Below the pieces are notes generated by a model. That model saw only the letters and a program-made list of their open reading frames with translations. It had not been told where the DNA came from and searched no databases. The position numbers and the translations under genes are program-made. A DNA stretch of 64,000 nt. Source: Prostheceraeus crozeri (taxonomy: Eukaryota; Platyhelminthes; Polycladida; Euryleptidae). The DNA is taken from assembly GCA_907163375.1 (NCBI GenBank), contig CAJQUW010014359.1, positions 496,001 through 560,000 of the forward strand, in the 5' to 3' direction. How positions within the stretch are numbered: the first letter of the stretch is position 1; every line of letters starts with the position of its first letter. Shown here one piece after another: positions 1-64,000 of the stretch.

Positions 1-1
1 A

Positions 2-292
2 AAGAAAGATGAGCACGTGTTAGAAAACATACAGCGCAGATCTCACAAAGTGATATGTGGCTCTTCGAATTGTCAATGTGTTCATTTTCTTCCTCTAAGC
101 TATCGTCGTCTGATACTTGGTGTCAAATTGTTTACTTCTCTCGTTGAAGACTCAGAGCATCCACTACATCACTTAGCTCCTCAAGTATTACAGTATTCTG
201 GAAAGTTTCGCATGCCAGTAAGCACCTTAGCAATGAGAAGGAACTGCTTTATTGTCACAATGATTAGGCTATTGAAAAGTGGTTTTTTGTAA
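2..292 (+). pseudogene. C-terminal fragment of a LINE (non-LTR) reverse transcriptase
   Basis: Open frame entering from the left edge and ending at 292. It reads through LENIQRRSHKVICG, then a Cys-x-Cys pair, a leucine-rich stretch (LSYRRLILGVKLF) and HPLHHLAP. This order (two-residue arginine step, HRxICG, cysteine patch, HPLHxL.P, then a short basic end) is typical of the extreme C-terminus of CR1/Jockey-like LINE ORF2 proteins. The catalytic RT domain and the endonuclease lie outside the window or are lost. The 3' UTR and TTA-repeat tail follow directly, so this is the true 3' end of a 5'-truncated or off-window copy. It has no ATG start of its own. The clade is not determined. Confidence 0.7.
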
Positions 293-476
293 TCTAGGTT
301 TTTTTGCGTACTTCCGTCAGCTTTGAAATGTGTCTTATTATTATTGTGTCTTAATATTTTTTGCTTTGTTATGTTGTATTACGAAATCTTATGTGTTGTA
401 CCTTGACTTTTAGCCTCACGATTTCCATTATTGAGGCATTCTGAAATATACGCTTATTATTATTATTATTATTTAG
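293..476 (+). repeat. LINE 3' UTR with TTA-repeat tail
   Basis: T-rich untranslated region after the LINE stop codon, ending in a run of TTA/ATT trinucleotides at about 454-473. A short microsatellite tail rather than poly(A) is usual for CR1/L2-like LINEs and marks the insertion's 3' boundary. The target duplication cannot be checked because the 5' end is outside the window. Confidence 0.6.
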
Positions 477-3400
477 AAACTTATGTGTGTAATATACATG
501 GACCTGCAAGCGCATAAAACACAACAGTTTGTATCAATCACATTCGACCAAACTTCAATAAACCGGCAACCATGATATATGCTATTCATAGCCTATGAAC
601 GTATCCTAACATTTTCCCTTTATTCAGCTTGATCAGTTCGAATCATCTATATGTTGGCTATTCAACCTGGTATTTGGCCTGACATGCACATGTACATAAT
701 TCGCGATAAATAAAAACTTTCTATGAACAACAATGTAGTAAAGTGTATGCAAGTCAAGTAATCCATCAGCATGCTAGTTAGCCCTTCCAACTTGATTTGT
801 GAACGTAATTATAATTTTATTTGAGAATCATGCAAGATCATGAAATTGTCTCATGTTTACCACTATTGTCATCAAGAAGGATAAGTAAATGGCAAAAATA
901 GTAGTAGTCGTTCCGTAGAAGTTGAGGACCGCCGATCCACGACTGGCTCATTTTCCAGTTCATTAGACTTAAAGCCAACTATGTTTTGATGGCCATGAGA
1001 GTGCTAACTTCAAATCATTGTCACTATTCTCTGTTTTATTTATAGATATTGAAGATCCCCTAATTTCAACTGGTTCATTTTCTTGATTACTAACCTTAGA
1101 ATTTAACTAGGCCTACATGGAGGGCTGTCAGATTTAATTGATGAATTCAGATCACTGTCACTGTATCTAGGTTTATTTTTGACCTGTATTTACATATTTA
1201 TAGTTCTAATATGTCTAGAAGTGCATTTCTTAGGCTATGATAGGCTTTAGGACTACATGAGCAGCCATCAGACTCAAGAGATAAATTCAAATCATTATCT
1301 CTATCTTAAGGCCTATTCATTTCTGCCATAACATAGATCTCTTCCGGTCCTGCTCCGAAATTGCTTAATGCAGATCAAATGCCTGTCTGAATCCCGATAT
1401 GGCATCTTGTGGAGCACAAAATAGTATTTGTCGGGACCCTTCTGAATTTATGAAAATTTCTCTAAACAGCAGCTTGTCTACAGCTATATGCAGGAGTATC
1501 GAAGTGCGAGGAATCATGAAATGATAATAGAACAAGCATGCTGCCCGACAAATTAGCAATCCTCCCCTGTATTTTGTACACAGTTAGCCTGCATAGCTAT
1601 GAGAGATGTTTTCGTACAGAAAATTGCTTCATCTGAATTATTAAGCGGAAATTACCTAGACTATGAAACAGAAATATGATTTGCAAAATACTCGCATCAA
1701 TTAAATTATGTGCGTAAAACGCTATAATCAAATAAAAATACGAACATCATGGATTTCAAAGGTACTTAAATGTTGTCCAGCTAATTTTACTGATTCAATT
1801 TCGTGTATAAGATAATGGCGTGATTATTGATAGTTGTTCATAACGTGGCTGTCATCATTGCGTTGAAGTTCTGGAGTTTTTGCTCTCTTCCTTCGCCGCT
1901 TGATCTGTTTGCTCATTTTTGTATTCCGCAGTGTGATAATATCTACGGCATGCTGATACTCATGTTTTTCCTAATCAAGCATAGCACTAATGCATTTTTC
2001 ATAATCTCAGTTTCATTTCCACGCCTGCGCTGTTATCAGTGTTGTTCCTTACTGCTTGCATTAATAGTCTGCCTGGTGCCTGATATTCAAAAGTTCAATT
2101 TTGCTTCTGGAAAACTAGGTTGCCATCGCTCTTTCTAGTTGTTGCTATTTGGCTAGCAGGATATCTACACTTCCGTTTCATATTCCTTTGTCATAGCTAC
2201 GAAATGTCTTTAAATATCTTTGTTACCTTTTTCCAACATCTGCCTTTAAAGCGGCACATGGGTTCCTTTCATCATTGAGGCCTCATTCTTTGGCATATTT
2301 GCTGTTGTGGCATGATGATATCGCAGGTGTTGTCTTTCCATGGTTATTCAAGCACCCAGGTGCTTCCTTCTATAGAATGAGCCATGGAACGTCTTCCTTC
2401 TTCAGCAACTGCTCTCTTTGCTTGTCTATGCCACATTTTTTTACATTTTGTCTTCGGAGATCTCCAGGATGCCTTCCAAACCGACAAAGAAGCTTAATCA
2501 TCTTGACTTGTTACCTCTACACGTATATGTTCTAGGCTGGCGAGTTCCGTAATGCATTTTTTGACACCGCATTCGAAGTTTTTGGAGCCCTTTAGATCTA
2601 AGAAACTGCTCTATTAAATCCAGACGCCGAATCGAGCTTAAGAACGAACAGTAATAAAATGAAATGATTTTCCCATAGAAATCCGCATAGCAGATGACGA
2701 GTTTTTTCACAAGATCTTTCGGTTATTCTGCACGATCATCCTGGAAAAGTATTTTAATAAAATGATATCTCCATATAGGTACTCGTATTTTAAAGTGATC
2801 TTTGTGCACAATGGCAACTGAAGAACGTTTTATATATAGATATATATACCGTTCATCATAAATCAACAAAATTTTAAGAAATTTTAGAAATCAAATCATG
2901 ACTTGAAAGAATACAACAATGTACAGACTTAATTCAAGCAATAATTGAACGGAATTAATCTCTGCGTTCACGCAAGCATACAAACCACCTCGCCTTCCGT
3001 ATTTCGTTTGTTATACACTCGTATATGAGTATACCTATAGAAAGTAAAATATATCTCGTGCTTATACTCGGAGGCATGTTAGGCGACTGTCCTTTACTCT
3101 TGAGTCATATACTGTATACGCTAAAATATGTGCATCAGACGTTGAGTTACTAAACATCCTTACCACTGCTGTATCCTTTTGGAAATTCCGATTGATAGAT
3201 GAATCAGACATAGCAGTTTCTAAGCAACCGATAAAAAGAATGCAGGTATATACTGTAAAGTACAGATACAACGCCCATCTACGAAAATCAATCAGAAGCA
3301 ACTGTTGAGCAGCCGATTAGAAAGACGCTGAAAACTGAGACCCTTCAACATTTTAGTTTACGTCATTCTAATACTGTTTGTTGAATCTGATTTTACCTTT

Positions 3401-5214
3401 CAAGCATTTTCATATTGTCAGTTCGGAGGAATCAGAATGAAAATGAATAATCGATCCTTGTTTCGCGTTTTAGATAGATTCCCTAACATGCTACCTGAGA
3501 GAATAAAACAATCATATTTGTACTTAATGTTGCAAATGTTATTAGACGAGTATATAGTACATTATATTTATAAACTTATGATGTCATAGACTCCTATTAG
3601 CAAAAATCGTATTCGCAATATTTTTGGCTGAAATATTGCCTTGTCAGATACCTACAATTTAAAATCACGATTTTGCTTTGCTCCGTTCATTGATAAAATT
3701 GATTTCATAGACTAGTCTGTAGGTAAAGGTTCAAATCTAACCCCAAACTTAATACATTAAGTTGACACATTAAACGCACAGAAAGTTTTTATTGAACTGT
3801 GAAAGTGATGCATCTTGAAATGGAGTACCTGATTAGCAATGGGCAAGTGAAATACTAGGCCTATTTATGCATAGTGTTGAATCGATAAAGTGCCAACTAT
3901 GAAAGAGGAACTCATTTTCTTATTTAAAACATCAGGCGCAAACACTAATTCAATCTACTTGATTTCCTGAAATCAAATAACATCAAATGAAAATTGTTAG
4001 TTATTGTAATGAATTGCAGTTAACAGAATTGGTAGTTCTGCCGATTTCATAATCTCATATTCTTCTATCAAGTCACTAGGCTTTATAAATTCTGTTTTTC
4101 TGAGCAAGCGCTTTCTTCTCTTAAACTGAATGATATAAGCTGATCAAAATTTCTTCGCTATTACTCATTGGCTTGTCTACCTAACTGCCTGTGTGGGTTA
4201 GATAGATGTAATTGAATTTCTTCAGAGAATCTGATGAACATCGTAGTTGAATTTAGAATTCGAGACAGCGCGTGTTTCAGCCTTGATCGATCTGCAAAGC
4301 GTATTTAGAATGCATAAATTTGATAAAGTTTGTCTGCATGCTTCATCTTATGTTGTAGTCAGCCTCACAGCTAGGAAAGTTTGCAACATAAAACATGCTA
4401 TTATTTGTTAATTCAAGGCTCATTAATGCCATTCAATGTACATTATCCAATGTTTTTTCAACAAAATCGTTCTAAATTTTGGAGATAAATTATTTCCTCC
4501 TTCAATACAGAAATTCCCGACAAAATTCTTGTTAAAATATTCTTTATCGTAAGTATGCATGTATGTTAATTAGATTGCTGATTAGCTAATAATCAGATGC
4601 GATATACTAATTGTCATTCCCTAAAGAATATAATTATGCCATTTCTGATATCTTAAAACAACATTCTGTTCAAATTGTTCAAACATCATTGAAATATTAG
4701 ATTCTTATCAAGTTCAATTTTATTTATATTTGTATCAGTTTCCTCACGGAACGATGACAAAGTCTGTTTACAAATGGAAAATGCACCGTCAAAAGCCAAG
4801 GAGCAATGTGAATCAGTGAGAGTTCATATAGCTAGCTCGTCTGAGCGCACAAAAGTCCATAGACTTTCAAAATTTGAGATCGAAATTCCTTGACAACCTT
4901 GAAATTACGTTTAACTGTAAAACTCTCTCTCTCTTCTTGGCAAGTGCCTCTATCATTACACACTAACATTTTCTATGTAAATATCATCCTTGTGCACCGT
5001 GTGTAAAGTATGACATTATGATAAGGAAATTTGCCTTGGTCCACATTTGCTGGAAGAATTTCACAAAATAGTCATTCCGGTTGAAAAAAATTGTAGAGAA
5101 TTTTCCCCTTAGAGAAGTTATGGTCATGACGAAAAAATACTGTACATATAATACATGGTTTAAGACTTTTGAGGACATGTTTTTTTGGCGACATGATTTA
5201 AGATGCTTTAGTTG
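477..5214. other. Non-coding stretch, nothing recognised
   Basis: About 4.7 kb of AT-rich sequence. The longest open frames (for example 1827-2138 and 3062-3301) show no motif, no codon pattern and no splice context that I recognise. Two exact TAGGCCTA octamers lie at 1108 and 3856. I see no repeat boundary, tRNA or gene here. Confidence 0.5.
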
Positions 5215-5220
5215 AGGTCA

Positions 5221-5345
5221 TGTCCGGTGTAAGTGTTAGTATTTACTCCGTTTACCCGAACTCAGAGTTAACCCCGGAGTTTACACCAGAGTTAACCTCG
5301 GAGTTAACTCCAGCGTTGTTGTAAACTCTGGGGCTTAACCGGTAA
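5221..5345. repeat. Cluster of GAGTTAACTC-like palindromic motifs (first cluster)
   Basis: Dense run of short related words: GTGTAAGTG, TTTACTCC, GAGTTAACC, GGAGTTTAC, GAGTTAACTCC and GTAAACTCTGG. They alternate in orientation, so many pair as GGAGTTAACTCC-type palindromes. The same words recur at 7775-7856 and 8624-8862. Such clusters are common as subterminal repeats of DNA transposons, where a transposase binds. No transposase gene or clear terminal repeat accompanies them, so the element is unnamed. Confidence 0.55.
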
Positions 5346-7774
5346 TGTTTGAACAAACGACAAACGAACGACATTTGGCAGCGTTTTCATAAAATCGAAA
5401 TGTCACGTGCGTGCTGATGGAATGAAAAATGTATGATTTTTTATTCATTTGCCCGGAAGTAGACTGAAATCAGACAAATTTCATCAGATGACAAAAGACA
5501 AATGATTTGGATGCATTTTTTATCATTCTCATTACGATTCCGGAGCAAACTGAACAAATGAAGGATGCTATAAGCAAGATAATCGTTTCCACATGCAGTT
5601 TGATAAAGGAAAGATTGGTAATTTCTTAGACGAACGAGCTACTGAAACGATTATCGAAATAATTAGTTAAAAAGCCAGAAGCTGCAATGTTTGCTTTTTA
5701 ATTTCCGATATTTTTAATTAATTATTTCGATAATCATTTTGATAATAATACTGCTACCAAATATTTTTGATATTTTACTCATGCTGCTGTAACGCTGGGG
5801 ATTATTTTCTGTCAAATTGTTAAAATTCCCTGACTGCTTCCTTGCATGCCAATACTGAGATGCCATTTCGAGGAAGGCCCTCTTGTGGGACATCATCTGA
5901 AACGATAAACAATTTCGATTAGTTATGTCAACGTTTTTGCCATTGATTCCAGAGCTGTCGCCGAATAGGCTCAAAGAAGAGGAAGTCTGTTGAATCGGTG
6001 ATTCCAATTATGCCCTGTTCAACGGACGAAAGTCGCTGTACTGTGGATCTTTCGGTGAACGCGTTGCCAGCGTCCACATAAGTGTCACCGCTTTCATGGG
6101 TGCCGTTTCTTGCTGATTCTTATATGATCAATAATTGCCTTCAGATTTCATTGTATTTTGATTCGTATATTTTTATCGAGCAATATTTATTCGCAATTAA
6201 TACAACTGACTGAACCGCTATAAATGAATCTTTCACTATCTGTTTTAAAGGTTCCAGGTATCAAAGGGAAATTTTGCAGAAGTTCAGAATGTGCATAGAT
6301 ACATGCGGAATTATTTTATTTTATTAATTTGCTCTCTCGGTCGAAGTACATGCCTACATTAAAGCTTATAAGATCTAGAAGTCCGATGATACGAGATCAT
6401 CATGATATGTCGAAGCTGATGAACATTATACGGTTGAGCAAAGTTGTCATAGTGGATTATGTGAGGAAGAACCAGTATCTGGGCTCAAAGATTAAGTAGG
6501 CCTAATCCGCTTTCTAAATCCCCATGACTTCATTTAGACTATTCCTCTATTGGCATACAGGTGATTTTATATGTAAATGGGATAAATGTCAACTGTTACT
6601 AGATTGTTACAAAATCTTCAATGCCAATAAAGTTAAGATAATCAACCAAGTTGTTGTTGACGTATGCTGTGATACCGTCCATCAGAGTTAAGGTTGTAAT
6701 TAACTATCTTCATGCGAGCATATGGCAGTCAATTTCCAATCTACAGTTTTAGGATAATGTGTGCCACACGGATTCATTTGAAACGACTGCACACTGCCGC
6801 TATATCCCACACGCGGTTCATGCACTTCTAGAAGACTGAATTGGGTTTGTAGTAATCGTTATCGCATAACTTTGCTCACTGTTTTATATCATTATTGGCT
6901 TAATAAAGCCAAGTATACCATAGCTTCGGTTGAATTTCCTTTAAAATTTCTTATGTAGCTGATAGAGTAACCGGCTCCGGGCACTGCGGCCGGTAGACAC
7001 CGACAAGAAATTCACTTTCCAGTACACGGCGGGCTGCGGGAAAATATTTACATGTAGATAGCATCATGCATGAGTTGATGCGGCGATATACAGGCCTACA
7101 GGTGGGACGACCTATTTCTGAATTTTTGCAAGTTGAGCTCCCTGATTGCCCGCAGTATTTCTCATAGAATCAAGGCTTAATGAATTTCCGATTTCATCAT
7201 TTCAGATAAGAAAATCAACAAGGGTTCAAGAAATTAATTATAAATTATGTCACGTCACATATAGGCACGATTTAAAATTGCACAACCTTTCTATAATACT
7301 GAGAATTTCTTCCATAGAACATGAATGAAAATCCCAATTTATGTATTCACCATGCAAAGTAATCCTGAAAACTGTAATTTTGTTGAAAATCTATCAATTT
7401 ATGAGATTTTGGAAGCTGCGAAATATGATCTGATAACGCCCTATAATTTCATAATGTTGACATGTACACGCTTGTGCAGCCCAATGAAAAAAATTTCATT
7501 AAAACCATAGAGCAAGTACATGATTAAAACCGGATCAATATCCAGAATTTAACACTTTACACTATACACCACATATGAACTCGACGAGGAGCCATCCTCT
7601 AGGGGTTAAGTTTTACATGGCCCGAGTTATCTATGTAGCAGCGCGATTTGATGCTGGAAATATGTATTTTCACATAATTCGGTAAATGACATGAATTTTG
7701 AGATTTTTATCTTGTTGTAAAATACAACGGTTATCGCAAACTTTGTAACTGAAAAAGAGTTCGATGCCTTTAGT
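5346..7774. other. Non-coding stretch, nothing recognised
   Basis: About 2.4 kb without a gene I can support. Short open frames at 5714-6007 (minus) and 7146-7510 (plus) have no recognisable domain. The stretch lies between two clusters of the GAGTTAAC motif, so it may be the interior of one non-autonomous DNA element, but I could not define its ends. Confidence 0.4.
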
Positions 7775-7856
7775 TCAGGTTAACTCTACACAGGGAGTTA
7801 AGAGGTCAAACTCGAGTGTTTACTCTCGAGTTTACCCCCAGTTAACTCTAGAGTTT
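7775..7856. repeat. GAGTTAAC-motif cluster (second cluster)
   Basis: Contains AGGTTAACTC, GGGAGTTAAG, CTCGAGTGTTTACTCTCGAG and AGTTAACTCTAGAG within 82 bases, in both orientations. It abuts the left arm of the long inverted repeat that starts at 7857. Confidence 0.55.
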
Positions 7857-8623
7857 ATAGTCCGGGAGCTAGCGTGAAGTTGTGCAGGGAACGAGGTAGT
7901 ACATAAAACTTTCACATAGCATAGTACACCTCTAACCTACTGCAAAACTTCGCGTCTGCCGGATCAGATCATTTGCTTTTCAGAAATAGAGAGGATAACA
8001 CAATCCTATGGTCCAGTGGTAAATATTTATCCAGTGGTAAAATTGTGACATTTAAGGTGTTGACTCCATTTTTTCGAATTTTTGCTCATAAAAGTTACAC
8101 AAATTGGTATTTTGTTGAACTGGTTATTATAGAAATCATCTACAGATCATGATCTTTCAAATGAGTTATCATTCAGTGACAGAGGATGAAGTAAAGTGTA
8201 CAAGCAGACACTTCTCGTTGGTGTAACTGCAAATTTTAACATAGAAATTTCAGGAAAATTGTTGATATACTTTAACGATAAGTGTCTGTTTGTACACTTT
8301 ACTTCATCCTCTGTCACTGAATGATAACTCATTTGAAAGATCATGATCTGTAGATGATTTCTATAATAACCAGTTCAACAAAATACCAATTTGTGTAACT
8401 TTTATGAGCAAAAATTCGAAAAAATGGAGTCAACACCTTAAATGTCACAATTTTACCACTGGAAATACAAAGGATTGTGTTATCATCTCTATTTCTGAAA
8501 AGCAAATGATCTGATCCGGCAGACGCGAAGTTTTGCAGTAGGTTAGAGGTGTACTATGCTATGTGAAAGTTTTATGTATACTACCTCGTTCCCTGCACAA
8601 CTTCACGCTAGCTCCCGGACTAT
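7857..8623. repeat. 767-bp long inverted repeat (foldback element)
   Basis: The left arm, about 7857-8217, begins ATAGTCCGGGAGCTAGCGTG. The right arm, about 8276-8623, is its reverse complement and ends GCTCCCGGACTAT. The loop is about 58 bases. The arms match almost throughout (for example the GATCAGATCATTTGC and GAGTTATCATTCAGTGAC blocks). The left arm carries a small internal duplication of CCAGTGGTAAATATTTAT. A transcript of either strand would fold into a hairpin of more than 300 bp. The open frame 8147-8344 on the minus strand crosses the loop and is an artefact of the palindrome. Best read as a foldback MITE of the element that carries the flanking GAGTTAAC clusters. Confidence 0.85.
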
Positions 8624-8862
8624 TACTCCGATGTAAGTGTTTACTCGACCTGGGTTCATTTTCGGTGTTAGGGTGACACTTACACTTACACCAGGGTTAA
8701 CTCTAAAACGAGATTTCACTCCAGGGTAACACATGTACTTGCACCGGAGTTAACCCCGGTGTTAGTGTAAGCGCAACCCGAGTTCATGTCCGGCGTTACG
8801 TTTACACTTACTCAGGAGTTAACTACGGAGTAACACTTACACTTGCACAGAATGTGAACTCA
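8624..8862. repeat. GAGTTAAC / GTGTAAGTG motif cluster (third cluster)
   Basis: About 240 bases packed with GTGTAAGTG, ACACTTACACTTACACC, GGGTTAACTC, GGAGTTAACCCC and CAGGAGTTAACTACGGAG, the same vocabulary as at 5221-5345. It flanks the right arm of the long inverted repeat. Probably subterminal transposase-binding repeats. Confidence 0.6.
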
Positions 8863-9009
8863 CACAATAGATCCCCGATACTTACCTTGATATAGTTGGT
8901 CACAATGTGACGAGATATTTATTTATTTATTATAATTGCCAGGGCAACTAATGCGTTATGGTGAGGGTTTGGTGCTGCCAATTGACACAATCGCATGCAG
9001 GTGGCTCGC

Positions 9010-9082
9010 ACTGTCGTAGCTCAGCTGGTAGAGCTTAGGTCTAGTGAACCTTGGTCGTAGGTTCGTAATCCTACCTTTTCTC
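9010..9082 (+). repeat. tRNA-like sequence (SINE head or tRNA pseudogene)
   Basis: Has a good internal A box (TAGCTCAGCTGGTAGAGC), a 4-bp anticodon stem with the 7-base loop CTAGTGA, and a T arm GTAGG/CCTAC with the B box GGTTCGTAATCC. The T loop has one extra base, and the 7 bases before the A box cannot pair with those after the T arm, so there is no acceptor stem. It is therefore not a working tRNA. A tRNA-derived SINE promoter is the likeliest reading. Confidence 0.5.
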
Positions 9083-9252
9083 AAAGCAGTCGGAAAATCA
9101 AGAAGATAATCCCCTATGTTTTGATCGACAGCAATGTTAAGTTAAAATCACAAATCATGACCCTTCGGTGTCCAGCGCCTTCTTTCGGTCGATGGTAACT
9201 GACCGTTGGTTGTCATAAACCTCATCATAAATGAAGTCTTATTTCCTTTCAG

Positions 9253-9641
9253 GTGGCCAACTTTGGTTCTCAGGCAACGCTGACGTCATAGCACAAGCGC
9301 AGGAAGGTGAACAGAACAGCAGTAATCAATCTAGTCATCAGTGCTTTTTTCATACAAGTCTCAATCTTCTCCAAGATCTCCTCATCAGTGATCAAATCAT
9401 GAAACTTCCACAAGGTTCAGGTTTTATTCTAACTAAGGGCCTTCATCGCTTTCAGTTTGAATTTGAGTTACCCGCAGACATTCCAAGTTCATTCGACGCA
9501 GCATCGACGTCAGGAAGAGCTCAAGTTCGATATCGTCTACGCGTTGAGTTTGAAAATCGTCAACATTCCGTCAGTCATTCTTGTGAACGCGACTTCCTTG
9601 TTCTTCGTCCTTTTGATCTGAATCAGTGTTCGTATCTCAAG
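9253..9641 (+). CDS. Internal exon of an arrestin-domain-containing (ARRDC-type) protein
   Basis: A 389-bp open exon with a polypyrimidine-AG acceptor (TTTCCTTTCAG) just before 9253 and a GTAAAT donor from 9642. The translation contains the hallmark of the arrestin N domain: a residue run LPQGSGFILTKGLHRFQFEF, then ELPADIPSSF and VRYRLRVEF, with DFLVLRPFDLN near the end. ARRDC proteins are adaptors that link membrane receptors to ubiquitin ligases and endocytosis. The segment covers roughly the middle and end of the N-terminal beta-sandwich. Neighbouring exons were not found. The next gene downstream, a Crypton recombinase, is on the same strand and may sit in the following intron. It is the only convincing host coding sequence in the window. 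The ATG at 9231 lies before the acceptor and is not the start. Confidence 0.75.
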
Positions 9642-10740
9642 GTAAATATTCAAAACTGATTATCTAACCTATTAGACAACCTATAATGACATAGAATGCA
9701 AATTTATATCTTAATGGATCAACTTTCATTACCTTAGAGAATCTTGAAAAGCTGAAAGGTGTGATAATGTGAAACGTGTTTTCCAAAACACTATCGATTT
9801 AAGTTTCCCAAATGCAAGGCACAGCTAATGAATTTTCCTATGTAGTCTACTTCATTTCGACCACAGTTGGCGCAATGAACGGGACAGCCTAAACTCAGGA
9901 ATTTTCTCATCAACTTTTCAAATACTGAAATGGACGAAACGGCGCTTTGTTCGACTACACCGAAGACTTTAATTTACTTTACATTCACATCATCACAAAT
10001 ATTCGAACTGAAAATGCAATGCTGAGATCTGGAAGTTCTTTTGGCTTTTAGGAGACTGTATGTAGTTGCACTTACTACTCCACTGAATTTGATCGTTTAA
10101 CTCTTTCAGTTAAGTGCAGACTAATTCAAAAGGATGGAATAACAGGCTGGAACTTAGCAAGTGGGTAAAAAAGGAATTCCTAATGCCTTACGGAAAGTGT
10201 GCGTCGCTTGCGGATTGTTGCAAATTCCATCATAGTGCGTCAATTGCCACGATTTCTTAAGATTCGAAGAATTCAGATCATTGCACACAAGTTTTCTCGC
10301 TAATGTTGGTCCTTCCTATCATTATTAGAGAAAAAAAACAGGCGCATGAAAATTGGTTCACCTGATGATTTCACCAACCTCTCCTCAACATTCCTCACTG
10401 AATGCAAACTAGACAGCGATGTGTGACCGAAATGATATTGCAACACGCACGCCACTCACTGGCTGCTGTCCAAGAGACGTCTGACAGCTGATTGTTTGAG
10501 CTTATGCCATTGCCAATAGTATGCGATATACAACTCATCCGTTCGAGACAACGAAGACTGAACGAGCAGGTTGTCTAATTCTATGTACAACTCTGATAAG
10601 ATTTAAACTAAAGATATGGCAATATTAAATTTCTATACCTCACACGTCCATGGTATTTTGAATTCATTCCATTAAATAAGTAAGTACATAGAAGGTAGAC
10701 GAGAAAGAGAAGAAAGAACGGTTGTTAATAACGACTTAGA
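9642..10740. other. Probable intron or 5' flank of the Crypton, nothing recognised
   Basis: About 1.1 kb after the arrestin exon donor site. I see no further exon with arrestin similarity, no repeat boundary and no tRNA. It ends in an AG-rich stretch just before the Crypton ATG. Confidence 0.4.
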
Positions 10741-12144
10741 ATGCTCCATATCAATAACTTTGAACAAAGTATGATTTCTGGTGCTAGTACAGAAGAGTTA
10801 CAATTTCTTCAAGATTTGTCCCCATTTATTGACCAACAGGATCAATGGAATCAATGGACAGGCCTGAAGAAAGATGATACCAACTTTTTGGACAGTCTAT
10901 TAACAGATGTTGACTTGGATTTAGATGTCGAAATTCCAGAATTTCATGATCTAGACGAAATCACAGTCCAATCGCTTGATGAAATGGAAAAGGACGAAGT
11001 TCCGAAATCGACTTCTTCCCAGACACTGTGTTACTCAACTAAATTCAAAGACTATCTGAATTCAAAAGGACTTCCAAATACCATCGAAAGCATGCCGTTG
11101 CGTTATCTTAGTCAGTATCTCAGATTATTCTATTCATCGTTAAAGAAAGATGACAACACTTACTATGCTCCAGCCACTCTCGGTTGCATACGAGCAGCTA
11201 TCAATCGATACCTTACATCAGCCCCGTGGAATCGACAAATAAATATCATGACAGACAGAGAATTCAAGCCTGCCAACAATATGCTGTCTGCAATGGTTAG
11301 CAAGTATCTCAAATCTCCGGCGTCATGCAATGATAACAGCTACAAATCATTACCAAAAAAAGATCTAGAAGCACTTGGAACATATTTTGACATATCAAAC
11401 GCTAAAAAACTTCAAGAGGAAGTGTTTTTCAATATTCTTTATCACAAGGGGTATCGTGGGAGAGAATGGATAAGAACATTAAAAATTTCAAATCTCAAAA
11501 TTCACACGGACGAGTGCGGAATAGAATATGCGGATTTAGAAGTACCAGCTTTCTCCAAAAATACAAAGTGCTCGGTTGTTGAAAAAAGCTATTCCAATAA
11601 CAAGCAAAGCCTCATTTATTCAACACCTCAACAGAAAAAACGTTGTCCAGTAGAAGCAATCAAATTTTATTTCTCAAAAATCCCTCCCAACGTTGAAGTA
11701 TTATTTCCTCTCGAAAAAAAACATTTCAACTATTCCGACAAATATTGGTACTATCCCAAACAAGTATTGGGTAAGAATACTCTTGGTAGTATGATGAAAA
11801 CTATTTCCACCAACGCAAACTTATCAAGACTTTATACCAATCATTGTGTGAGAGCAACATGCGTCACCCAATTGGCAAATAAAGGATTTTCAATATCCGA
11901 AATTCAAGCAGTAACTGGTCATAAAAGACAAGACAGTGTTCAGAGGTATATCAAACAAATTGAGTCAAGCAAAAAGCAAGAAATGTCAAACGCCTTGTCT
12001 GAAAGTATGTCAATACAAGAACATGAACCTCAATATTGTGAACAGTCAAACAGAAATGTTAATATGGTCAAAACGGAACAATCAACGGAACGCAATTTTA
12101 GTAACTGTCTATTTTCTAGTTGCACCATTAACATTAATAACTGA
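10741..12144 (+). CDS. Crypton transposon tyrosine recombinase (DUF3504-type), intact
   Basis: An uninterrupted 467-codon frame starting at ATG 10741. The N-terminal ~90 residues are acidic and leucine-rich. A SAM-like DNA-binding region (residues ~95-190) is followed by the catalytic domain (~205-410). The tyrosine-recombinase residues are visible: Arg239 in GYRGREW, His368-x-x-Arg371 in NHCVRAT, His394 in VTGHKRQDS and Tyr403 in VQRYIKQ. The layout and the KGFSISEIQAVTGHK segment match animal Crypton and Crypton-derived (KCTD1/ZMYM-type) proteins. Such enzymes move circular DNA by site-specific recombination and leave no inverted repeats, so element ends cannot be read from one copy. There is no stop or frameshift, unlike every other recognisable transposase gene here. 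It may be a young active element or a domesticated gene. It sits 1.1 kb downstream of the arrestin exon, same strand. Confidence 0.88.
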   Translation: MLHINNFEQSMISGASTEELQFLQDLSPFIDQQDQWNQWTGLKKDDTNFLDSLLTDVDLDLDVEIPEFHDLDEITVQSLDEMEKDEVPKSTSSQTLCYSTKFKDYLNSKGLPNTIESMPLRYLSQYLRLFYSSLKKDDNTYYAPATLGCIRAAINRYLTSAPWNRQINIMTDREFKPANNMLSAMVSKYLKSPASCNDNSYKSLPKKDLEALGTYFDISNAKKLQEEVFFNILYHKGYRGREWIRTLKISNLKIHTDECGIEYADLEVPAFSKNTKCSVVEKSYSNNKQSLIYSTPQQKKRCPVEAIKFYFSKIPPNVEVLFPLEKKHFNYSDKYWYYPKQVLGKNTLGSMMKTISTNANLSRLYTNHCVRATCVTQLANKGFSISEIQAVTGHKRQDSVQRYIKQIESSKKQEMSNALSESMSIQEHEPQYCEQSNRNVNMVKTEQSTERNFSNCLFSSCTININN

Positions 12145-13026
12145 TACAGTGTTATTGTGTAACTTCTTTGAGCGTTATACTCTAATATTAATATTTACTG
12201 AACAGGAATTATGACGGACGTGTCCGAATATTCATGATCCCTTGTCCAGTCGTACATGTATTTTAATCTGATGCATTATAAATTATAAAGCCTGTAATTC
12301 AAGTATTATTTGCCATCCGGCAGGAGAAGCATGGACTCCTAGATACCACGTCTTACTTAAATATATATGGACGCGTCACGACTGCATTGATTTGGAATTC
12401 TCCTTTCCAAAGGTAGATAGATGTAGATTGCTAGTGTAGAATTCAAATATTCAATCAAATTTTCATTCTACAATAAAGTCATGCCATACAAGTGATGTAT
12501 TCTGCAGTGCTCATCTGGATGTCTAGGTAATAAATGTCAACGAAATATTTCTTTCCATCGGATTTTAACTAATGAAAATTTGCGCCGAACAAGAGTGGCT
12601 AAGAAAGATACCAAAAACTAACATGATTTTCAAGAGTTTGTTCTGTTCATTTCCACAGCTCTGATTTCCTGAAACATAGAACAGATGTCAATCGAGACAG
12701 GAAAGACTCATGAGGACAACTGAAGCGGGCGATTCTTACTTCTACGGCAATTCTTAGCATTTTCCAAATCATCCGTCCTATATGTCATCAAAGGAAAAGA
12801 TTGCGCGATCTTCAAACTCCTTTGCAAATCAACGCTGTGAAACTGACATGCATAGGCACAATGAAAAAGTGAACAAATATCTCAAAGATGATCAGACAGA
12901 CACTCTGTCCAGCTTATATGACAAATTACATTACAATTTTGCTTCAAACAACGGATAATCATGGAAAAGATCAAAATCTCATTTTTTTTAAAACAAAAAT
13001 TTTTGTGACTCAATATACCGAAAGTA
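12145..13026. other. Flank between Crypton and P-like remnant, nothing recognised
   Basis: About 0.9 kb without a supported feature. It may include the 3' UTR of the Crypton (several AATAAA-like words such as CAATAAAG near 12470) and worn upstream parts of the P-like transposase. Confidence 0.35.
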
Positions 13027-13934
13027 GTGTGCTCGTTGACAGAAGAAGAAGATTTGAGTTTCGTTGCTAGCAGTGCTGATGCAATTGTCCCTTATTACCG
13101 AATTTCAGACATGAAATCACCATGTTTCAATGTTGTCAATGTCATGGCAAGTTTGGCTTCTTTTGAGACGAATATCATCAATGACAAATTTGAGAAGGCA
13201 ATGACTGCCTTAGAGTTGTATGGTGATGTTCTTGATTCCGAAGACGATCACATGAAACTGATTTTTTTGACTGAACAACTTTCTTTGATTAATGTCTCGA
13301 ATGTAACCTGTCGAGCAGTGAGTGAACTAGCTAAATATCTTTTGTCTCGTGGCTATCGTTGCGTTCTAACCGGAGATTTCCAATCCGATCCAATAGAGAC
13401 GTTTTGACTGGTTATGACTGGCGGAAAATTTTTTGGCCCGATTCGCCAAGTTCTTGAGAACGAAAAAAATATTCGGATACTATCGCTACTTAAATTCAGT
13501 AACATCATAGTCGGTGATTTTCCTTCTTCCGCCAATGAATCAGAATATGAAAATCAAGAATTTCTTTATGATAATATAAACGATTCTCCAATATTTTACA
13601 TCGAATTTACCGGCTTAAATGTGATAGTTTATGTATCTGCTATATTGCAAATTCAATAGCATAAAGAATGAATTGTAGAAATTAATCGTAAATTTTACGT
13701 AGCAGTAAATGCTTTCCAGAACCAATATTTCATGATAGTGATATGCGCGATTATACAGCATTTATTGATATAGTAAATCGTGGTGGATTGACAAGGCCTT
13801 CTGATGTTGTCTTTTCTGTATCAATTGTTTGCTTTTCGATATTTGATGAGTTGTGTTATGAGAATATTCTTCCATCTTTTACGAGCATGAGGAGCTCTCG
13901 TAATGTTTTTATTGAAATACTTGACGAAAAATAA
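13027..13934 (+). pseudogene. Decayed C-terminal part of a P-superfamily (THAP9-like) transposase
   Basis: Three pieces in order. The first (13027-13407) ends in YLLSRGYRCVLTGDFQSDPIE, the conserved motif before the C-terminal domain of P-like transposases. After a TGA at 13405-13407 the same frame continues with PIRQVLENEKNIRILSLLKF, the usual next block. A degenerate YVSAILQIQ is followed by a stop. After a gap, 13743-13934 gives VNRGGLTRPSDVVFSV, the last conserved block. The catalytic RNase H-like region and the THAP finger are missing. With its nonsense codons it cannot encode a working protein. It lies about 0.9 kb after the Crypton but belongs to an unrelated superfamily. The superfamily call rests on motif order seen in related invertebrate proteins, without a search. 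Confidence 0.55.
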
Positions 13935-16900
13935 GCGTCGAATGTCCATTGCTGTTGCGAATTGAAACTGACTGCGTTCATTCAATCACAGTATTAATGA
14001 AGATGATTTCATACCAGTTTTTCAATTGCATGGCAAAAAATACTTTATATGTAGCAAACTGAAAACTAAAATGATGAAAGATGTGACGGCAAAGCGAAAT
14101 TTGAAAAAAACTATCCTCAAAATGATCTCAGTCCTATTTCTCATATTTCATTCGATTTCTGACTTATAATAGCTTAATTCATCACAAATTGCTTCGATCA
14201 TAATCTGTGGCTTAATAAAGGCAAGAAGTAAACTAATAAAGTCATTTTGAGAGAAATAATGGTATTAATATCAATGATGCTCATTTTCACCTACGGTAAT
14301 AAGATCATCTACCTTCTTTGGCAAATGAGTGAATTCCCATGACTCGTCCACAGTAATCTATATTTAGGAGTCCATGGGAAAGGTTTAGCCATGATTTCGT
14401 CTGTTCATTAAAATAAACCAAGATTTACTCTAGGCAAATTTTGTACATGTAGGTTCTGAAATCAGCTAGACTTAAAGTAAGATTGACAGTCCCTTCGGCG
14501 TCCCGGGCCTTCTAATGACCAATTTCAATGGCAAATCGCTGCCGATGTGAAAGTATATAAAGAGATGACTGATGCTAAGAAGCATGTTTGTAGGTCATGT
14601 GAGATGATTGAAATGTGGAGATAGGTTGAGAATGGGTTGAGGCTGTGCGATGACTTTTTGTGCTTCTTGTATTGTTAAGTTTTACAGTGGAACTGACCTG
14701 AAAATCCCCGTCTCAAACAATGAAAAAAAACAAATAGGTTTTTTGTTAAAAAAATAAACAATAGGCTAAACCGGCCGCAATCTTCTAGGAAAACGACCGA
14801 TACCCCTGCACAGTCGTAAGCAGGACTGTTGAGGCGGCTTTTCCAACAACACCCTCCTAGCAAAAAGGCCATCTTCCCTTCCACAGCAAGACTGTGGAAG
14901 TAGCTTTTCAACAGCCGCATCCGACTCCGAGCAAAAAGGCCGTCTCCGCATTTGCAACCTGCCGTAAAGCTACATATGCCGTCTCAGAAAAGTGAACGGA
15001 AAGAGAATTGAGCGAGCGGACGTTTTTAATGAACTGAACGATTAAATGAGCGGCTTAGAGCTAATACAGGATGATCAGCGAACTGAGATAACAAAGAGAA
15101 GCGTCAAATGAACGAGGAACTGAATGAACTGAAAAATTGCCTCATTCGAATGCACTGATATAGACTGATGTTTTGTGAATACCATCTAATGTCTGACGTC
15201 GTCGATGTATTCATTCAGATATCCGAAAACGAAAACGCTTTTGAAAAATGCTTGTTGACCATGAGACCTTGATATTTTCCAGATGTTTGTAGATGCCTTC
15301 AGTCTTCTTTCCTTAATTCATGGCGAGTGCTTATGAGCATGTACATTCGCTAACTATAGAGTCACATTATGATGAGCATCTAGATGATTTAGAAAATGTT
15401 GCTTTATCATATTAGTGACATCATAATAAATATAACAAAATTTATGCCACTATAATAATTGGTATTAATTTAACTGCACTTGCCACATGTTTATCAAGTT
15501 TGACAGAGGAATATATCCGGTTCTAAAAGGACATTCCTTGTTTTAAAGAACATAATTTCAACATGTGCTCCAAAATCAGACGATTTCTTCAAACTAATAA
15601 TTATGATTTTCCCATGAATGCCCATTAATCAGCTTGTTGCCTCTAGAATATCTAGTCGAAGAATTCATATTTCAAAAGAATTGAACATTCCATTTTCATG
15701 TAAGCTCTGATTTATGAAGCAAAATTAATGGATATCGATTGAGGGATTGAATAATTGTATGTTTTCTCCGTTTAGTAAGGAATTCAGAGATTGTTATTAA
15801 ATAAGAATTTTGTCGGATAGAGATTTTCTTCAGGCATTAGGGCCTTAGACTGCTTTATTCATTAATCATTTTCTTTTTAATTAAATAATTTTTCTGTTGA
15901 GTTTGAAAATAAAATTAGAATGCGAAGTCTTCATCAATTTATTGAGATATTTCGAAGTGTTTCACTATCACAGGAAAATCTTAAATATCTAGTTGATAAT
16001 AGATGTAGCTAGTAGCAAGCAATAAAATGAATGTATCACAAACTAACGACATGTCTGCAACTTTCAAGAAATCATTTAAGAAATTAAAATTCATTTTATT
16101 TTTTCGACATTTTGATGAATGTGGAAAAATAATTCGATTCCTATCTAAAATAATTTGACTTTAATAGGTGAAACATTGAGCTGAGTTATTGCCAGTTCGT
16201 CCGTCGAAAATTTAGATTGAGCAAGTTGAAAGCCATTGGCTGCTATGTGATTCAGTGATGGCTATTCCAGATGCCCTAAATGTAAGTCTGGCAACGTGGC
16301 CAAATTTTATGCGGAAGAGGTGCCCCCGTTATGATTTTACCAAAACAGTGATTACGCTTGAGCGAGAGAATGAATAATCTGCAGCTCTTCAAGCTCAACA
16401 ATTATTTGAAAGTTGATCATGGCATCAAATAAGCTGTGGTGAAAGACATCTTTGAAAAATCCAATCCGGTTCAAAGTGATGACCTCTCACATTTTATCCT
16501 TCCAATTAATTTAACAAAATATCAATCTGTGAGATCAAAAAGGATTACAAGTCAGAAAATGTCAGAATTACAAGTACCTAAGTAAGGGCTGCACTTTGTT
16601 TCATTGTGCAAAAATTATCTCGAAACGAAGATGATTTCGATCGCAGACAGCATAGAATAAATAAAAAAGAATAGAAGAGTCAAAATCAAACTGGCAAGCA
16701 ACCGAATCAACAATGATTATAAATGGAACTATTGAGTCAAATTCAATGAAATCTGAAAGAAGATGCTTTGTTAGACTCGAAATTAATTTCTTAAAGCGCA
16801 CCCAATTTTGATCTAACAATAGTTTAAAGGATTTAGAATGTCACTGATCATCCATAGATAATTTTACATTTGCAGAAATCGACACTTCCAATAATCTTAG

Positions 16901-17269
16901 GTGCTAAGACAGAGATTGAGGGCAACCTGTTAGAGAACCTACATGAATTTCAATGAGTCCTAGAGTTGCGTAAATGGATATGGCATGACCTCAATAGCCA
17001 GTAATCTACTGTTCATGTATATTACGATGTCACATAATTGGATCGTAACTGGATAACAATTTACGCAGTTCATTAAACATTTTTCCAGATTCCTGTAACC
17101 AAGTATAATAATATATACGGCCTTCTTGAGCAGGCATCAAATTCCTTTTGTCATATTTTAAATTGATAGCAAAACGACGGCTCATATCACAATGCTTGGA
17201 AAGTATTTAATATTTCCATGGTGAAAGCGACGTACAAATCAACTGGTCCACGACTTTATCCGACCGGTC
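13935..17269. other. Non-coding stretch, nothing recognised apart from one small duplication
   Basis: About 3.3 kb of AT-rich DNA. Open frames at 14675-14957 and 16601-16819 (minus) show no domain. The only structure I see is the degenerate duplication at 14817-14946, listed separately. Confidence 0.4.
14817..14946. repeat. Two degenerate tandem copies of a ~63-bp unit
   Basis: Copy one (14817-14878) and copy two (14883-14946) share the order GGACTGTTG/AGACTGTGG, GCTTTTC, CAACA, CATCC-like, then AGCAAAAAGGCC. Copies are diverged but aligned along their length. The sequence is GC-richer than its surroundings. Function unknown. Confidence 0.5.
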
Positions 17270-17815
17270 ACAAATGTTGTGTACGCACTAAAATTTGAAA
17301 ATTGCCCTTTCATTTATATCGGGGAAACAGGAAGATCTTTTCGGGAAAGGACTAATGAACACCGCTTCGACATACAACGATAATAGCAAAGTTGTGCGGT
17401 TCCATTGTATGGAACATGATCATCAAGAAGCCTAAAGTAGTATCTGTTTCCATATTAGAACAAAATGATTGAGCTAAAAGGAAAAATAAAAGAAATGAAG
17501 CTGATAACTCAATTGATGACTGATTATCCTCATGGTCTAAATATGCGGCATGTACTACTAAGATCTCCTATTTTTGACCCAAAATCTCCCATTTCTGTGA
17601 CTCATACGAGTATGCCATCTAGTTGAGACTCTATGTATTCCATTTTATGCAAGACATTTTTTCAGGCCTATGCACAGAAAGACTTGTAGCGATTGAATTT
17701 TGTGTAAATTTGTGTTATATGTCCTCCTATTCCTGATGAAGGTTAAGAGCGGTTGACCGACACTTATCAGAAACCGGTCGAATAAAGTCTCAGACCAGCT
17801 GATTTATACGACGCT
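17270..17815 (+). pseudogene. Penelope-like element remnant: GIY-YIG endonuclease fragment and 3' tail
   Basis: The frame from 17270 reads NVVYALKFENCPF then IYIGETGRSFRERTNEHRFD before a stop at 17381. This is the GIY-YIG nuclease core of Penelope-like retroelements: the tyrosines, GETGR, and the Arg and EH motif. In the +1 frame VVRFHCMEHDHQE continues the domain (H...H.H), so a frameshift has occurred. The 3' part contains CCTGATGAAGGTTAAGAGCG and AAACCGGTCGAATAAAGTC, resembling the common 3' end of such elements. The reverse transcriptase that would precede it is not recognisable upstream. Confidence 0.65.
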
Positions 17816-20344
17816 TTTACCATCGGAATATTAAATAATTTGTCATATTTCAGAATAGGTAAATCAAGAAATATACAGGATATGCATCTGTTATTCAAAT
17901 CAAATTAATTCATCAGACAAATCATCATTTCAGAAAAATTTGCAATCTCGCCATTAACGACAGAGACGATGTTTCAGACACAAAGCAAATATCTGTGTAC
18001 ATGAATATATGCGAGCTTTTAAGGTGTCTTGATCAATGTGCCTATACACGCTATGAATTTTGACATCACGTTTTAATATGTTTTGATTTCACGCTAATTT
18101 TTCGCTTTCAATGTCTTAATATTAATTCTGAAATAGATCAATTTTATACGGTAATTTCCCAAAACTGAACTAAAGAATTTTTCTCATATTTTGCTTGACA
18201 GCGTAATTATGATAATGAAAGACAACAATAATTACTTTCACAATTAGAAAAAAGTGAATGGATTACTAAGTATCTATAAACAACACGAGGGACTGGCAAT
18301 CTTTGTTTTATTCAAATAATTCATCTCTCCAAAATCTATCTCTAGAGTACTTGTTTCAACAATACTAGTTGCTCACAAGGTCTTATGCAGGAAGAAAAAT
18401 TGATAATGAGTTTGAGTTCTCTTTCACATTTGATCTTTTGTCCTCAAAATACTATTAGAATAGAGTGAAACAAAGCATTTTTGTTGGCTACGTTAAATTA
18501 TTGTCAGAGTTCCTCAATAATTACCATCTGTTGACATGTTGAATCAATGCGAAAGCTGGGATCTTCACATATTTAATTTTTACAAACCCTAGTATACTGT
18601 TTAAGTTGAAGAAGAAGAATCGATAAGCAAGCTTACTTAAAAGTTACAATTGCAATGTCATTCCTTTTGTTAAAACACTCATATGAAGGAGACGTCTCGT
18701 TCACATTGAATACTCATTAATTCAAAAGTTCCAATTACTCAGTAACAACACTCACAGAAATTCCTTGAACATTTTCCGAAAAATTTGTCAACTGTTAATC
18801 ATTCCTACTATTTCAAGCAATATCGACCGGTGAAGGGGACTGCTATATTGTAGTTTTAGTGCTTAAACATTTTCGGTGAATAAGTATTGCAAAATAATTA
18901 AAATGTAAAATCAAATTGCGTCCCACGACGTTGCCTTGAACCTCCCTCATTACATTCCTCAGCTGAAATTTCGCTGTCTTTGCCATCAATTGTTTCACTT
19001 CATTCCGCTGTGAAGATAGTGAGCAATAGAGATTCCACATTAGGAAACTTCCAATTCCTGCGTTGATTCTCGTTGGGATCATCATATGTTGCATCAGCTT
19101 AATACGGCATCTTCTAATTCTTGTACCTTCTATCTTCTTTTACGGAATCATCTACTTCGAATATGTGTTTCTACTTATTTTAAAAGGGCTATTCAGAAGT
19201 AAGCTCAAAAGAGTTCTCGTTTCTCGTAGGAAACTCTTATCGTATTCATGTACTCGTGCGTCAAGCAGAAACACTACATGTACACTTACATAATATTGAA
19301 TATGAAATTCAAGCTCCCATTCGATGCAAGATATAGATGTCATGCACCAATAACACAGAAAGTCTTATGACAAAGTCACAGTTTTTATTTCAACGTTGGA
19401 ATAGTAGAAAATTCAGATGACGCGTAGTCTTCTTTGGAGTTTCGAATCTGTGTCCATCCCATAAAAGTGGACTCCTCTAACTACTGCACTGGAGTGAATG
19501 CTACAAAAGTCCGATAACTGCAGAATTTCAATGCATAATAATTTGGCATTTGTCACGGATTGTTGACTGAGTTATATGGTTGCATGATTTGCGGTGAAAG
19601 AGATAATGTTACAAAAGGAACAAGTGAGAAATATTTGAGCTTCACAGTGCTTTTCGATGCGCATGAATTTTTACACTAATTTGAGGTATGTTCAACTAAC
19701 TTTTTGCTTTCAATGTGGGCTTGTCTCAATTCCGAAATATCGACTTTATGCGGTAATAAGACAGTTGTCATAATATCGCTTTTGAAAAATAAATATAGGA
19801 AATGGATATCTCCAAAAGGAAAATCAAAAATGATGTGATGAAGCTGTGACATAACGATGCAAATCAGCGTTAAAGGAGCCTAAAGCAGTTGGATGATTCT
19901 CCCGAAAATGCCCCATTTGGAAAAATTCGGAAATTTTTCGGAAAAATTCGGAAAAATTTCAAAATTCTAATATATCGGCTAAAATTGGTATTTTTCAATT
20001 GCTACTTTTAGCACGAAGATGACTTAGTAACTGCACATATGACTACCATCAGAGAGTTTGCACTCAAAATATGCTGCTCCATGAATTTCTTATGATTCGG
20101 AGCAGCACGTTAGAACCCCCCCCCCCCCTCCCACACCTCCGAATATGGACGAGTTTCATAGAGCAGCTCGGCATGGACATAACGCCACATATTGTCCACC
20201 CACAATAAAGCTAAAGCTCACTTATGAATGAGTGAGCCGTTTTAAGTGATTGTGTGAAAATATGTCGTTACAATATCGTCATCGAGTCATCAAGGCTTGA
20301 AATATTGTTAGATCATCTAATTTCATAGAATATTCTGAAAACTC
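17816..20344. other. Non-coding stretch, nothing recognised
   Basis: About 2.5 kb. The convergent open frames at 18843-19343 have no domain. Around 19915-19975 there is a short simple repeat of TTCGGAAAAA words. A C-run at 20116-20128 is listed separately. Confidence 0.4.
20116..20128 (+). repeat. Run of 13 cytosines
   Basis: C13 followed by CTCCCACACCTCC-type sequence, in otherwise AT-rich DNA. The length may be unreliable in assembly. Confidence 0.8.
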
Positions 20345-20351
20345 AATCGCA

Positions 20352-21381
20352 CAAGGTTGTTGCTTGGGTGCTTGGGTTTGCTTGGGTGCTTGGGTCGCTT
20401 GGGTCTTGGACCCAAGCGCTTGGGTGTCAGACCCAAGCACAACCCAAGCACGACCCCAAAAGACAAGGCCAACTGTTTGCTGTGTCTGTAGACTTGCTCG
20501 TGCTAAATTCTTCGACGAGAATTCCCCATAGATTATCCACTACTGATCTAGGCTACCGCATTACAGACTCATGTCTTGTAGATACAGAGTAAGAGTTGTA
20601 TTAATTATAGCCTACTGTTCATTTTTACGAACAAGATCAAAAGTGAAGTCCAGGCTTGCAATGGTCAAACTGCGCTTTGCTATAGGATATAGCCTACATC
20701 GTAGCCTACCGAAATAAGCATGGGTTTCGATTATTCTAGGCCTGTATCAGTTAGCTACATGCGGTCTGTAAGACACATTAGCCCATACAAACACATTACA
20801 GTAGGCTCAAACTAAGCTTATGTCAAAAGAGATAAATTGCTAGTGCCAAAATTTCTTGTAGAATGTAGATCCAATAGACAAACTTCGATTTTACCGCATG
20901 ATGTTATGTCTAAGGCTCTGTAGCCATCGTATGGTCGTTTGTCGTATTATAGGCTAAGCAGGCCTACTACAATCTAGTTTATCGTACCGGTATATTGTTG
21001 TGTCTAAGGCGTTAGCTGGTCTACAATATAGCCTAGTCTCATAAAGCCACAAGAACGGCATCAATAAGTAGGCCTACAGGGCACTGATATTCAATGCAGT
21101 AAGGCAGTCTGCAGCTGTAGGCCTAGTTTCAATAGATCGAGTGGAGGTAGGCTAATTGCTATTGGATAGCCTATTAGGCTAGATGCAAAGATGCAATGAC
21201 GGCTGACCTTCATTGGTGTCATGTTCATTATTTTTTGTTTTTAGAATTATATTATTATTATTATTATTCTGCTTGGGTCATGAAAAATCTGCTTGGGTTG
21301 CTTGGGGCTTGGGGGTATACCCAAGCAAAACCCAAGCCGCTTGGCTTGGGGTGACCCAACCCAAGCCTCATATCAACCTTG
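20352..21381. mobile_element. 1030-bp non-autonomous DNA transposon with CCAAGC-rich ends
   Basis: Both ends carry clusters of GCTTGGGT and its complement ACCCAAGC (about 20362-20450 and 21270-21366), in both orientations. The outermost bases are CAAGGTTG on the left and CAACCTTG on the right, an inverted pair. They are flanked by the direct repeat AATCGCA (20345-20351 and 21382-21388), a probable 7-bp target duplication. No transposase is encoded; the open frames 20368-20592 and 21213-21431 are just the repeat clusters translated. Subterminal repeats of this kind and a duplication near 8 bp suggest a hAT-like parent, but the duplication is one base short, so the superfamily is uncertain. Confidence 0.75.
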
Positions 21382-21388
21382 AATCGCA

Positions 21389-24300
21389 TAACTGTCTCAT
21401 TCATGTTGTAATGAATCCACAAGAAATGTGAATATGTTAATCATGTAGTAATTAGAAGTATCCTAATTACAAAGCATCTGAAGTTGCATATTTCTTCATT
21501 GTGTGCCATTTCCCTCGCCATATGGCTCAGTGAGATCGCGGCACGGCCGCGTCCAGTGAGAACCTTTTCGATCCTTTTCCTCACACTACTCAATTCTGCA
21601 ATCAGTAAAAGGTCAAGCTGTGTACTGCCGGTGTAGGCTAATGTATTATAAAATCGTGTTCATTCTCTCTTCAATGCTTATGTTCCATGATTGTGCAGCC
21701 TTTTGTCGTCGACCTCGCAGACAGCAGGATACGCTGTCTGTGAGTTCGACGATTTTATCTCATCGTTTTGTTGCATTCATGATTGAAACATAGATAGCCA
21801 ACTAACTAAAAGTCAACTTCTGTACGCTGACAGGAAATTATTCAAATTCAAATTAATTATTTCTGTGTTGGAGACCGTTTCATTTGCGAAATAACTTTAG
21901 TCAGGAACTTTACTATGATAAATGATACGCTTTGTTTTGAGGAGGGCATTTCATGTTGATGAAAATCTGATGAAAAATCATACGAATTTCAAGATATGTC
22001 CTGCGTGGATATATTATTTAATTCAATTTGTCATGAAAGATACTAATTGACACTCATTCATATTGCTTTCTCATGTCAAATCTGATAAGTCTATTAAGTG
22101 AATAAAGATGGAAGGAAGTTCTCTCCTCATTCTCTTTTCGACATATTTATTCACTATACTTCCTACAACCCTCCCAAGGAAGTTGATTCCAACTAGAAAG
22201 AGACATCGATGGGAAAATGTAAGGATTGAATGTCAGAATACATTAACGATTAATGCACTTTGTTTGTAAGAATTTTTATAATGAAAGACATCAAAATGAT
22301 GTTCGCTGATGTCATTTATTGAAGTCGTATGTTACGCAACTATACTTCGAATAACATGCTGATTAACAGATACAAATGATTTGTGCATTAGTGTCTGTGA
22401 TCAACCTCCAGCCGTTTCACATTTTAAGACATCGATTATGTCAGTCTTTATTCGAAAGAGGGGAAACCATGATTCGATGATCGTAGAGTAACTGGACTGC
22501 TAACAAGAATACATAATGCTTCGAAATGCGAAGCATTATGCTTTTCGGAATGATTGATTTCCATTCACATGCAGGGAGAACACAAGAGAAATTGTTCAAA
22601 GAAGTAAATCGATTTCCAAACTTTCCGAACTCTTTATAATTAAAATATTTCAACTTGAGTACTATTCACATTATTCTGGTATGAAAATGAATAGCAAAAT
22701 ATCAAGACTTTGTATTGGATAATTGATTTGCTGCATAATCAGTGATCAATGCGTGAACAACAGAAACGAAGCTTATTTATTGATCTTTCATTTCAATTAG
22801 GTTATTGATCTGCTCTGATTACACTTTTCATAATGAAATAATTGTCTAAAGAATTGCGAAATAAACTTCCGGTCGATTCCTCATTTCCACTGCTTAGAAA
22901 ATCGGCAGAATTAATTTCCCGTTCATGTCAACAAATGTTGCTGTGCAAAAAGTGATGTGGAAATCAGTGCTCTTCAAAGTTTCAAAGTGTCTATTGAGCA
23001 GGATGTACTGGGACTCAGCGAATCTTCCATTAATATATTGTTCAGCTCTTGTGATGAGTTGCACTGAATGAAGCTAAAATAGTAGGAATCAGGTCGGATT
23101 TATGAAGAAATGAAATTTAGCAAATTTTTCAACACTCATGGGAATAACATCGGCTCACAAGTGCAGATGAATTATCTATAAATAGAACATTGCCTAGAAT
23201 TTTTCTTGGAACAATCATCAAACTGCTAAAATCTAGTTATCGATTTCAGATATTGATTGTGCATGTGCAGACTTGAATGGGCCTGAAGTTTCAGACAACG
23301 CCCAGTCCCTGGTCCACTTATTTAGGAAATATTCAGACCCACGCCCGGCCTACTTATTTTAACCCATCAATCCCGTAGTTATTACATAAGCGATAGGCTA
23401 TCCTGCATGAGAGGTACAATGTAAACAGATTTCTGTTCGACATTTTCTCGATGTCAATTATGCGTATGTGTCAACTTGATGAACTTTGATTATGTTTTCG
23501 TCATAATCTAGGAATGGTCTCAAGTAAATCTTTTTTGATGGTAGATATAGCAGAACGATAAGTATTTGAATTTTTAAAGTAAATTTTATTCATTTCAATT
23601 TTGACTGAATTTTCGAAGCAAACCATAAAATGATGAGAATTCGGTCGATTTGAAGAAACATTATATACCGTGGCATGTTCTCCTTTGAGTGTTCGTGAAT
23701 TGAGTGATGGATACAGAGAATTGAAGCAATCGGGCAATTCATTTTAAAGGATCATGAGGTTAGACCTCACGCGAGGTAGCTGTATAGCTATGACAACTAT
23801 CGATATCTTGAATCATGAGTCAACTTTCCTTTTGTTGCTTTCATGACATCGCTTTCTCTTTAACAGAAAGAGAGAGATTTATTTTGCACACATGGGTTGA
23901 TTAGATTAAAACACGACATTCTTAAGAATTGCGAAGAACACAAAACTGAAGAAACTTGAATTATATAACTATGCAAGGAGCAATCACGGAGGAACCATGT
24001 GGCTGCATAAAGCAAAGTTTCGCTCCCTAACCTCCTACCTTTACAGTATGGTGGGACCAGGCCGACCTAATTAATCGAGTGATTAGGAAGACCGCTCCAT
24101 CTGGAGGAAGCAAAGTAAAATTCAAACAAATCTGGACATTTTGCCGCATAGGTATAACAGCAGTCATTCATACATTCCTATAATATATGTAGAAGGAATA
24201 TGGCGAGGTGAAAAATAGCCTAACTTGTACACGAGAAACCTATTTTTGAGAATTCACAAGTAGATTAATCTTATAACCTCTTTCCTTGAAAGCATTGAAA

Positions 24301-24399
24301 TACCGCTAGCTCTAGAAATGAAGATGGATGCATTTGAAAGTCTAGCAAACCCAACAAGTTGGCTAGTAAGGATGTTCAAACCAGGATTAAGTGGCAATA
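21389..24399. other. Non-coding stretch, nothing recognised
   Basis: About 3 kb. No open frame here (22441-22653, 23501-23737, both minus) has a recognisable motif. A perfect small hairpin at 22513-22539 is listed separately. Confidence 0.4.
22513..22539. repeat. Perfect 11-bp hairpin
   Basis: ATAATGCTTCG and its exact complement CGAAGCATTAT, separated by AAATG. It is isolated, with no adjacent gene, and is not followed by a T run, so no function is assigned. Confidence 0.6.
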
Positions 24400-24696
24400 T
24401 TACTTTCCAGAAAAGTGGATAGAGCTCAGCATGAGTTCATCAACCTGATGGTAGACTTTCACGGTGCAATGGTCATCACCTTGGATCTTGATCTCAATAA
24501 ACGTCCTGATAGTTCACGCATTTGTCATTATTGTTGTTTCTACTGGCCAAGAGACCATTTGGATAGATTTCAGGATTCTATCGAAGTACCTACAATTGAC
24601 GACGCAAATGTCATCGATATATCGGGTGGTGCTTGAAAGAAACCTGAGCAAGCCAAATTTCTTGGGACTTAACTGAAGTAGCAGTACAAGTAGCAA
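24400..24696 (-). pseudogene. Penelope-like reverse transcriptase fragment
   Basis: The minus-strand frame at 24514-24696 contains TTRYIDDICVVNCRYFDRIL, nearly the same as the RT motif C block (SRYIDDICVVNYKHFDSLL) of the element at 35452-38113. After a short loss it continues in another frame with EIKIQG, VKVYHQVDEL and a stop, matching the YLDVKI and VYHKVDDF blocks of the same protein. It is therefore a second, older and frameshifted copy of a related Penelope-like element. The rest of the element is not visible. Confidence 0.75.
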
Positions 24697-24700
24697 TTAT

Positions 24701-26248
24701 CAACTGAATCTCAGTACACAAACAAGTTTGATCAATAGAGATTTATCGAGCTCCGTTACTTGTTATTAAAACTACCACTGAGCATCACTTGTTTTCCACC
24801 ACTTATTTTTTCTAAAAAAAGTAAATTGATTGAAAACTTCATTGCAGGCTACTTGTAGGGGCTAAAATTCTTGCTTATCCCTCATATGGTCTAGCATGAA
24901 GTGAAGACTAGCACGAGATCATTTAGTGCAAAAAAGTTAACAGCGGCATTGCCTATGTAGTTTAATTCAATTCCGGTTCGCTCAAGCGGAAGTTCGCTTT
25001 CCTAAGATTAACATAAAATCTAATTTCCTCAATAAGGTGGAAAACATCATAACACACTCACAAGCAAGACACAATTTGATAGAATTATCGTTTTTAATGT
25101 CTCTCATTTCATTTCATTATTTTTCCAGTGACGATGAAGTGTTGCATTGATGATGAGTAAGCCAGCAGAATGAGTAAAATTATTTCACAAGTGAATTTAG
25201 TGCTATCACATCGATCGGCATGATTATGGTCTTCGATTAACTCTGTTTACTATAATACTCTTTCGAAATCTCACTTTCAACGGCGTGTTTGAGTGTATGA
25301 ATCATGTTACAGGGTTGAAACTGAAATTGAAGTATAGAACGTGCATGAACAATTACGCACGTTAAAGAAGAGCTCTTAAAGAAATGATGACACTCTCCCG
25401 TGAACATGAAATTGATTCGAGTTCCACTATACTAAAATTAGATTTATAGTTTTAGATTTCAATCAAGGTAATATTGAAAATGATAAGAAGTAGAAATCAT
25501 ATATTGATAAATGGAATCATGCAACGATGGAATTTGATAATGAATGTCTGAACGTATGAGCGGTTTCGAATAGGAAAAATACTAGACACTTACATTCCTT
25601 CAAAATTTTAGTACCTCTGTTCATAAACTTAAAAGGTAAAGGAGGAAGGTGACGCCGTTGATGATTAATTCCATCTTTATGCTTGTGGCTCTGTGATGAG
25701 TTGCTATATTTTCTTTTATGTCATTCCTTCTTTCAAAGAAATTGAAACACAGGCATAAATTACTAGTACTGTCATTGAGAGACGATGCTACAATATTGCA
25801 CTTATTGCGTACTCTAACGATTGATGTGATATACAAATAGGTTTGTATTAATAGGAAAAGAGAATACACTTGATTGAAAACTGATTGAAGGATTCAAATT
25901 TTTTGAATGATGAATAAATCAAAATGAAAGTGAAAAATCATTATCAGAAAATCAAAAATCATGTTTTCGGTTTATGTCTTTTGCTTAACTTTGCTTTTTT
26001 GCTTTTTTTGAAGTAATGACATGCGATAATAAGACTTCCTTTTGTAAACTAATGAATATTAGCTTTCATAATCATTTTATTGGACCATGCAGATAGCCGT
26101 TGGCAAGGTGAATACAAAGTGTGTAAGTGTCCGTAGTTATACAAACGCGCATAGCGTTAAATATAGGGTGTAGGAAGCATGTAGTGTGCGGGAAAATACG
26201 GAATGCCCGTGGAAGATGATAGATATAAGATACGGAACAAGCTTACTA
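24701..26248. other. Non-coding stretch, nothing recognised
   Basis: About 1.5 kb of AT-rich sequence. The minus-strand frame 25621-25869 has no domain. No repeats or RNA genes seen. Confidence 0.4.
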
Positions 26249-27059
26249 ACAGTCAAAAGTTAGGAAAATCAGTCAGGCGTCGGTCACAAAGAAGGGATGT
26301 CAGATGAGATTTGAAACTTGTTAGTGAGTTAAACTGGGTTAAGGAGGACTGAGGGAGGACATTAAGGACTTCGCAGATTAGAGAAAGAGGAGCACGGCGA
26401 AAGTGCTGTGGAAGGGGAATTGGAAGAGTTGACACTGACAGGGAGTACGTAAAGTTTCTGTCTGTGGTTATAGGGAGAATTGCGAAGTACGGGCTTGAAG
26501 GCTCGAGGGCATTGACTATTCAATATGTTGTAGGCTTCACAGGAGAGGGCATAGGTGCGTCGAAATGCTAGGGTCTGTATGTTTGCGCTGGCATATTCAT
26601 TATTGGAGATATGAGTAAGGGGAGGCTAGTGAAGGATACATCGTAATGCTCTCCTCTGAACGGATTCAAGCTTGTCTGTCAATACTTTTCCGATACCAGA
26701 GTAAACGATCGAACCGTATTCCATTTGTGAGCGTATGTAAACTTTGTGCAATTGAGTCAGAAGGTCTGTATGATGAGGGATATAATATGAGCTGAGGACA
26801 CGAAGGGCGAATAGTTCTTTGTTAGCTCTTGAGCAGATAAGATAATACCAGGAGGCAAGGGATGACTCCTGTTATAACGTGAAATGAGCATTGAGATTGT
26901 TTTGGCGGCATTGAAATTCATACCCCAAACTCTTGACCAGTTTACTACTTTAACAAGGCTTTGGTTTAGGAAAGCTACAGCCATGATCGGATCAGAATGA
27001 GAGACGTAAATCAGGGAATCGTCAGCATACGACATGCATTCAATTTTTTGCAAATTCAT
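26249..27059 (-). pseudogene. LINE reverse transcriptase, C-terminal half
   Basis: Read from 27059 leftwards, the frame has the RT motif C (CMSYADDSLIYVSH), then NQSLVKVVNWSRVWGMNFN and a palm/thumb region. After frame changes it gives a block of QLHKVYIRSQMEYGSIVYSG and DKLESVQRRALRCIL, which is the usual C-terminal connection domain of Jockey/CR1-type LINEs. An in-frame stop follows RCILH, then YALSCEAYNILNSQCPRAF and, after more breaks, SLTSFKSHLTSLLCDRR. The 5' part (endonuclease and RT motifs A and B) is absent, as in a 5'-truncated insertion. Nothing here is functional. Confidence 0.8.
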
Positions 27060-27509
27060 TATAGTGCAGTGAGTTGATAGAATGTAGAAGCTTTGCTAGC
27101 ATAGGCCTATCACCATGCAGGTTTCATAACTACCTATCATTCATTGCCGTTTATGTGGATTTTTTAATCAGTAAAGCATATTCATGCAACAATGTTATGA
27201 TATATGTCTTTTTATATAAAAAAAGATCTCATAAAATAAGATTTGTTACCTCTCTAGAAAGAAAGCAGCGATAATTAGAAACATCGTGCTGACATAACTT
27301 TACTATTATATCCTTGATCGTGCATCAGTTTCATCTGGAGGACATTTCACGTATATTTGGAATGCAACAATGTTCATGGCCTAATTCATATCAACGCTTT
27401 CAACAAAACTTGTATTTTCCTATATGATGAATGATTCTAACATCAATTCAGAACCTGTATTGTTAATGAAACGAATAGAGAAGTTAAAACACCAAGTCTT
27501 AGTAAATTA

Positions 27510-27770
27510 CACTGTAAACTGTACACCGTTAAAAACAGTTAAAATAACCATTACTCTTCACAGAAAAGTTTCTCAGAAAATATCCATAAATATCTGATAA
27601 ATTGATGACGTCACCACTTGATGAATGATGACGTAACAGTTAAAATCCGTTCATATCAGATAAAACAAACGTCTGTTTTTAGATTTCAGACTGTAAATAA
27701 CTGTAAAAAACCGTGAAAACATTTTTAGCTGTTCATTTTAACGGATGTTTGCGGTTTACAGTTTACAGTG
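27510..27770. mobile_element. 261-bp MITE with TA target duplication
   Basis: Starts CACTGTAAACTGTA and ends TACAGTTTACAGTG, an exact inverted pair of 14 bases, flanked by TA on both sides (27508-27509 and 27771-27772). The interior has the palindromes GATGACGTCA and TGATGACGTAA (about 27603-27635), which look like cAMP-response elements. The TA duplication suggests mobilisation by a Tc1/mariner-type transposase. There is no coding capacity; the open frame 27713-27901 merely crosses the right end. Confidence 0.8.
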
Positions 27771-27772
27771 TA

Positions 27773-29267
27773 ATCTTAATGCCAGGTATTTTCATTGGTT
27801 TTTTATCTTGGTTTGGTTTTATCATCGTGTTCTTTAAGATTTTTGAAGCAATGAACTTGGTAAACTTATTGTATAGAACTTTGCATTCAGCATATGTTTA
27901 AACTTCTTTAGAAGCAAACCATCTCTCTTGCGTTTCGCCTTTGGCATGTAAACAATAAGAAAACTAAAATTGGACATTAAATCAGAGCATTTGGATCTCA
28001 CTCAGTTCAACGTCACGTTTGACTCACGACCGAATTCAAGAGAGCGATGTCGCATGATTTTGATGCAGAGGAGATGAATTCGGAACTTGATGTCAACAAA
28101 TAAATGCTTACCTTATGGCTAACACTCAGCAAGTCATAGATAATTAATGGCACATGCATTGTCATTCCTTCACTAAAATATGCAAATAAATCGCTTTTTT
28201 ATCGGGGGACTTTTTGTAAATTCAATATCTATGTATGAATTTCATTAACTTTAACTTGTAGTTTCCCTCCGTACCCGGTAACTCATTTGTGAATAGATAC
28301 AAAATTCTATTGACATTGAACCTCTTTATTAGTTGACTATATACATGCATATAGTACATAGAGTCACAGAGAATGGCAACTTTTGGCAGTCAGGGTGAGT
28401 TGGCTCACGCAGAAGATTCTTCAACGAATATAGATAAAATTGATTACAGTGACGATTAAATTATGATGAATATTTGCGATAATTTCCTTAGGAATATTAT
28501 TCAAGTATGTCAGTCCCGTCGGCAGAATTTTGATACCAATCTTTGCTCATGTAGGCCTATAAAACACGCTTCATGTGATTTTGATGCCTTCTTTTTAATG
28601 TGCAATCATTTCGAAAAAGTGAATTTCATGTAAAGAATATCACAATTCAAATAAAGAACTGCAACAAGTTTGACTTAAACTGCATTTGACAGTCACAATT
28701 GTTTAATGTCATTTACTACTGCGAAGAAATTGTTTCAGAAATATTTCCCTTGCCTTGTGTGCCTCACCTAATCTATCAAACGAGAGTGAGAACAGCGATT
28801 GAAATTTGATATTCAAAGGTGTATGACTATCGCTCATTTCGCTTTGTTATACATTTCATTTCTGTTTGATAAAGGGAGAAATCTGTCAGATTCTTTTGTA
28901 GAACTCGGGGACCGATCTCAACATGGGAATTGATGTCACACGATGCGATAATATTTCCCATTTGAATGTTTTCAAATGTTCATCTCTATCTGGGAATTGA
29001 ATGATAGTTATGTGTTTATAATACTCATTATAGGAAGTCAGAAAGGGTCGATGCGTATCACTTGATATATCGCTTATTAGAATGTGTTTATATTTGTTGA
29101 ATGAAAATCATACAAAGCATTCATAAGTACAGATATTGTAAGTCACTTTTAAGGCTTTAGAAGAATATACCATTCAAATGTTCATAAGATAAAGTCACAT
29201 AATTACCATAAGTAACATAAGTCAAAGCAACTATAAAATGCATTTCTAAATGAGCAGACATAGTGCA
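27773..29267. other. Non-coding stretch, nothing recognised
   Basis: About 1.5 kb without a supported feature. It contains one TAGGCCTA octamer at 28552. Confidence 0.4.
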
Positions 29268-29690
29268 CTACACATGTACATATACATTAATAATACAAAG
29301 AGGACTAAGAAAGACTCGCTCTGTCATTGTGCTGGAAGCAAAACCATGGGAAAGATGAGTGAAAACGCCGGGAAGTTGAACAACTTGGCAACTACGTGGT
29401 AAGCGGGATGGAACTAAAAGATGCAGAGGGTGACAAGATGAGCTCTCACAAACCTTTAGAAAATTCAAACCAGCTCTGCGAACTCGGTCAGACATTAGAG
29501 GAAAACTTGCACAATTACAATCCTTCCGGCAAATTACTCTGTGAGCTCTTCGCTGAAATCGCTCTAGTTTTTCTATCAAAGTAGCAATAATACGACCATA
29601 GATAGGGCACGCGTACAAAAACATTGATTCTATTAAAGCATGGTTAACAGTAATAAGATATTTTGAAGAAAGAACCGTTTTTAGTTTTCG
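29268..29690 (-). pseudogene. LINE reverse transcriptase, C-terminal end
   Basis: The minus-strand frame reads VNHALIESMFLYACPIYGR, then LIEKLERFQRRAHRVICRKD with a Cys-x-Cys-like patch, then LKVCESSSCHPLHLLVPSRL and a terminal region. The same order of blocks is seen in the fragment at 2-292, so this is a relative of that LINE but a separate copy in the opposite orientation. The frame is open for 118 codons but lacks all RT catalytic motifs. Confidence 0.75.
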
Positions 29691-32600
29691 GACGAGATAA
29701 AGTCTTTATATTATATGTGTTATCACTTCTGTATATTATATATAACAATTGATAAGCATACATTGACGCTTTGTGGCTTCCCAAAATGAGCATGATCAAT
29801 GAATCAAACCCTCTACTTCTTGAAAACGATCTCGATAGATCAGAAATCTAACCTCCAGTAAATAAGTAATTCGCTCTATTTAAAATGTACGAATGATACG
29901 ATACTCAGATGGATTCTAATAAAAAATTCTCACAATAGCATAAAATCATCAGACAATATATTCAGTCCTCAATCACATAATAATTGCGATTCATTACTTT
30001 AGATGAATATGTGTGTATAAGAATTGTATCTACAATAGTAATTGAACCTAACTGATAAAACACTGGATTATAAATGGCTTGGAATACTTTTTCAAGTATG
30101 TGCATAAAATTTTGGACTGAAAAACGTGCGTGTATATTTGTGTTTTGACTTTCTGATAGAAGGCATCTGCATGTTTACATCCATTTTTTATTGATAAATC
30201 AGCACTCAAAAAAATAAGTGTATATATTTGCGCTTAACCCTGATCCAACCAAAATGCGGAAACAAGTTGCTCAAGCCTGTTCAAACTCCGAGGAATTAAC
30301 GTCTTGCCGACTTGCAATATAATCATTCTACATGTTGAAGTCATTTTTCTCAGTCTACATTACATCGTCTGTTCTTGATGCTAAACTTTGCATTATTTCA
30401 GCTGTGAGGTAACAAATTAGCCTTTTGGCATTGAATCTTATTTTCCCCATGGGGATCACCGCACACATTAGGCCTATTTGATACTGTAAAAGTTTTTCAT
30501 AAAAGTGTAATAGCTATGACCCCAATCTTTGTGACTGTTGGTTTCTTCGTACTTCTGATAATCATTTAACATTTTATAAAATTTGGCAAACAGGACCTCT
30601 CTGAAAATCGGAACCCTTGTCAATTTCTTACAAATTTAACATCTGAATCAATTCAAATTTTTGAATGATCATTGGCAAATATACAAATGAATTCACTATT
30701 AACATGTTCATTTATTCACATGCAAAGTTCTGTGCGTTTTCATATTCCTCCATTTTTTCTATTCTATATGTATAGCAGTAGTTGGTGAATGAATAATAGC
30801 AATATTATATAAACACTACTCACAATAGTTTTGCAAGTAATATTGTCAGTTTTGTGGGAGAAATTATGGATCGCAAGTCATAAAATGATCACCAAGATAT
30901 AGCAATATATGGACCTGATTATTGCAATGGTGCAGTTGTAATATATAAATGGAATAGTAGCAGCTGAGCAGACTGTCTATAATTTACATGTATTTCCAAA
31001 AATCCCCACTTTAGTTGTATTCAGTGCCGCTGAACAACACCAATGCAATCACACATACTCCCAACATTGTTTTCAGACGTCTTCAAACAATAACTGATCA
31101 AAGCATATCGCTCATCAAAATCCTGTTCCATAAAAATTCAACATGTGCTCAAAGAATCAATTTTTTTAATTGATTGAATTGGATTCAAATGTTGGATTGC
31201 TATTTGCAGTAACAGGATGACTCAGTTCAGTAAGTTTGTGAACGATTGAAGGTTCCAGGACCCCGGGATCTCGGAGTTCAAAACAGCCCGGGCAAAATAG
31301 GGTTGACGACATTTCTTCGGCTTCATAATTCTGGTTCGCACGCGCTGAAATTTATTGTCACTGCAGTCTTCCTCTTCGAAGCGCAACTGCTTCTTGAGAT
31401 GGTAATCAAGTTACATTAATATGCCTGCGATTGTTACTTGTCTAATGAAAGATGTGAGAATCGATATTACATGAAGGACATGACCATTCACTGCAATGGA
31501 AGTTTTTATAATACAAATCGACTGGCGAATACTTTATTGCTCTTTTTATCAGACGATGAAGCACTTTGCGATCACAATCAATGGATAAATCTGGCAAAGA
31601 CGATAATGAAATTGAATCTTTGACAAATGAGATTGTTGAATACACCTATGATATTGCAAAGTAACGTCACATCGGAAATTCATTCATTTGTATAATTAAT
31701 GACTAATCAATAATGATATACAACATTCATGTACAGGTATGCTTTCATAAGTATATTAATGATAATAACTAGCCATGAAAATATGTCAAAATGAAAAAGT
31801 ATTGATGATAACTGATGGCGAGATTGCAAAAAAAGCAAACTTGGGATCCATGTCAAAATGATTCTGAAATAAAACTCAAATGACATATAAAACTCAGGTT
31901 TCTGTTAAAATTTTATCCAGAAATTCAACGGTCTCTTACAGTTCTTGGAGGCAGTCCTAAATAAGTCTACTTTCAAAGTGTCAGAGGACATTGAGCTTGT
32001 CCGAGGGTCTAGATAGCCTGGGGTAGGTTCGAGTTCTACCAGCCTCGCATCTTTTGCATGGCATCTAATTATAAATTTTCACTGTATTATTGATAAATAG
32101 GTTTGACCCGTCAGGATCAATAATGACAATTCAAAATGCAGCAGTCTGAAAGTGTTTGCGTAAATCCGCGTCAAGTGCATTTTTGTCGGTATGAATGCAC
32201 AAACTGCTGCTCTTTACCAAATCAACTGCAGCATTATCGTTTCAAATGGAAAATGAGACTATAAAAGTAATAAAGAGATAGCCTTTTCCTTGTTCTATAT
32301 CCTGTTGAACCACAGTCATTCAAATTGCTGATAAATATTAGTTGACCAATGCGTGTGCATCAAAAACATGCGTCATTATTCTTTTTTCTAAATGACTGAT
32401 CTTTTCGACTGACCACACGTCCTTCGAGTGTGCTGCATATCAAATTTGGTAAATGGGGGAATGCAATCGGATGCTTAAAACTGATTGGATGTAGTTGGAT
32501 TCATGCAGTAAGTCCTACAGAGTGGGCACAGCATGTCTTTGTTAGTTGCGCTCGTGTAGATAACTATTGAAGTAAGAAGACACTGAAGTAAATGACGGAT

Positions 32601-34106
32601 GTGCATCCTTGGGCTATGAACATATTAAATCGATGGACAAAGCTGATTTACCAATTATTATTTTTATCTGTTTATGGATGTAATTTTCTGTTCCTCTGTG
32701 TCTGTATAATAAGCCTGCAATACAGTTGGATCTTTTATATCTGAGCTGCATATCGCCATTGATTAGGATTGATTTCTGGTCAGGTTTTGTTTTCATTATG
32801 CTCTTGATATGGCAAATTGCATTTGAAACGGGAATGTGTCACCTTATCTCGTTAATTCTGCTGCTGGAATGTCAGCGATGAACTTGAAGTGCCAATGCTG
32901 CGAACGGCAATGTCATTCTGCAGTTGAAATGTCGATGCTTAATATGAAGTGGATGATTAGCTTCTTGATCGGTCAAACCTATACCGTATTTCCGCTTCCT
33001 GGCATGAGTTGGATTAGAACTGTAGATTCTGATGATCCTGACTAGAGGTGTGCAGTCAGATTCGGGTTGGATAAAAATCGTGAAATTTTGAGCTTGCGTT
33101 GCAGCTTGGCTGTAAAGATAACCGAATAAATTTGGAAATGTTTAACACGTTCGGTCACACGGATCCACGGCATCTCTACTACAAACATCTGACAAGTTTT
33201 CATGTGGCCAGATCCAGACTTCCCAGCATGTCATGATCTGCAGTGCCATGGGACCACTGTGTCCACTCACCGACCTTGACAATCCCCTCCTTCTATCCTA
33301 CCCATCACGTGGTGACTTCTAACATGCTTATTCCATGTTCTGATATCATACCATTCTGATTTGTTGTATCATACGCCATTAATAACGACATCGCTCATTG
33401 ACTGCAATATCTTCCGTTCATATTCACCTCAAGCACAGAGCAAGCATGGTAGGTAGAGTAACAGCTTAGAATTAATTGCATCTCCATTGAGATAGCAGTT
33501 TCGATTTCATTAAATAAACTCTTTCTGGTATCTAGTACTGCATGTGAGATGTGCATTTTCGCTGCTTTGGCGGAATCATTGCATTGATTGTCATGAATAC
33601 ATGCAGAAGAAAGAATAATATTTTCAAATCCCTCGAATCACCGACTAGTTTGGAGATGTTTTATTAACTAATTAGAGTCATTCATTAAATTTTTCACTAA
33701 ATTGTTTACGATTTCCTTGACCACCACTCATTTGCGCCAAAATTATAAACAACTCATCTGCGCCACTCTTCAAATTCCTATCAAAGTGATATTTTGACAG
33801 CGATCAGTGGAGGTCAATTATGTATGAGGTCTGATCTTGCGTCACCGTATAATTTTGTCGAATTTTCTGGGATCAGATTTCTTATGTATTCCTAAATAAT
33901 TTTCGCTTGATGAAGCACATCTGCAGAATGTCAAGCTATTCCTCACGGCTTACAACAACAATCAAATCCCACGCTGACAACAATGAGGACCTGTCAGACA
34001 CTAATTTCCCATGATAAGTTTCCTTGATCTATAATAGAATCGTCTGACGATGCTCACCTGTAGATGACAATAATGCAATATCTTGCAGTATTTTGTAGAT
34101 TGACTA
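29691..34106. other. Non-coding stretch, nothing recognised
   Basis: About 4.4 kb of AT-rich sequence. Overlapping frames at 31438-31645 and those at 32614-33045 show no motif I know. Around 32024-32041 there is an isolated tRNA T-arm-like hairpin (GTAGGTTCGAGTTCTACC, a good B box) with no A box in place upstream, perhaps a SINE scrap. Confidence 0.4.
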
Positions 34107-35260
34107 ATTCTCATACGATGATGAAAGTCATCCCAGTAGCCATTTATAATAGAATATAATGCTTGCTAATTTAAATTATTAGTTAAAGTAGTCCTAATGA
34201 GGACTAATGGCGTTCTCCAATCCGCAAGTGTACAAAGGCAATGCTAGTGTAACCATTGGATTAATCAGTTCTTAAAAGAACTCAATGTAGCTTTCTCGTG
34301 GCAACGAATTAAAATTGATCAGCCTTAGCCCAATATCTGGTAAAAATGGAAATCTTAAGACTTGTACTAATACCATAGATTCCAAACACTGCCGTATACA
34401 CGTTCAAAACAGACGTCTAATATACTGTACCGACTACAGATGCTGATAGTGGAAATAGAATAAGACAATGGTCACCATAGGTTAAGGAAATTAAAAATGG
34501 ATATTATAAAACAACAGGAAACCGATGAATAGAAATTGGAAAAGTGGAGGTAAAATATGGAAATAAAACGATGCTACTACACCGATTACAAGTGAACTAT
34601 ATCTGACACTACACAAAGTGGATAATGGCAAGAGTGGATAAGTGGAAAGTGGATAATGGAGGTAAACAATAGAACTACAATGACATTCTACTACACCGAA
34701 AGCAATGAAACTGTGCACACTATACCTAAGACTACACATGGAAAATACTATTTCTTCACTTGAATTTGTTATCGCCAGTTTCTTCATCCGTCTATAGTGC
34801 TTCATGTAATTCCACATTTCTTCATTTGAATTACAATACATCGACCACTACTTCAGCTACCGATTAAGGGATATAAAACATAATACTGCAGTCCGTCAGT
34901 CATCAGCAGGTACTCGTGCATCAGCAGGTGTTTCGACCCCTAACCTGAACACTCAAACCCAGACGAGCGGGGTCCCACACATAGTGGCTGACAAAATACT
35001 GAATAGGTAATGATATGTCTTGAAAGATATGTCACAAAGATAAATCAGACATCATTCAATTGTTGCGTTTCCCACATGTAAACTGATCCTGTCATTAAAT
35101 TCATCCCATCAATAAATACAGTATGCTTTTTGCGATCCGCACATGTAAACAAATCCTGTACATCAATCTTTGCCTTTTCGATTCCCACAAGTAAACAGAT
35201 CCTGTTCATCCTCGAATCCCATAAAGATGTAATCGCTGTGTGATAAATATGTAATCCGCC
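34107..35260. repeat. Left terminal inverted repeat of the MULE (1154 bp)
   Basis: Begins ATTCTCATACGATGATG and ends at ATCCGCC (35260). The inner part holds three ~65-bp degenerate copies of a unit around CACATGTAAACAGATCCTG (35070-35215). The minus-strand frame 34491-34841 has a near-identical twin in the right repeat; the two differ by one residue (F/L in VVASFYF versus VVASLYF). It is a property of the repeat, not a recognised gene. Confidence 0.9.
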
Positions 35261-35451
35261 TTTACACAAACTTCGCCTCATACATCAAGACTGAACAATG
35301 GGAGCTCTCTCATCTCCCGTAAGCCACGCTAAGCGCTCTGTATTCACTCTTCACCGCCCCCCATATGATGGCTACAAGTCATTGTTAGTCGTTTATTCAT
35401 CTATGCAGCAAGGCGTTAAGGAAAATGTGAGTCGTTTGTTGGTCGCGTGCC

Positions 35452-38113
35452 TCATTGAAATTCACAGAGTGAAGTGAATTGTCGAGCCGAGAAAAGACCA
35501 TATTTGTGAAGCGATTCATTATGCCTTGTGAGAGCCTTTTCTGTGTAACTCATCAAGTCATGCTGAGAATAACCTCTAGATTTAATGATATTTAGTGTCT
35601 TGCTAGTTTTGTGTACAGCGTCTTGTAACTTCGAGCATATTCTACAATATCTGACTACCTGCGACGCGAAAACATGAAGGGCCATCTGTGATGGGATCAT
35701 GCTCTCCGGAAAAGTCAGTTGCACCACAGAGAAAGAGAAGTCATCTACCTTGTGATATACTGAAGTTCTCAAGCTGTTCTGTGAGATTTGTATTTTCACA
35801 TCAAGGTAAACTACCTCTTTGTTGCTATCACCATTTCTCTGCGCCAACAAATCAGGGGGATAAATTCTTTGAAGCAAAGAATCAAAGTGTTTATAATTGA
35901 CAACACATATATCGTCTATGTATCTTGATGTAGGTGATAACAAGCGTGCTAAATGATATTTCTTAGTTTTTATCAAATTTAGCATAAAAACATATTCGCA
36001 GTGTAAGAGGAATAGGTCAGCTAGGAGTGGACTAGAATTTCCTCCCATTGGAATGCCTTTAATCTGCCTGAAAACTAAATTACCGAATGTGACGTAGGTC
36101 TGTGATAATAGGAAATGTATGGCTTCTTTTAACTTCTGTTTATCAAAACAGTGATAACCATTATATTTTTTCATTGAGCAAAAGGACTTATCATATCCAA
36201 TGCAAATGAATTTTCTATTTGAGGAATTAAACACCAAATCCATAATAGCGAATATGTGATCTTCAATCAATTTTTTATCAAGATTCGTATCTAGGGTTGA
36301 AAAATCGAAAACTTGCAATGAATTCACTTGTGTCGAATTTAATCTGTGTAGAAATTCTTGTGTGGACTTTATACTTCAGAAGCAATCGAAACCGCTGTTT
36401 CTCTTAATTGCCATACAATATCTCTGAAAATTGTCACGCAAAATACTTAAGGCTGAATTTACTTTGATGGAAAGCTTTTTCGATGTGCATTGTCGTGCTC
36501 CTGCTATGAATCTAAATTTGCATGGAGTTTTGTGAAATTTTGGAATCCAATATAATTTCGGTAATTTTCTGTCTTTTTCACAGACAGCTAGTTTGAACTC
36601 GCTTTTCATAATTGTTGCATGTTGCTCAATTACATTCTGCGCTAAAATTTGCTCTGGACCATAGGTATCATTACCCGATATGTTCGACGTGGAAATATCA
36701 ATTCCCAACTCGGCTAAGAGAATTTGGAGATAAAACTTTTTGCAAATGAAGGCATAATTATTAGATGCTTTATCAACTGGCGTAATTATGACGTCATTCT
36801 GCAATTCTTTCAGATTTTTGCCCATTTTGACATTAATCTTGTGTCGATTACTGTGTGCGCGAAATCTATTCGAGGATTTCTTGGCAAGATATATTCGATC
36901 TTTAATCAGTGCCATGATTCTTGATTTCCGCGCTGAGAATAAAGTAGCCTCAAGCTTCTCTTTCTTACTTATTTTTGTAATATGCTCATCTAATGAATTA
37001 CTAATTTGAGTTGTTATGGCACTCCAACTAAGGCTTTTGGGGATTCTGTGTTTGGTACCAAAACTGAAGAGTTGACGTAAGTCTTCATCATCCACAATAT
37101 CCAGATCACCCGTTATTACGTGACCATAATGTGGGTAAACAAAGGATTGCCTCTTGCTACATGAGCATGGATTGTTCATGATGTGCATCACATCCTGAAA
37201 CATTAGGTTATTCAAAAAACGCCCATAATTGCAAAACTTTCAATGCAGTGGGTTTATCTAATTTATAGAATATTTTCGGTGGATAACGTTCTTGAATTGT
37301 GCTTGGAATTAGCTTGCACACACTGTGATCGCAGAATATAGACATGAGATTGAGTGAGTCTATTGTCTGAGATTCGAACGGGATGATTATGGTTGCTCGT
37401 TCTTTTACATTTTTGTTCTCCGAGTCTAGATTAAGTTTATTTTGAATGTATGCTGTTAGTACAAATGTCATGTTTGCCTCATCCCTTGTCTTGCCTAGAA
37501 TGGCTCTTAGCATAGTTTTAGGGAGAGATTTTAGATGATGATAAAACTTTGAAATCCTATGCGTCTCAAAAGAATCTTGCAATTCTTGATAGGTATTGTC
37601 AAGTTCCATAATACTTGAGCTTTTTCTACCCGATTTTCTTATTCCATGACTCCTTTTTCGTCTGCTAATCGGATAACTAAAAAATTGATCATTGGATATG
37701 GACTGCTGAGATACACATCTACCTCCCAAAACTCTATCATTCAAACCCAAGGGGTATAAGGTATTGAGCATCTTGATATGCATGTCTTCCTTGCGGTTGA
37801 GCTCTCTGGTTATCTCTTCCGGTGATATGTATATATTGTCATCAACATGATCAATAATTTACAATTCAACATCAGTCCAAGAATGATGATCTTGCTTAAA
37901 GTGATTGCTAAGATATGTGTTTAAGTGACCTTTTAATACTGAATGACGATGACCATTTAATCTACAATGTAGCGGTTGCTTTGTCTGTCCTACATATTGC
38001 ATTCCACATCTGCTACATGATATAGGATAAATAACATTTCTACTTTTACAAGTAAAAACACCTGGCTGATCAAAGATAAACCGGTTGTCTGTACTGAAAC
38101 TTTCGTAGCAATT
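35452..38113 (-). pseudogene. Penelope-like retroelement with N-terminal GIY-YIG nuclease (Naiad-like)
   Basis: Read leftwards from 38113. The first domain is a GIY-YIG endonuclease: NVIYPISCSRCGMQYVGQT, then LHCRLNGHRHS and LSNHFKQDHH, with Cys-x2-Cys and His residues as in the CCHH form. After a TAA and the link TLYPLGLNDRV comes a spacer (37208-37783) and, after a frameshift near 37210, the RT domain: ITPVDKASNN, LYWIPKFHKTP, motif A DFSTLDTNL, motif B GIPMGGNSSPLLADL, motif C SRYIDDICVVN, and YLDVKI/VYHKVDDF. A TGA at about 36376 also breaks the frame. The nuclease precedes the RT, which is the reverse of classical Penelope elements and matches the Naiad clade known from invertebrates. 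The element sits between the MULE left repeat (ends 35260) and the MULE start codon (38147), in the opposite orientation. The 3' non-coding end is 35261-35451. Confidence 0.85.
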
Positions 38114-38146
38114 TTTTTAACATATTTCAATATTTTCAACTTCGAC

Positions 38147-38335
38147 ATGACGAGCACGACACAGTCCGCGCGACCATCTCTTTTACATGAAGAATACAGG
38201 TTCAGAGTCGGTAATACGTCGAAGGATGGAGTTACCCGCTGGAGATGCTGTACGAAGACTTGCGCAGCTAAGGTCTTCACTGTAAGTGGTGACGTAGTCA
38301 ACTGTATCGGCAATCATTGTCATGATCCAAGTAAT
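38147..38335 (+). pseudogene. MULE gene, 5' part: FLYWCH zinc finger
   Basis: Opens with ATG at 38147 and reads HEEYRFRVGNTSKDGVTRW, RCCTKTCAAKVFT and NHCHDPSN. The Cys, Cys, His-x-His spacing and the aromatic-Arg-Trp pattern are those of the FLYWCH zinc finger that starts many animal MULE transposases. The frame is cut after DPSN by the insertion beginning at 38336. The rest of the protein resumes at about 44801 (VQLRQACKRKAAED). The Penelope-like element ends less than 40 bases upstream, so the MULE promoter region between it and the left repeat has been displaced. Confidence 0.8.
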
Positions 38336-38398
38336 AGTTATTGCACAGTACGCTAAGTCGAGCGCGAAGCGCGAGACTTTGCGTACTGTGCAATAACT
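38336..38398. repeat. 63-bp near-perfect palindrome at the left end of the insertion
   Basis: Arms AGTTATTGCACAGTACGC and GCGTACTGTGCAATAACT face each other, and the inner part (GAGCGCGAAGCGCGAG) is also self-complementary. It lies exactly where the MULE frame is interrupted. It could be a minimal foldback element on its own, or the terminal hairpin of the larger insertion. Confidence 0.8.
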
Positions 38399-39055
38399 AA
38401 CTTATTCCACGAGAACGCAATTGTAGAGGCGCACGCATCTTCATACTTTCATACATACTACATTGTTAAAGTTGGGGAAATACTAACGGCGAAAGTGTCT
38501 CTTCATCAATAGTCTCTCCTCACTCAAACATTTTAAAATTGCGTAATGCGGTGCAAAGTGGAAAAGAGAAAACTCTCTGTTAGGGCATCCCTGATATGGT
38601 CACAGACCGACGATAAAAGAGCAACAGAACCACAGAAAATCAATAATTGCGTAATGTCTTATGAATCGAGCTGGAAAATGATGCTTTTAAGACACGTGTT
38701 GTCTTCCACGCGTTATCTCCCTTCACCCTCGTCTAATTATGTCCAAAAATTTGTATCAATTGAAAGGCTTTTTTCAAATATAAGTTGTATCAATTAAATA
38801 AATCGCTTCTATTCATTTGGAATGGAAAATAACTTGAAAAACTTGATGTTGGACTTCCTTTAAATTGATAGTTGCACCGATCTACTCCAACAACCAACTA
38901 GCATAACATTGGACTATTCAAATGATACAATGATTCGAACATTCATTTCTGTTTCTACTTCAGCGAACGGCGAACATAAAATCCTTAGGCTATTCAAATA
39001 CTGCATTGATTCGAATGGCATACATTGATTTCTTTTGCTTTTTTATGGCTTGATT

Positions 39056-40675
39056 CAGGGATGGAACCGTTACCAGTCGACCGGCGCCGGTCGCCGGTCG
39101 GGTCGGGTCACCGGTCGGGTACCGGTCAAACTTTCTGACCGGCCGGTCATGTGACCGGTCAGGCAACCGGCCGGTCACTGACTGTCTCCTCTGATGAACT
39201 TACTTTAACTCTGAAGAGACCAAGTCCTACTCGTCCATGGCGGTCCTTCTACGATGTGTATCATTCTTTTAGTGTGTCATATGAAGATCTTCGACGTATT
39301 CTTCATACACGAGACATGAAATACCGTTTGTTACCCGTTTCTCTCCGGAACTTCTAAAAGAATTGGTTGACTTTTTTCGACATTTCAATTCTATATTTGA
39401 TTATTTAGAAATGTCTGACAAACCATCGATTCAAAATGTCATACCAAGTTATTATTTGATGAAAGAATTCGGAGCCGCTACTCTCAATGTACATGAGTCA
39501 CGTGGCGTGATATTACTAAAGGAATACTTTCTGAGCGGATTGGATGAAAAGTATTGGTCGTCTACGACTGAACTACATAAAGTTGCAACTGTCATGGATC
39601 CAACTTTTCGACAACTATCTTTTATTGAAGATCGCCAATTTCGTAATCAGTTTATAGAGAATGTCAAAATTCATATCACATCGACGTTGTCTTCATATAT
39701 TAAAATCAAGCCTACAGCAAGTGAATCTACGGTATCTACCGAAGTACCACCAAAAATTACCAAAATTGATCCGTTTTCGAATTTCCGATCTTCGTGTTCA
39801 GCTGCTCCTGTTTCTTTGCATTCTTCAAACAAACTCGAATTGTTGCAAGAATTTGAAAACTACATGAACGAAAATTTTCATGGAATATATTCAACCAATC
39901 CATTAGATTTTTGGAAAAAGAAACAATCGACCTACCCTCTGTTGAGTGAAATATCCCGGAAGATATTTGTAATTCAGGCATCGTCAGGAGAGAGTGAAAG
40001 ACACTTTAGCATTGGAGGTTCTGTATTGACCGCGAGTCGCAATAGACTTGACCCATCCACTGTCGACAGTCTTGTTGTATTAAAAGAAAGAGACATAAAT
40101 GGATTGTGGCAGCTAGGATAAGTTTTTCATGTTAATCATATTTGTTTTAAACGATTTGAGAAATTTTCAGTTTTCATTCCATGATTCCGTAAAACGTTTC
40201 AAAATGAGATAGTAAGTAAAATTTTATTTAAATATTAAATATACTTAGTAATAATAAAGACTCGTATAATGTACATGTAGTCATATATCATTTCCTACAC
40301 GTCGTACATATGCCTCCTTGTAGTCAAAATTAGTTATGCTTATACTTATCTTAAATTCATGATTGTTCTGAAGGCTATATGTAATTTTACTGCTATATTT
40401 CTTCTTGATTTGCTAATTAGACCTACTAATCTAGTAGATAAATTGGTACAGTCGAAGACAATAAATTAATTTGCTAATTACCTATCTAGCTAGTACACAT
40501 AGGCTACTCAGATATATAAGTATCGTCATTCTTTGGGTACTATATAGGCCTACATGTAGTTTGGCATAACCGCATTTTGTATAATCAACCGGTCGACCGG
40601 CCGGTCGGGTACCGTCGAAATTTTCGACCGGCCGGTCGGGTCGGGTCGGGAAAATCACGACCGGTTCCATCCCTG
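39056..40675 (+). mobile_element. hAT transposon, 1620 bp, with 8-bp target duplication
   Basis: Starts CAGGGATGGAACCG and ends with its complement (CGGTTCCATCCCTG), flanked by the perfect direct repeat GCTTGATT at 39048-39055 and 40676-40683. Eight-base duplications and CAGGG-type termini are characteristic of hAT elements. Both ends are packed with CCGGTCGG/GGGTCGG motifs (39070-39180 and 40590-40650), likely transposase-binding subterminal repeats and by far the most GC-rich sequence nearby. It contains a truncated transposase and sits inside the insertion that splits the MULE. Confidence 0.93.
39181..40121 (+). pseudogene. hAT transposase, C-terminal half with dimerisation domain
   Basis: A short frame to 39357 (YDVYHSFSVSYEDLRRILHT) is joined, after a one-base frame change near 39345, to a 252-codon frame 39363-40121. 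This carries VVDFFRHF-like helices, TVMDPTFRQLSF (the conserved 'DPR' turn before the C-terminal domain) and the hAT dimerisation motif: NPLDFWKKKQSTYPLLSEIS, ASSGESERHFSIGG and SRNRLDPSTVDSLVVLK. The N-terminal BED finger and the first two catalytic acidic residues are missing. The element is therefore an internal-deletion derivative and cannot transpose itself. Confidence 0.85.
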
Positions 40676-41152
40676 GCTTGATTGGCACTGTGTTTATTCA
40701 GTTATATTTCATAAATATATTTGGGTCACACGGCAGTCGTTTGAGACACTTATTGGAGTGTTAATTTCAACATCCTTATAAAACCAACCAGATCACTTGA
40801 TTATTTATTAGCAGTGGCCACTTAATTATTGCCACTTACTTGAAGCCCGCATTTATTGACTAACGCGAGTATTCTCCGTAACTTGTTCAGTGTCTTGACA
40901 GGAAGAATTTCATTGAGAAAACACAGATAACGTCCCTCTTTGTAGAAATTGCGTAATGAAACTTCTGAGACGGCCAACCTGTTTGATTGTAGACGAGGAA
41001 ATTATTAGGTAAGAGAAACCTGGGCTCTGGTCAATTGCAGACATTATGGAGTCTGAAATGTAACATTTCCCAACGTGAAAAGGGAAATCTGGATTTTCAT
41101 ACTATTCATACAACTTGTCATCCAACGCTATAAAGAGATGATCAATTTACAT

Positions 41153-44100
41153 CAGAGAGCGTAAATAACGAGAGGCGACACTCAGATAATTCCGCACCGC
41201 AGGCGGGCTCCTTCACTGACTACTGTTTGTTTACACTTCCTACCTCGATTTGTCAGCGACCAGAGATAATACGTGTATCTGGTCAGCGACCAACTTTGCA
41301 ACACATGTTGGAATGTTAGCTAATCAATCAAATGAGAGTTGAGAACATATGGTTGAGAATAACTTTGCCTACGTTATTCGCCCATCTCATTCACAGGTTA
41401 CACTTTCTTCCTCAATTCGTTAGCGACTTAATATTAACATCACATGTTGGTATGTTAATAATATAAATGAGAACTATGAATCACTTTCTACACGTTATTC
41501 GTCATGCCTGGTCATGGAATACTGTGTCAGGCTTTTGGCTGCAATAATAGACGTATTTCTGAGACTACATCAGAGGGTCATCGCATCAGGTTTCATTTAT
41601 TCCCAAAAAACAATGAACTATGCAAAAAGTGGGTGATAAAATTGAGGAACTCTTCATTAGATTCGTTGCCTTTAAAGGAACTATTAAAACCTCACCGCCG
41701 AGTTCTTCTCATTTTGAGGATTCCCAGTACATGTGCCCTAAGGATCGTCATACCTCCTCAAGAGTGCTACCAACTGCTGTTCCCACGATCGTCAACGCTC
41801 CTCATCCACCAACGAAACCCACTCCTCGATCGCGTCCTGACATTGACAGCGGTCCTCCGAAAACTCCACGTGTAACTACAGATCCTCCATCTATTTCTAG
41901 TGCTCCTACATGCACTGTATCTAGCCCTCGTCACGTCCGAAAATTTCGAAATCTTCAAAGTGCGTTGTCAAAGTCCAGAAGAACAGTAAAGAGACTAAGA
42001 TTTGTGAGATCGATCCGTCAAGCAGGAACCTCTAACTTCGACGTTGCAAAACTGCCAGAAAAAGTTCGATGTTTTTTCGCGGCACAACTGAAAGCGGTGG
42101 AAGTAAATCGAAGTGGAATGCGTTGGAGTCCGCAAATCATCGAGATAGCACTGGGAATAAAGTTCCGGTCTACAGCGGCCTACAAATTCCTACTAAGTCA
42201 AAGTTTCGCTTTACCCAGTGTGCGAACTCTGCAGCGATCGATAGAAGACGTCTGTGTGTATTCTGGACCCTGCCTTACACTAATGGATCTAATGGCTAAG
42301 AAGTTGAATGCAATGAAACCAGACGATCGCATGGCTACTCTATCATTAGATGCGATGAAAATTTCACCGGTCATGCGGTACGATGAAAGTTAAGATTTCA
42401 TCAAAGGCTATGAAGAGGCTGGGTCTTTCGGTCGTTCTCCAACAGTTGCTGATGAAGGGATAGCCGTAATGGTGAGAGGAGTTCGATCACACTGGAAGCA
42501 ATTAATCGGATATTATTTGATACGCCACTCAGTGAAACAGGAACGTTTTCTTCAAATAATTTTTGACTGTCTTCGCAAGTGTTGTGAAGTTGGTCTGAAA
42601 ATCATTTGCATCGTTTGCGATCAAGAAACTACACAATTTGTAAGTATACGTAATCAAGGAGTGATACCACATTATCCCTACCTAATAAATCCTGTGATGG
42701 AGAACCTGTCTACGTTGTGATCGACGTACCTCATTGTTTGAAGAACACTCGCAATGTATTATTTCGGCACTACACAATCCTCTATGAGAATAGAATGGTG
42801 GAGTGGGGTCATGTCTTGAAACTACATGACCTTGAGAGATCTAGTGACGCCAAAGCCCAACTACGTCTTGCTCCCAGACTGAAATCTGTCCACGTCAATT
42901 TACCTATGGGTAAAAATATGCGTGTTGACATCGCAGCTGAGACTTTGAGTCGAACGACGGGGAAGGCAATCAGAACTTACGTACATTTTGAAAGGATGTC
43001 ATCAGCAGCGCTTCATACGCCGAGTTCTGCGAGAAGATAAATGAACGGTTTGACATCTTGAACTCTTCAGCGTTTGAAAGAGGATCAAGGTCACCTATCA
43101 CCAAGACTGATTGGCCCTCGAAGAAGCGGTTTCTGGAAGAAGCTATGAAGTGGATATCAAGCTGGAATTTATCGAGAAAGGGCATCGTCAAAACTTCAAT
43201 GCCATTTGTTACTACATGGCTGATCTCAATATCGAGCCTAATTCGCATTGTGGACCATCTTTTTCTTACCACGGAAATGCAGTATGTGGGAACTCGAAGA
43301 TACACTCAAGATCATGTCGAGAACCTCTTTGCTGTCATTCGCAGTCATAATGGCCCAGATGAGACTCCAGAGAGCACTCAATTCGTGTCTGCTGTGAAAG
43401 CGTGTGCGATTTCTCAGCTCCTGAGGCCGTTAAGTTCGAACTCTAATTGTAGTGAGGACGACGACACTCTTCTCCTGGATCTGGCAACTCAGAGGCAATC
43501 GCTACTACATGCCAAGACGCCAGATCGGAATCAGCTTCCGAATAAGCCTCCTGAAAACTACGCCATCAAGGAAGATACAATCGACGCCGTGATCAACTCC
43601 GTACTTCAGGACACAACCACGACTTTGGATACCATTCAGACGGAAGTTTTATACTACATCGGTGGATATTTACTTCATAAAGTTGATTTGTGTCGGACTT
43701 GTAAAGATGTACTAACTGATACAAGTAACTGTGAATCCGTATATGTGAAGCACAAACAGTACAAGAACGCAAACCGAGGACTTCCATGTCCTAGCGAAAG
43801 CTTCATATGTATATTGAAAGAATGGGAAATTGTTTTTCGTAATAATGTACCGAATGTTTGTCTAGGACTAAATGTGATGAAAAATTTGAAGTTGAAGATT
43901 GCCGATAAGATCAATGGTTTGCTTCCAGAAGATCATAAACATCATGATGCATTCCATAAAGTTTCAACTGTTTTTTTAGGTCTCAGATTGCATCATCATT
44001 GTAAATTAACAAATGAGAAAAACAGATCTGTTCAGGAGATGCTGAGGAAGAAGAGAAAATTGAAAAAAATCATGTCAGGATAACTATGATATTGTTTTTT

Positions 44101-44718
44101 ATCTCAAATAAAGAGGGTAATTTTTTGGGCCATTAGAAAATTCAAATCTAATTTCACATATTCATGTCTTGTTTTTAGGTGTTTTGAAATATTATGATGA
44201 ACGACAGTAGTGGATTCATTTATTGATGCAGTATACATATTTTAACGCACAATATTCAACAAATAATTTCTAATTGATGCATTATCTTGTTACATATCAT
44301 TCACATCATGTAATATTCCATGACTTGATCAGTTAAGCAATGGATGAGATCAATTTTTGAAATCATCAACTGTATTTCATCGAACTGATAATGTAGTGTT
44401 GCTTCTAAAACAAAAGTTTACATTTCATTTAAAAAGCTATATTAACTAACTTGATATGCTTATCGAAGAACTTCAATGAAAAGTAGACTTGATTATGATG
44501 CAGCCACTATGACTTCCGTGAGTCTGTGAAAATTGGCCTCCCGCTGATAGATCGCAGGATCATCGCACCTGTTTCAGAGTAACAGAAGATTTTAAGAATT
44601 CGGTCAGCTTTCTGATGTCAGGTGTAATCATTAGGGAAGAACAGGAGACCAGCGCATGTTGCCCGTTTTTAACATGCGCTGAATGGGAAGTGTCGCCTCT
44701 CGTAATTAACGCTCTCTG
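41153..44718 (+). mobile_element. P-superfamily transposon, 3566 bp, with 8-bp target duplication
   Basis: Begins CAGAGAGCGTAAATAACGAG and ends with the near-complement (CTCGTAATTAACGCTCTCTG). The inverted repeats share about 30 bases including GAGAGGCGACACT. The direct repeat ATTTACAT flanks it (41145-41152 and 44719-44726). P elements make 8-bp duplications and begin with CA, as here. It carries a THAP/P transposase pseudogene and lies within the insertion that splits the MULE. Confidence 0.92.
41504..44083 (+). pseudogene. P-element (THAP9-like) transposase, frameshifted
   Basis: ATG 41504 opens a THAP finger (GILCQAFGCNNRR, then RFHLFPKN and KKWV). A frame change near 41640-41700 leads into SSHFEDSQYM and a proline-rich linker, then a coiled region and the catalytic part: RWSPQIIEIALG, PSVRTLQRSIED and LSLDAMKISPVMRYDES, the first acidic block. 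A TAA at 42391-42393 interrupts it. The same frame continues DFIKGYEEAGSFGRSPTV, MVRGVRSHWKQLIGYYL and IVCDQ. A shift near 42700 gives VIDVPHCLKNTRNVLF, and another near 43010-43058 leads to the C-terminal part with RRYTQDHVENLFAVIRSHNG, a signature of this family. The domain order is complete, but with at least three frameshifts and one stop it is inactive. Overall length (about 850 codons) is normal for the family. Confidence 0.88.
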
Positions 44719-44800
44719 ATTTACATCGATGAAAGGATAACTAACCGAGATTTTAGTTGTCGCACGGTGTGGTCACTTATTCCCTTCTCGTGGAATAACT

Positions 44801-45638
44801 CGAAATATAGGAGCTGTCCAACTTCGACAAGCATGTAAGAGAAAGGCAGCTGAAGATTTGACTTCAAAGCCGAGCAAGATCATCAAGACGGAACATTGTA
44901 ACGACACGTCTTTGCAATGTGTAATGGCTGAAGACTATGGCAGAATACGGCAGGCAATTTACAGGGAACGAAGTTGGAGGAGTATTGCCAGCAGCACGGG
45001 AAGGATTTTGAACCAAAGAGAATCGTGATGGATTTCGAGAAGTCCGCATTGAACAGCAGCAACGAGGTTTGGCTGCAGATTCCATCTCAGCCAGGCATGG
45101 AACAGGAAAATTCAGCAACGGTCTCCAGTCGGACTACCATGACCGAAATTCCGAGAATTCGAAGTGGCTAAACCTCTTCTACGGACTACCATTCCTTCAA
45201 CCTGATGAGGTCGCCGATTGCTTCACGGACGTTCTGTTTGCCACGATCCCCGACGACCAAAGATGCGAAGACTTTGCGGATCACGTTCTTCTGAACTACA
45301 TAGAACAGAGCAGCCAATACCCACCCTCATTGTGGGCGTCAAACGACCCGCACCTTCGCAGAACGAATAATGGCTGCGAGTCATTCAACAGCCATTTTAA
45401 TGAGGAATTCTATTCATCCCATCCTAACATTTTGATCGTCGTCGACGTCTTGCTGAAGTACCAAGCAGCTTCATCCGCAAAGATGAACAGTGCCATGACT
45501 GGCAAACAGGCACCAAGGCAGAAACAGGCGCAAGTGAAGCAGGACCGTGTTAGAGACATTCTTGAGAGAAGAAACACGGGTGATATTGAACTATGTGACA
45601 TGTTGAAATTACTTGGGCATATTAACAGGATTTGAAAG
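44801..45638 (+). pseudogene. MULE transposase, C-terminal part
   Basis: Resumes the gene cut at 38335: VQLRQACKRKAAEDLTSKP and SKIIKTE, then YGRIRQAIYRERSW. The next block, EEYCQQHGKDFEPKRIVMDF with EKSALN, is in another frame, and the catalytic DDE core that should lie between is missing (a loss of well over 100 codons). FHLSQAWNRKIQQ appears in the third frame. From 45114 a frame of SKWLNLFYGLPFLQPDEV, then LRRTNNGCESFNSHFNEEF and HPNILIVVDVLL runs to the stop near 45635. These are the standard MULE C-terminal motifs. The gene is broken by at least two frameshifts, an internal deletion and the 6.5-kb insertion. Confidence 0.83.
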
Positions 45639-46091
45639 AAAATCATGTAAGTTGGATTTTTTGTTTTTATTTCATGGTATGTAATGCTACTAGGTTAATT
45701 GTACTGTACATACGTACACTTGCAAACTTCATTCAACTTTTTATGACGACAATGGGACTGAGTCTGTTCATGTATATTATTTATAAAGATTTTATAAGCA
45801 ATGTTTAGAAGAAATAAACAAAAGAGTGCTAGTCCTTAGCCTATACATGATGGAGGGAATATAGGAATTTGCATCTATCACAAGATATCGTTTGGATGAT
45901 ATCAAATTACGATCAGATAACAACATGGAAAGCAATTATTCAATTAGTAATAGTGGCGCAAATGATGTGTCATTTGGCGCAAATGAAAAACTCCCATTTC
46001 CTTAATTAATTAACTGAAGTTGTCTATAACTCAATTCTACTTGACGATTGTTATTGACCCTTGAAAGTATTCTGCTATTTTATGGCGTTAT

Positions 46092-47245
46092 GGCGGATTA
46101 CATATTTATCACACAGCGATTACATCTTTATGGGATTCGAGGATGAACAGGATCTGTTTACTTGTGGGAATCGAAAAGGCAAAGATTGATGTACAGGATT
46201 TGTTTACATGTGCGGATCGCAAAAAGCATACTGTATTTATTGATGGGATGAATTTAATGACAGGATCAGTTTACATGTGGGAAACGCAACAATTGAATGA
46301 TGTCTGATTTATCTTTGTGACATATCTTTCAAGACATATCATTACCTATTCAGTATTTTGTCAGCCACTATGTGTGGGACCCCGCTCGTCTGGGTTTGAG
46401 TGTTCAGGTTAGGGGTCGAAACACCTGCTGATGCACGAGTACCTGCTGATGACTGACGGACTGCAGTATTATGTTTTATATCCCTTAATCGGTAGCTGAA
46501 GTAGTGGTCGATGTATTGTAATTCAAATGAAGAAATGTGGAATTACATGAAGCACTATAGACGGATGAAGAAACTGGCGATAACAAATTCAAGTGAAGAA
46601 ATAGTATTTTCCATGTGTAGTCTTAGGTATAGTGTGCACAGTTTCATTGCTTTCGGTGTAGTAGAATGTCATTGTAGTTCTATTGTTTACCTCCATTATC
46701 CACTTTCCACTTATCCACTCTTGCCATTATCCACTTTGTGTAGTGTCAGATATAGTTCACTTGTAATCGGTGTAGTAGCATCGTTGTATTTCCATATTTT
46801 ACCTCCACTTTTCCAATTTCTATTCATCGGTTTCCTGTTGTTTTATAATATCCATTTTTAATTTCCTTAACCTATGGTGACCATTGTCTTATTCTATTTC
46901 CACTATCAGCATCTGTAGTCGGTACAGTATATTAGACGTCTGTTTTGAACGTGTATACGGCAGTGTTTGGAATCTATGGTATTAGTACAAGTTTTAAGAT
47001 TTCCATTTTTACCAGATATTGGGCTAAGGCTGATCAATTTTAATTCGTTGCCACGAGAAAGCTACATTGAGTTCTTTTAAGAACTGATTAATCCAATGGT
47101 TACACTAGCATTGCCTTTGTACACTTGCGGATTGGAGAACGCCATCAGTCCTCATTAGGACTACTTTAACTAATAATTTAAATTAGTAAGCATTATATTC
47201 TATTATAAATGGCTACTGGGATGACTTTCATCATCGTATGAGAAT
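46092..47245. repeat. Right terminal inverted repeat of the MULE (1154 bp)
   Basis: Reverse complement of 34107-35260 with only scattered substitutions and no visible indel. It ends CATCATCGTATGAGAAT. High identity between the two repeats indicates a recent insertion or gene conversion. Confidence 0.9.
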
Positions 47246-50214
47246 AATTTAGACATGTGTTATTCCAACATATCCATACAGTCTGTTGAGAGAAGGGCTA
47301 TTAACTAAAATTTCCAAGTTAACAAACTGAAAAGTTGAGTCAAGAAGCGGAATAGGTTTTCAATTTTTGGTATAAAGACTTGGATCACAACGCTGTTCGT
47401 GACACTTTCTCAATGATCAACTTAGGTAATTTCCATTTAAGTTGAATATTTTAAGACTCATGCCAGAGATTCATTTTATTCGATATTTCGTAAATGTAAT
47501 GTTGCTCATATAGATTGAAATCTCAAGAATCTAGTAGGTAATATAAGGTACTAAAACGAAGGAATAATTTGTAATAATTCATTTAGTTGAAAATTGATCA
47601 AGTGTTATTTTAGACCTTTGGAACACAATCTCTCAGAAAAACTTAATCTTTTTGTGCAAAAATTTTCACTGTATCCTCTTTTGAGCTGACGCTATCTACT
47701 CTATACACTTGCTGCATGACTTCAAGCGGAAAACATTAAGCCGACTCATTCGATCTGCATAATTATTTGCTATGAGAGGGAGCATGTTAGCCCGCATTTC
47801 ATCGTAATATTTTCAAATTCAGAATTCGAAGTAATATCCCGATATCTATCTCATTTTCTTAACATTCATTCACAGAGAAATAAATTTTGTATGCTATTTT
47901 CATATGACTGTCGATAAACGGTAGAAACATATCAGGTACCTGAGTGCAAATTCTGAAAGTTGCAGCCTCAGTTGCTGCCTCTTCAATATAAGAGAAGAAA
48001 TTTGATTGCTCAACTTATCGAAAAGGATACAGTAACAAAAGGTTTATATACTTTTTGTAGTCTGATCTTTCTGAATCTCATGCGTATTGAAGTTTGAGTG
48101 AAGAGCAGGGGAGACAATGCTCTCGAAAACGAAGGCAGCGAGGTCGACTTAACTTCATGTGTGTGGATGAAAAATTAAGATCGGGAAATCGCATGGAGGA
48201 AGCTCTGAAGCAGGATAGGTTATACAAGTGATGTCCGTCTTCATCTCTCTAAAATACTACTCGATTCTGCTGGTTGAGTTCCCTTACACCGACCGATGCA
48301 CCAACACTCACGTATATCATTTGGGGACACTATTTGACAGTGAACGGTAGTGTTCTGACTGAGTTTCTGACTCAAAGAGTTTTCTAGTGTTTCGAATGTA
48401 GAATTAACATGATCTGTCGTGTCCGTATCGGAAGTTGGTGAAAGGAATGTAAAATAGTATATGACTCTTTCGGCATGCCTGAATCGTCAGAATTCAGACA
48501 GTGATTACAATGTAAGAGAAATCATTAGGATAGCGGAATGCAGACAGCATCCTCTGTTGATCTTGTTCGTCTTGGGAAGGAATTCCTTGGCTTTGTTAGA
48601 GTGCGGTAATAAGCAAGAGACAGGACATGAAAATGTTTACTTGTAATGACGCAACGGCAGGATCAAAGATGATTGCCATGCTTTCCGACAATATAAAATT
48701 GCAAATATTCAATTTGCTTGATTCATGTTTGTGATCCCTATTAGCACTCGCATATTTACACAGCGTTCTCCAATATACAATAGCAGTAATTTCAATAAGT
48801 GCTCACATCAAATAACACTGGATATTCAAATTGTTGTGCAGATTAGCATGTTCATGTGCTTCTCTGGTCCCCTGTGTAATATGTCATTTTGTTTAATGCG
48901 ACACTGGATTGCGTAAATTCAATCAACTTTGCCGACGAAGGATCATCCTTTGAAATAACATTCTATGAAACATACATTCACTTGTAAAATATATTAGTTG
49001 AGACTGTATAGCTATGTAAGTTTGAGTTTGTTTGGAGGAAGGAATCCGTGTAAACGAGGAAAATGAAGAAATTAAGTAGTCTAGAGAAAATGTTTCATCA
49101 TAGAAGATTACAAAGTGCCAGTTCGCCGAAGCACATGTTTGAAAATTGTTTATAGACTTGGACATTTCCAGCAATAAATTTCTTGGCAGCTATAAGGGCA
49201 GCTTCGACCATAGAGACTTATCAGTGTGGCTAGGAAAAATCCATAAAATGCTCATGACATAAAATAAAGAAGTAGATCCATCGAATCGAAAGATCATGGT
49301 GACAACTTTCTCAAACAGATCATCTGCCAAATTTTCGTGAAGCATCTTAATCGAATTGTGAAATGCACGCATTGTGTTCGGTAACTACTTGCATTGTCAT
49401 AAAATTGGCATCTGTGCAAAGCATCATGTAAAAAATCCACTAATGCTATCTTCAAACTGCACCCACAATTTATTTTTCTGCTAATTGTTTTTAAGTTAGC
49501 TCTTGCTGTAAAAACTATTCATATTTTCCTTTAATACAAACTTCACGTTGGTGTGTGCTGCTAACTATTATTAATGACAAGTAGTATTGAGAAAAATCTT
49601 CAAATTGAAATTCCTAGTTCTCATACTTCAGAACCCCTTGTAATATACTTTTATTCTACGCTCTACGTTTCAAATGCAAAGTTGCTCCAAATAAATTGAT
49701 CGAAATGAGCGATTTGTAATATCATCAAGATTCGTGAGAGAGGCTGATTGATATTGAAATGAACAAACATATAGAAAATTACTTTCAAAAATTACTGAAT
49801 GAAAGAATGAGGGACTCACAAATCAATTTTGAAAAATTAGGATAATGAAACTTTCCATCATAGTAACCTATAATACTATTGAGTGAAGGATTATCTTCAT
49901 TGATCAGAAAAGGTTCTAAGACACATAAATCAAAATTAGTTTTACCTGAGCATTTAAAGCTAAAACATCTGACAAGGTAATGAAACAAATACCAAATAAA
50001 TCCAATATAACTAAAACAAGCTAGCAGAAAATATCAATGATATATGCTTGTAAATTGTTTGATACAGCAGAATCATTCTTCTACTCGTGCATGTTGCTAT
50101 GTTTCGTCTGTAGAAAATGTGCCATCGTGCAGCATATCTTTCGCAAATACGAGTACTAATGATCTGGTTACTAATTTTGCAAACAATTCGCAAATAGGAT
50201 CGCATATTCCACTA
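47246..50214. other. Non-coding stretch, nothing recognised
   Basis: About 3 kb right of the MULE. Open frames at 48461-49372 and 49785-50205 show no domain. No tRNA, repeat boundary or splice-flanked exon recognised. Confidence 0.4.
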
Positions 50215-51560
50215 AGAATGCTACTGTGAAATTATTATCCGACCTCCTCATTGCCATGGGCAAGGAAAACCTTTCCCTCATAGCAATGGCGGAGCAGTTA
50301 ATCGACTCCGCTCGATTAATCGTGCGACGGAATCAATCGCGCGATTCTTGGATCATCAGGAATCACGCGATTTTTTTGCGATGTGACTTCTCAATAAAAT
50401 TTCCTTGATGAGGTAAAAATAATGTTTCTATTCACTTTTTCAACGTTTGAGATAATTGCAATGCGCGGATGCTCGGACATTAGATCATGTATAGACAGAG
50501 TTGCCGCATGACGCGATTTTTCAGTCCCATGCAACAGTAAATCCTTATGGGAGTTCTCCCACACCGAAGGAATGAATTAGTTCATACAATAGTATTGAAC
50601 ACGTTCGTATAGGCCATGTAGGTGCACGATTTATGCGACCCATACATGCTGCGGTTCTATAATATTATATCTCCCTAGTGAAATCATATAAAAACATTGA
50701 TAACAGCATGCATCAATGCCTTATTTGCATTTACTGTGCACACTGTGAACATAGCCAGGTAGCAATTGCTCTCTCATCTGGACAATTCATGTGTATATGC
50801 ATATAATTTTAGTCGTAATAGACTGCAGTGTCTCATACTCTCAATTGTAATGAGAATCATCACATTTTTTGGAATTAATTGTCTGAAAATTTAAAATTAT
50901 TCAAGCTAGACAAATCGTGAACTTCAAAAACACTGAATCTAAAAATATTCAGAATCACGCGATTTTCGATTAATCGTGCGCTGAGTGACAGGATTCAGAA
51001 TCGCGTCCGCCACTGCCTCATAGCCGTGCTGGACTTTTCTTCAGCGTTTGACATTATTGATCATCTCATCCTGACAGTGTCACAGATTCAGTCAAGCCGG
51101 CTTAGTCATTGTTTCCTTGGGAGGAGTCGTATTTCGTATGCTATAATGAAATGGCACACACTGTCTACACTGTCTGGGTGGGTGAAATAAATTTCTCACG
51201 CCTGACAACTTTTAAGCAAAGAATCTGACGGACAACCATTATCGAGAAAAAATGTGTGCAGTGATCTGAATTCTTCAAATCAAAAGGAATAGCGGCGATT
51301 GAAGCATTTTGAAGAAATTTACAGTAATCCGCAAGCGATGAACGACTATTTTCCCTCTTCCAGTAAGACATTAAGAATTTCTTTTTGCCCTCTTGCTAAA
51401 TTCCTTCGGGTTTCATCGTTCTTAGTCTGCTGTTATAATTCTATCCAACCGCTCCCAGTGCATCTTCCATCGCGAAGAACCATCTCGTTTCAGTTCAGTC
51501 ACCTCTAGAACACCCCGAAGGTTCCGTTTTTGGTCCCATTTTTTTGACCCGTGCATTATG
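50215..51560 (+). pseudogene. LINE reverse transcriptase fragment interrupted by a hAT-like element
   Basis: Left of the insertion the frame reads KLLSDLLIAMGKENLSLIA. Right of it, from 51019, it resumes LIAVLDFSSAFDIIDHLILT, which is RT motif A with its catalytic Asp. Further on, after decay, EHPEGSVFGPIFLT at about 51507-51550 is motif B (PQG-type). The upstream endonuclease, motif C and the C-terminus are missing, and several stops lie between the motifs. It is an old LINE copy of the CR1/Jockey type. Confidence 0.8.
50284..51015. mobile_element. 732-bp non-autonomous hAT-like element inserted in the LINE
   Basis: Begins CAATGGCGGAGCAG and ends CGTCCGCCACTG (complement CAGTGGCGGACG), flanked by the perfect 8-bp direct repeat CCTCATAG at 50276-50283 and 51016-51023. 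Removing it together with one repeat restores the continuous LINE reading frame at that point, which confirms the boundaries. Subterminal AATCGCGCGATT and AATCACGCGATTTT words occur near both ends. It encodes no transposase. Confidence 0.93.
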
Positions 51561-54500
51561 TTTAAACGACATTCTTTTCTACATGCAACCGAATGTAGTC
51601 AGATTTGGATCCTGGCGTTTTACGACTTATAATAATTTGATACAGCATTCCTAAACCTTAACTAGGGACCGCGAATTTACAAAAGTTTACTTGATTTTAC
51701 ATTTGTTTATGTTACCAGGCTATGCGGTAATAAACATTTCCTTCAACTGTTGAACGTTTATTGCATATTGAATAAAGATATCTTCACACAGTTCGTGCAT
51801 GATCGATGCCTTGGCAGATCGCATTCATAGATATCTGCTACTTACGTAAAAAATATTATTTTTCTGTAAACAATTAATCATTCACATCACATGGATGATG
51901 AAACGAAAGACGATGCTCATTGATCTCATTACTGATATATTCGTATAGACGTCAACCAATCATCGCTTCGCAGCTGTAAGTGTTTATGGGAAAGGAAATT
52001 ATTTCGAGAATTGCCTATCGAACAAGTGGTTGAAGTTTTTGATATTGAAGTTCCTGACTACTCACAACCATGCACACAACCTAAAGGATCTTGAAGGTGG
52101 TTTGCCAGAGTTAGGGCCTAATCGATGATTACAATCTTTTTGCGAAAGCAACGTTGATGTGAAAGCTACTCTCTGATGGTCGACATGAGGAAAATTTATC
52201 TGCACGAAATATGTAGTTATAGTCAACTGCCCAATTTCCTAAGAGGTTGTCATATAGAACAGCAAATTTAGAGAATCCAATCACCTATTTGTGCTTTACA
52301 TGCCATTCTGAAAAGTCTCTACTACGCATTGCACGATATTTTCAAACTGCATGCAGAAATAAGATTTTTTGGAAATTCTCTTCCTCGCATAAAACCACTA
52401 AGACAGATCTTTTACGATTAATTGATATCATAAAATCAGTAATGATGCATCATGAGACCAAGAAAATTTCAATCAAATGCAGATATATTACATTAAATGG
52501 ATGTAAGGTAACTGAGTTAGGCTACCCCAAATGTAAACGAAGGTAATTTAATTATGAAATAATCCACGGGTTAATAATGCATGTATCGTATCAATTTGAT
52601 TTTGAGATCTCCAAGAAACTTGACCCATCCATGCTGATGTGTGCGCATCTTCTCTACCTCATCAGACTGACGGTCTGCGTTTCAGCCGGTTTGACTGACA
52701 TTGAAATATGGCCTAGCTCGAACAACCTCTGGCTAAACAGGCAGAAATATCATATTAAGTACATGCCGCCTAAATTTTGTTCATGTGAAATAAATAGTAA
52801 AATAGATAAATAGATATGGATTTCCAATGCAGCTGAACATTCATAAATTCTGTAGTGAGGAAACTAATTTATTCAGTTGCAATTATACATGAACAATGCA
52901 TGTGCATATATCATTCCATGAATATTTGAAGAAGAATATTATATTATATATCATGTACATGCATATTAGAAAATGATATATTCATCACTTTGTGGTGGCA
53001 GTTAATAAGGAAAGCATGATATTGCAGCTGCTAAATAAGTGAATATGTGAATATTATAAATAATGCAAATTATGATACCTATCACTTTATACGCGATAGC
53101 TGAGTTTTAAAATTTAAAAAATCTACTGCTTTGAATCAAGGTAAGGCTTGAATATTTCATAGTCATTATTGATTTTTCATTGAGGGAATTGAAAAATGAA
53201 TACAAGTCTTTTGGGATACATGCATCTATGCTGTCCTTTATAATCTTTTTAAAAGAGAAAGAAAATGATTAAAGCATATTGTTTTGAGAGCTTTATAGCT
53301 TTGTAGGTCTCCTACAGCTACGTAATTGTGAGTTTTGAGCGTTGTGTGAATGATTTTCGAATGAGCAGTGAACCAACGATGGTGCTTCATCACGTCACAT
53401 TGAGCTAAAATGAAACAGGTCATAACAAATTACTGATCAATTCATTCAGCTTTTCAAGCAGAACACAGACTACTACTACTAAATGGCTCTAGCCACTTAG
53501 GGTACCAGCATGCTGTGAAAGATGTATGGAGCACTTCCCGACGAAATTTTCGTCGTCTCAGCTCAAACCAACACACTATCACATCATTAGATTGACATCT
53601 CCGTGAAAGAACGACATGATGAAATATCAAGTCGCAATCAATCAGCGATAGTTGCGACAGCAGGAGTTGTTGATTTCATCAATCTTAAAACTGGAATCAC
53701 AAACCATTAATAGAATGATGTTTGTTTCTCAAACACACAACCAACTAAAAATGTTCATTTACGTTTTTTTGTTAATTAAGTAATTCAAGTTATTAATCTT
53801 AGTAGAATACTTCAGTACCTGTGAACGTACATGCAGAAGAATTCAAAACAAGTTCACATGGAGTCATAAACGTTTCTGAATCTATTTTCAAATATTCACT
53901 CAAAGTTCAATACAATTATTTCAATATAGACAAACAATCATAGGAAGGATCACAGTACCTAAGTGTAATATGTGATTCCATGCGGGAATGAAAAATACTC
54001 AATAATCAATAAATACGTTGTAGGCTATGAATGTTAAAGCTGAGTGCATATACTCCTGGCCAATATTCCGCATCAAGATACCTTATCCCCTTCACTTACC
54101 CAAAGTACGCAGCATTAGCAGTGGAGATGAACTACGGGGTAATGAGAGAGAAGTGAAAGCTACTCATTATTCCTCAGCAACTCACTTTTCCATTTTCGTA
54201 TTGAAATCGGATGGCCACAATGAATATGAAAAGTTTTAATTACACAAAATACGACAAAAATGAAAATATTGCCCTATTTACAACTGTTTTCTATCCCATG
54301 CTAAACTACTAATTCCATTTTATCCATTTTTTAAGGTAGGGTATAGAATGCATGTTTTAGATATATGTATTTTAAAAGAAAAACATGACGTTTCTTGTTT
54401 TTGTAGTTTCTTTAATTCCAACATTTTAATTGATCAATTTATTAAATGACTTAGAAACCTCAAGCGTTGTATGAATTGGAGCACATGTGATATCAATAAT

Positions 54501-55419
54501 GCAATCCGAAGATTAAATATTTCTTTTGTGTATATACTACATAAATTTGATGATTGCAACTCAATTTCTTGGAAACACTCTAAATTCTCGCATCCGCCTC
54601 TCTTGCAAGAAACGTAGTAGGATGATTCTCCTGTCTTTATCTACTCTCACTAAGAATGAAATATCACGCTACCATCAGAAACCTTACCATACTTATCAAT
54701 TACTGGGATCTCACTTAAGATAAATCAAGATTTAAAAACATCACGTATTTTAAAAGTATGATTGAAAACACAATTTTACAACCATTTTTATAACGCATCA
54801 TCGAAACTCAATGTAAAGGCATGGGTTTGAACCGTCCTTGAAAAAAGCATGGTTACACAAAACTCGGTTTCAAAACCTGGCTTCAAGAGCAGTTTTATGG
54901 ATTATTTAAATTATTTTTGTCTTCTTGACAGCAGAAAGCAATTGATATCAAAAACCGCATCATACTTACAAATTTGAAACAGGAGGTCATTGTGTGTATA
55001 AAGTAATGACTAGTGTTGTCACTATTTCGTGAATGTTCAATGCGTGACTATCAAGTAGGCTGCCTGCCATCTAGTGATAGTAATAATTCATAATTATATT
55101 ATAAATGAATATTATGTCACATGTCATCATTTGAAGAAAATCAAAAAACTAAATATCTAAAAAGATGTTTTAAAACAGTATGTTTTAACAAGCAGGCTAT
55201 GTTTTCGACCCTATTTTTGTATACAGGCACAAAATGTGCATTATTTGCTTTGCGGCTGACCGTGGCCGTCGAGGGGACAAGAGAACACCTTCAAAGTAAA
55301 CATGATAGTTTTGTGACTCAACTTTGAGAACAATTTATTTCTATCATTTAATATATTCTAGCATGTCAATCATTGACTACCATTTTATTTAGCTCAAAAT
55401 TTTTTTCTCAGAAGTAAAT
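51561..55419. other. Non-coding stretch, nothing recognised
   Basis: About 3.9 kb. Frames at 52247-52546, 52577-52813, 53238-53423, 54027-54239, 54526-54723 and 55121-55327 lack recognisable motifs or splice context. This is the left flank of the integrated virus-like element. Confidence 0.4.
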
Positions 55420-55433
55420 AGTAATGGGCAAAA

Positions 55434-55830
55434 GACCGTTCCAGGACACCATAAAATTCAAAAAAATAGTATCTTTAAAAACGACATAAATTCATGAATT
55501 TGAACCCTTTTTCAGGTTATTAAGACTTAAATACATGAATTTAGTCCATTCAAAAAGTACCATTTTTTCAAAAAATGACATTTTTAAAAACGACATAAAT
55601 TCATGAATTTGAACCTTTTTTCAGGTTATGAAGACCTAAATTCATAAATTTGGGCGTTTTTAAAAATACCCAATTTTCAAATTTTTCAAAATCTCAAATT
55701 TGTGATTATGATCATTTTCTTGCTCAAATCATGACCGTTCCAGGACACCGAAAAAATCATAAAAGTTAAGAATCTCAAAATTTGAGAATTACAATTTTCA
55801 TTGCTTAAATCATGACCGTTCCAGGACACC
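55434..55830. repeat. Repeat-rich left end of the virus-like element
   Basis: The 17-mer GACCGTTCCAGGACACC occurs exactly at 55434, 55733 and 55814. Between the first two, a block around CGACATAAATTCATGAATTT is duplicated with a 109-base period (55481 and 55590), followed in both by TTTTTCAGGTTAT. The second and third 17-mers share further flanking sequence with an 81-base period. Such iterations would fit the terminal inverted repeat of a polinton, but the opposite end is not in the window. Confidence 0.7.
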
Positions 55831-56000
55831 GAAAATCATAAAAGTTGAGAATTTCAAATTCATGAATTTTATCCATCTTTCAGGTTTTTAAAATATATCA
55901 TGTGACTAATAATATTTCTTTAAAAGTGGAAGAAACAAAAGTGGAAGAAGCCGCAAGAATATATCCTTCAATATCATATGAACGTAGTTCTACTACCCCC

Positions 56001-56040
56001 TCCCTTCTAACTTCTAGGGGTCCCTTCTGACTTCCAGGGG
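56001..56040. repeat. Two tandem 20-bp units upstream of the protease
   Basis: TCCCTTCTAACTTCTAGGGG is followed directly by TCCCTTCTGACTTCCAGGGG, and a third partial TCCCTT. Each unit is GC-richer than the surroundings and can pair CCCCT/AGGGG across units. It ends 27 bases before the protease ATG. Confidence 0.75.
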
Positions 56041-56067
56041 TCCCTTAAGAAATTTTTTTATTATAAA

Positions 56068-56556
56068 ATGAGCAACATAAATGAGTTTTTGAAATTATAT
56101 GGAACACAAACGACAACGAATTTCGACCTAAAGAAAATCGCTAATCGATTAGGAATAAAGAATTTTCATGTTCTAATGAGAGAAGAATTACAATTCCTAA
56201 AAAATAAGCCAACAGGAACCTTCAGTTCCCGGAACAAAGTTCCATCAATAACTGTAAATTTCGTAACCAATCTTCACACTTCAGACCAAAAAGGCGTACA
56301 TTGGTCAGCAGGCGTTAAAAATCATCAGCAGAACTATTATTTTGATCGCCCGGAGGCTGAGAACTATTGGTTCGATTCATACGGTTTGCCCCCTACAAAT
56401 GAAGTAACAGAATTACTTGGAACGGGAACATACAATACGTTTCAAATTCAAACACCAGGCACTACCTATTGTGGACAATTATGTTTATACGTTTTGTACA
56501 AATTACAAAAAGGAGTACCATTTCTAGATATAATGTTAGAATTGAACAAACCGTAG
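56068..56556 (+). CDS. Adenovirus-type cysteine protease (adenain fold), virion maturation protease
   Basis: An intact 162-codon frame from ATG 56068, preceded by a TATAAA-like stretch (TTATTATAAAATG). Family members cleave capsid precursors during virion maturation. The catalytic residues can be read: His78 in KGVHWSAG, an acidic residue at Asp103 in WFDSYGLPP, and the nucleophile in TTYCGQLCLYVLYK, where Cys139 (the second Cys of C-G-x-x-C) aligns with the adenain nucleophile; the nearby Gln127 may form the oxyanion hole. The length is typical for polinton proteases. The gene converges on the integrase gene. Its stop codon TAG lies inside a GC-rich double hairpin (56549-56572), so the C-terminus may have been altered by that insertion. 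The protein looks complete and could be functional. Confidence 0.85.
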   Translation: MSNINEFLKLYGTQTTTNFDLKKIANRLGIKNFHVLMREELQFLKNKPTGTFSSRNKVPSITVNFVTNLHTSDQKGVHWSAGVKNHQQNYYFDRPEAENYWFDSYGLPPTNEVTELLGTGTYNTFQIQTPGTTYCGQLCLYVLYKLQKGVPFLDIMLELNKP

Positions 56557-56572
56557 GTTCTATGGCTACGCC
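56549..56572 (+). repeat. Double-hairpin unit at the protease stop codon
   Basis: Stem AACC/GGTT with loop GTA, spacer CTAT, then stem GGC/GCC with loop TAC. It aligns without gaps, at most positions, to the units at 62421 and 63414. The TAG that ends the protease frame is contributed by the first loop. Confidence 0.7.
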
Positions 56573-56578
56573 TAACAA

Positions 56579-56593
56579 GGGAATTTCATTCCC
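56579..56593. terminator. Hairpin between convergent protease and integrase genes
   Basis: GGGAA and TTCCC separated by TTTCA. It lies in the 71-base gap between two convergent genes, where a bidirectional transcript end would be expected. The role is inferred from position only. Confidence 0.4.
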
Positions 56594-56627
56594 GAAACGT
56601 TAGTTCCAATAATAATAATAATGATAA

Positions 56628-57977
56628 TTAAAAATCACTTCGTTGTAATTCATTTTGATAAAATCGACCTCTGATATCTTCATCATCTAAATCTTTGATT
56701 TCGTAAGTAATCGGATAACTTTGATTTATTTTAGAAATTCCAAATATCTCTTTCGTCCAGTATCCGACGAAGCCTTTTTCAAATTTATTCTTATATTTAA
56801 ATATTCTAACTCTATCTCCAATTTTAAATTTCGGCTTAAGTTTCTGCAAATTCGGATTACTCTCATTCAAATTATTATTCTCGAATATTTTTTTTCTTAT
56901 CAAATCAGGGTCGACAGAAGCATTCTTTGGAGTTTCTTCAATACCAGAATGAACTTTATTATTGTACTCTTCTACAACTCCTGGTAATATCTTCAACCAT
57001 TTCTGATTTCCTTGCTGAGTAAATTTTTTGAAAATTTTATTTTTTAACGTCCGATTGAATCTTTCTATCACTACAGCTTTTCCTGCGTTTTCAGTTGAAT
57101 AAACAGTTTCAAATAGTGGCTGAACGTTTCTGTTATAAAATTCCGACCCTTTATCAACAAACAATTTCCTTGGCTTTCTATTACTTTCTTTAAAGATTTC
57201 TTCAAACGCATATTTAACTGATAGACCACTTTTATTTTTTAAAGGTTTTACCCAAGCGTATCGTGTATATAAATCTATAACGGTCAATGCGTATTTGTAG
57301 TCCCTTTCATTCGGCATATGAATAAGATCAGCACTCCAAATATCATCTTTATTAAATACTTTTACTTTCAATAAATATTTAGGCCTTCTGTATTCTTTAT
57401 GAATTTCAGACGCGTAGGTTCGAGCGTTGCTCTCAGAGTTATTAGTTCGAGCGTTGCTCTCAGACAGCTTTGCTGTCGTTTCATTTAAACCCTGACCGAA
57501 TAATATTTTAGCTTGTAAAGCTTTCTTAACAAACATTCTTTCAATTTTTTCTCTAAATGTAGGATTTTGAATACTATCTAATTCTTGAATCATCTTCTTA
57601 TCAGCTGCATGTCGAGAACTTAGATCATGATTTCGATAAGCTAAATCATGCCTGTAAGCTGCGGCATCTACTCTATTTATTGGTTCTTCACCTGGTTTCG
57701 GATTATTATTCTCATCTAGTCTTATATCTAATCGAGTTCCTGGACCAGTATATGAATGACCAGGAAGATGTTTTTCTTTCGAATATTTACTCCAAATAAA
57801 TCCAGGAAAGTTTTCTAATGTTTTTTGTATATCACCACCGAAGTGGTATGGAACTTTGTTCTTGTCACCTCCAATATGCTGACAATGTGAGTTTTTATTT
57901 TTGTTTAATAGATAATTCAATAAATCTAAATTAGAAATTTTTAATTTAATTAAATTTTCGGAATTTGTGGAATTCAT
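56628..57977 (-). CDS. Phospholipase A2 domain fused to DDE (polinton-type) integrase
   Basis: One uninterrupted 449-codon frame from ATG 57977. Residues ~55-160 form a parvovirus VP1-like phospholipase A2: calcium loop SYTGPGTRLD (Gly78-Pro-Gly80), then NRVDAAAYRHDLAYRNHD with catalytic His110-Asp111, and the closing FVKKALQAKILFGQG. Such domains breach endosomal membranes during entry. Residues ~190-350 are a retrovirus/polinton-type integrase: Asp217 in WSADLIHM, VIDLYTRYAWVKPL, Asp275 in LFVDKGSEF, Glu305 in VIERFNRTLKN. The second Asp-Glu spacing is 29 residues, about five fewer than usual, so a small loop may be lost. Residues ~380-445 look like the C-terminal chromo/SH3-like tail (FKIGDRVRIFK). 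The linker (167-188) is encoded by a cluster of GC-rich hairpins and contains the repeated peptide SESNART. The two domains are normally expected on separate proteins, so the fusion is notable. Confidence 0.83.
   Translation of the reverse strand: MNSTNSENLIKLKISNLDLLNYLLNKNKNSHCQHIGGDKNKVPYHFGGDIQKTLENFPGFIWSKYSKEKHLPGHSYTGPGTRLDIRLDENNNPKPGEEPINRVDAAAYRHDLAYRNHDLSSRHAADKKMIQELDSIQNPTFREKIERMFVKKALQAKILFGQGLNETTAKLSESNARTNNSESNARTYASEIHKEYRRPKYLLKVKVFNKDDIWSADLIHMPNERDYKYALTVIDLYTRYAWVKPLKNKSGLSVKYAFEEIFKESNRKPRKLFVDKGSEFYNRNVQPLFETVYSTENAGKAVVIERFNRTLKNKIFKKFTQQGNQKWLKILPGVVEEYNNKVHSGIEETPKNASVDPDLIRKKIFENNNLNESNPNLQKLKPKFKIGDRVRIFKYKNKFEKGFVGYWTKEIFGISKINQSYPITYEIKDLDDEDIRGRFYQNELQRSDF
57422..57477 (-). 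repeat. Hairpin cluster at the phospholipase-integrase junction
   Basis: On the minus strand: stem GACAGC/GCTGTC with loop AAA, then stem GAGC/GCTC with loop AAC, then a second copy of the GAGC/GCTC hairpin 27 bases further. It encodes residues 167-188 (AKLSESNART and a repeat of SESNART). GC-rich in a very AT-rich gene. Confidence 0.75.
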
Positions 57978-58010
57978 TTTAAAAGATAAAATAAATGATT
58001 TACCTTATGA

Positions 58011-58034
58011 ACCAAAGGTCCTGAGGTTATTACC
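58011..58034. repeat. Weathered double-hairpin unit between integrase and small hydrophobic protein genes
   Basis: ACC/GGT with loop AAA, followed by CC/GG with loop TGA. It matches the best-preserved units at about 15 of 24 positions in the same register. It overlaps the last codons and stop of the upstream (58030-58515) gene. Confidence 0.4.
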
Positions 58035-58515
58035 GAATCATACTAGGACTTAGATATATTCCAGAACCATCTTTAGTTTCTTTAATTTCAATTAAATCAT
58101 CAACATTGTGGAGAATATTTTTAAGAACTCGTTTTCCTTCATCAACTAATTTTAATTTACTAATAAAATTATCTACTACTCCTTCACCCCTAGCAACTTT
58201 CTCTAACTCTCTGTTATGGCGTTTTTGTTCTTCTAATGCTGCCTTCTCTGATTTATTTTTATTTACTGCTTGGACAATACCAGCTGTCCCACCTGCAACA
58301 CTTCCTGCTGCTGCTATGCCACCTATTATTAGGGGAATTAATGGGAGAATCCCGCCATTCTTTTCTTCTTGTAATTGAATATTCTCTATCATTGGTTTAC
58401 TTATGTAATACTTTTTTTTATTAATAGTAATAGTTTTAGGGGTATTTTTGTCAACAATATTACGTAATTTTAATTCAACAGTTTTATTATTAATATTACT
58501 TTTCGCTTGCGACAT
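58030..58515 (-). CDS. Small glycine-rich hydrophobic virion-type protein (pX-like)
   Basis: An intact 161-codon frame from ATG 58515. The N-terminal ~50 residues are basic and polar. Residues 54-83 form a glycine/alanine-rich hydrophobic stretch (GGILPLIPLIIGGIAAAGSV onward), which could insert in membranes. The rest is charged and helical, with EKAALEEQKRHNRELEKVAR likely a short coiled coil. Small proteins with such a segment are common near the capsid gene in polintons and adintoviruses and are compared with adenovirus core protein X or membrane-active proteins; the assignment is by position and composition, not catalysis. It is transcribed with the capsid block, 52 bases upstream of the integrase gene. 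A fully different role cannot be excluded. Confidence 0.55.
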   Translation of the reverse strand: MSQAKSNINNKTVELKLRNIVDKNTPKTITINKKKYYISKPMIENIQLQEEKNGGILPLIPLIIGGIAAAGSVAGGTAGIVQAVNKNKSEKAALEEQKRHNRELEKVARGEGVVDNFISKLKLVDEGKRVLKNILHNVDDLIEIKETKDGSGIYLSPSMIR

Positions 58516-58709
58516 TTTTAATAAAAAAATTTTAAGTTATCAAAAATTTAAATCTATTCTAGTTATGAAAAATTTTAATCTATTCTAGTTATTAAAAAAT
58601 TTCAAGTTACTAAAAAATTTTAAGTTACCAAAAAATTTTAATCTATTCTAGTTATGAAAAATTTTAAGTTAAGAATTTTTAATCTATTCTAGTTATGAAA
58701 AAATTTTAA
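58516..58709. repeat. AT-rich repeat array between capsid and small hydrophobic protein genes
   Basis: At least four copies of AATCTATTCTAGTTAT alternate with AAAAATTTTAAGTTA words, making up almost the whole 194-base gap. It lies directly upstream of the pX-like gene's ATG, so it may hold its promoter or form the 3' end of the capsid transcript. Confidence 0.75.
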
Positions 58710-60044
58710 TTAACTTATCCTTACCATCTTTCCATTAAGAATTTCAATAGAATATTTTACATCTTCTAGCAATAAACCATAAGCCATCAATGAAGTTGTG
58801 GAATCTTTCTTTTCAATATTAATTGTTACATCACAACCATTTTTAATAATATCTTCAGATTGTGCACTTAAATCGAAACAGAAAATTGGATATAAATGTC
58901 TCCAATCTCCAGGAGTTAATTGTGGTTCAACTCCAAATTCTGTACAAAGATTTCGATAACAATCATATCCTTCCATAAATTGATTATTGGTATCATCGAA
59001 TCTTAATGGATCAATTGGATAACGGGTTTGATTTAATGAAACTTGTAAACTTCGAATTGTATTAATATGAAAAATATTGTTGTTCTTATCAAAACTTGGA
59101 GAATTATTTCTTTGAAATGTTAGTAATAAATATCTTGGAGTATTCGCAGTTCTAGTAAAATGCCAGTTAAATCTTTGTTCGGAAAAAGTTACTGAACTAG
59201 CAGTACGCTTTAGAAAATTTACTGGAATTGGTTTGTTAGTATTTAATCTTTTTGCAATAGCTGTTTCAACCTCTAAACTAGGAGTAATATGCTTAATCCA
59301 CCATTCAAGTCTATCAATTTTTAAATATGCTTTTTTCCCAGTCTTACCAAAAAAGATTAATTCATTATTTGCTGTACGATGAATTATTAATTTAAATTTT
59401 AATTGATATGATATTTTATCATAATCTAAATATCCGAATAATGGAGACAATGACCAATTAACTGTCTATTTACTTTTCTTGTTAAATTCACGTCTTTCTT
59501 TATATGCTTCATTATTTGTTTTATTTAAATGTTTTGCAATATTTTCTACATCTTTCGCAATTCCTGCTGCATCTGTTCCAGCGTGAGTTAAATCATCAAC
59601 AATTATACCATCATTAGTATCAGGAAACCAACCTTCGATTTCATACTTTTTATTATTTTCACCAATTGTTATAAATCTAAGCATTGTATCAATTACACCT
59701 GGAGAATCACTTATTGTTTCTATATTTTGAGTTGCAACATCTAAACGCATTTGTGTAAATAATCTTGGAAAAAAATTATTCTCTAATGCAATATTATCGG
59801 TTTCTGGTAATGGTGTTGTAAAATTAGCATCACTATATAAAGAATATTCACAATGTAAAAACGAATCAGGTAAATATATATAACTCTGCTGATTATCAAC
59901 TTCAAAAATTAAACCACCTCCAGTATTTACTCTACTGGAAGATCCGGGATTCATAGCAATTCTTATATAGTCATTCTTTTTTTGATTATTACTGACGAAC
60001 GGAGGATCGTCTAATCTAAATTTATTTTCGATAAGCGAAGACAT
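58710..60044 (-). pseudogene. Major capsid protein (double jelly-roll, hexon-like), interrupted by one in-frame TAG
   Basis: Starts at ATG 60044 and runs 192 codons to a TAG at 59466-59468. The same frame then stays open, without a shift, to a stop at 58710, giving about 444 codons in all, a normal capsid size for the group. The upstream part has IYLPDSFLHCEYSLYS, NNFFPRLFTQMRLDV and SPGVIDTMLRFIT; the downstream part has SPLFGYLDYDKISYQLKF, KIDRLEWWIKHITPSL, the sheet segment RYLLLTFQRN, and GDWRHLYPIFCFDLSAQ. These blocks in this order match polinton/adintovirus major capsid proteins, which form the icosahedral shell. Since no ATG follows the stop for some distance, the downstream half is not a separate gene. 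Either this copy is inactivated or the stop is read through. Confidence 0.8.
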
Positions 60045-60137
60045 TTTTATAAAAAATAATTTGACTTTTTGTTTTTCTCACAGACAGAAAAAAATTTTAC
60101 TAAAAAAATTACTAAAAAATTTTACTAAAATATAATT

Positions 60138-60650
60138 TTAGAATTTTGCTAGACCAGCTCCGCTACAGCTTTGCTGGTTAGACCGAAGGTTGCTGCTCAC
60201 GCCATTACCTCTTATTTCTTCAATTGTTTTTTCATTATGTTTACTATCAGACGGAGCTCCGCTCCTCAAGGTTTCACCCCCCACAGCTATGTTAGCAATT
60301 TTATTTTTTGTTTCCTCTGAAAGTTTTTTTAAATTTTTTAGTTCTTCGGAATCATTCCTAAGTTTACGAATAGCTTCTAGTTGTTTTAATTCGTTTTGTG
60401 ATTTAACAGCATTTGATATTGCACTAGCTGTACTACCTATAGCAGCTGCTCCTTTTGCAGCAGATGTAATAAAATCTTTATTATTTTTAATTAAGTTAAC
60501 GATACTACCAATACCAGAAAAGATGCCATCTCCTTCTTTTTGAACGGTTTCTCTATTATCATAATGGTAAACAGGATTCATACGTGGTTCATGAGCAATT
60601 TTTTGATTTGAAGCAAAATGTTTAAGATTGTGTTTATAAATTATAGGCAT
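60138..60650 (-). CDS. Small amphipathic virion-type protein (possible membrane-active or minor capsid protein)
   Basis: An intact 170-codon frame from ATG 60650. After a basic N-terminus, residues 40-82 form a glycine/alanine-rich amphipathic stretch (GDGIFSGIGSIVNLIKNN, then FITSAAKGAAAIGSTASAIS). Residues ~84-120 are a charged helix (KSQNELKQLEAIRKLR onward). The pattern of an early GxGIF..I segment followed by a helical region recalls adenovirus protein VI-like lytic proteins placed beside the capsid gene. Two GC-rich hairpin units lie inside it, encoding residues 125-133 (GETLRSGAP) and 154-165, so much of the C-terminal tail is insert-derived and probably dispensable. Its function is inferred from composition and place. 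Confidence 0.5.
   Translation of the reverse strand: MPIIYKHNLKHFASNQKIAHEPRMNPVYHYDNRETVQKEGDGIFSGIGSIVNLIKNNKDFITSAAKGAAAIGSTASAISNAVKSQNELKQLEAIRKLRNDSEELKNLKKLSEETKNKIANIAVGGETLRSGAPSDSKHNEKTIEEIRGNGVSSNLRSNQQSCSGAGLAKF
60156..60191 (-). repeat. Triple-hairpin unit in the C-terminus of the amphipathic protein gene
   Basis: On the minus strand: stem AACC/GGT with loop TTC, stem CAGC/GCTG with loop AAA, stem AGC/GCT with loop GGA, with short spacers. GC-rich in an AT-rich gene; in frame. Confidence 0.65.
60253..60278 (-). repeat. Double-hairpin unit inside the amphipathic protein gene
   Basis: On the minus strand: stem GGT/ACC with loop GAA, spacer TTGA, then a perfect 5-bp stem GGAGC/GCTCC with loop GGA. 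It encodes GETLRSGAP in frame. Confidence 0.72.
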
Positions 60651-60703
60651 TTTTTAGTAATAAATTTGACTTTTGAGAAAAAATATTTACGTTAATATTT
60701 ACG

Positions 60704-61591
60704 CTAAGATTTACGTTTGTGAATGGACAACAACTTCGAGATAACTTTATTAATTGACTGTTGCACTTTATCTATTGCGTCAAGTAGCGTGTGATGTACT
60801 TTAATTTCTTTTCTATTAACTTGCATTTTCTGCTGATTAATCTTCAATGCCGTTTTAAGTGCATTTAACTTAATTTTAAAAACATCTAATTGTCTTTTAA
60901 CAGAATCTAACTGTTCTTTATTTTCTTTAGAGTTTTCTTGTAAATTTTTCTTTAATTCATTTTCTAAATTGATTTTAAGAGTTTTCATTGTATCAACTTT
61001 TTGATTAAGTGAGTTTACTTCATTTATTATTCTATTCATCTTTTTCATTTGTTGAGTAATTTTAGAACTTAATTCATCAACACTTTTTTGGAATGTAGTT
61101 TGTAACTGCTTTAAATTTTTTTTAATTCTTTCAGGAAGTTTTTCTATTTCATCTTCTAATTGTTCTTCTAACATTTTGATCTGATGTTTATTTTTAATGA
61201 CTGCAGATTTTAAATTTAAAGAAAGTAATATTAAAATTTTTGATTGTTCAGAAATCTTTTTAAAAAGTTTTGCTATATCTGCTTCTAGCTCTCTATCCAT
61301 TTTATCAAGTTTTAATAATTTTTCGTTTAATGATTTGTCATTAAGTTTTAGCAACTTTAATTCATTCATCAGTGGAACCAAAACATCGTTTATATATTTT
61401 TCCTTTAAATCATTGATTTGTGTATCAACATATTATTTATTTGTTAACTCTGTATTTTGTTGCGGAAGAATAGAAAGATGCAATGGACCAGATAAAACGT
61501 CTCCAGTTTTCATGATATAATTTTCTATCTCTATTTCTAATTCACGATTATTCGGGATATATGCACCTCCACCAACATTTGGTAACATCAT
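60704..61591 (-). pseudogene. Coiled-coil fibre-like virion protein, interrupted by one in-frame TAA
   Basis: ATG 61591 opens a frame beginning MMLPNVGGGAYIPNNRELEI and then GDVLSGPLHLSILPQQ. It meets TAA at 61433-61435 right after LTNK, and the frame then continues unshifted with YVDTQINDL to the stop at 60704. The 'G-x-L-x-GPL ... NK-x-YVD' layout is a known signature at the start of phage and virus fibre/appendage proteins, here divided by the stop. The remaining ~240 codons are almost pure heptad coiled coil (KLDKMDRELEADIAKLFKKI and many similar). A trimeric fibre or spike attached to the capsid is a reasonable inference. Only the shorter downstream frame would escape the stop, from a later start. 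Confidence 0.6.
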
Positions 61592-61696
61592 TTTTAAAAC
61601 AATAAAAAAGTAAAATTTTTTCTAATAAAAATAAAAAAATAAAATTTTTTCTAATAAAAATAAAAAAATAAAATTTTTTCTAATAAAAATAAAAAA
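61592..61696. promoter_or_regulatory. Divergent intergenic promoter region with three 29-bp tandem repeats
   Basis: A 105-base gap between the leftward virion block and the rightward replication block. From 61611 to 61697 it consists of three exact tandem 29-bp units of A/T only (core AAAATTTTTTCTAATAAAAA), the last ending on the A of the 61697 start codon. It is the natural place for divergent promoters; the activity is inferred. Confidence 0.6.
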
Positions 61697-62986
61697 ATGG
61701 AAAATCCAAATTTAAAAAAATTATATTCGCCCGCATCATCCTGTTCTTCTTATTCGACGAGATCAACGGGATTTGAAAATAAATGTTTTGATAATAATAA
61801 TAATAATAATAATCCATGTATAGATGTTAATATTTTATTTCTATTACAAGCCGAAATATTTAGAGAACAAACAAAAGGTTTACCTTCTATAGAAACTAAT
61901 TATTGTTTATTTCCAGGTGAACCATTTATTAAATTTATGGAGATTGTAAGTAAATATAATGATGTAGCTTATGTTGAATTAAATAAAGAAAATATGGTTA
62001 TAATAGGTCATAATAATGTTTATGGATTTATTAGAGCAGTGTTACCAATTAGTAATACTGATTGGATAGAAACTAAAATTATCAATTATATCAATATTAA
62101 AGAATTAGTTAAAAAATTAAAATCTTTTTCCAAAGAAAAAATAAGATTATTTGTTGATGAACAAAATCAATATAACATTCACATAGAGAGTAAAAAACAT
62201 AATGAAGAATTATTATGTCAAGTTTATTATAGAGACACAATTTATAAACAAGAAACATTAGAAATGCCGCAAAGATATGATGATGATACGTACATAGGAT
62301 TATATTCCAACTTAAATATTAATTTATTAAAATCTTATATAAATGGTTTAGCTCAACAAGAGAAAATTTATATGTGGACTACACCTTATACTATTAACAA
62401 TGACCATAATCATAATAAACGAACCGAAGGTTCTAGGGCTTTGCCCGATCTTAAAGAATCTTATGATAATAATGATGATTCTGTAACATCTGAAAAAGGT
62501 GTAAATGGTAAAAAAGATTATAAAAATATTAGTAATTATAAAAATTTATCTAAATTTCATTTTCTTACAATTGAAAATAATAATGATGGTATAGTTGAAG
62601 ATACTGTTAGACAACTATGTGTCGGGTCTACAAAATTTAAATTAGGATTTACATCTAATGAATTTAAAATTTTATCATCTTTAATAAAAACTAAAAGTGA
62701 TTCAGATTATAGTGGTGTTATTAAATTTTCCAAAAGAGATCAAAGACCAATATTTTTCTCTATTATATTATTATCAGATAAGAAATGTAATTTAGAATTA
62801 GATATTCCAATAAGAGAATGGTATCCTATCATGGAAGGGCATCCTATACCAAAAAGTGTAATTTATGATGATGAAGAAACAATTTATGATGATGATGAAG
62901 AATCAATTTATGATGATGAAGAATCAATAGTTAGTGAAAATAAATTTAAATTATCTTTTGATAAAACATTATATGATGAAACTTAA
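61697..62986 (+). CDS. Unidentified 429-aa protein of the polymerase-side module (possible sliding-clamp fold)
   Basis: An intact frame from ATG 61697. Residues ~33-39 are an asparagine run from an AAT repeat. Residues ~72-165 contain a helix (GEPFIKFMEIVSKY), strands (DVAYVELNKENMVIIGHNNV) and INIKELVKKLKSFSKEKIRL, an arrangement that resembles the first domain of PCNA; residues ~310-385 (KFKLGFTSNEFKILSSLI onward) could be the second. No catalytic motif is evident. Between them lies a low-complexity insert, including a GC-rich double hairpin encoding residues 242-250 (TEGSRALP). The C-terminus is acidic with repeats of YDDEES. It starts a rightward pair with DNA polymerase B, 173 bases upstream of it, which fits a replication role. 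The clamp idea is only my reading of the secondary-structure pattern. Confidence 0.4.
   Translation: MENPNLKKLYSPASSCSSYSTRSTGFENKCFDNNNNNNNPCIDVNILFLLQAEIFREQTKGLPSIETNYCLFPGEPFIKFMEIVSKYNDVAYVELNKENMVIIGHNNVYGFIRAVLPISNTDWIETKIINYINIKELVKKLKSFSKEKIRLFVDEQNQYNIHIESKKHNEELLCQVYYRDTIYKQETLEMPQRYDDDTYIGLYSNLNINLLKSYINGLAQQEKIYMWTTPYTINNDHNHNKRTEGSRALPDLKESYDNNDDSVTSEKGVNGKKDYKNISNYKNLSKFHFLTIENNNDGIVEDTVRQLCVGSTKFKLGFTSNEFKILSSLIKTKSDSDYSGVIKFSKRDQRPIFFSIILLSDKKCNLELDIPIREWYPIMEGHPIPKSVIYDDEETIYDDDEESIYDDEESIVSENKFKLSFDKTLYDET
62421..62446 (+). repeat. Double-hairpin unit in the 429-aa protein gene
   Basis: Stem GAACC/GGTTC with loop GAA, spacer TA, stem GGGC/GCCC with loop TTT. In frame, encoding TEGSRALP. 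The core is identical, except for one base in the second loop, to the unit in the polymerase gene at 63414. Confidence 0.85.
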
Positions 62987-63159
62987 TATGAGAAAACTTA
63001 ATATGATAAAACTTAATGTGATAAAGAAAAAAAAATAACTAAAGAACGTGAAATATATAATAATATAAAATAAAACTCAAGTCCTAGATATTAGAATGTT
63101 TATATCTAAAATTAAAACACAATTTTTTTCTTAAATTTTCTCTAAAAAAATTTAAAAAA

Positions 63160-64000
63160 ATGGAAAATACCAAGTTTTATTGTGTCTTATGTAAAAAAAA
63201 GTTGCAAACAAAAAGAAGTTATCAATCTCATTTAAATAGTAAATTGCATTTACAAAATGTAGAACGAGTTGATGAAGGAAATATATTAAAATTAAATAGT
63301 TATAAAAACTATCTAGAAACATTGCCTACTGATATAAAAGTTAAAAAAATGTTTGATGATTATTCACATTCGGAATATAAAAAAGTTTTTAATAGTGAAG
63401 ATGAGACCATACAAACCGAAGGTTCTAGGGCTTCGCCCGTAACAGATGGAAGATATTTATTTAGCGATACTGATGAATTTGATGAAGCTGAACGTAACGA
63501 TGAAGCCTTAGCAAATATAAAATATTTATTTAATCAGTCTTTTGAATATAATGAAACCGATAAAACTTTTTCTGATATTCTAACCAACTTTTCTAATATA
63601 TTTAAGAAATCTTTCAAATGTTATATGAATGTAGAAGTACTTTATACAAAAAATGGATCTGATGGAATTCCTAAAGAAATAATACAAGGACATTTTACAA
63701 AGTCACAAGAAATTCATAATGTAAATAATATACAACCCATATTTCAATCGATGATACTTAAATTAGAAAATTGTATAATTGAAGCCCAGTTAAGTGAATC
63801 TGGTTGGAGATTTGTTAAAATACTATCTAAGAAAATAGTAATTGATAAATATAAAAATAATACTGGTGGTAGTTATGTTCCTTTACCTTTCAGTTCACCT
63901 CAATTAATCAACATAAAAAATGAAGATGATTATTGTTTTCTGTGGAGTATTATAGCACATTTACATCCTGCAGAATATCATAAAGAAAGACTAAGTCATT
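63160..64000 (+). CDS. Polinton-type DNA polymerase B, N-terminal part (runs off the window)
   Basis: Opens at ATG 63160 and stays open for 280 codons to the window edge. It begins with a C2H2 zinc finger (YCVLCKKKL, then HLNSKLH). From residue ~145 it matches the N-terminal region of protein-primed polymerases of polintons: FTKSQEIHNVNNIQP, ESGWRFVKILSKKIV, NTGGSYVPLPFSSPQL and then NEDDYCFLWSIIAHLHPAEY, a highly conserved block of this group. The exonuclease and polymerase domains must follow beyond 64000. A protein-primed polymerase copies the linear element from its terminal repeats. A double-hairpin unit encodes residues 85-93 (TEGSRASP). No break is seen in the part present. Confidence 0.78.
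   Translation, partial: MENTKFYCVLCKKKLQTKRSYQSHLNSKLHLQNVERVDEGNILKLNSYKNYLETLPTDIKVKKMFDDYSHSEYKKVFNSEDETIQTEGSRASPVTDGRYLFSDTDEFDEAERNDEALANIKYLFNQSFEYNETDKTFSDILTNFSNIFKKSFKCYMNVEVLYTKNGSDGIPKEIIQGHFTKSQEIHNVNNIQPIFQSMILKLENCIIEAQLSESGWRFVKILSKKIVIDKYKNNTGGSYVPLPFSSPQLINIKNEDDYCFLWSIIAHLHPAEYHKERLSH
63414..63438 (+). repeat. Double-hairpin unit in the polymerase B gene
   Basis: Stem AACC/GGTT with loop GAA, spacer CTA, stem GGGC/GCCC with loop TTC. Encodes TEGSRASP in the same reading phase as the copy at 62421. Confidence 0.85.

Follow-up and report, generated by a model that had tools for sequence, protein, structure and literature searches.

Rickettsia palindromic elements, bacterial sequences of around 100–150 bp, insert in frame into unrelated protein genes, and Tc1/mariner MITEs are non-autonomous DNA elements that leave 2-bp (TA) duplications. 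REP elements are hairpins of 20–40 bp, some of them in genes, which the available text of one report describes as thought to be non-autonomous, with RAYT tyrosine transposases as their proposed mover (PMC3733652). The available text of two papers (PMC4478555, PMC2800124) does not settle by what route double hairpins and GC clusters of organelles move. The 64,000-nt stretch of DNA analysed here (the window) carries, in integrated viral DNA, short units of two adjacent GC-rich stem-loops that have defined ends, are present or absent as blocks, are flanked by a 2-bp direct repeat and, for one family, occur at many sites. We favour, at a probability of roughly 0.6, the reading that these are non-autonomous mobile micro-elements of 27–37 nt, resident in an adintovirus-like lineage and moved by an enzyme at the DNA level with 2-nt staggered insertion.

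The viral DNA is adintovirus-like (Maverick/Polinton kin) in having a B-family DNA polymerase, an rve integrase and a double-jelly-roll capsid, and the genome holds many copies of this element. Pfam matches in the window are PF00665, PF08398 and PF21738, while PF03175 was matched by the downstream polymerase piece of another copy (L037); the window's protease-like ORF had no Pfam match. In the 8-kb viral part (56001–64000) we counted perfect stems of at least 4 bp that enclose a 3-nt loop and have at least 3 G/C per arm. There were 11 such hairpins against 0.83 expected (sd 0.95; max 5 in 500 dinucleotide shuffles), and block shuffles gave means of 1.13 (200-bp blocks; max 5 of 300 shuffles) and 1.56 (60-bp blocks; max 6 of 300 shuffles). 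The preliminary description had asked whether shuffled sequence yields as many hairpins, and it does not (11 vs 0.8–1.6). Across loop lengths 0–10 the excess peaks at loop 3 (11 vs 0.81), with loop 10 the runner-up (8 vs 0.86), and adjacent hairpin pairs number 2 compared with 0.002 in shuffles. The window's first 56 kb shows a weaker excess that is not loop-3-specific (34 vs 20.5; loop 9, 41 vs 19.9). Relative to shuffles, the folding energies of six single-stranded segments were unremarkable (z −1.7 to +0.6); the case is hence carried by recurrence and presence/absence, not by thermodynamic stability.

The commonest unit (unit A, 28 nt) reads C-GAACC(GAA)GGTTC-TA-GGGC(TTC)GCCC-G. Its core, with up to 3 mismatches, was found at 13,197 places in the 2.05-Gb genome that holds the window, and the reversed control at 0. 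We fetched 48 loci (46 distinct stretches) from 100 listed places of the 13,197, and all 48 match viral DNA: 46 match a gene part, and L028 and L031 a terminal-repeat-like stretch only. L025 and L037, both polymerase ORF pieces, are themselves members of the viral database used for this matching. The A family occupies, in both orientations, about ten different sites spread over the DNA polymerase, two further ORFs and the terminal repeats, and is the only family shown at many sites. Several further families have unrelated stem sequences and the same architecture, usually C, hairpin 1, 2–5 nt, hairpin 2 and G; they are 27–37 nt long and behave like the A family. Terminal inverted repeats were not seen in the units, and units can adjoin one another (L012/L048; L080). 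That these are chance palindromes or an assembly artefact is suggested by the weak folding energies and by a copy at 58009 that scores at chance level; for the main units this is contradicted by hairpin counts far above shuffles, by 13,197 places against none in the control and by an empty state in a public protein (P0127), and we consider it hardly credible.

The following features bear on insertion of unit A and on the polymerase and terminal-repeat sites:

63160..64000, plus strand: start of the DNA polymerase B ORF, which continues past the window and holds sites a, b and c; Pfam matches here are to zinc fingers only
63412..63439, plus strand: unit A, 28 nt, at polymerase site a, between TA direct repeats (63410–63411 and 63440–63441)
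63509..63510, no strand: empty polymerase site b (TA); filled by unit A in L039, with TA duplicated
63542..63543, no strand: empty polymerase site c (TT); elements of +30 or +39 bp in other copies
62420..62447, plus strand: 28-nt unit A with loop TTT, inside ORF 61697–62986; flanks AA/AT, no matching repeat
55794..55795, no strand: empty site (AT) in a terminal-repeat-like tandem unit; 25 loci have the filled string, and 13 entries, the window among them, the empty one
55648..55649, no strand: another empty site (AT) of terminal-repeat-like type; CGGCTAAAGCCAGAGGAGCTTCGCTCCG fills it in 9 loci, and 4 entries, the window among them, have it empty

Seven filled/empty paralogue pairs were available (polymerase sites a, b, c and d, two terminal-repeat sites and the integrase), and at each the filled copy equals the empty one plus the element plus 2 bp. 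The 2 bp (TA, AT, TT or AA) form a direct repeat around the unit in the filled copy and are single in the empty site, and flanks beyond them are not carried along. The unit at site a is missing from paralogues L002, L022, L030, L033 and L039, and in the relative P0127 10 residues are missing at this place while the flanks on either side remain; the same residues in all relatives, which the preliminary description had asked about, are thus not what is found, as clean empty sites exist in copies. Site c is filled by +30 bp in, for example, L085–L092 and by +39 bp in L023, L032 and L093–L096; the two elements share both ends, and one type replaces the other in place. The 138 scored polymerase matches fall into lengths of 840 bp (113, including the window), 870 (17), 879 (4), 849 (3) and 843 (1), and the copies read, which are 8 of the 17 in the 870-bp class and all 4 in the 879-bp class, carry 30 and 39 bp, respectively, at site c. 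Clean gains inside genes are of 30, 33 or 39 bp, all in frame, and there is also one 48-bp block.

Target repeats are less regular across flank clusters: the commonest flank pairs match in only 7/12 flank clusters, and an offset control gave 5/12 clusters at the true position, yet 5/12 at offset 6 too. The 62420 unit is missing in L002, but the flanks are rearranged there, leaving no clean empty site, and its flank cluster has matching flanks in 0/33 units. As had been noted for two copies in unrelated genes, the 25-nt cores of units 62420 and 63412 are identical but for one base, and both units encode TEGSRA(L/S)P in one phase. The proposal of a mobile or copy-spreading palindrome that tolerates in-frame insertion is supported by the clean empty sites, the ~13,200 copies and the position of sampled loci within the virus family; defined ends, the 2-bp target duplication, several sequence families and presence in terminal repeats are additions to it.

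These pairs also bear on template switching in replication, in which a stalled viral polymerase would release a nascent end that pairs through 2-nt microhomology with a unit elsewhere flanked by the same dinucleotide, copies its hairpins and returns; no dedicated enzyme would be needed, and the apparent duplication would be the microhomology. The A/T dinucleotides of the repeats are as expected of AT-rich DNA, donors are numerous in the genome, site c shows modules swapped in situ (+30 vs +39, both ends common) and one integrase hairpin is tandemly duplicated. However, element ends are constant across sites, flanks past 2 bp are not co-copied in the seven pairs and one family uses four different dinucleotides, and we regard template switching as unlikely, if a serious contender.

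Units and candidate units in the integrase, protease-like and other ORFs are:

56628..57977, minus strand: PLA2-like and rve integrase ORF (Pfam PF08398, PF00665), holding the unit at 57448
57448..57478, minus strand: 31-nt unit from another family, located in the PLA2–integrase linker, with a TT repeat on each side
57421..57447, minus strand: first hairpin and flank duplicated in tandem (27 bp), missing in L080
56547..56573, plus strand: GTA/TAC-type unit, 27 nt, spanning the stop codon of the protease-like ORF, with AA repeats
60154..60201, minus strand: cluster of hairpins, 48 bp in all, where ORF 60138–60650 has its 3′ end; missing as one 48-bp block in L080
60253..60265, minus strand: single hairpin GGAGC-TCC-GCTCC, also in L080–L082; a candidate only
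58009..58034, no strand: possible worn unit, sequence match at chance level
60216..60239, no strand: unit-free place; L082 has a 30-bp GTA/TAC unit at window 60224, its flanks not a clean 2-bp repeat
60683..60704, no strand: intergenic unit-free place; L080 and L081 have arrays of double hairpins joined by AT

At 57448, 33 bp are missing in L126 relative to filled L131, with near-identical flanks. All 20 copies sampled of this unit have the same flanks, recognisably the integrase linker, and TT/TT is found in 20/20; a relative, P0007, is shorter there by 15 residues, which do not form one exact block. Units of this type occur at 3,448 places in the genome and those of the GTA/TAC type at 1,859, with 0 in each control. 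The duplication at 57421..57447 is repeated once more in L105 and L124. The hairpin CAGCTTTGCTG of the 60154..60201 cluster is also in L081 and L082, and degenerate units in ORF 60138–60650 correspond to gaps of 21 and 22 bp, and of 33 in L042, a frameshifted copy. All units named in the preliminary description are present in the sequence, with corrections for 60253, a single hairpin, 56549, whose second stem is 3 bp, and 57422, which holds a local 27-bp tandem duplication. Its worn copy at 58011 scores at chance level: 18/29 positions match the 29-nt unit, a score reached by 5/60 shuffles and by a stretch at 56347 on the other strand. L080 has an intact hairpin, AGAACC-AAA-GGTTCT, at 58009..58034. 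We are less certain of 58009, 60154 and 60253 as units of this kind.

Two candidates were dropped. A kissing-loop constraint was considered from loop complementarity (GAA/TTC vs GTA/TAC), and the second loop is TAC in 100/100 GTA units listed of 1,859; other families have unpaired loops (GTT/TTT), and copies share descent. A unit-like block of 30 bp at ~56344–56373 in the protease ORF occurs in L026 and is missing in L008, L011 (same place), L018, L043 and L046; it holds a near-repeat of its own flank, and the empty site does not fit.

The 56547 unit spanning a stop codon and the 60154 cluster at an ORF end would suit gene-end hairpins serving in transcription termination or polyadenylation. 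This role is contradicted by the many units that lie within open frames, among them polymerase frames that reach about 1,550 codons, and by unit presence that differs between close copies, which makes it very improbable. Because units vary as blocks between close copies, inside genes and in frame, they are mobile micro-elements rather than terminators.

For such micro-elements, movement would occur at the DNA level. A trans-acting enzyme, viral or host, may recognise the double hairpin by its fold, not by any one sequence, and open the target with a 2-nt stagger; a unit copy would then be pasted in, and fill-in would produce the 2-bp repeat. Harmful insertions would be purged, so that in-frame, stop-free ones remain. 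T4 endonuclease VII cleaves branched DNA, including cruciforms, close to the branch, and a weak candidate for a putative mover is a stretch of the viral polymerase ORF that resembles endonuclease VII. The stretch scores under the Pfam cut-off both in L025 (Endonuclease_7, E 1e-4, 22.5 bits against 23.6) and in the relative L001 (E 0.0024); in three other copies the pieces seem to end before it. L001 shows no hairpin excess (1 vs 0.68), and the stretch thus also occurs outside element carriers. The rve integrases duplicate 4–6 bp, not 2, which counts against enzymatic insertion. A fuller version falls somewhat short of even odds: ~28-nt structure-defined transposable elements in a nuclear-integrated, animal-type DNA virus lineage, for which a trans-acting enzyme (perhaps the polymerase's endonuclease VII-like part) would read the double hairpin, not sequence, and make 2-bp staggered insertions; the elements would lengthen viral proteins by short peptides and diversify through the swapping of hairpin modules.

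A folded RNA reverse-transcribed into nicked target DNA would be another route; in the available text of two reports (PMC2800124, PMC4478555) it is put forward for the double-hairpin elements of Allomyces and weighed for yeast GC42. Its appeal is that families have structure, not sequence, in common, and that many units lie within genes and would hence be transcribed. Against it, no reverse transcriptase was found among the viral ORFs scanned, units are without tails and they lie in both orientations to the gene and in terminal repeats; we judge it improbable. No HUH transposase was seen in the ORFs scanned. IMG/VR scans gave 0 matches to unit patterns and no relatives of the integrase or the polymerase start, P0006 had no relatives at E ≤ 0.001 and, in a crude comparison, nine typed unit peptides were in 0/120 integrase relatives listed of 1,370.

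With a great many close proviral copies in one genome, it becomes possible to measure at scale which sites are filled or empty, where units end, how targets are chosen and in what direction, and viral proteins, DNA polymerase included, gain 10–13 residues at once from a mobile element with the frame kept open. The units share a 2-bp duplication with Tc1/mariner MITEs but use AT, TT and AA besides TA and show no terminal inverted repeats. They resemble Rickettsia palindromic elements in in-frame insertion, by description rather than by sequence. Unlike the units, REP elements have GTAG/CGTC tags and an HUH transposase as proposed mover in the available text (PMC3733652). The likeness to fungal mitochondrial double-hairpin elements drawn by the preliminary description is partial. 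Two adjacent GC-rich hairpins and potential mobility are described for those of Allomyces and Schizosaccharomyces, as far as the available text goes (PMC10085805, PMC2800124). Those elements are mitochondrial, whereas the 48 fetched loci lie in integrated viral DNA; within the text available, the Allomyces ones are reported without flanking duplication (PMC2800124), in contrast to the 2-bp repeats at our seven pairs, and those of fission yeast are nearly all intergenic (PMC10085805). Yeast mitochondrial palindromic GC clusters (GC42 and kin) have short direct repeats at their ends, as here, and undergo module merger and shuffling, comparable to the +30/+39 exchange at site c and units beside units. 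They are organellar and mostly intergenic, with GC42 being 42 nt, whereas our units are in an integrated virus, many in frame within genes, with repeats of TA, AT, TT or AA unlike those of the clusters. Drawn on features rather than sequence alignment, the comparison suggests that the units work most like yeast mitochondrial GC clusters, and less like the double-hairpin elements of Allomyces.

The assembly comprises 2.05 Gb in 14,165 contigs, and the window is bases 496001–560000 of one of them. Ten ORFs scanned in its first 55 kb gave hAT, P-like, tyrosine-recombinase and arrestin matches, which point to a eukaryotic host, probably an animal. From approximately 55.4 kb to the window end lies a viral element, which we take to be adintovirus-like, with these parts:

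55434–55900: terminal-repeat-like tandem units
Protease-like ORF, no Pfam match
PLA2-rve integrase ORF
Double-jelly-roll capsid
DNA polymerase ORF, start only, reaching the window end

At E ≤ 0.001, 1,370 relatives were found for the integrase. The capsid gene is divided by a stop codon into two ORFs (59466–60044 and 58710–59465), and a coiled-coil stretch (60704–61438) also holds an in-frame stop, indicating that this provirus copy is partly decayed. Copy number of the virus family is very high (8,468 PolB and 24,418 integrase first-look candidates), with at least two subfamilies and long open frames in many copies; the family forms a large, seemingly recent burst in this genome. A related adintovirus-like contig, L001, was placed in a MAG labelled Muriicola (Bacteroidota), probably through a binning error.

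The preliminary description proposed a comparison with shuffled sequence, and we found 11 GC-rich stem/3-nt-loop hairpins in the 8-kb viral part against 0.83 expected from shuffles, an excess that survives local shuffling and peaks at loop length 3. Folding energy was unremarkable relative to shuffles (z −1.7 to +0.6, six segments). Scored against the 29-nt unit, the copies at 62419 (27) and 56546 (24) stand out; the top match in the first 56 kb was 18/29, and the top score in shuffles of the viral part reached 18 in 5/60. A worn copy proposed near 58011 scored 18 (at 58007), within the shuffle range, and does not stand out by this measure.

The 25-nt core AACCGAAGGTTCTAGGGCTTCGCCC, allowing ≤3 mismatches, occurs at 13,197 places in the genome and its reversed pattern at none. 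The 27-nt GTA/TAC-type unit occurs at 1,859 places and the integrase-type unit at 3,448, each with a control of 0. Of the core places 100 were listed, from which 48 loci were fetched (the first 8 and 40 chosen at about one per cluster), two being repeats, leaving 46 distinct stretches. With units masked, 46/48 loci match ≥100 nt of viral gene-part DNA, represented by window 56061–64000, L084, L051, L025 and L037, the last two of which are themselves among the 48. L025 and L037 are polymerase ORF pieces, with a PF03175 match in L037. The remaining two loci (L028, L031) match the terminal-repeat-like stretch, and none of the 48 was assigned to plain host DNA. A narrower comparison matched 45/48 loci, 21 of these through the terminal-repeat-like stretch alone. 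Such DNA (L003, L006, L043, window 55434–55900) holds tandem repeats with a period of about 108 bp, many of which contain a single hairpin unit, and its places for unit A, the commonest double hairpin (28 nt), include inverted sets separated by about 20 kb (C205).

Families with unrelated stems (GAACC/GGGC, GAGC/GACAGC, GACATC/GGGC, GGCT/GGAGC and AGGTT/GGACC) share one layout, hairpin, 2–5 nt, hairpin, G, mostly preceded by C; since loci were picked for unit A, family frequencies carry little meaning. Adjacent units can be separated by a dinucleotide (L080, L012/L048). The integrase hairpin is tandemly duplicated at a 27-bp step at window 57421–57447, with a further repeat in L105 and L124. 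In L115 the integrase linker carries, close to the integrase unit, another insertion with this layout (33 bp, GGACGC-TAT-GCGTCC), and L113 and L118 have similar flank letters. In the GTA/TAC-type unit, a GTA loop in hairpin 1 goes with TAC in hairpin 2 at all 100 listed places of the 1,859; these loops are complementary, as are GAA/TTC in the common unit, a rule that other families do not follow.

Gain of the units was examined in paralogous copies. Among the 47 fetched loci and the window in the PolB start alignment there are 27 distinct sequences; L050 coincides with the window, and L010 duplicates L005. Filled and empty sites were as follows:

Site a (window 63412): no unit in L002, L022, L030, L033, L039
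Site b (window 63509–63510): L039 filled, window empty
Site c (window 63542–63543): window empty; 30 bp present in L002, L014, L017, L022, L033, L085–L092; another element, 39 bp, at the same place in L023, L032, L093–L096
Site d (second subfamily): L097 filled; L101, L104 empty; dinucleotide AA
Two terminal-repeat-like sites: window empty; filled in 25 and 9 loci; empty strings in 13 and 4 entries (within a single locus, one tandem unit may differ from another)
Integrase site: L131 filled, L126 empty, difference 33 bp

In seven filled/empty pairs the filled sequence exceeds the empty one by exactly the element and 2 bp; the only other differences are single flank substitutions at sites a and d. 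Degenerate units leave untidier gaps (21 and 22 bp in ORF 60138–60650; 24 bp at 62423). By hand count, 138 PolB matches, the best-scoring of the 8,468 candidates and biased towards unit-a carriers, measure 840 bp (113), 843 bp (1), 849 bp (3), 870 bp (17) and 879 bp (4); reading 8/17 of the 870-bp and 4/4 of the 879-bp matches placed +30 and +39, respectively, at site c. A public relative protein, P0127, shows a ten-residue gap corresponding to unit a, with both flanks retained and smaller gaps downstream. Another, P0007, is shorter by 15 residues at the integrase-unit place, not as one exact block. Their best identities in the genome (74% and 86%) indicate that they belong to different viruses from the copies studied here. 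The protease ORF has a 30-bp block (window 56344–56373) that several copies lack and L026 shares; it copies part of its own flank, and is either a worn unit or the product of local duplication.

Among 12 flank clusters of A-like units (≤7 mismatches, overlapping loci included), the commonest flank pair is identical left and right in 7: AT/AT 33/34; TA/TA 51/58, pooling sites a and b; TT/TT 8/13; AT/AT 31/31; TA/TA 2/2; AA/AA 3/3; and TA/TA 16/16. The other five are 62420 (0/33), the L016 cluster (1/3), a worn L014 unit and two 27-nt GTA/TAC-type clusters, which with their own end give AA/AA (L008) and AA/GA (L082). An offset control gave 5/12 at the true position and likewise 5/12 at offset 6, so the flank statistic by itself is modest, and the argument for a 2-bp duplication is carried by the seven pairs. 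For the integrase unit, TT stands at either end in 20/20 sampled places among 100 listed; their left flanks are alike, so that spread of this family is not shown.

We counted how A units (160 at ≤3 mismatches, with overlapping loci recounted) lie in frames of 120 codons within the locus; by its design this count has no place for the sense phase that contains a stop. Sense phase 0, encoding TEGSRASP or TEGSRALP, accounts for 83/160. Two antisense phases hold 15 and 3, sense phase 2 holds one unit (at the 62420 site), and 58 fall outside any such frame. Phase 0 is found at a, b, c, 62420, the L025 forward unit and L037, and by reading at d. The preliminary description was correct that different genes carry the same peptide, TEGSRA(L/S)P, in one phase (a and 62420). 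Unit-bearing polymerase frames run without a stop for as many as about 1,550 codons, and the L037 unit sits in the polymerase core, 16 residues past YDFNSLYSS.

The data show that units are present or missing as whole blocks, are flanked by 2-bp direct repeats, occupy many sites, fall into several families and keep the frame at clean sites. Empty sites have a single dinucleotide, as insertion requires, and P0127 is empty at a, so that gain is the more economical interpretation; a wider stretch around a and b is missing from the second subfamily, which is uninformative there on direction. Our first choice would be that an enzyme acting in trans inserts the units as DNA, with a 2-nt stagger. The first rival, template switching with 2-nt microhomology, is kept alive by the swap of element type at site c. 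For insertion by an enzyme in trans, a candidate from sequence matches is an Endonuclease_7-like polymerase stretch, found in the L025 ORF piece (1–1020, − strand; E 1e-4, slightly under the Pfam cut-off) and more weakly in the L001 polymerase ORF (3582–7049; E 0.0024, under the cut-off). L001 has no hairpin excess, suggesting that this stretch may be a usual component of polymerases of this kind.

Searches of an open-access library brought up no description of these elements from adintoviruses or Polintons, and we claim nothing beyond that; in one paper that names both adintoviruses and hairpins, the latter word stands only in the title of a reference. Comparable elements are known elsewhere. 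REP elements are another kind compared (PMC3733652), and double-hairpin elements have been described in fission yeast (PMC10085805). Allomyces elements are reported to show no duplication, and an RNA route has been proposed (sponge paper, PMC2800124). Yeast mitochondrial GC clusters have direct repeats of AG or ACT and undergo turnover, merger and shuffling, by a mechanism left open (PMC4478555).
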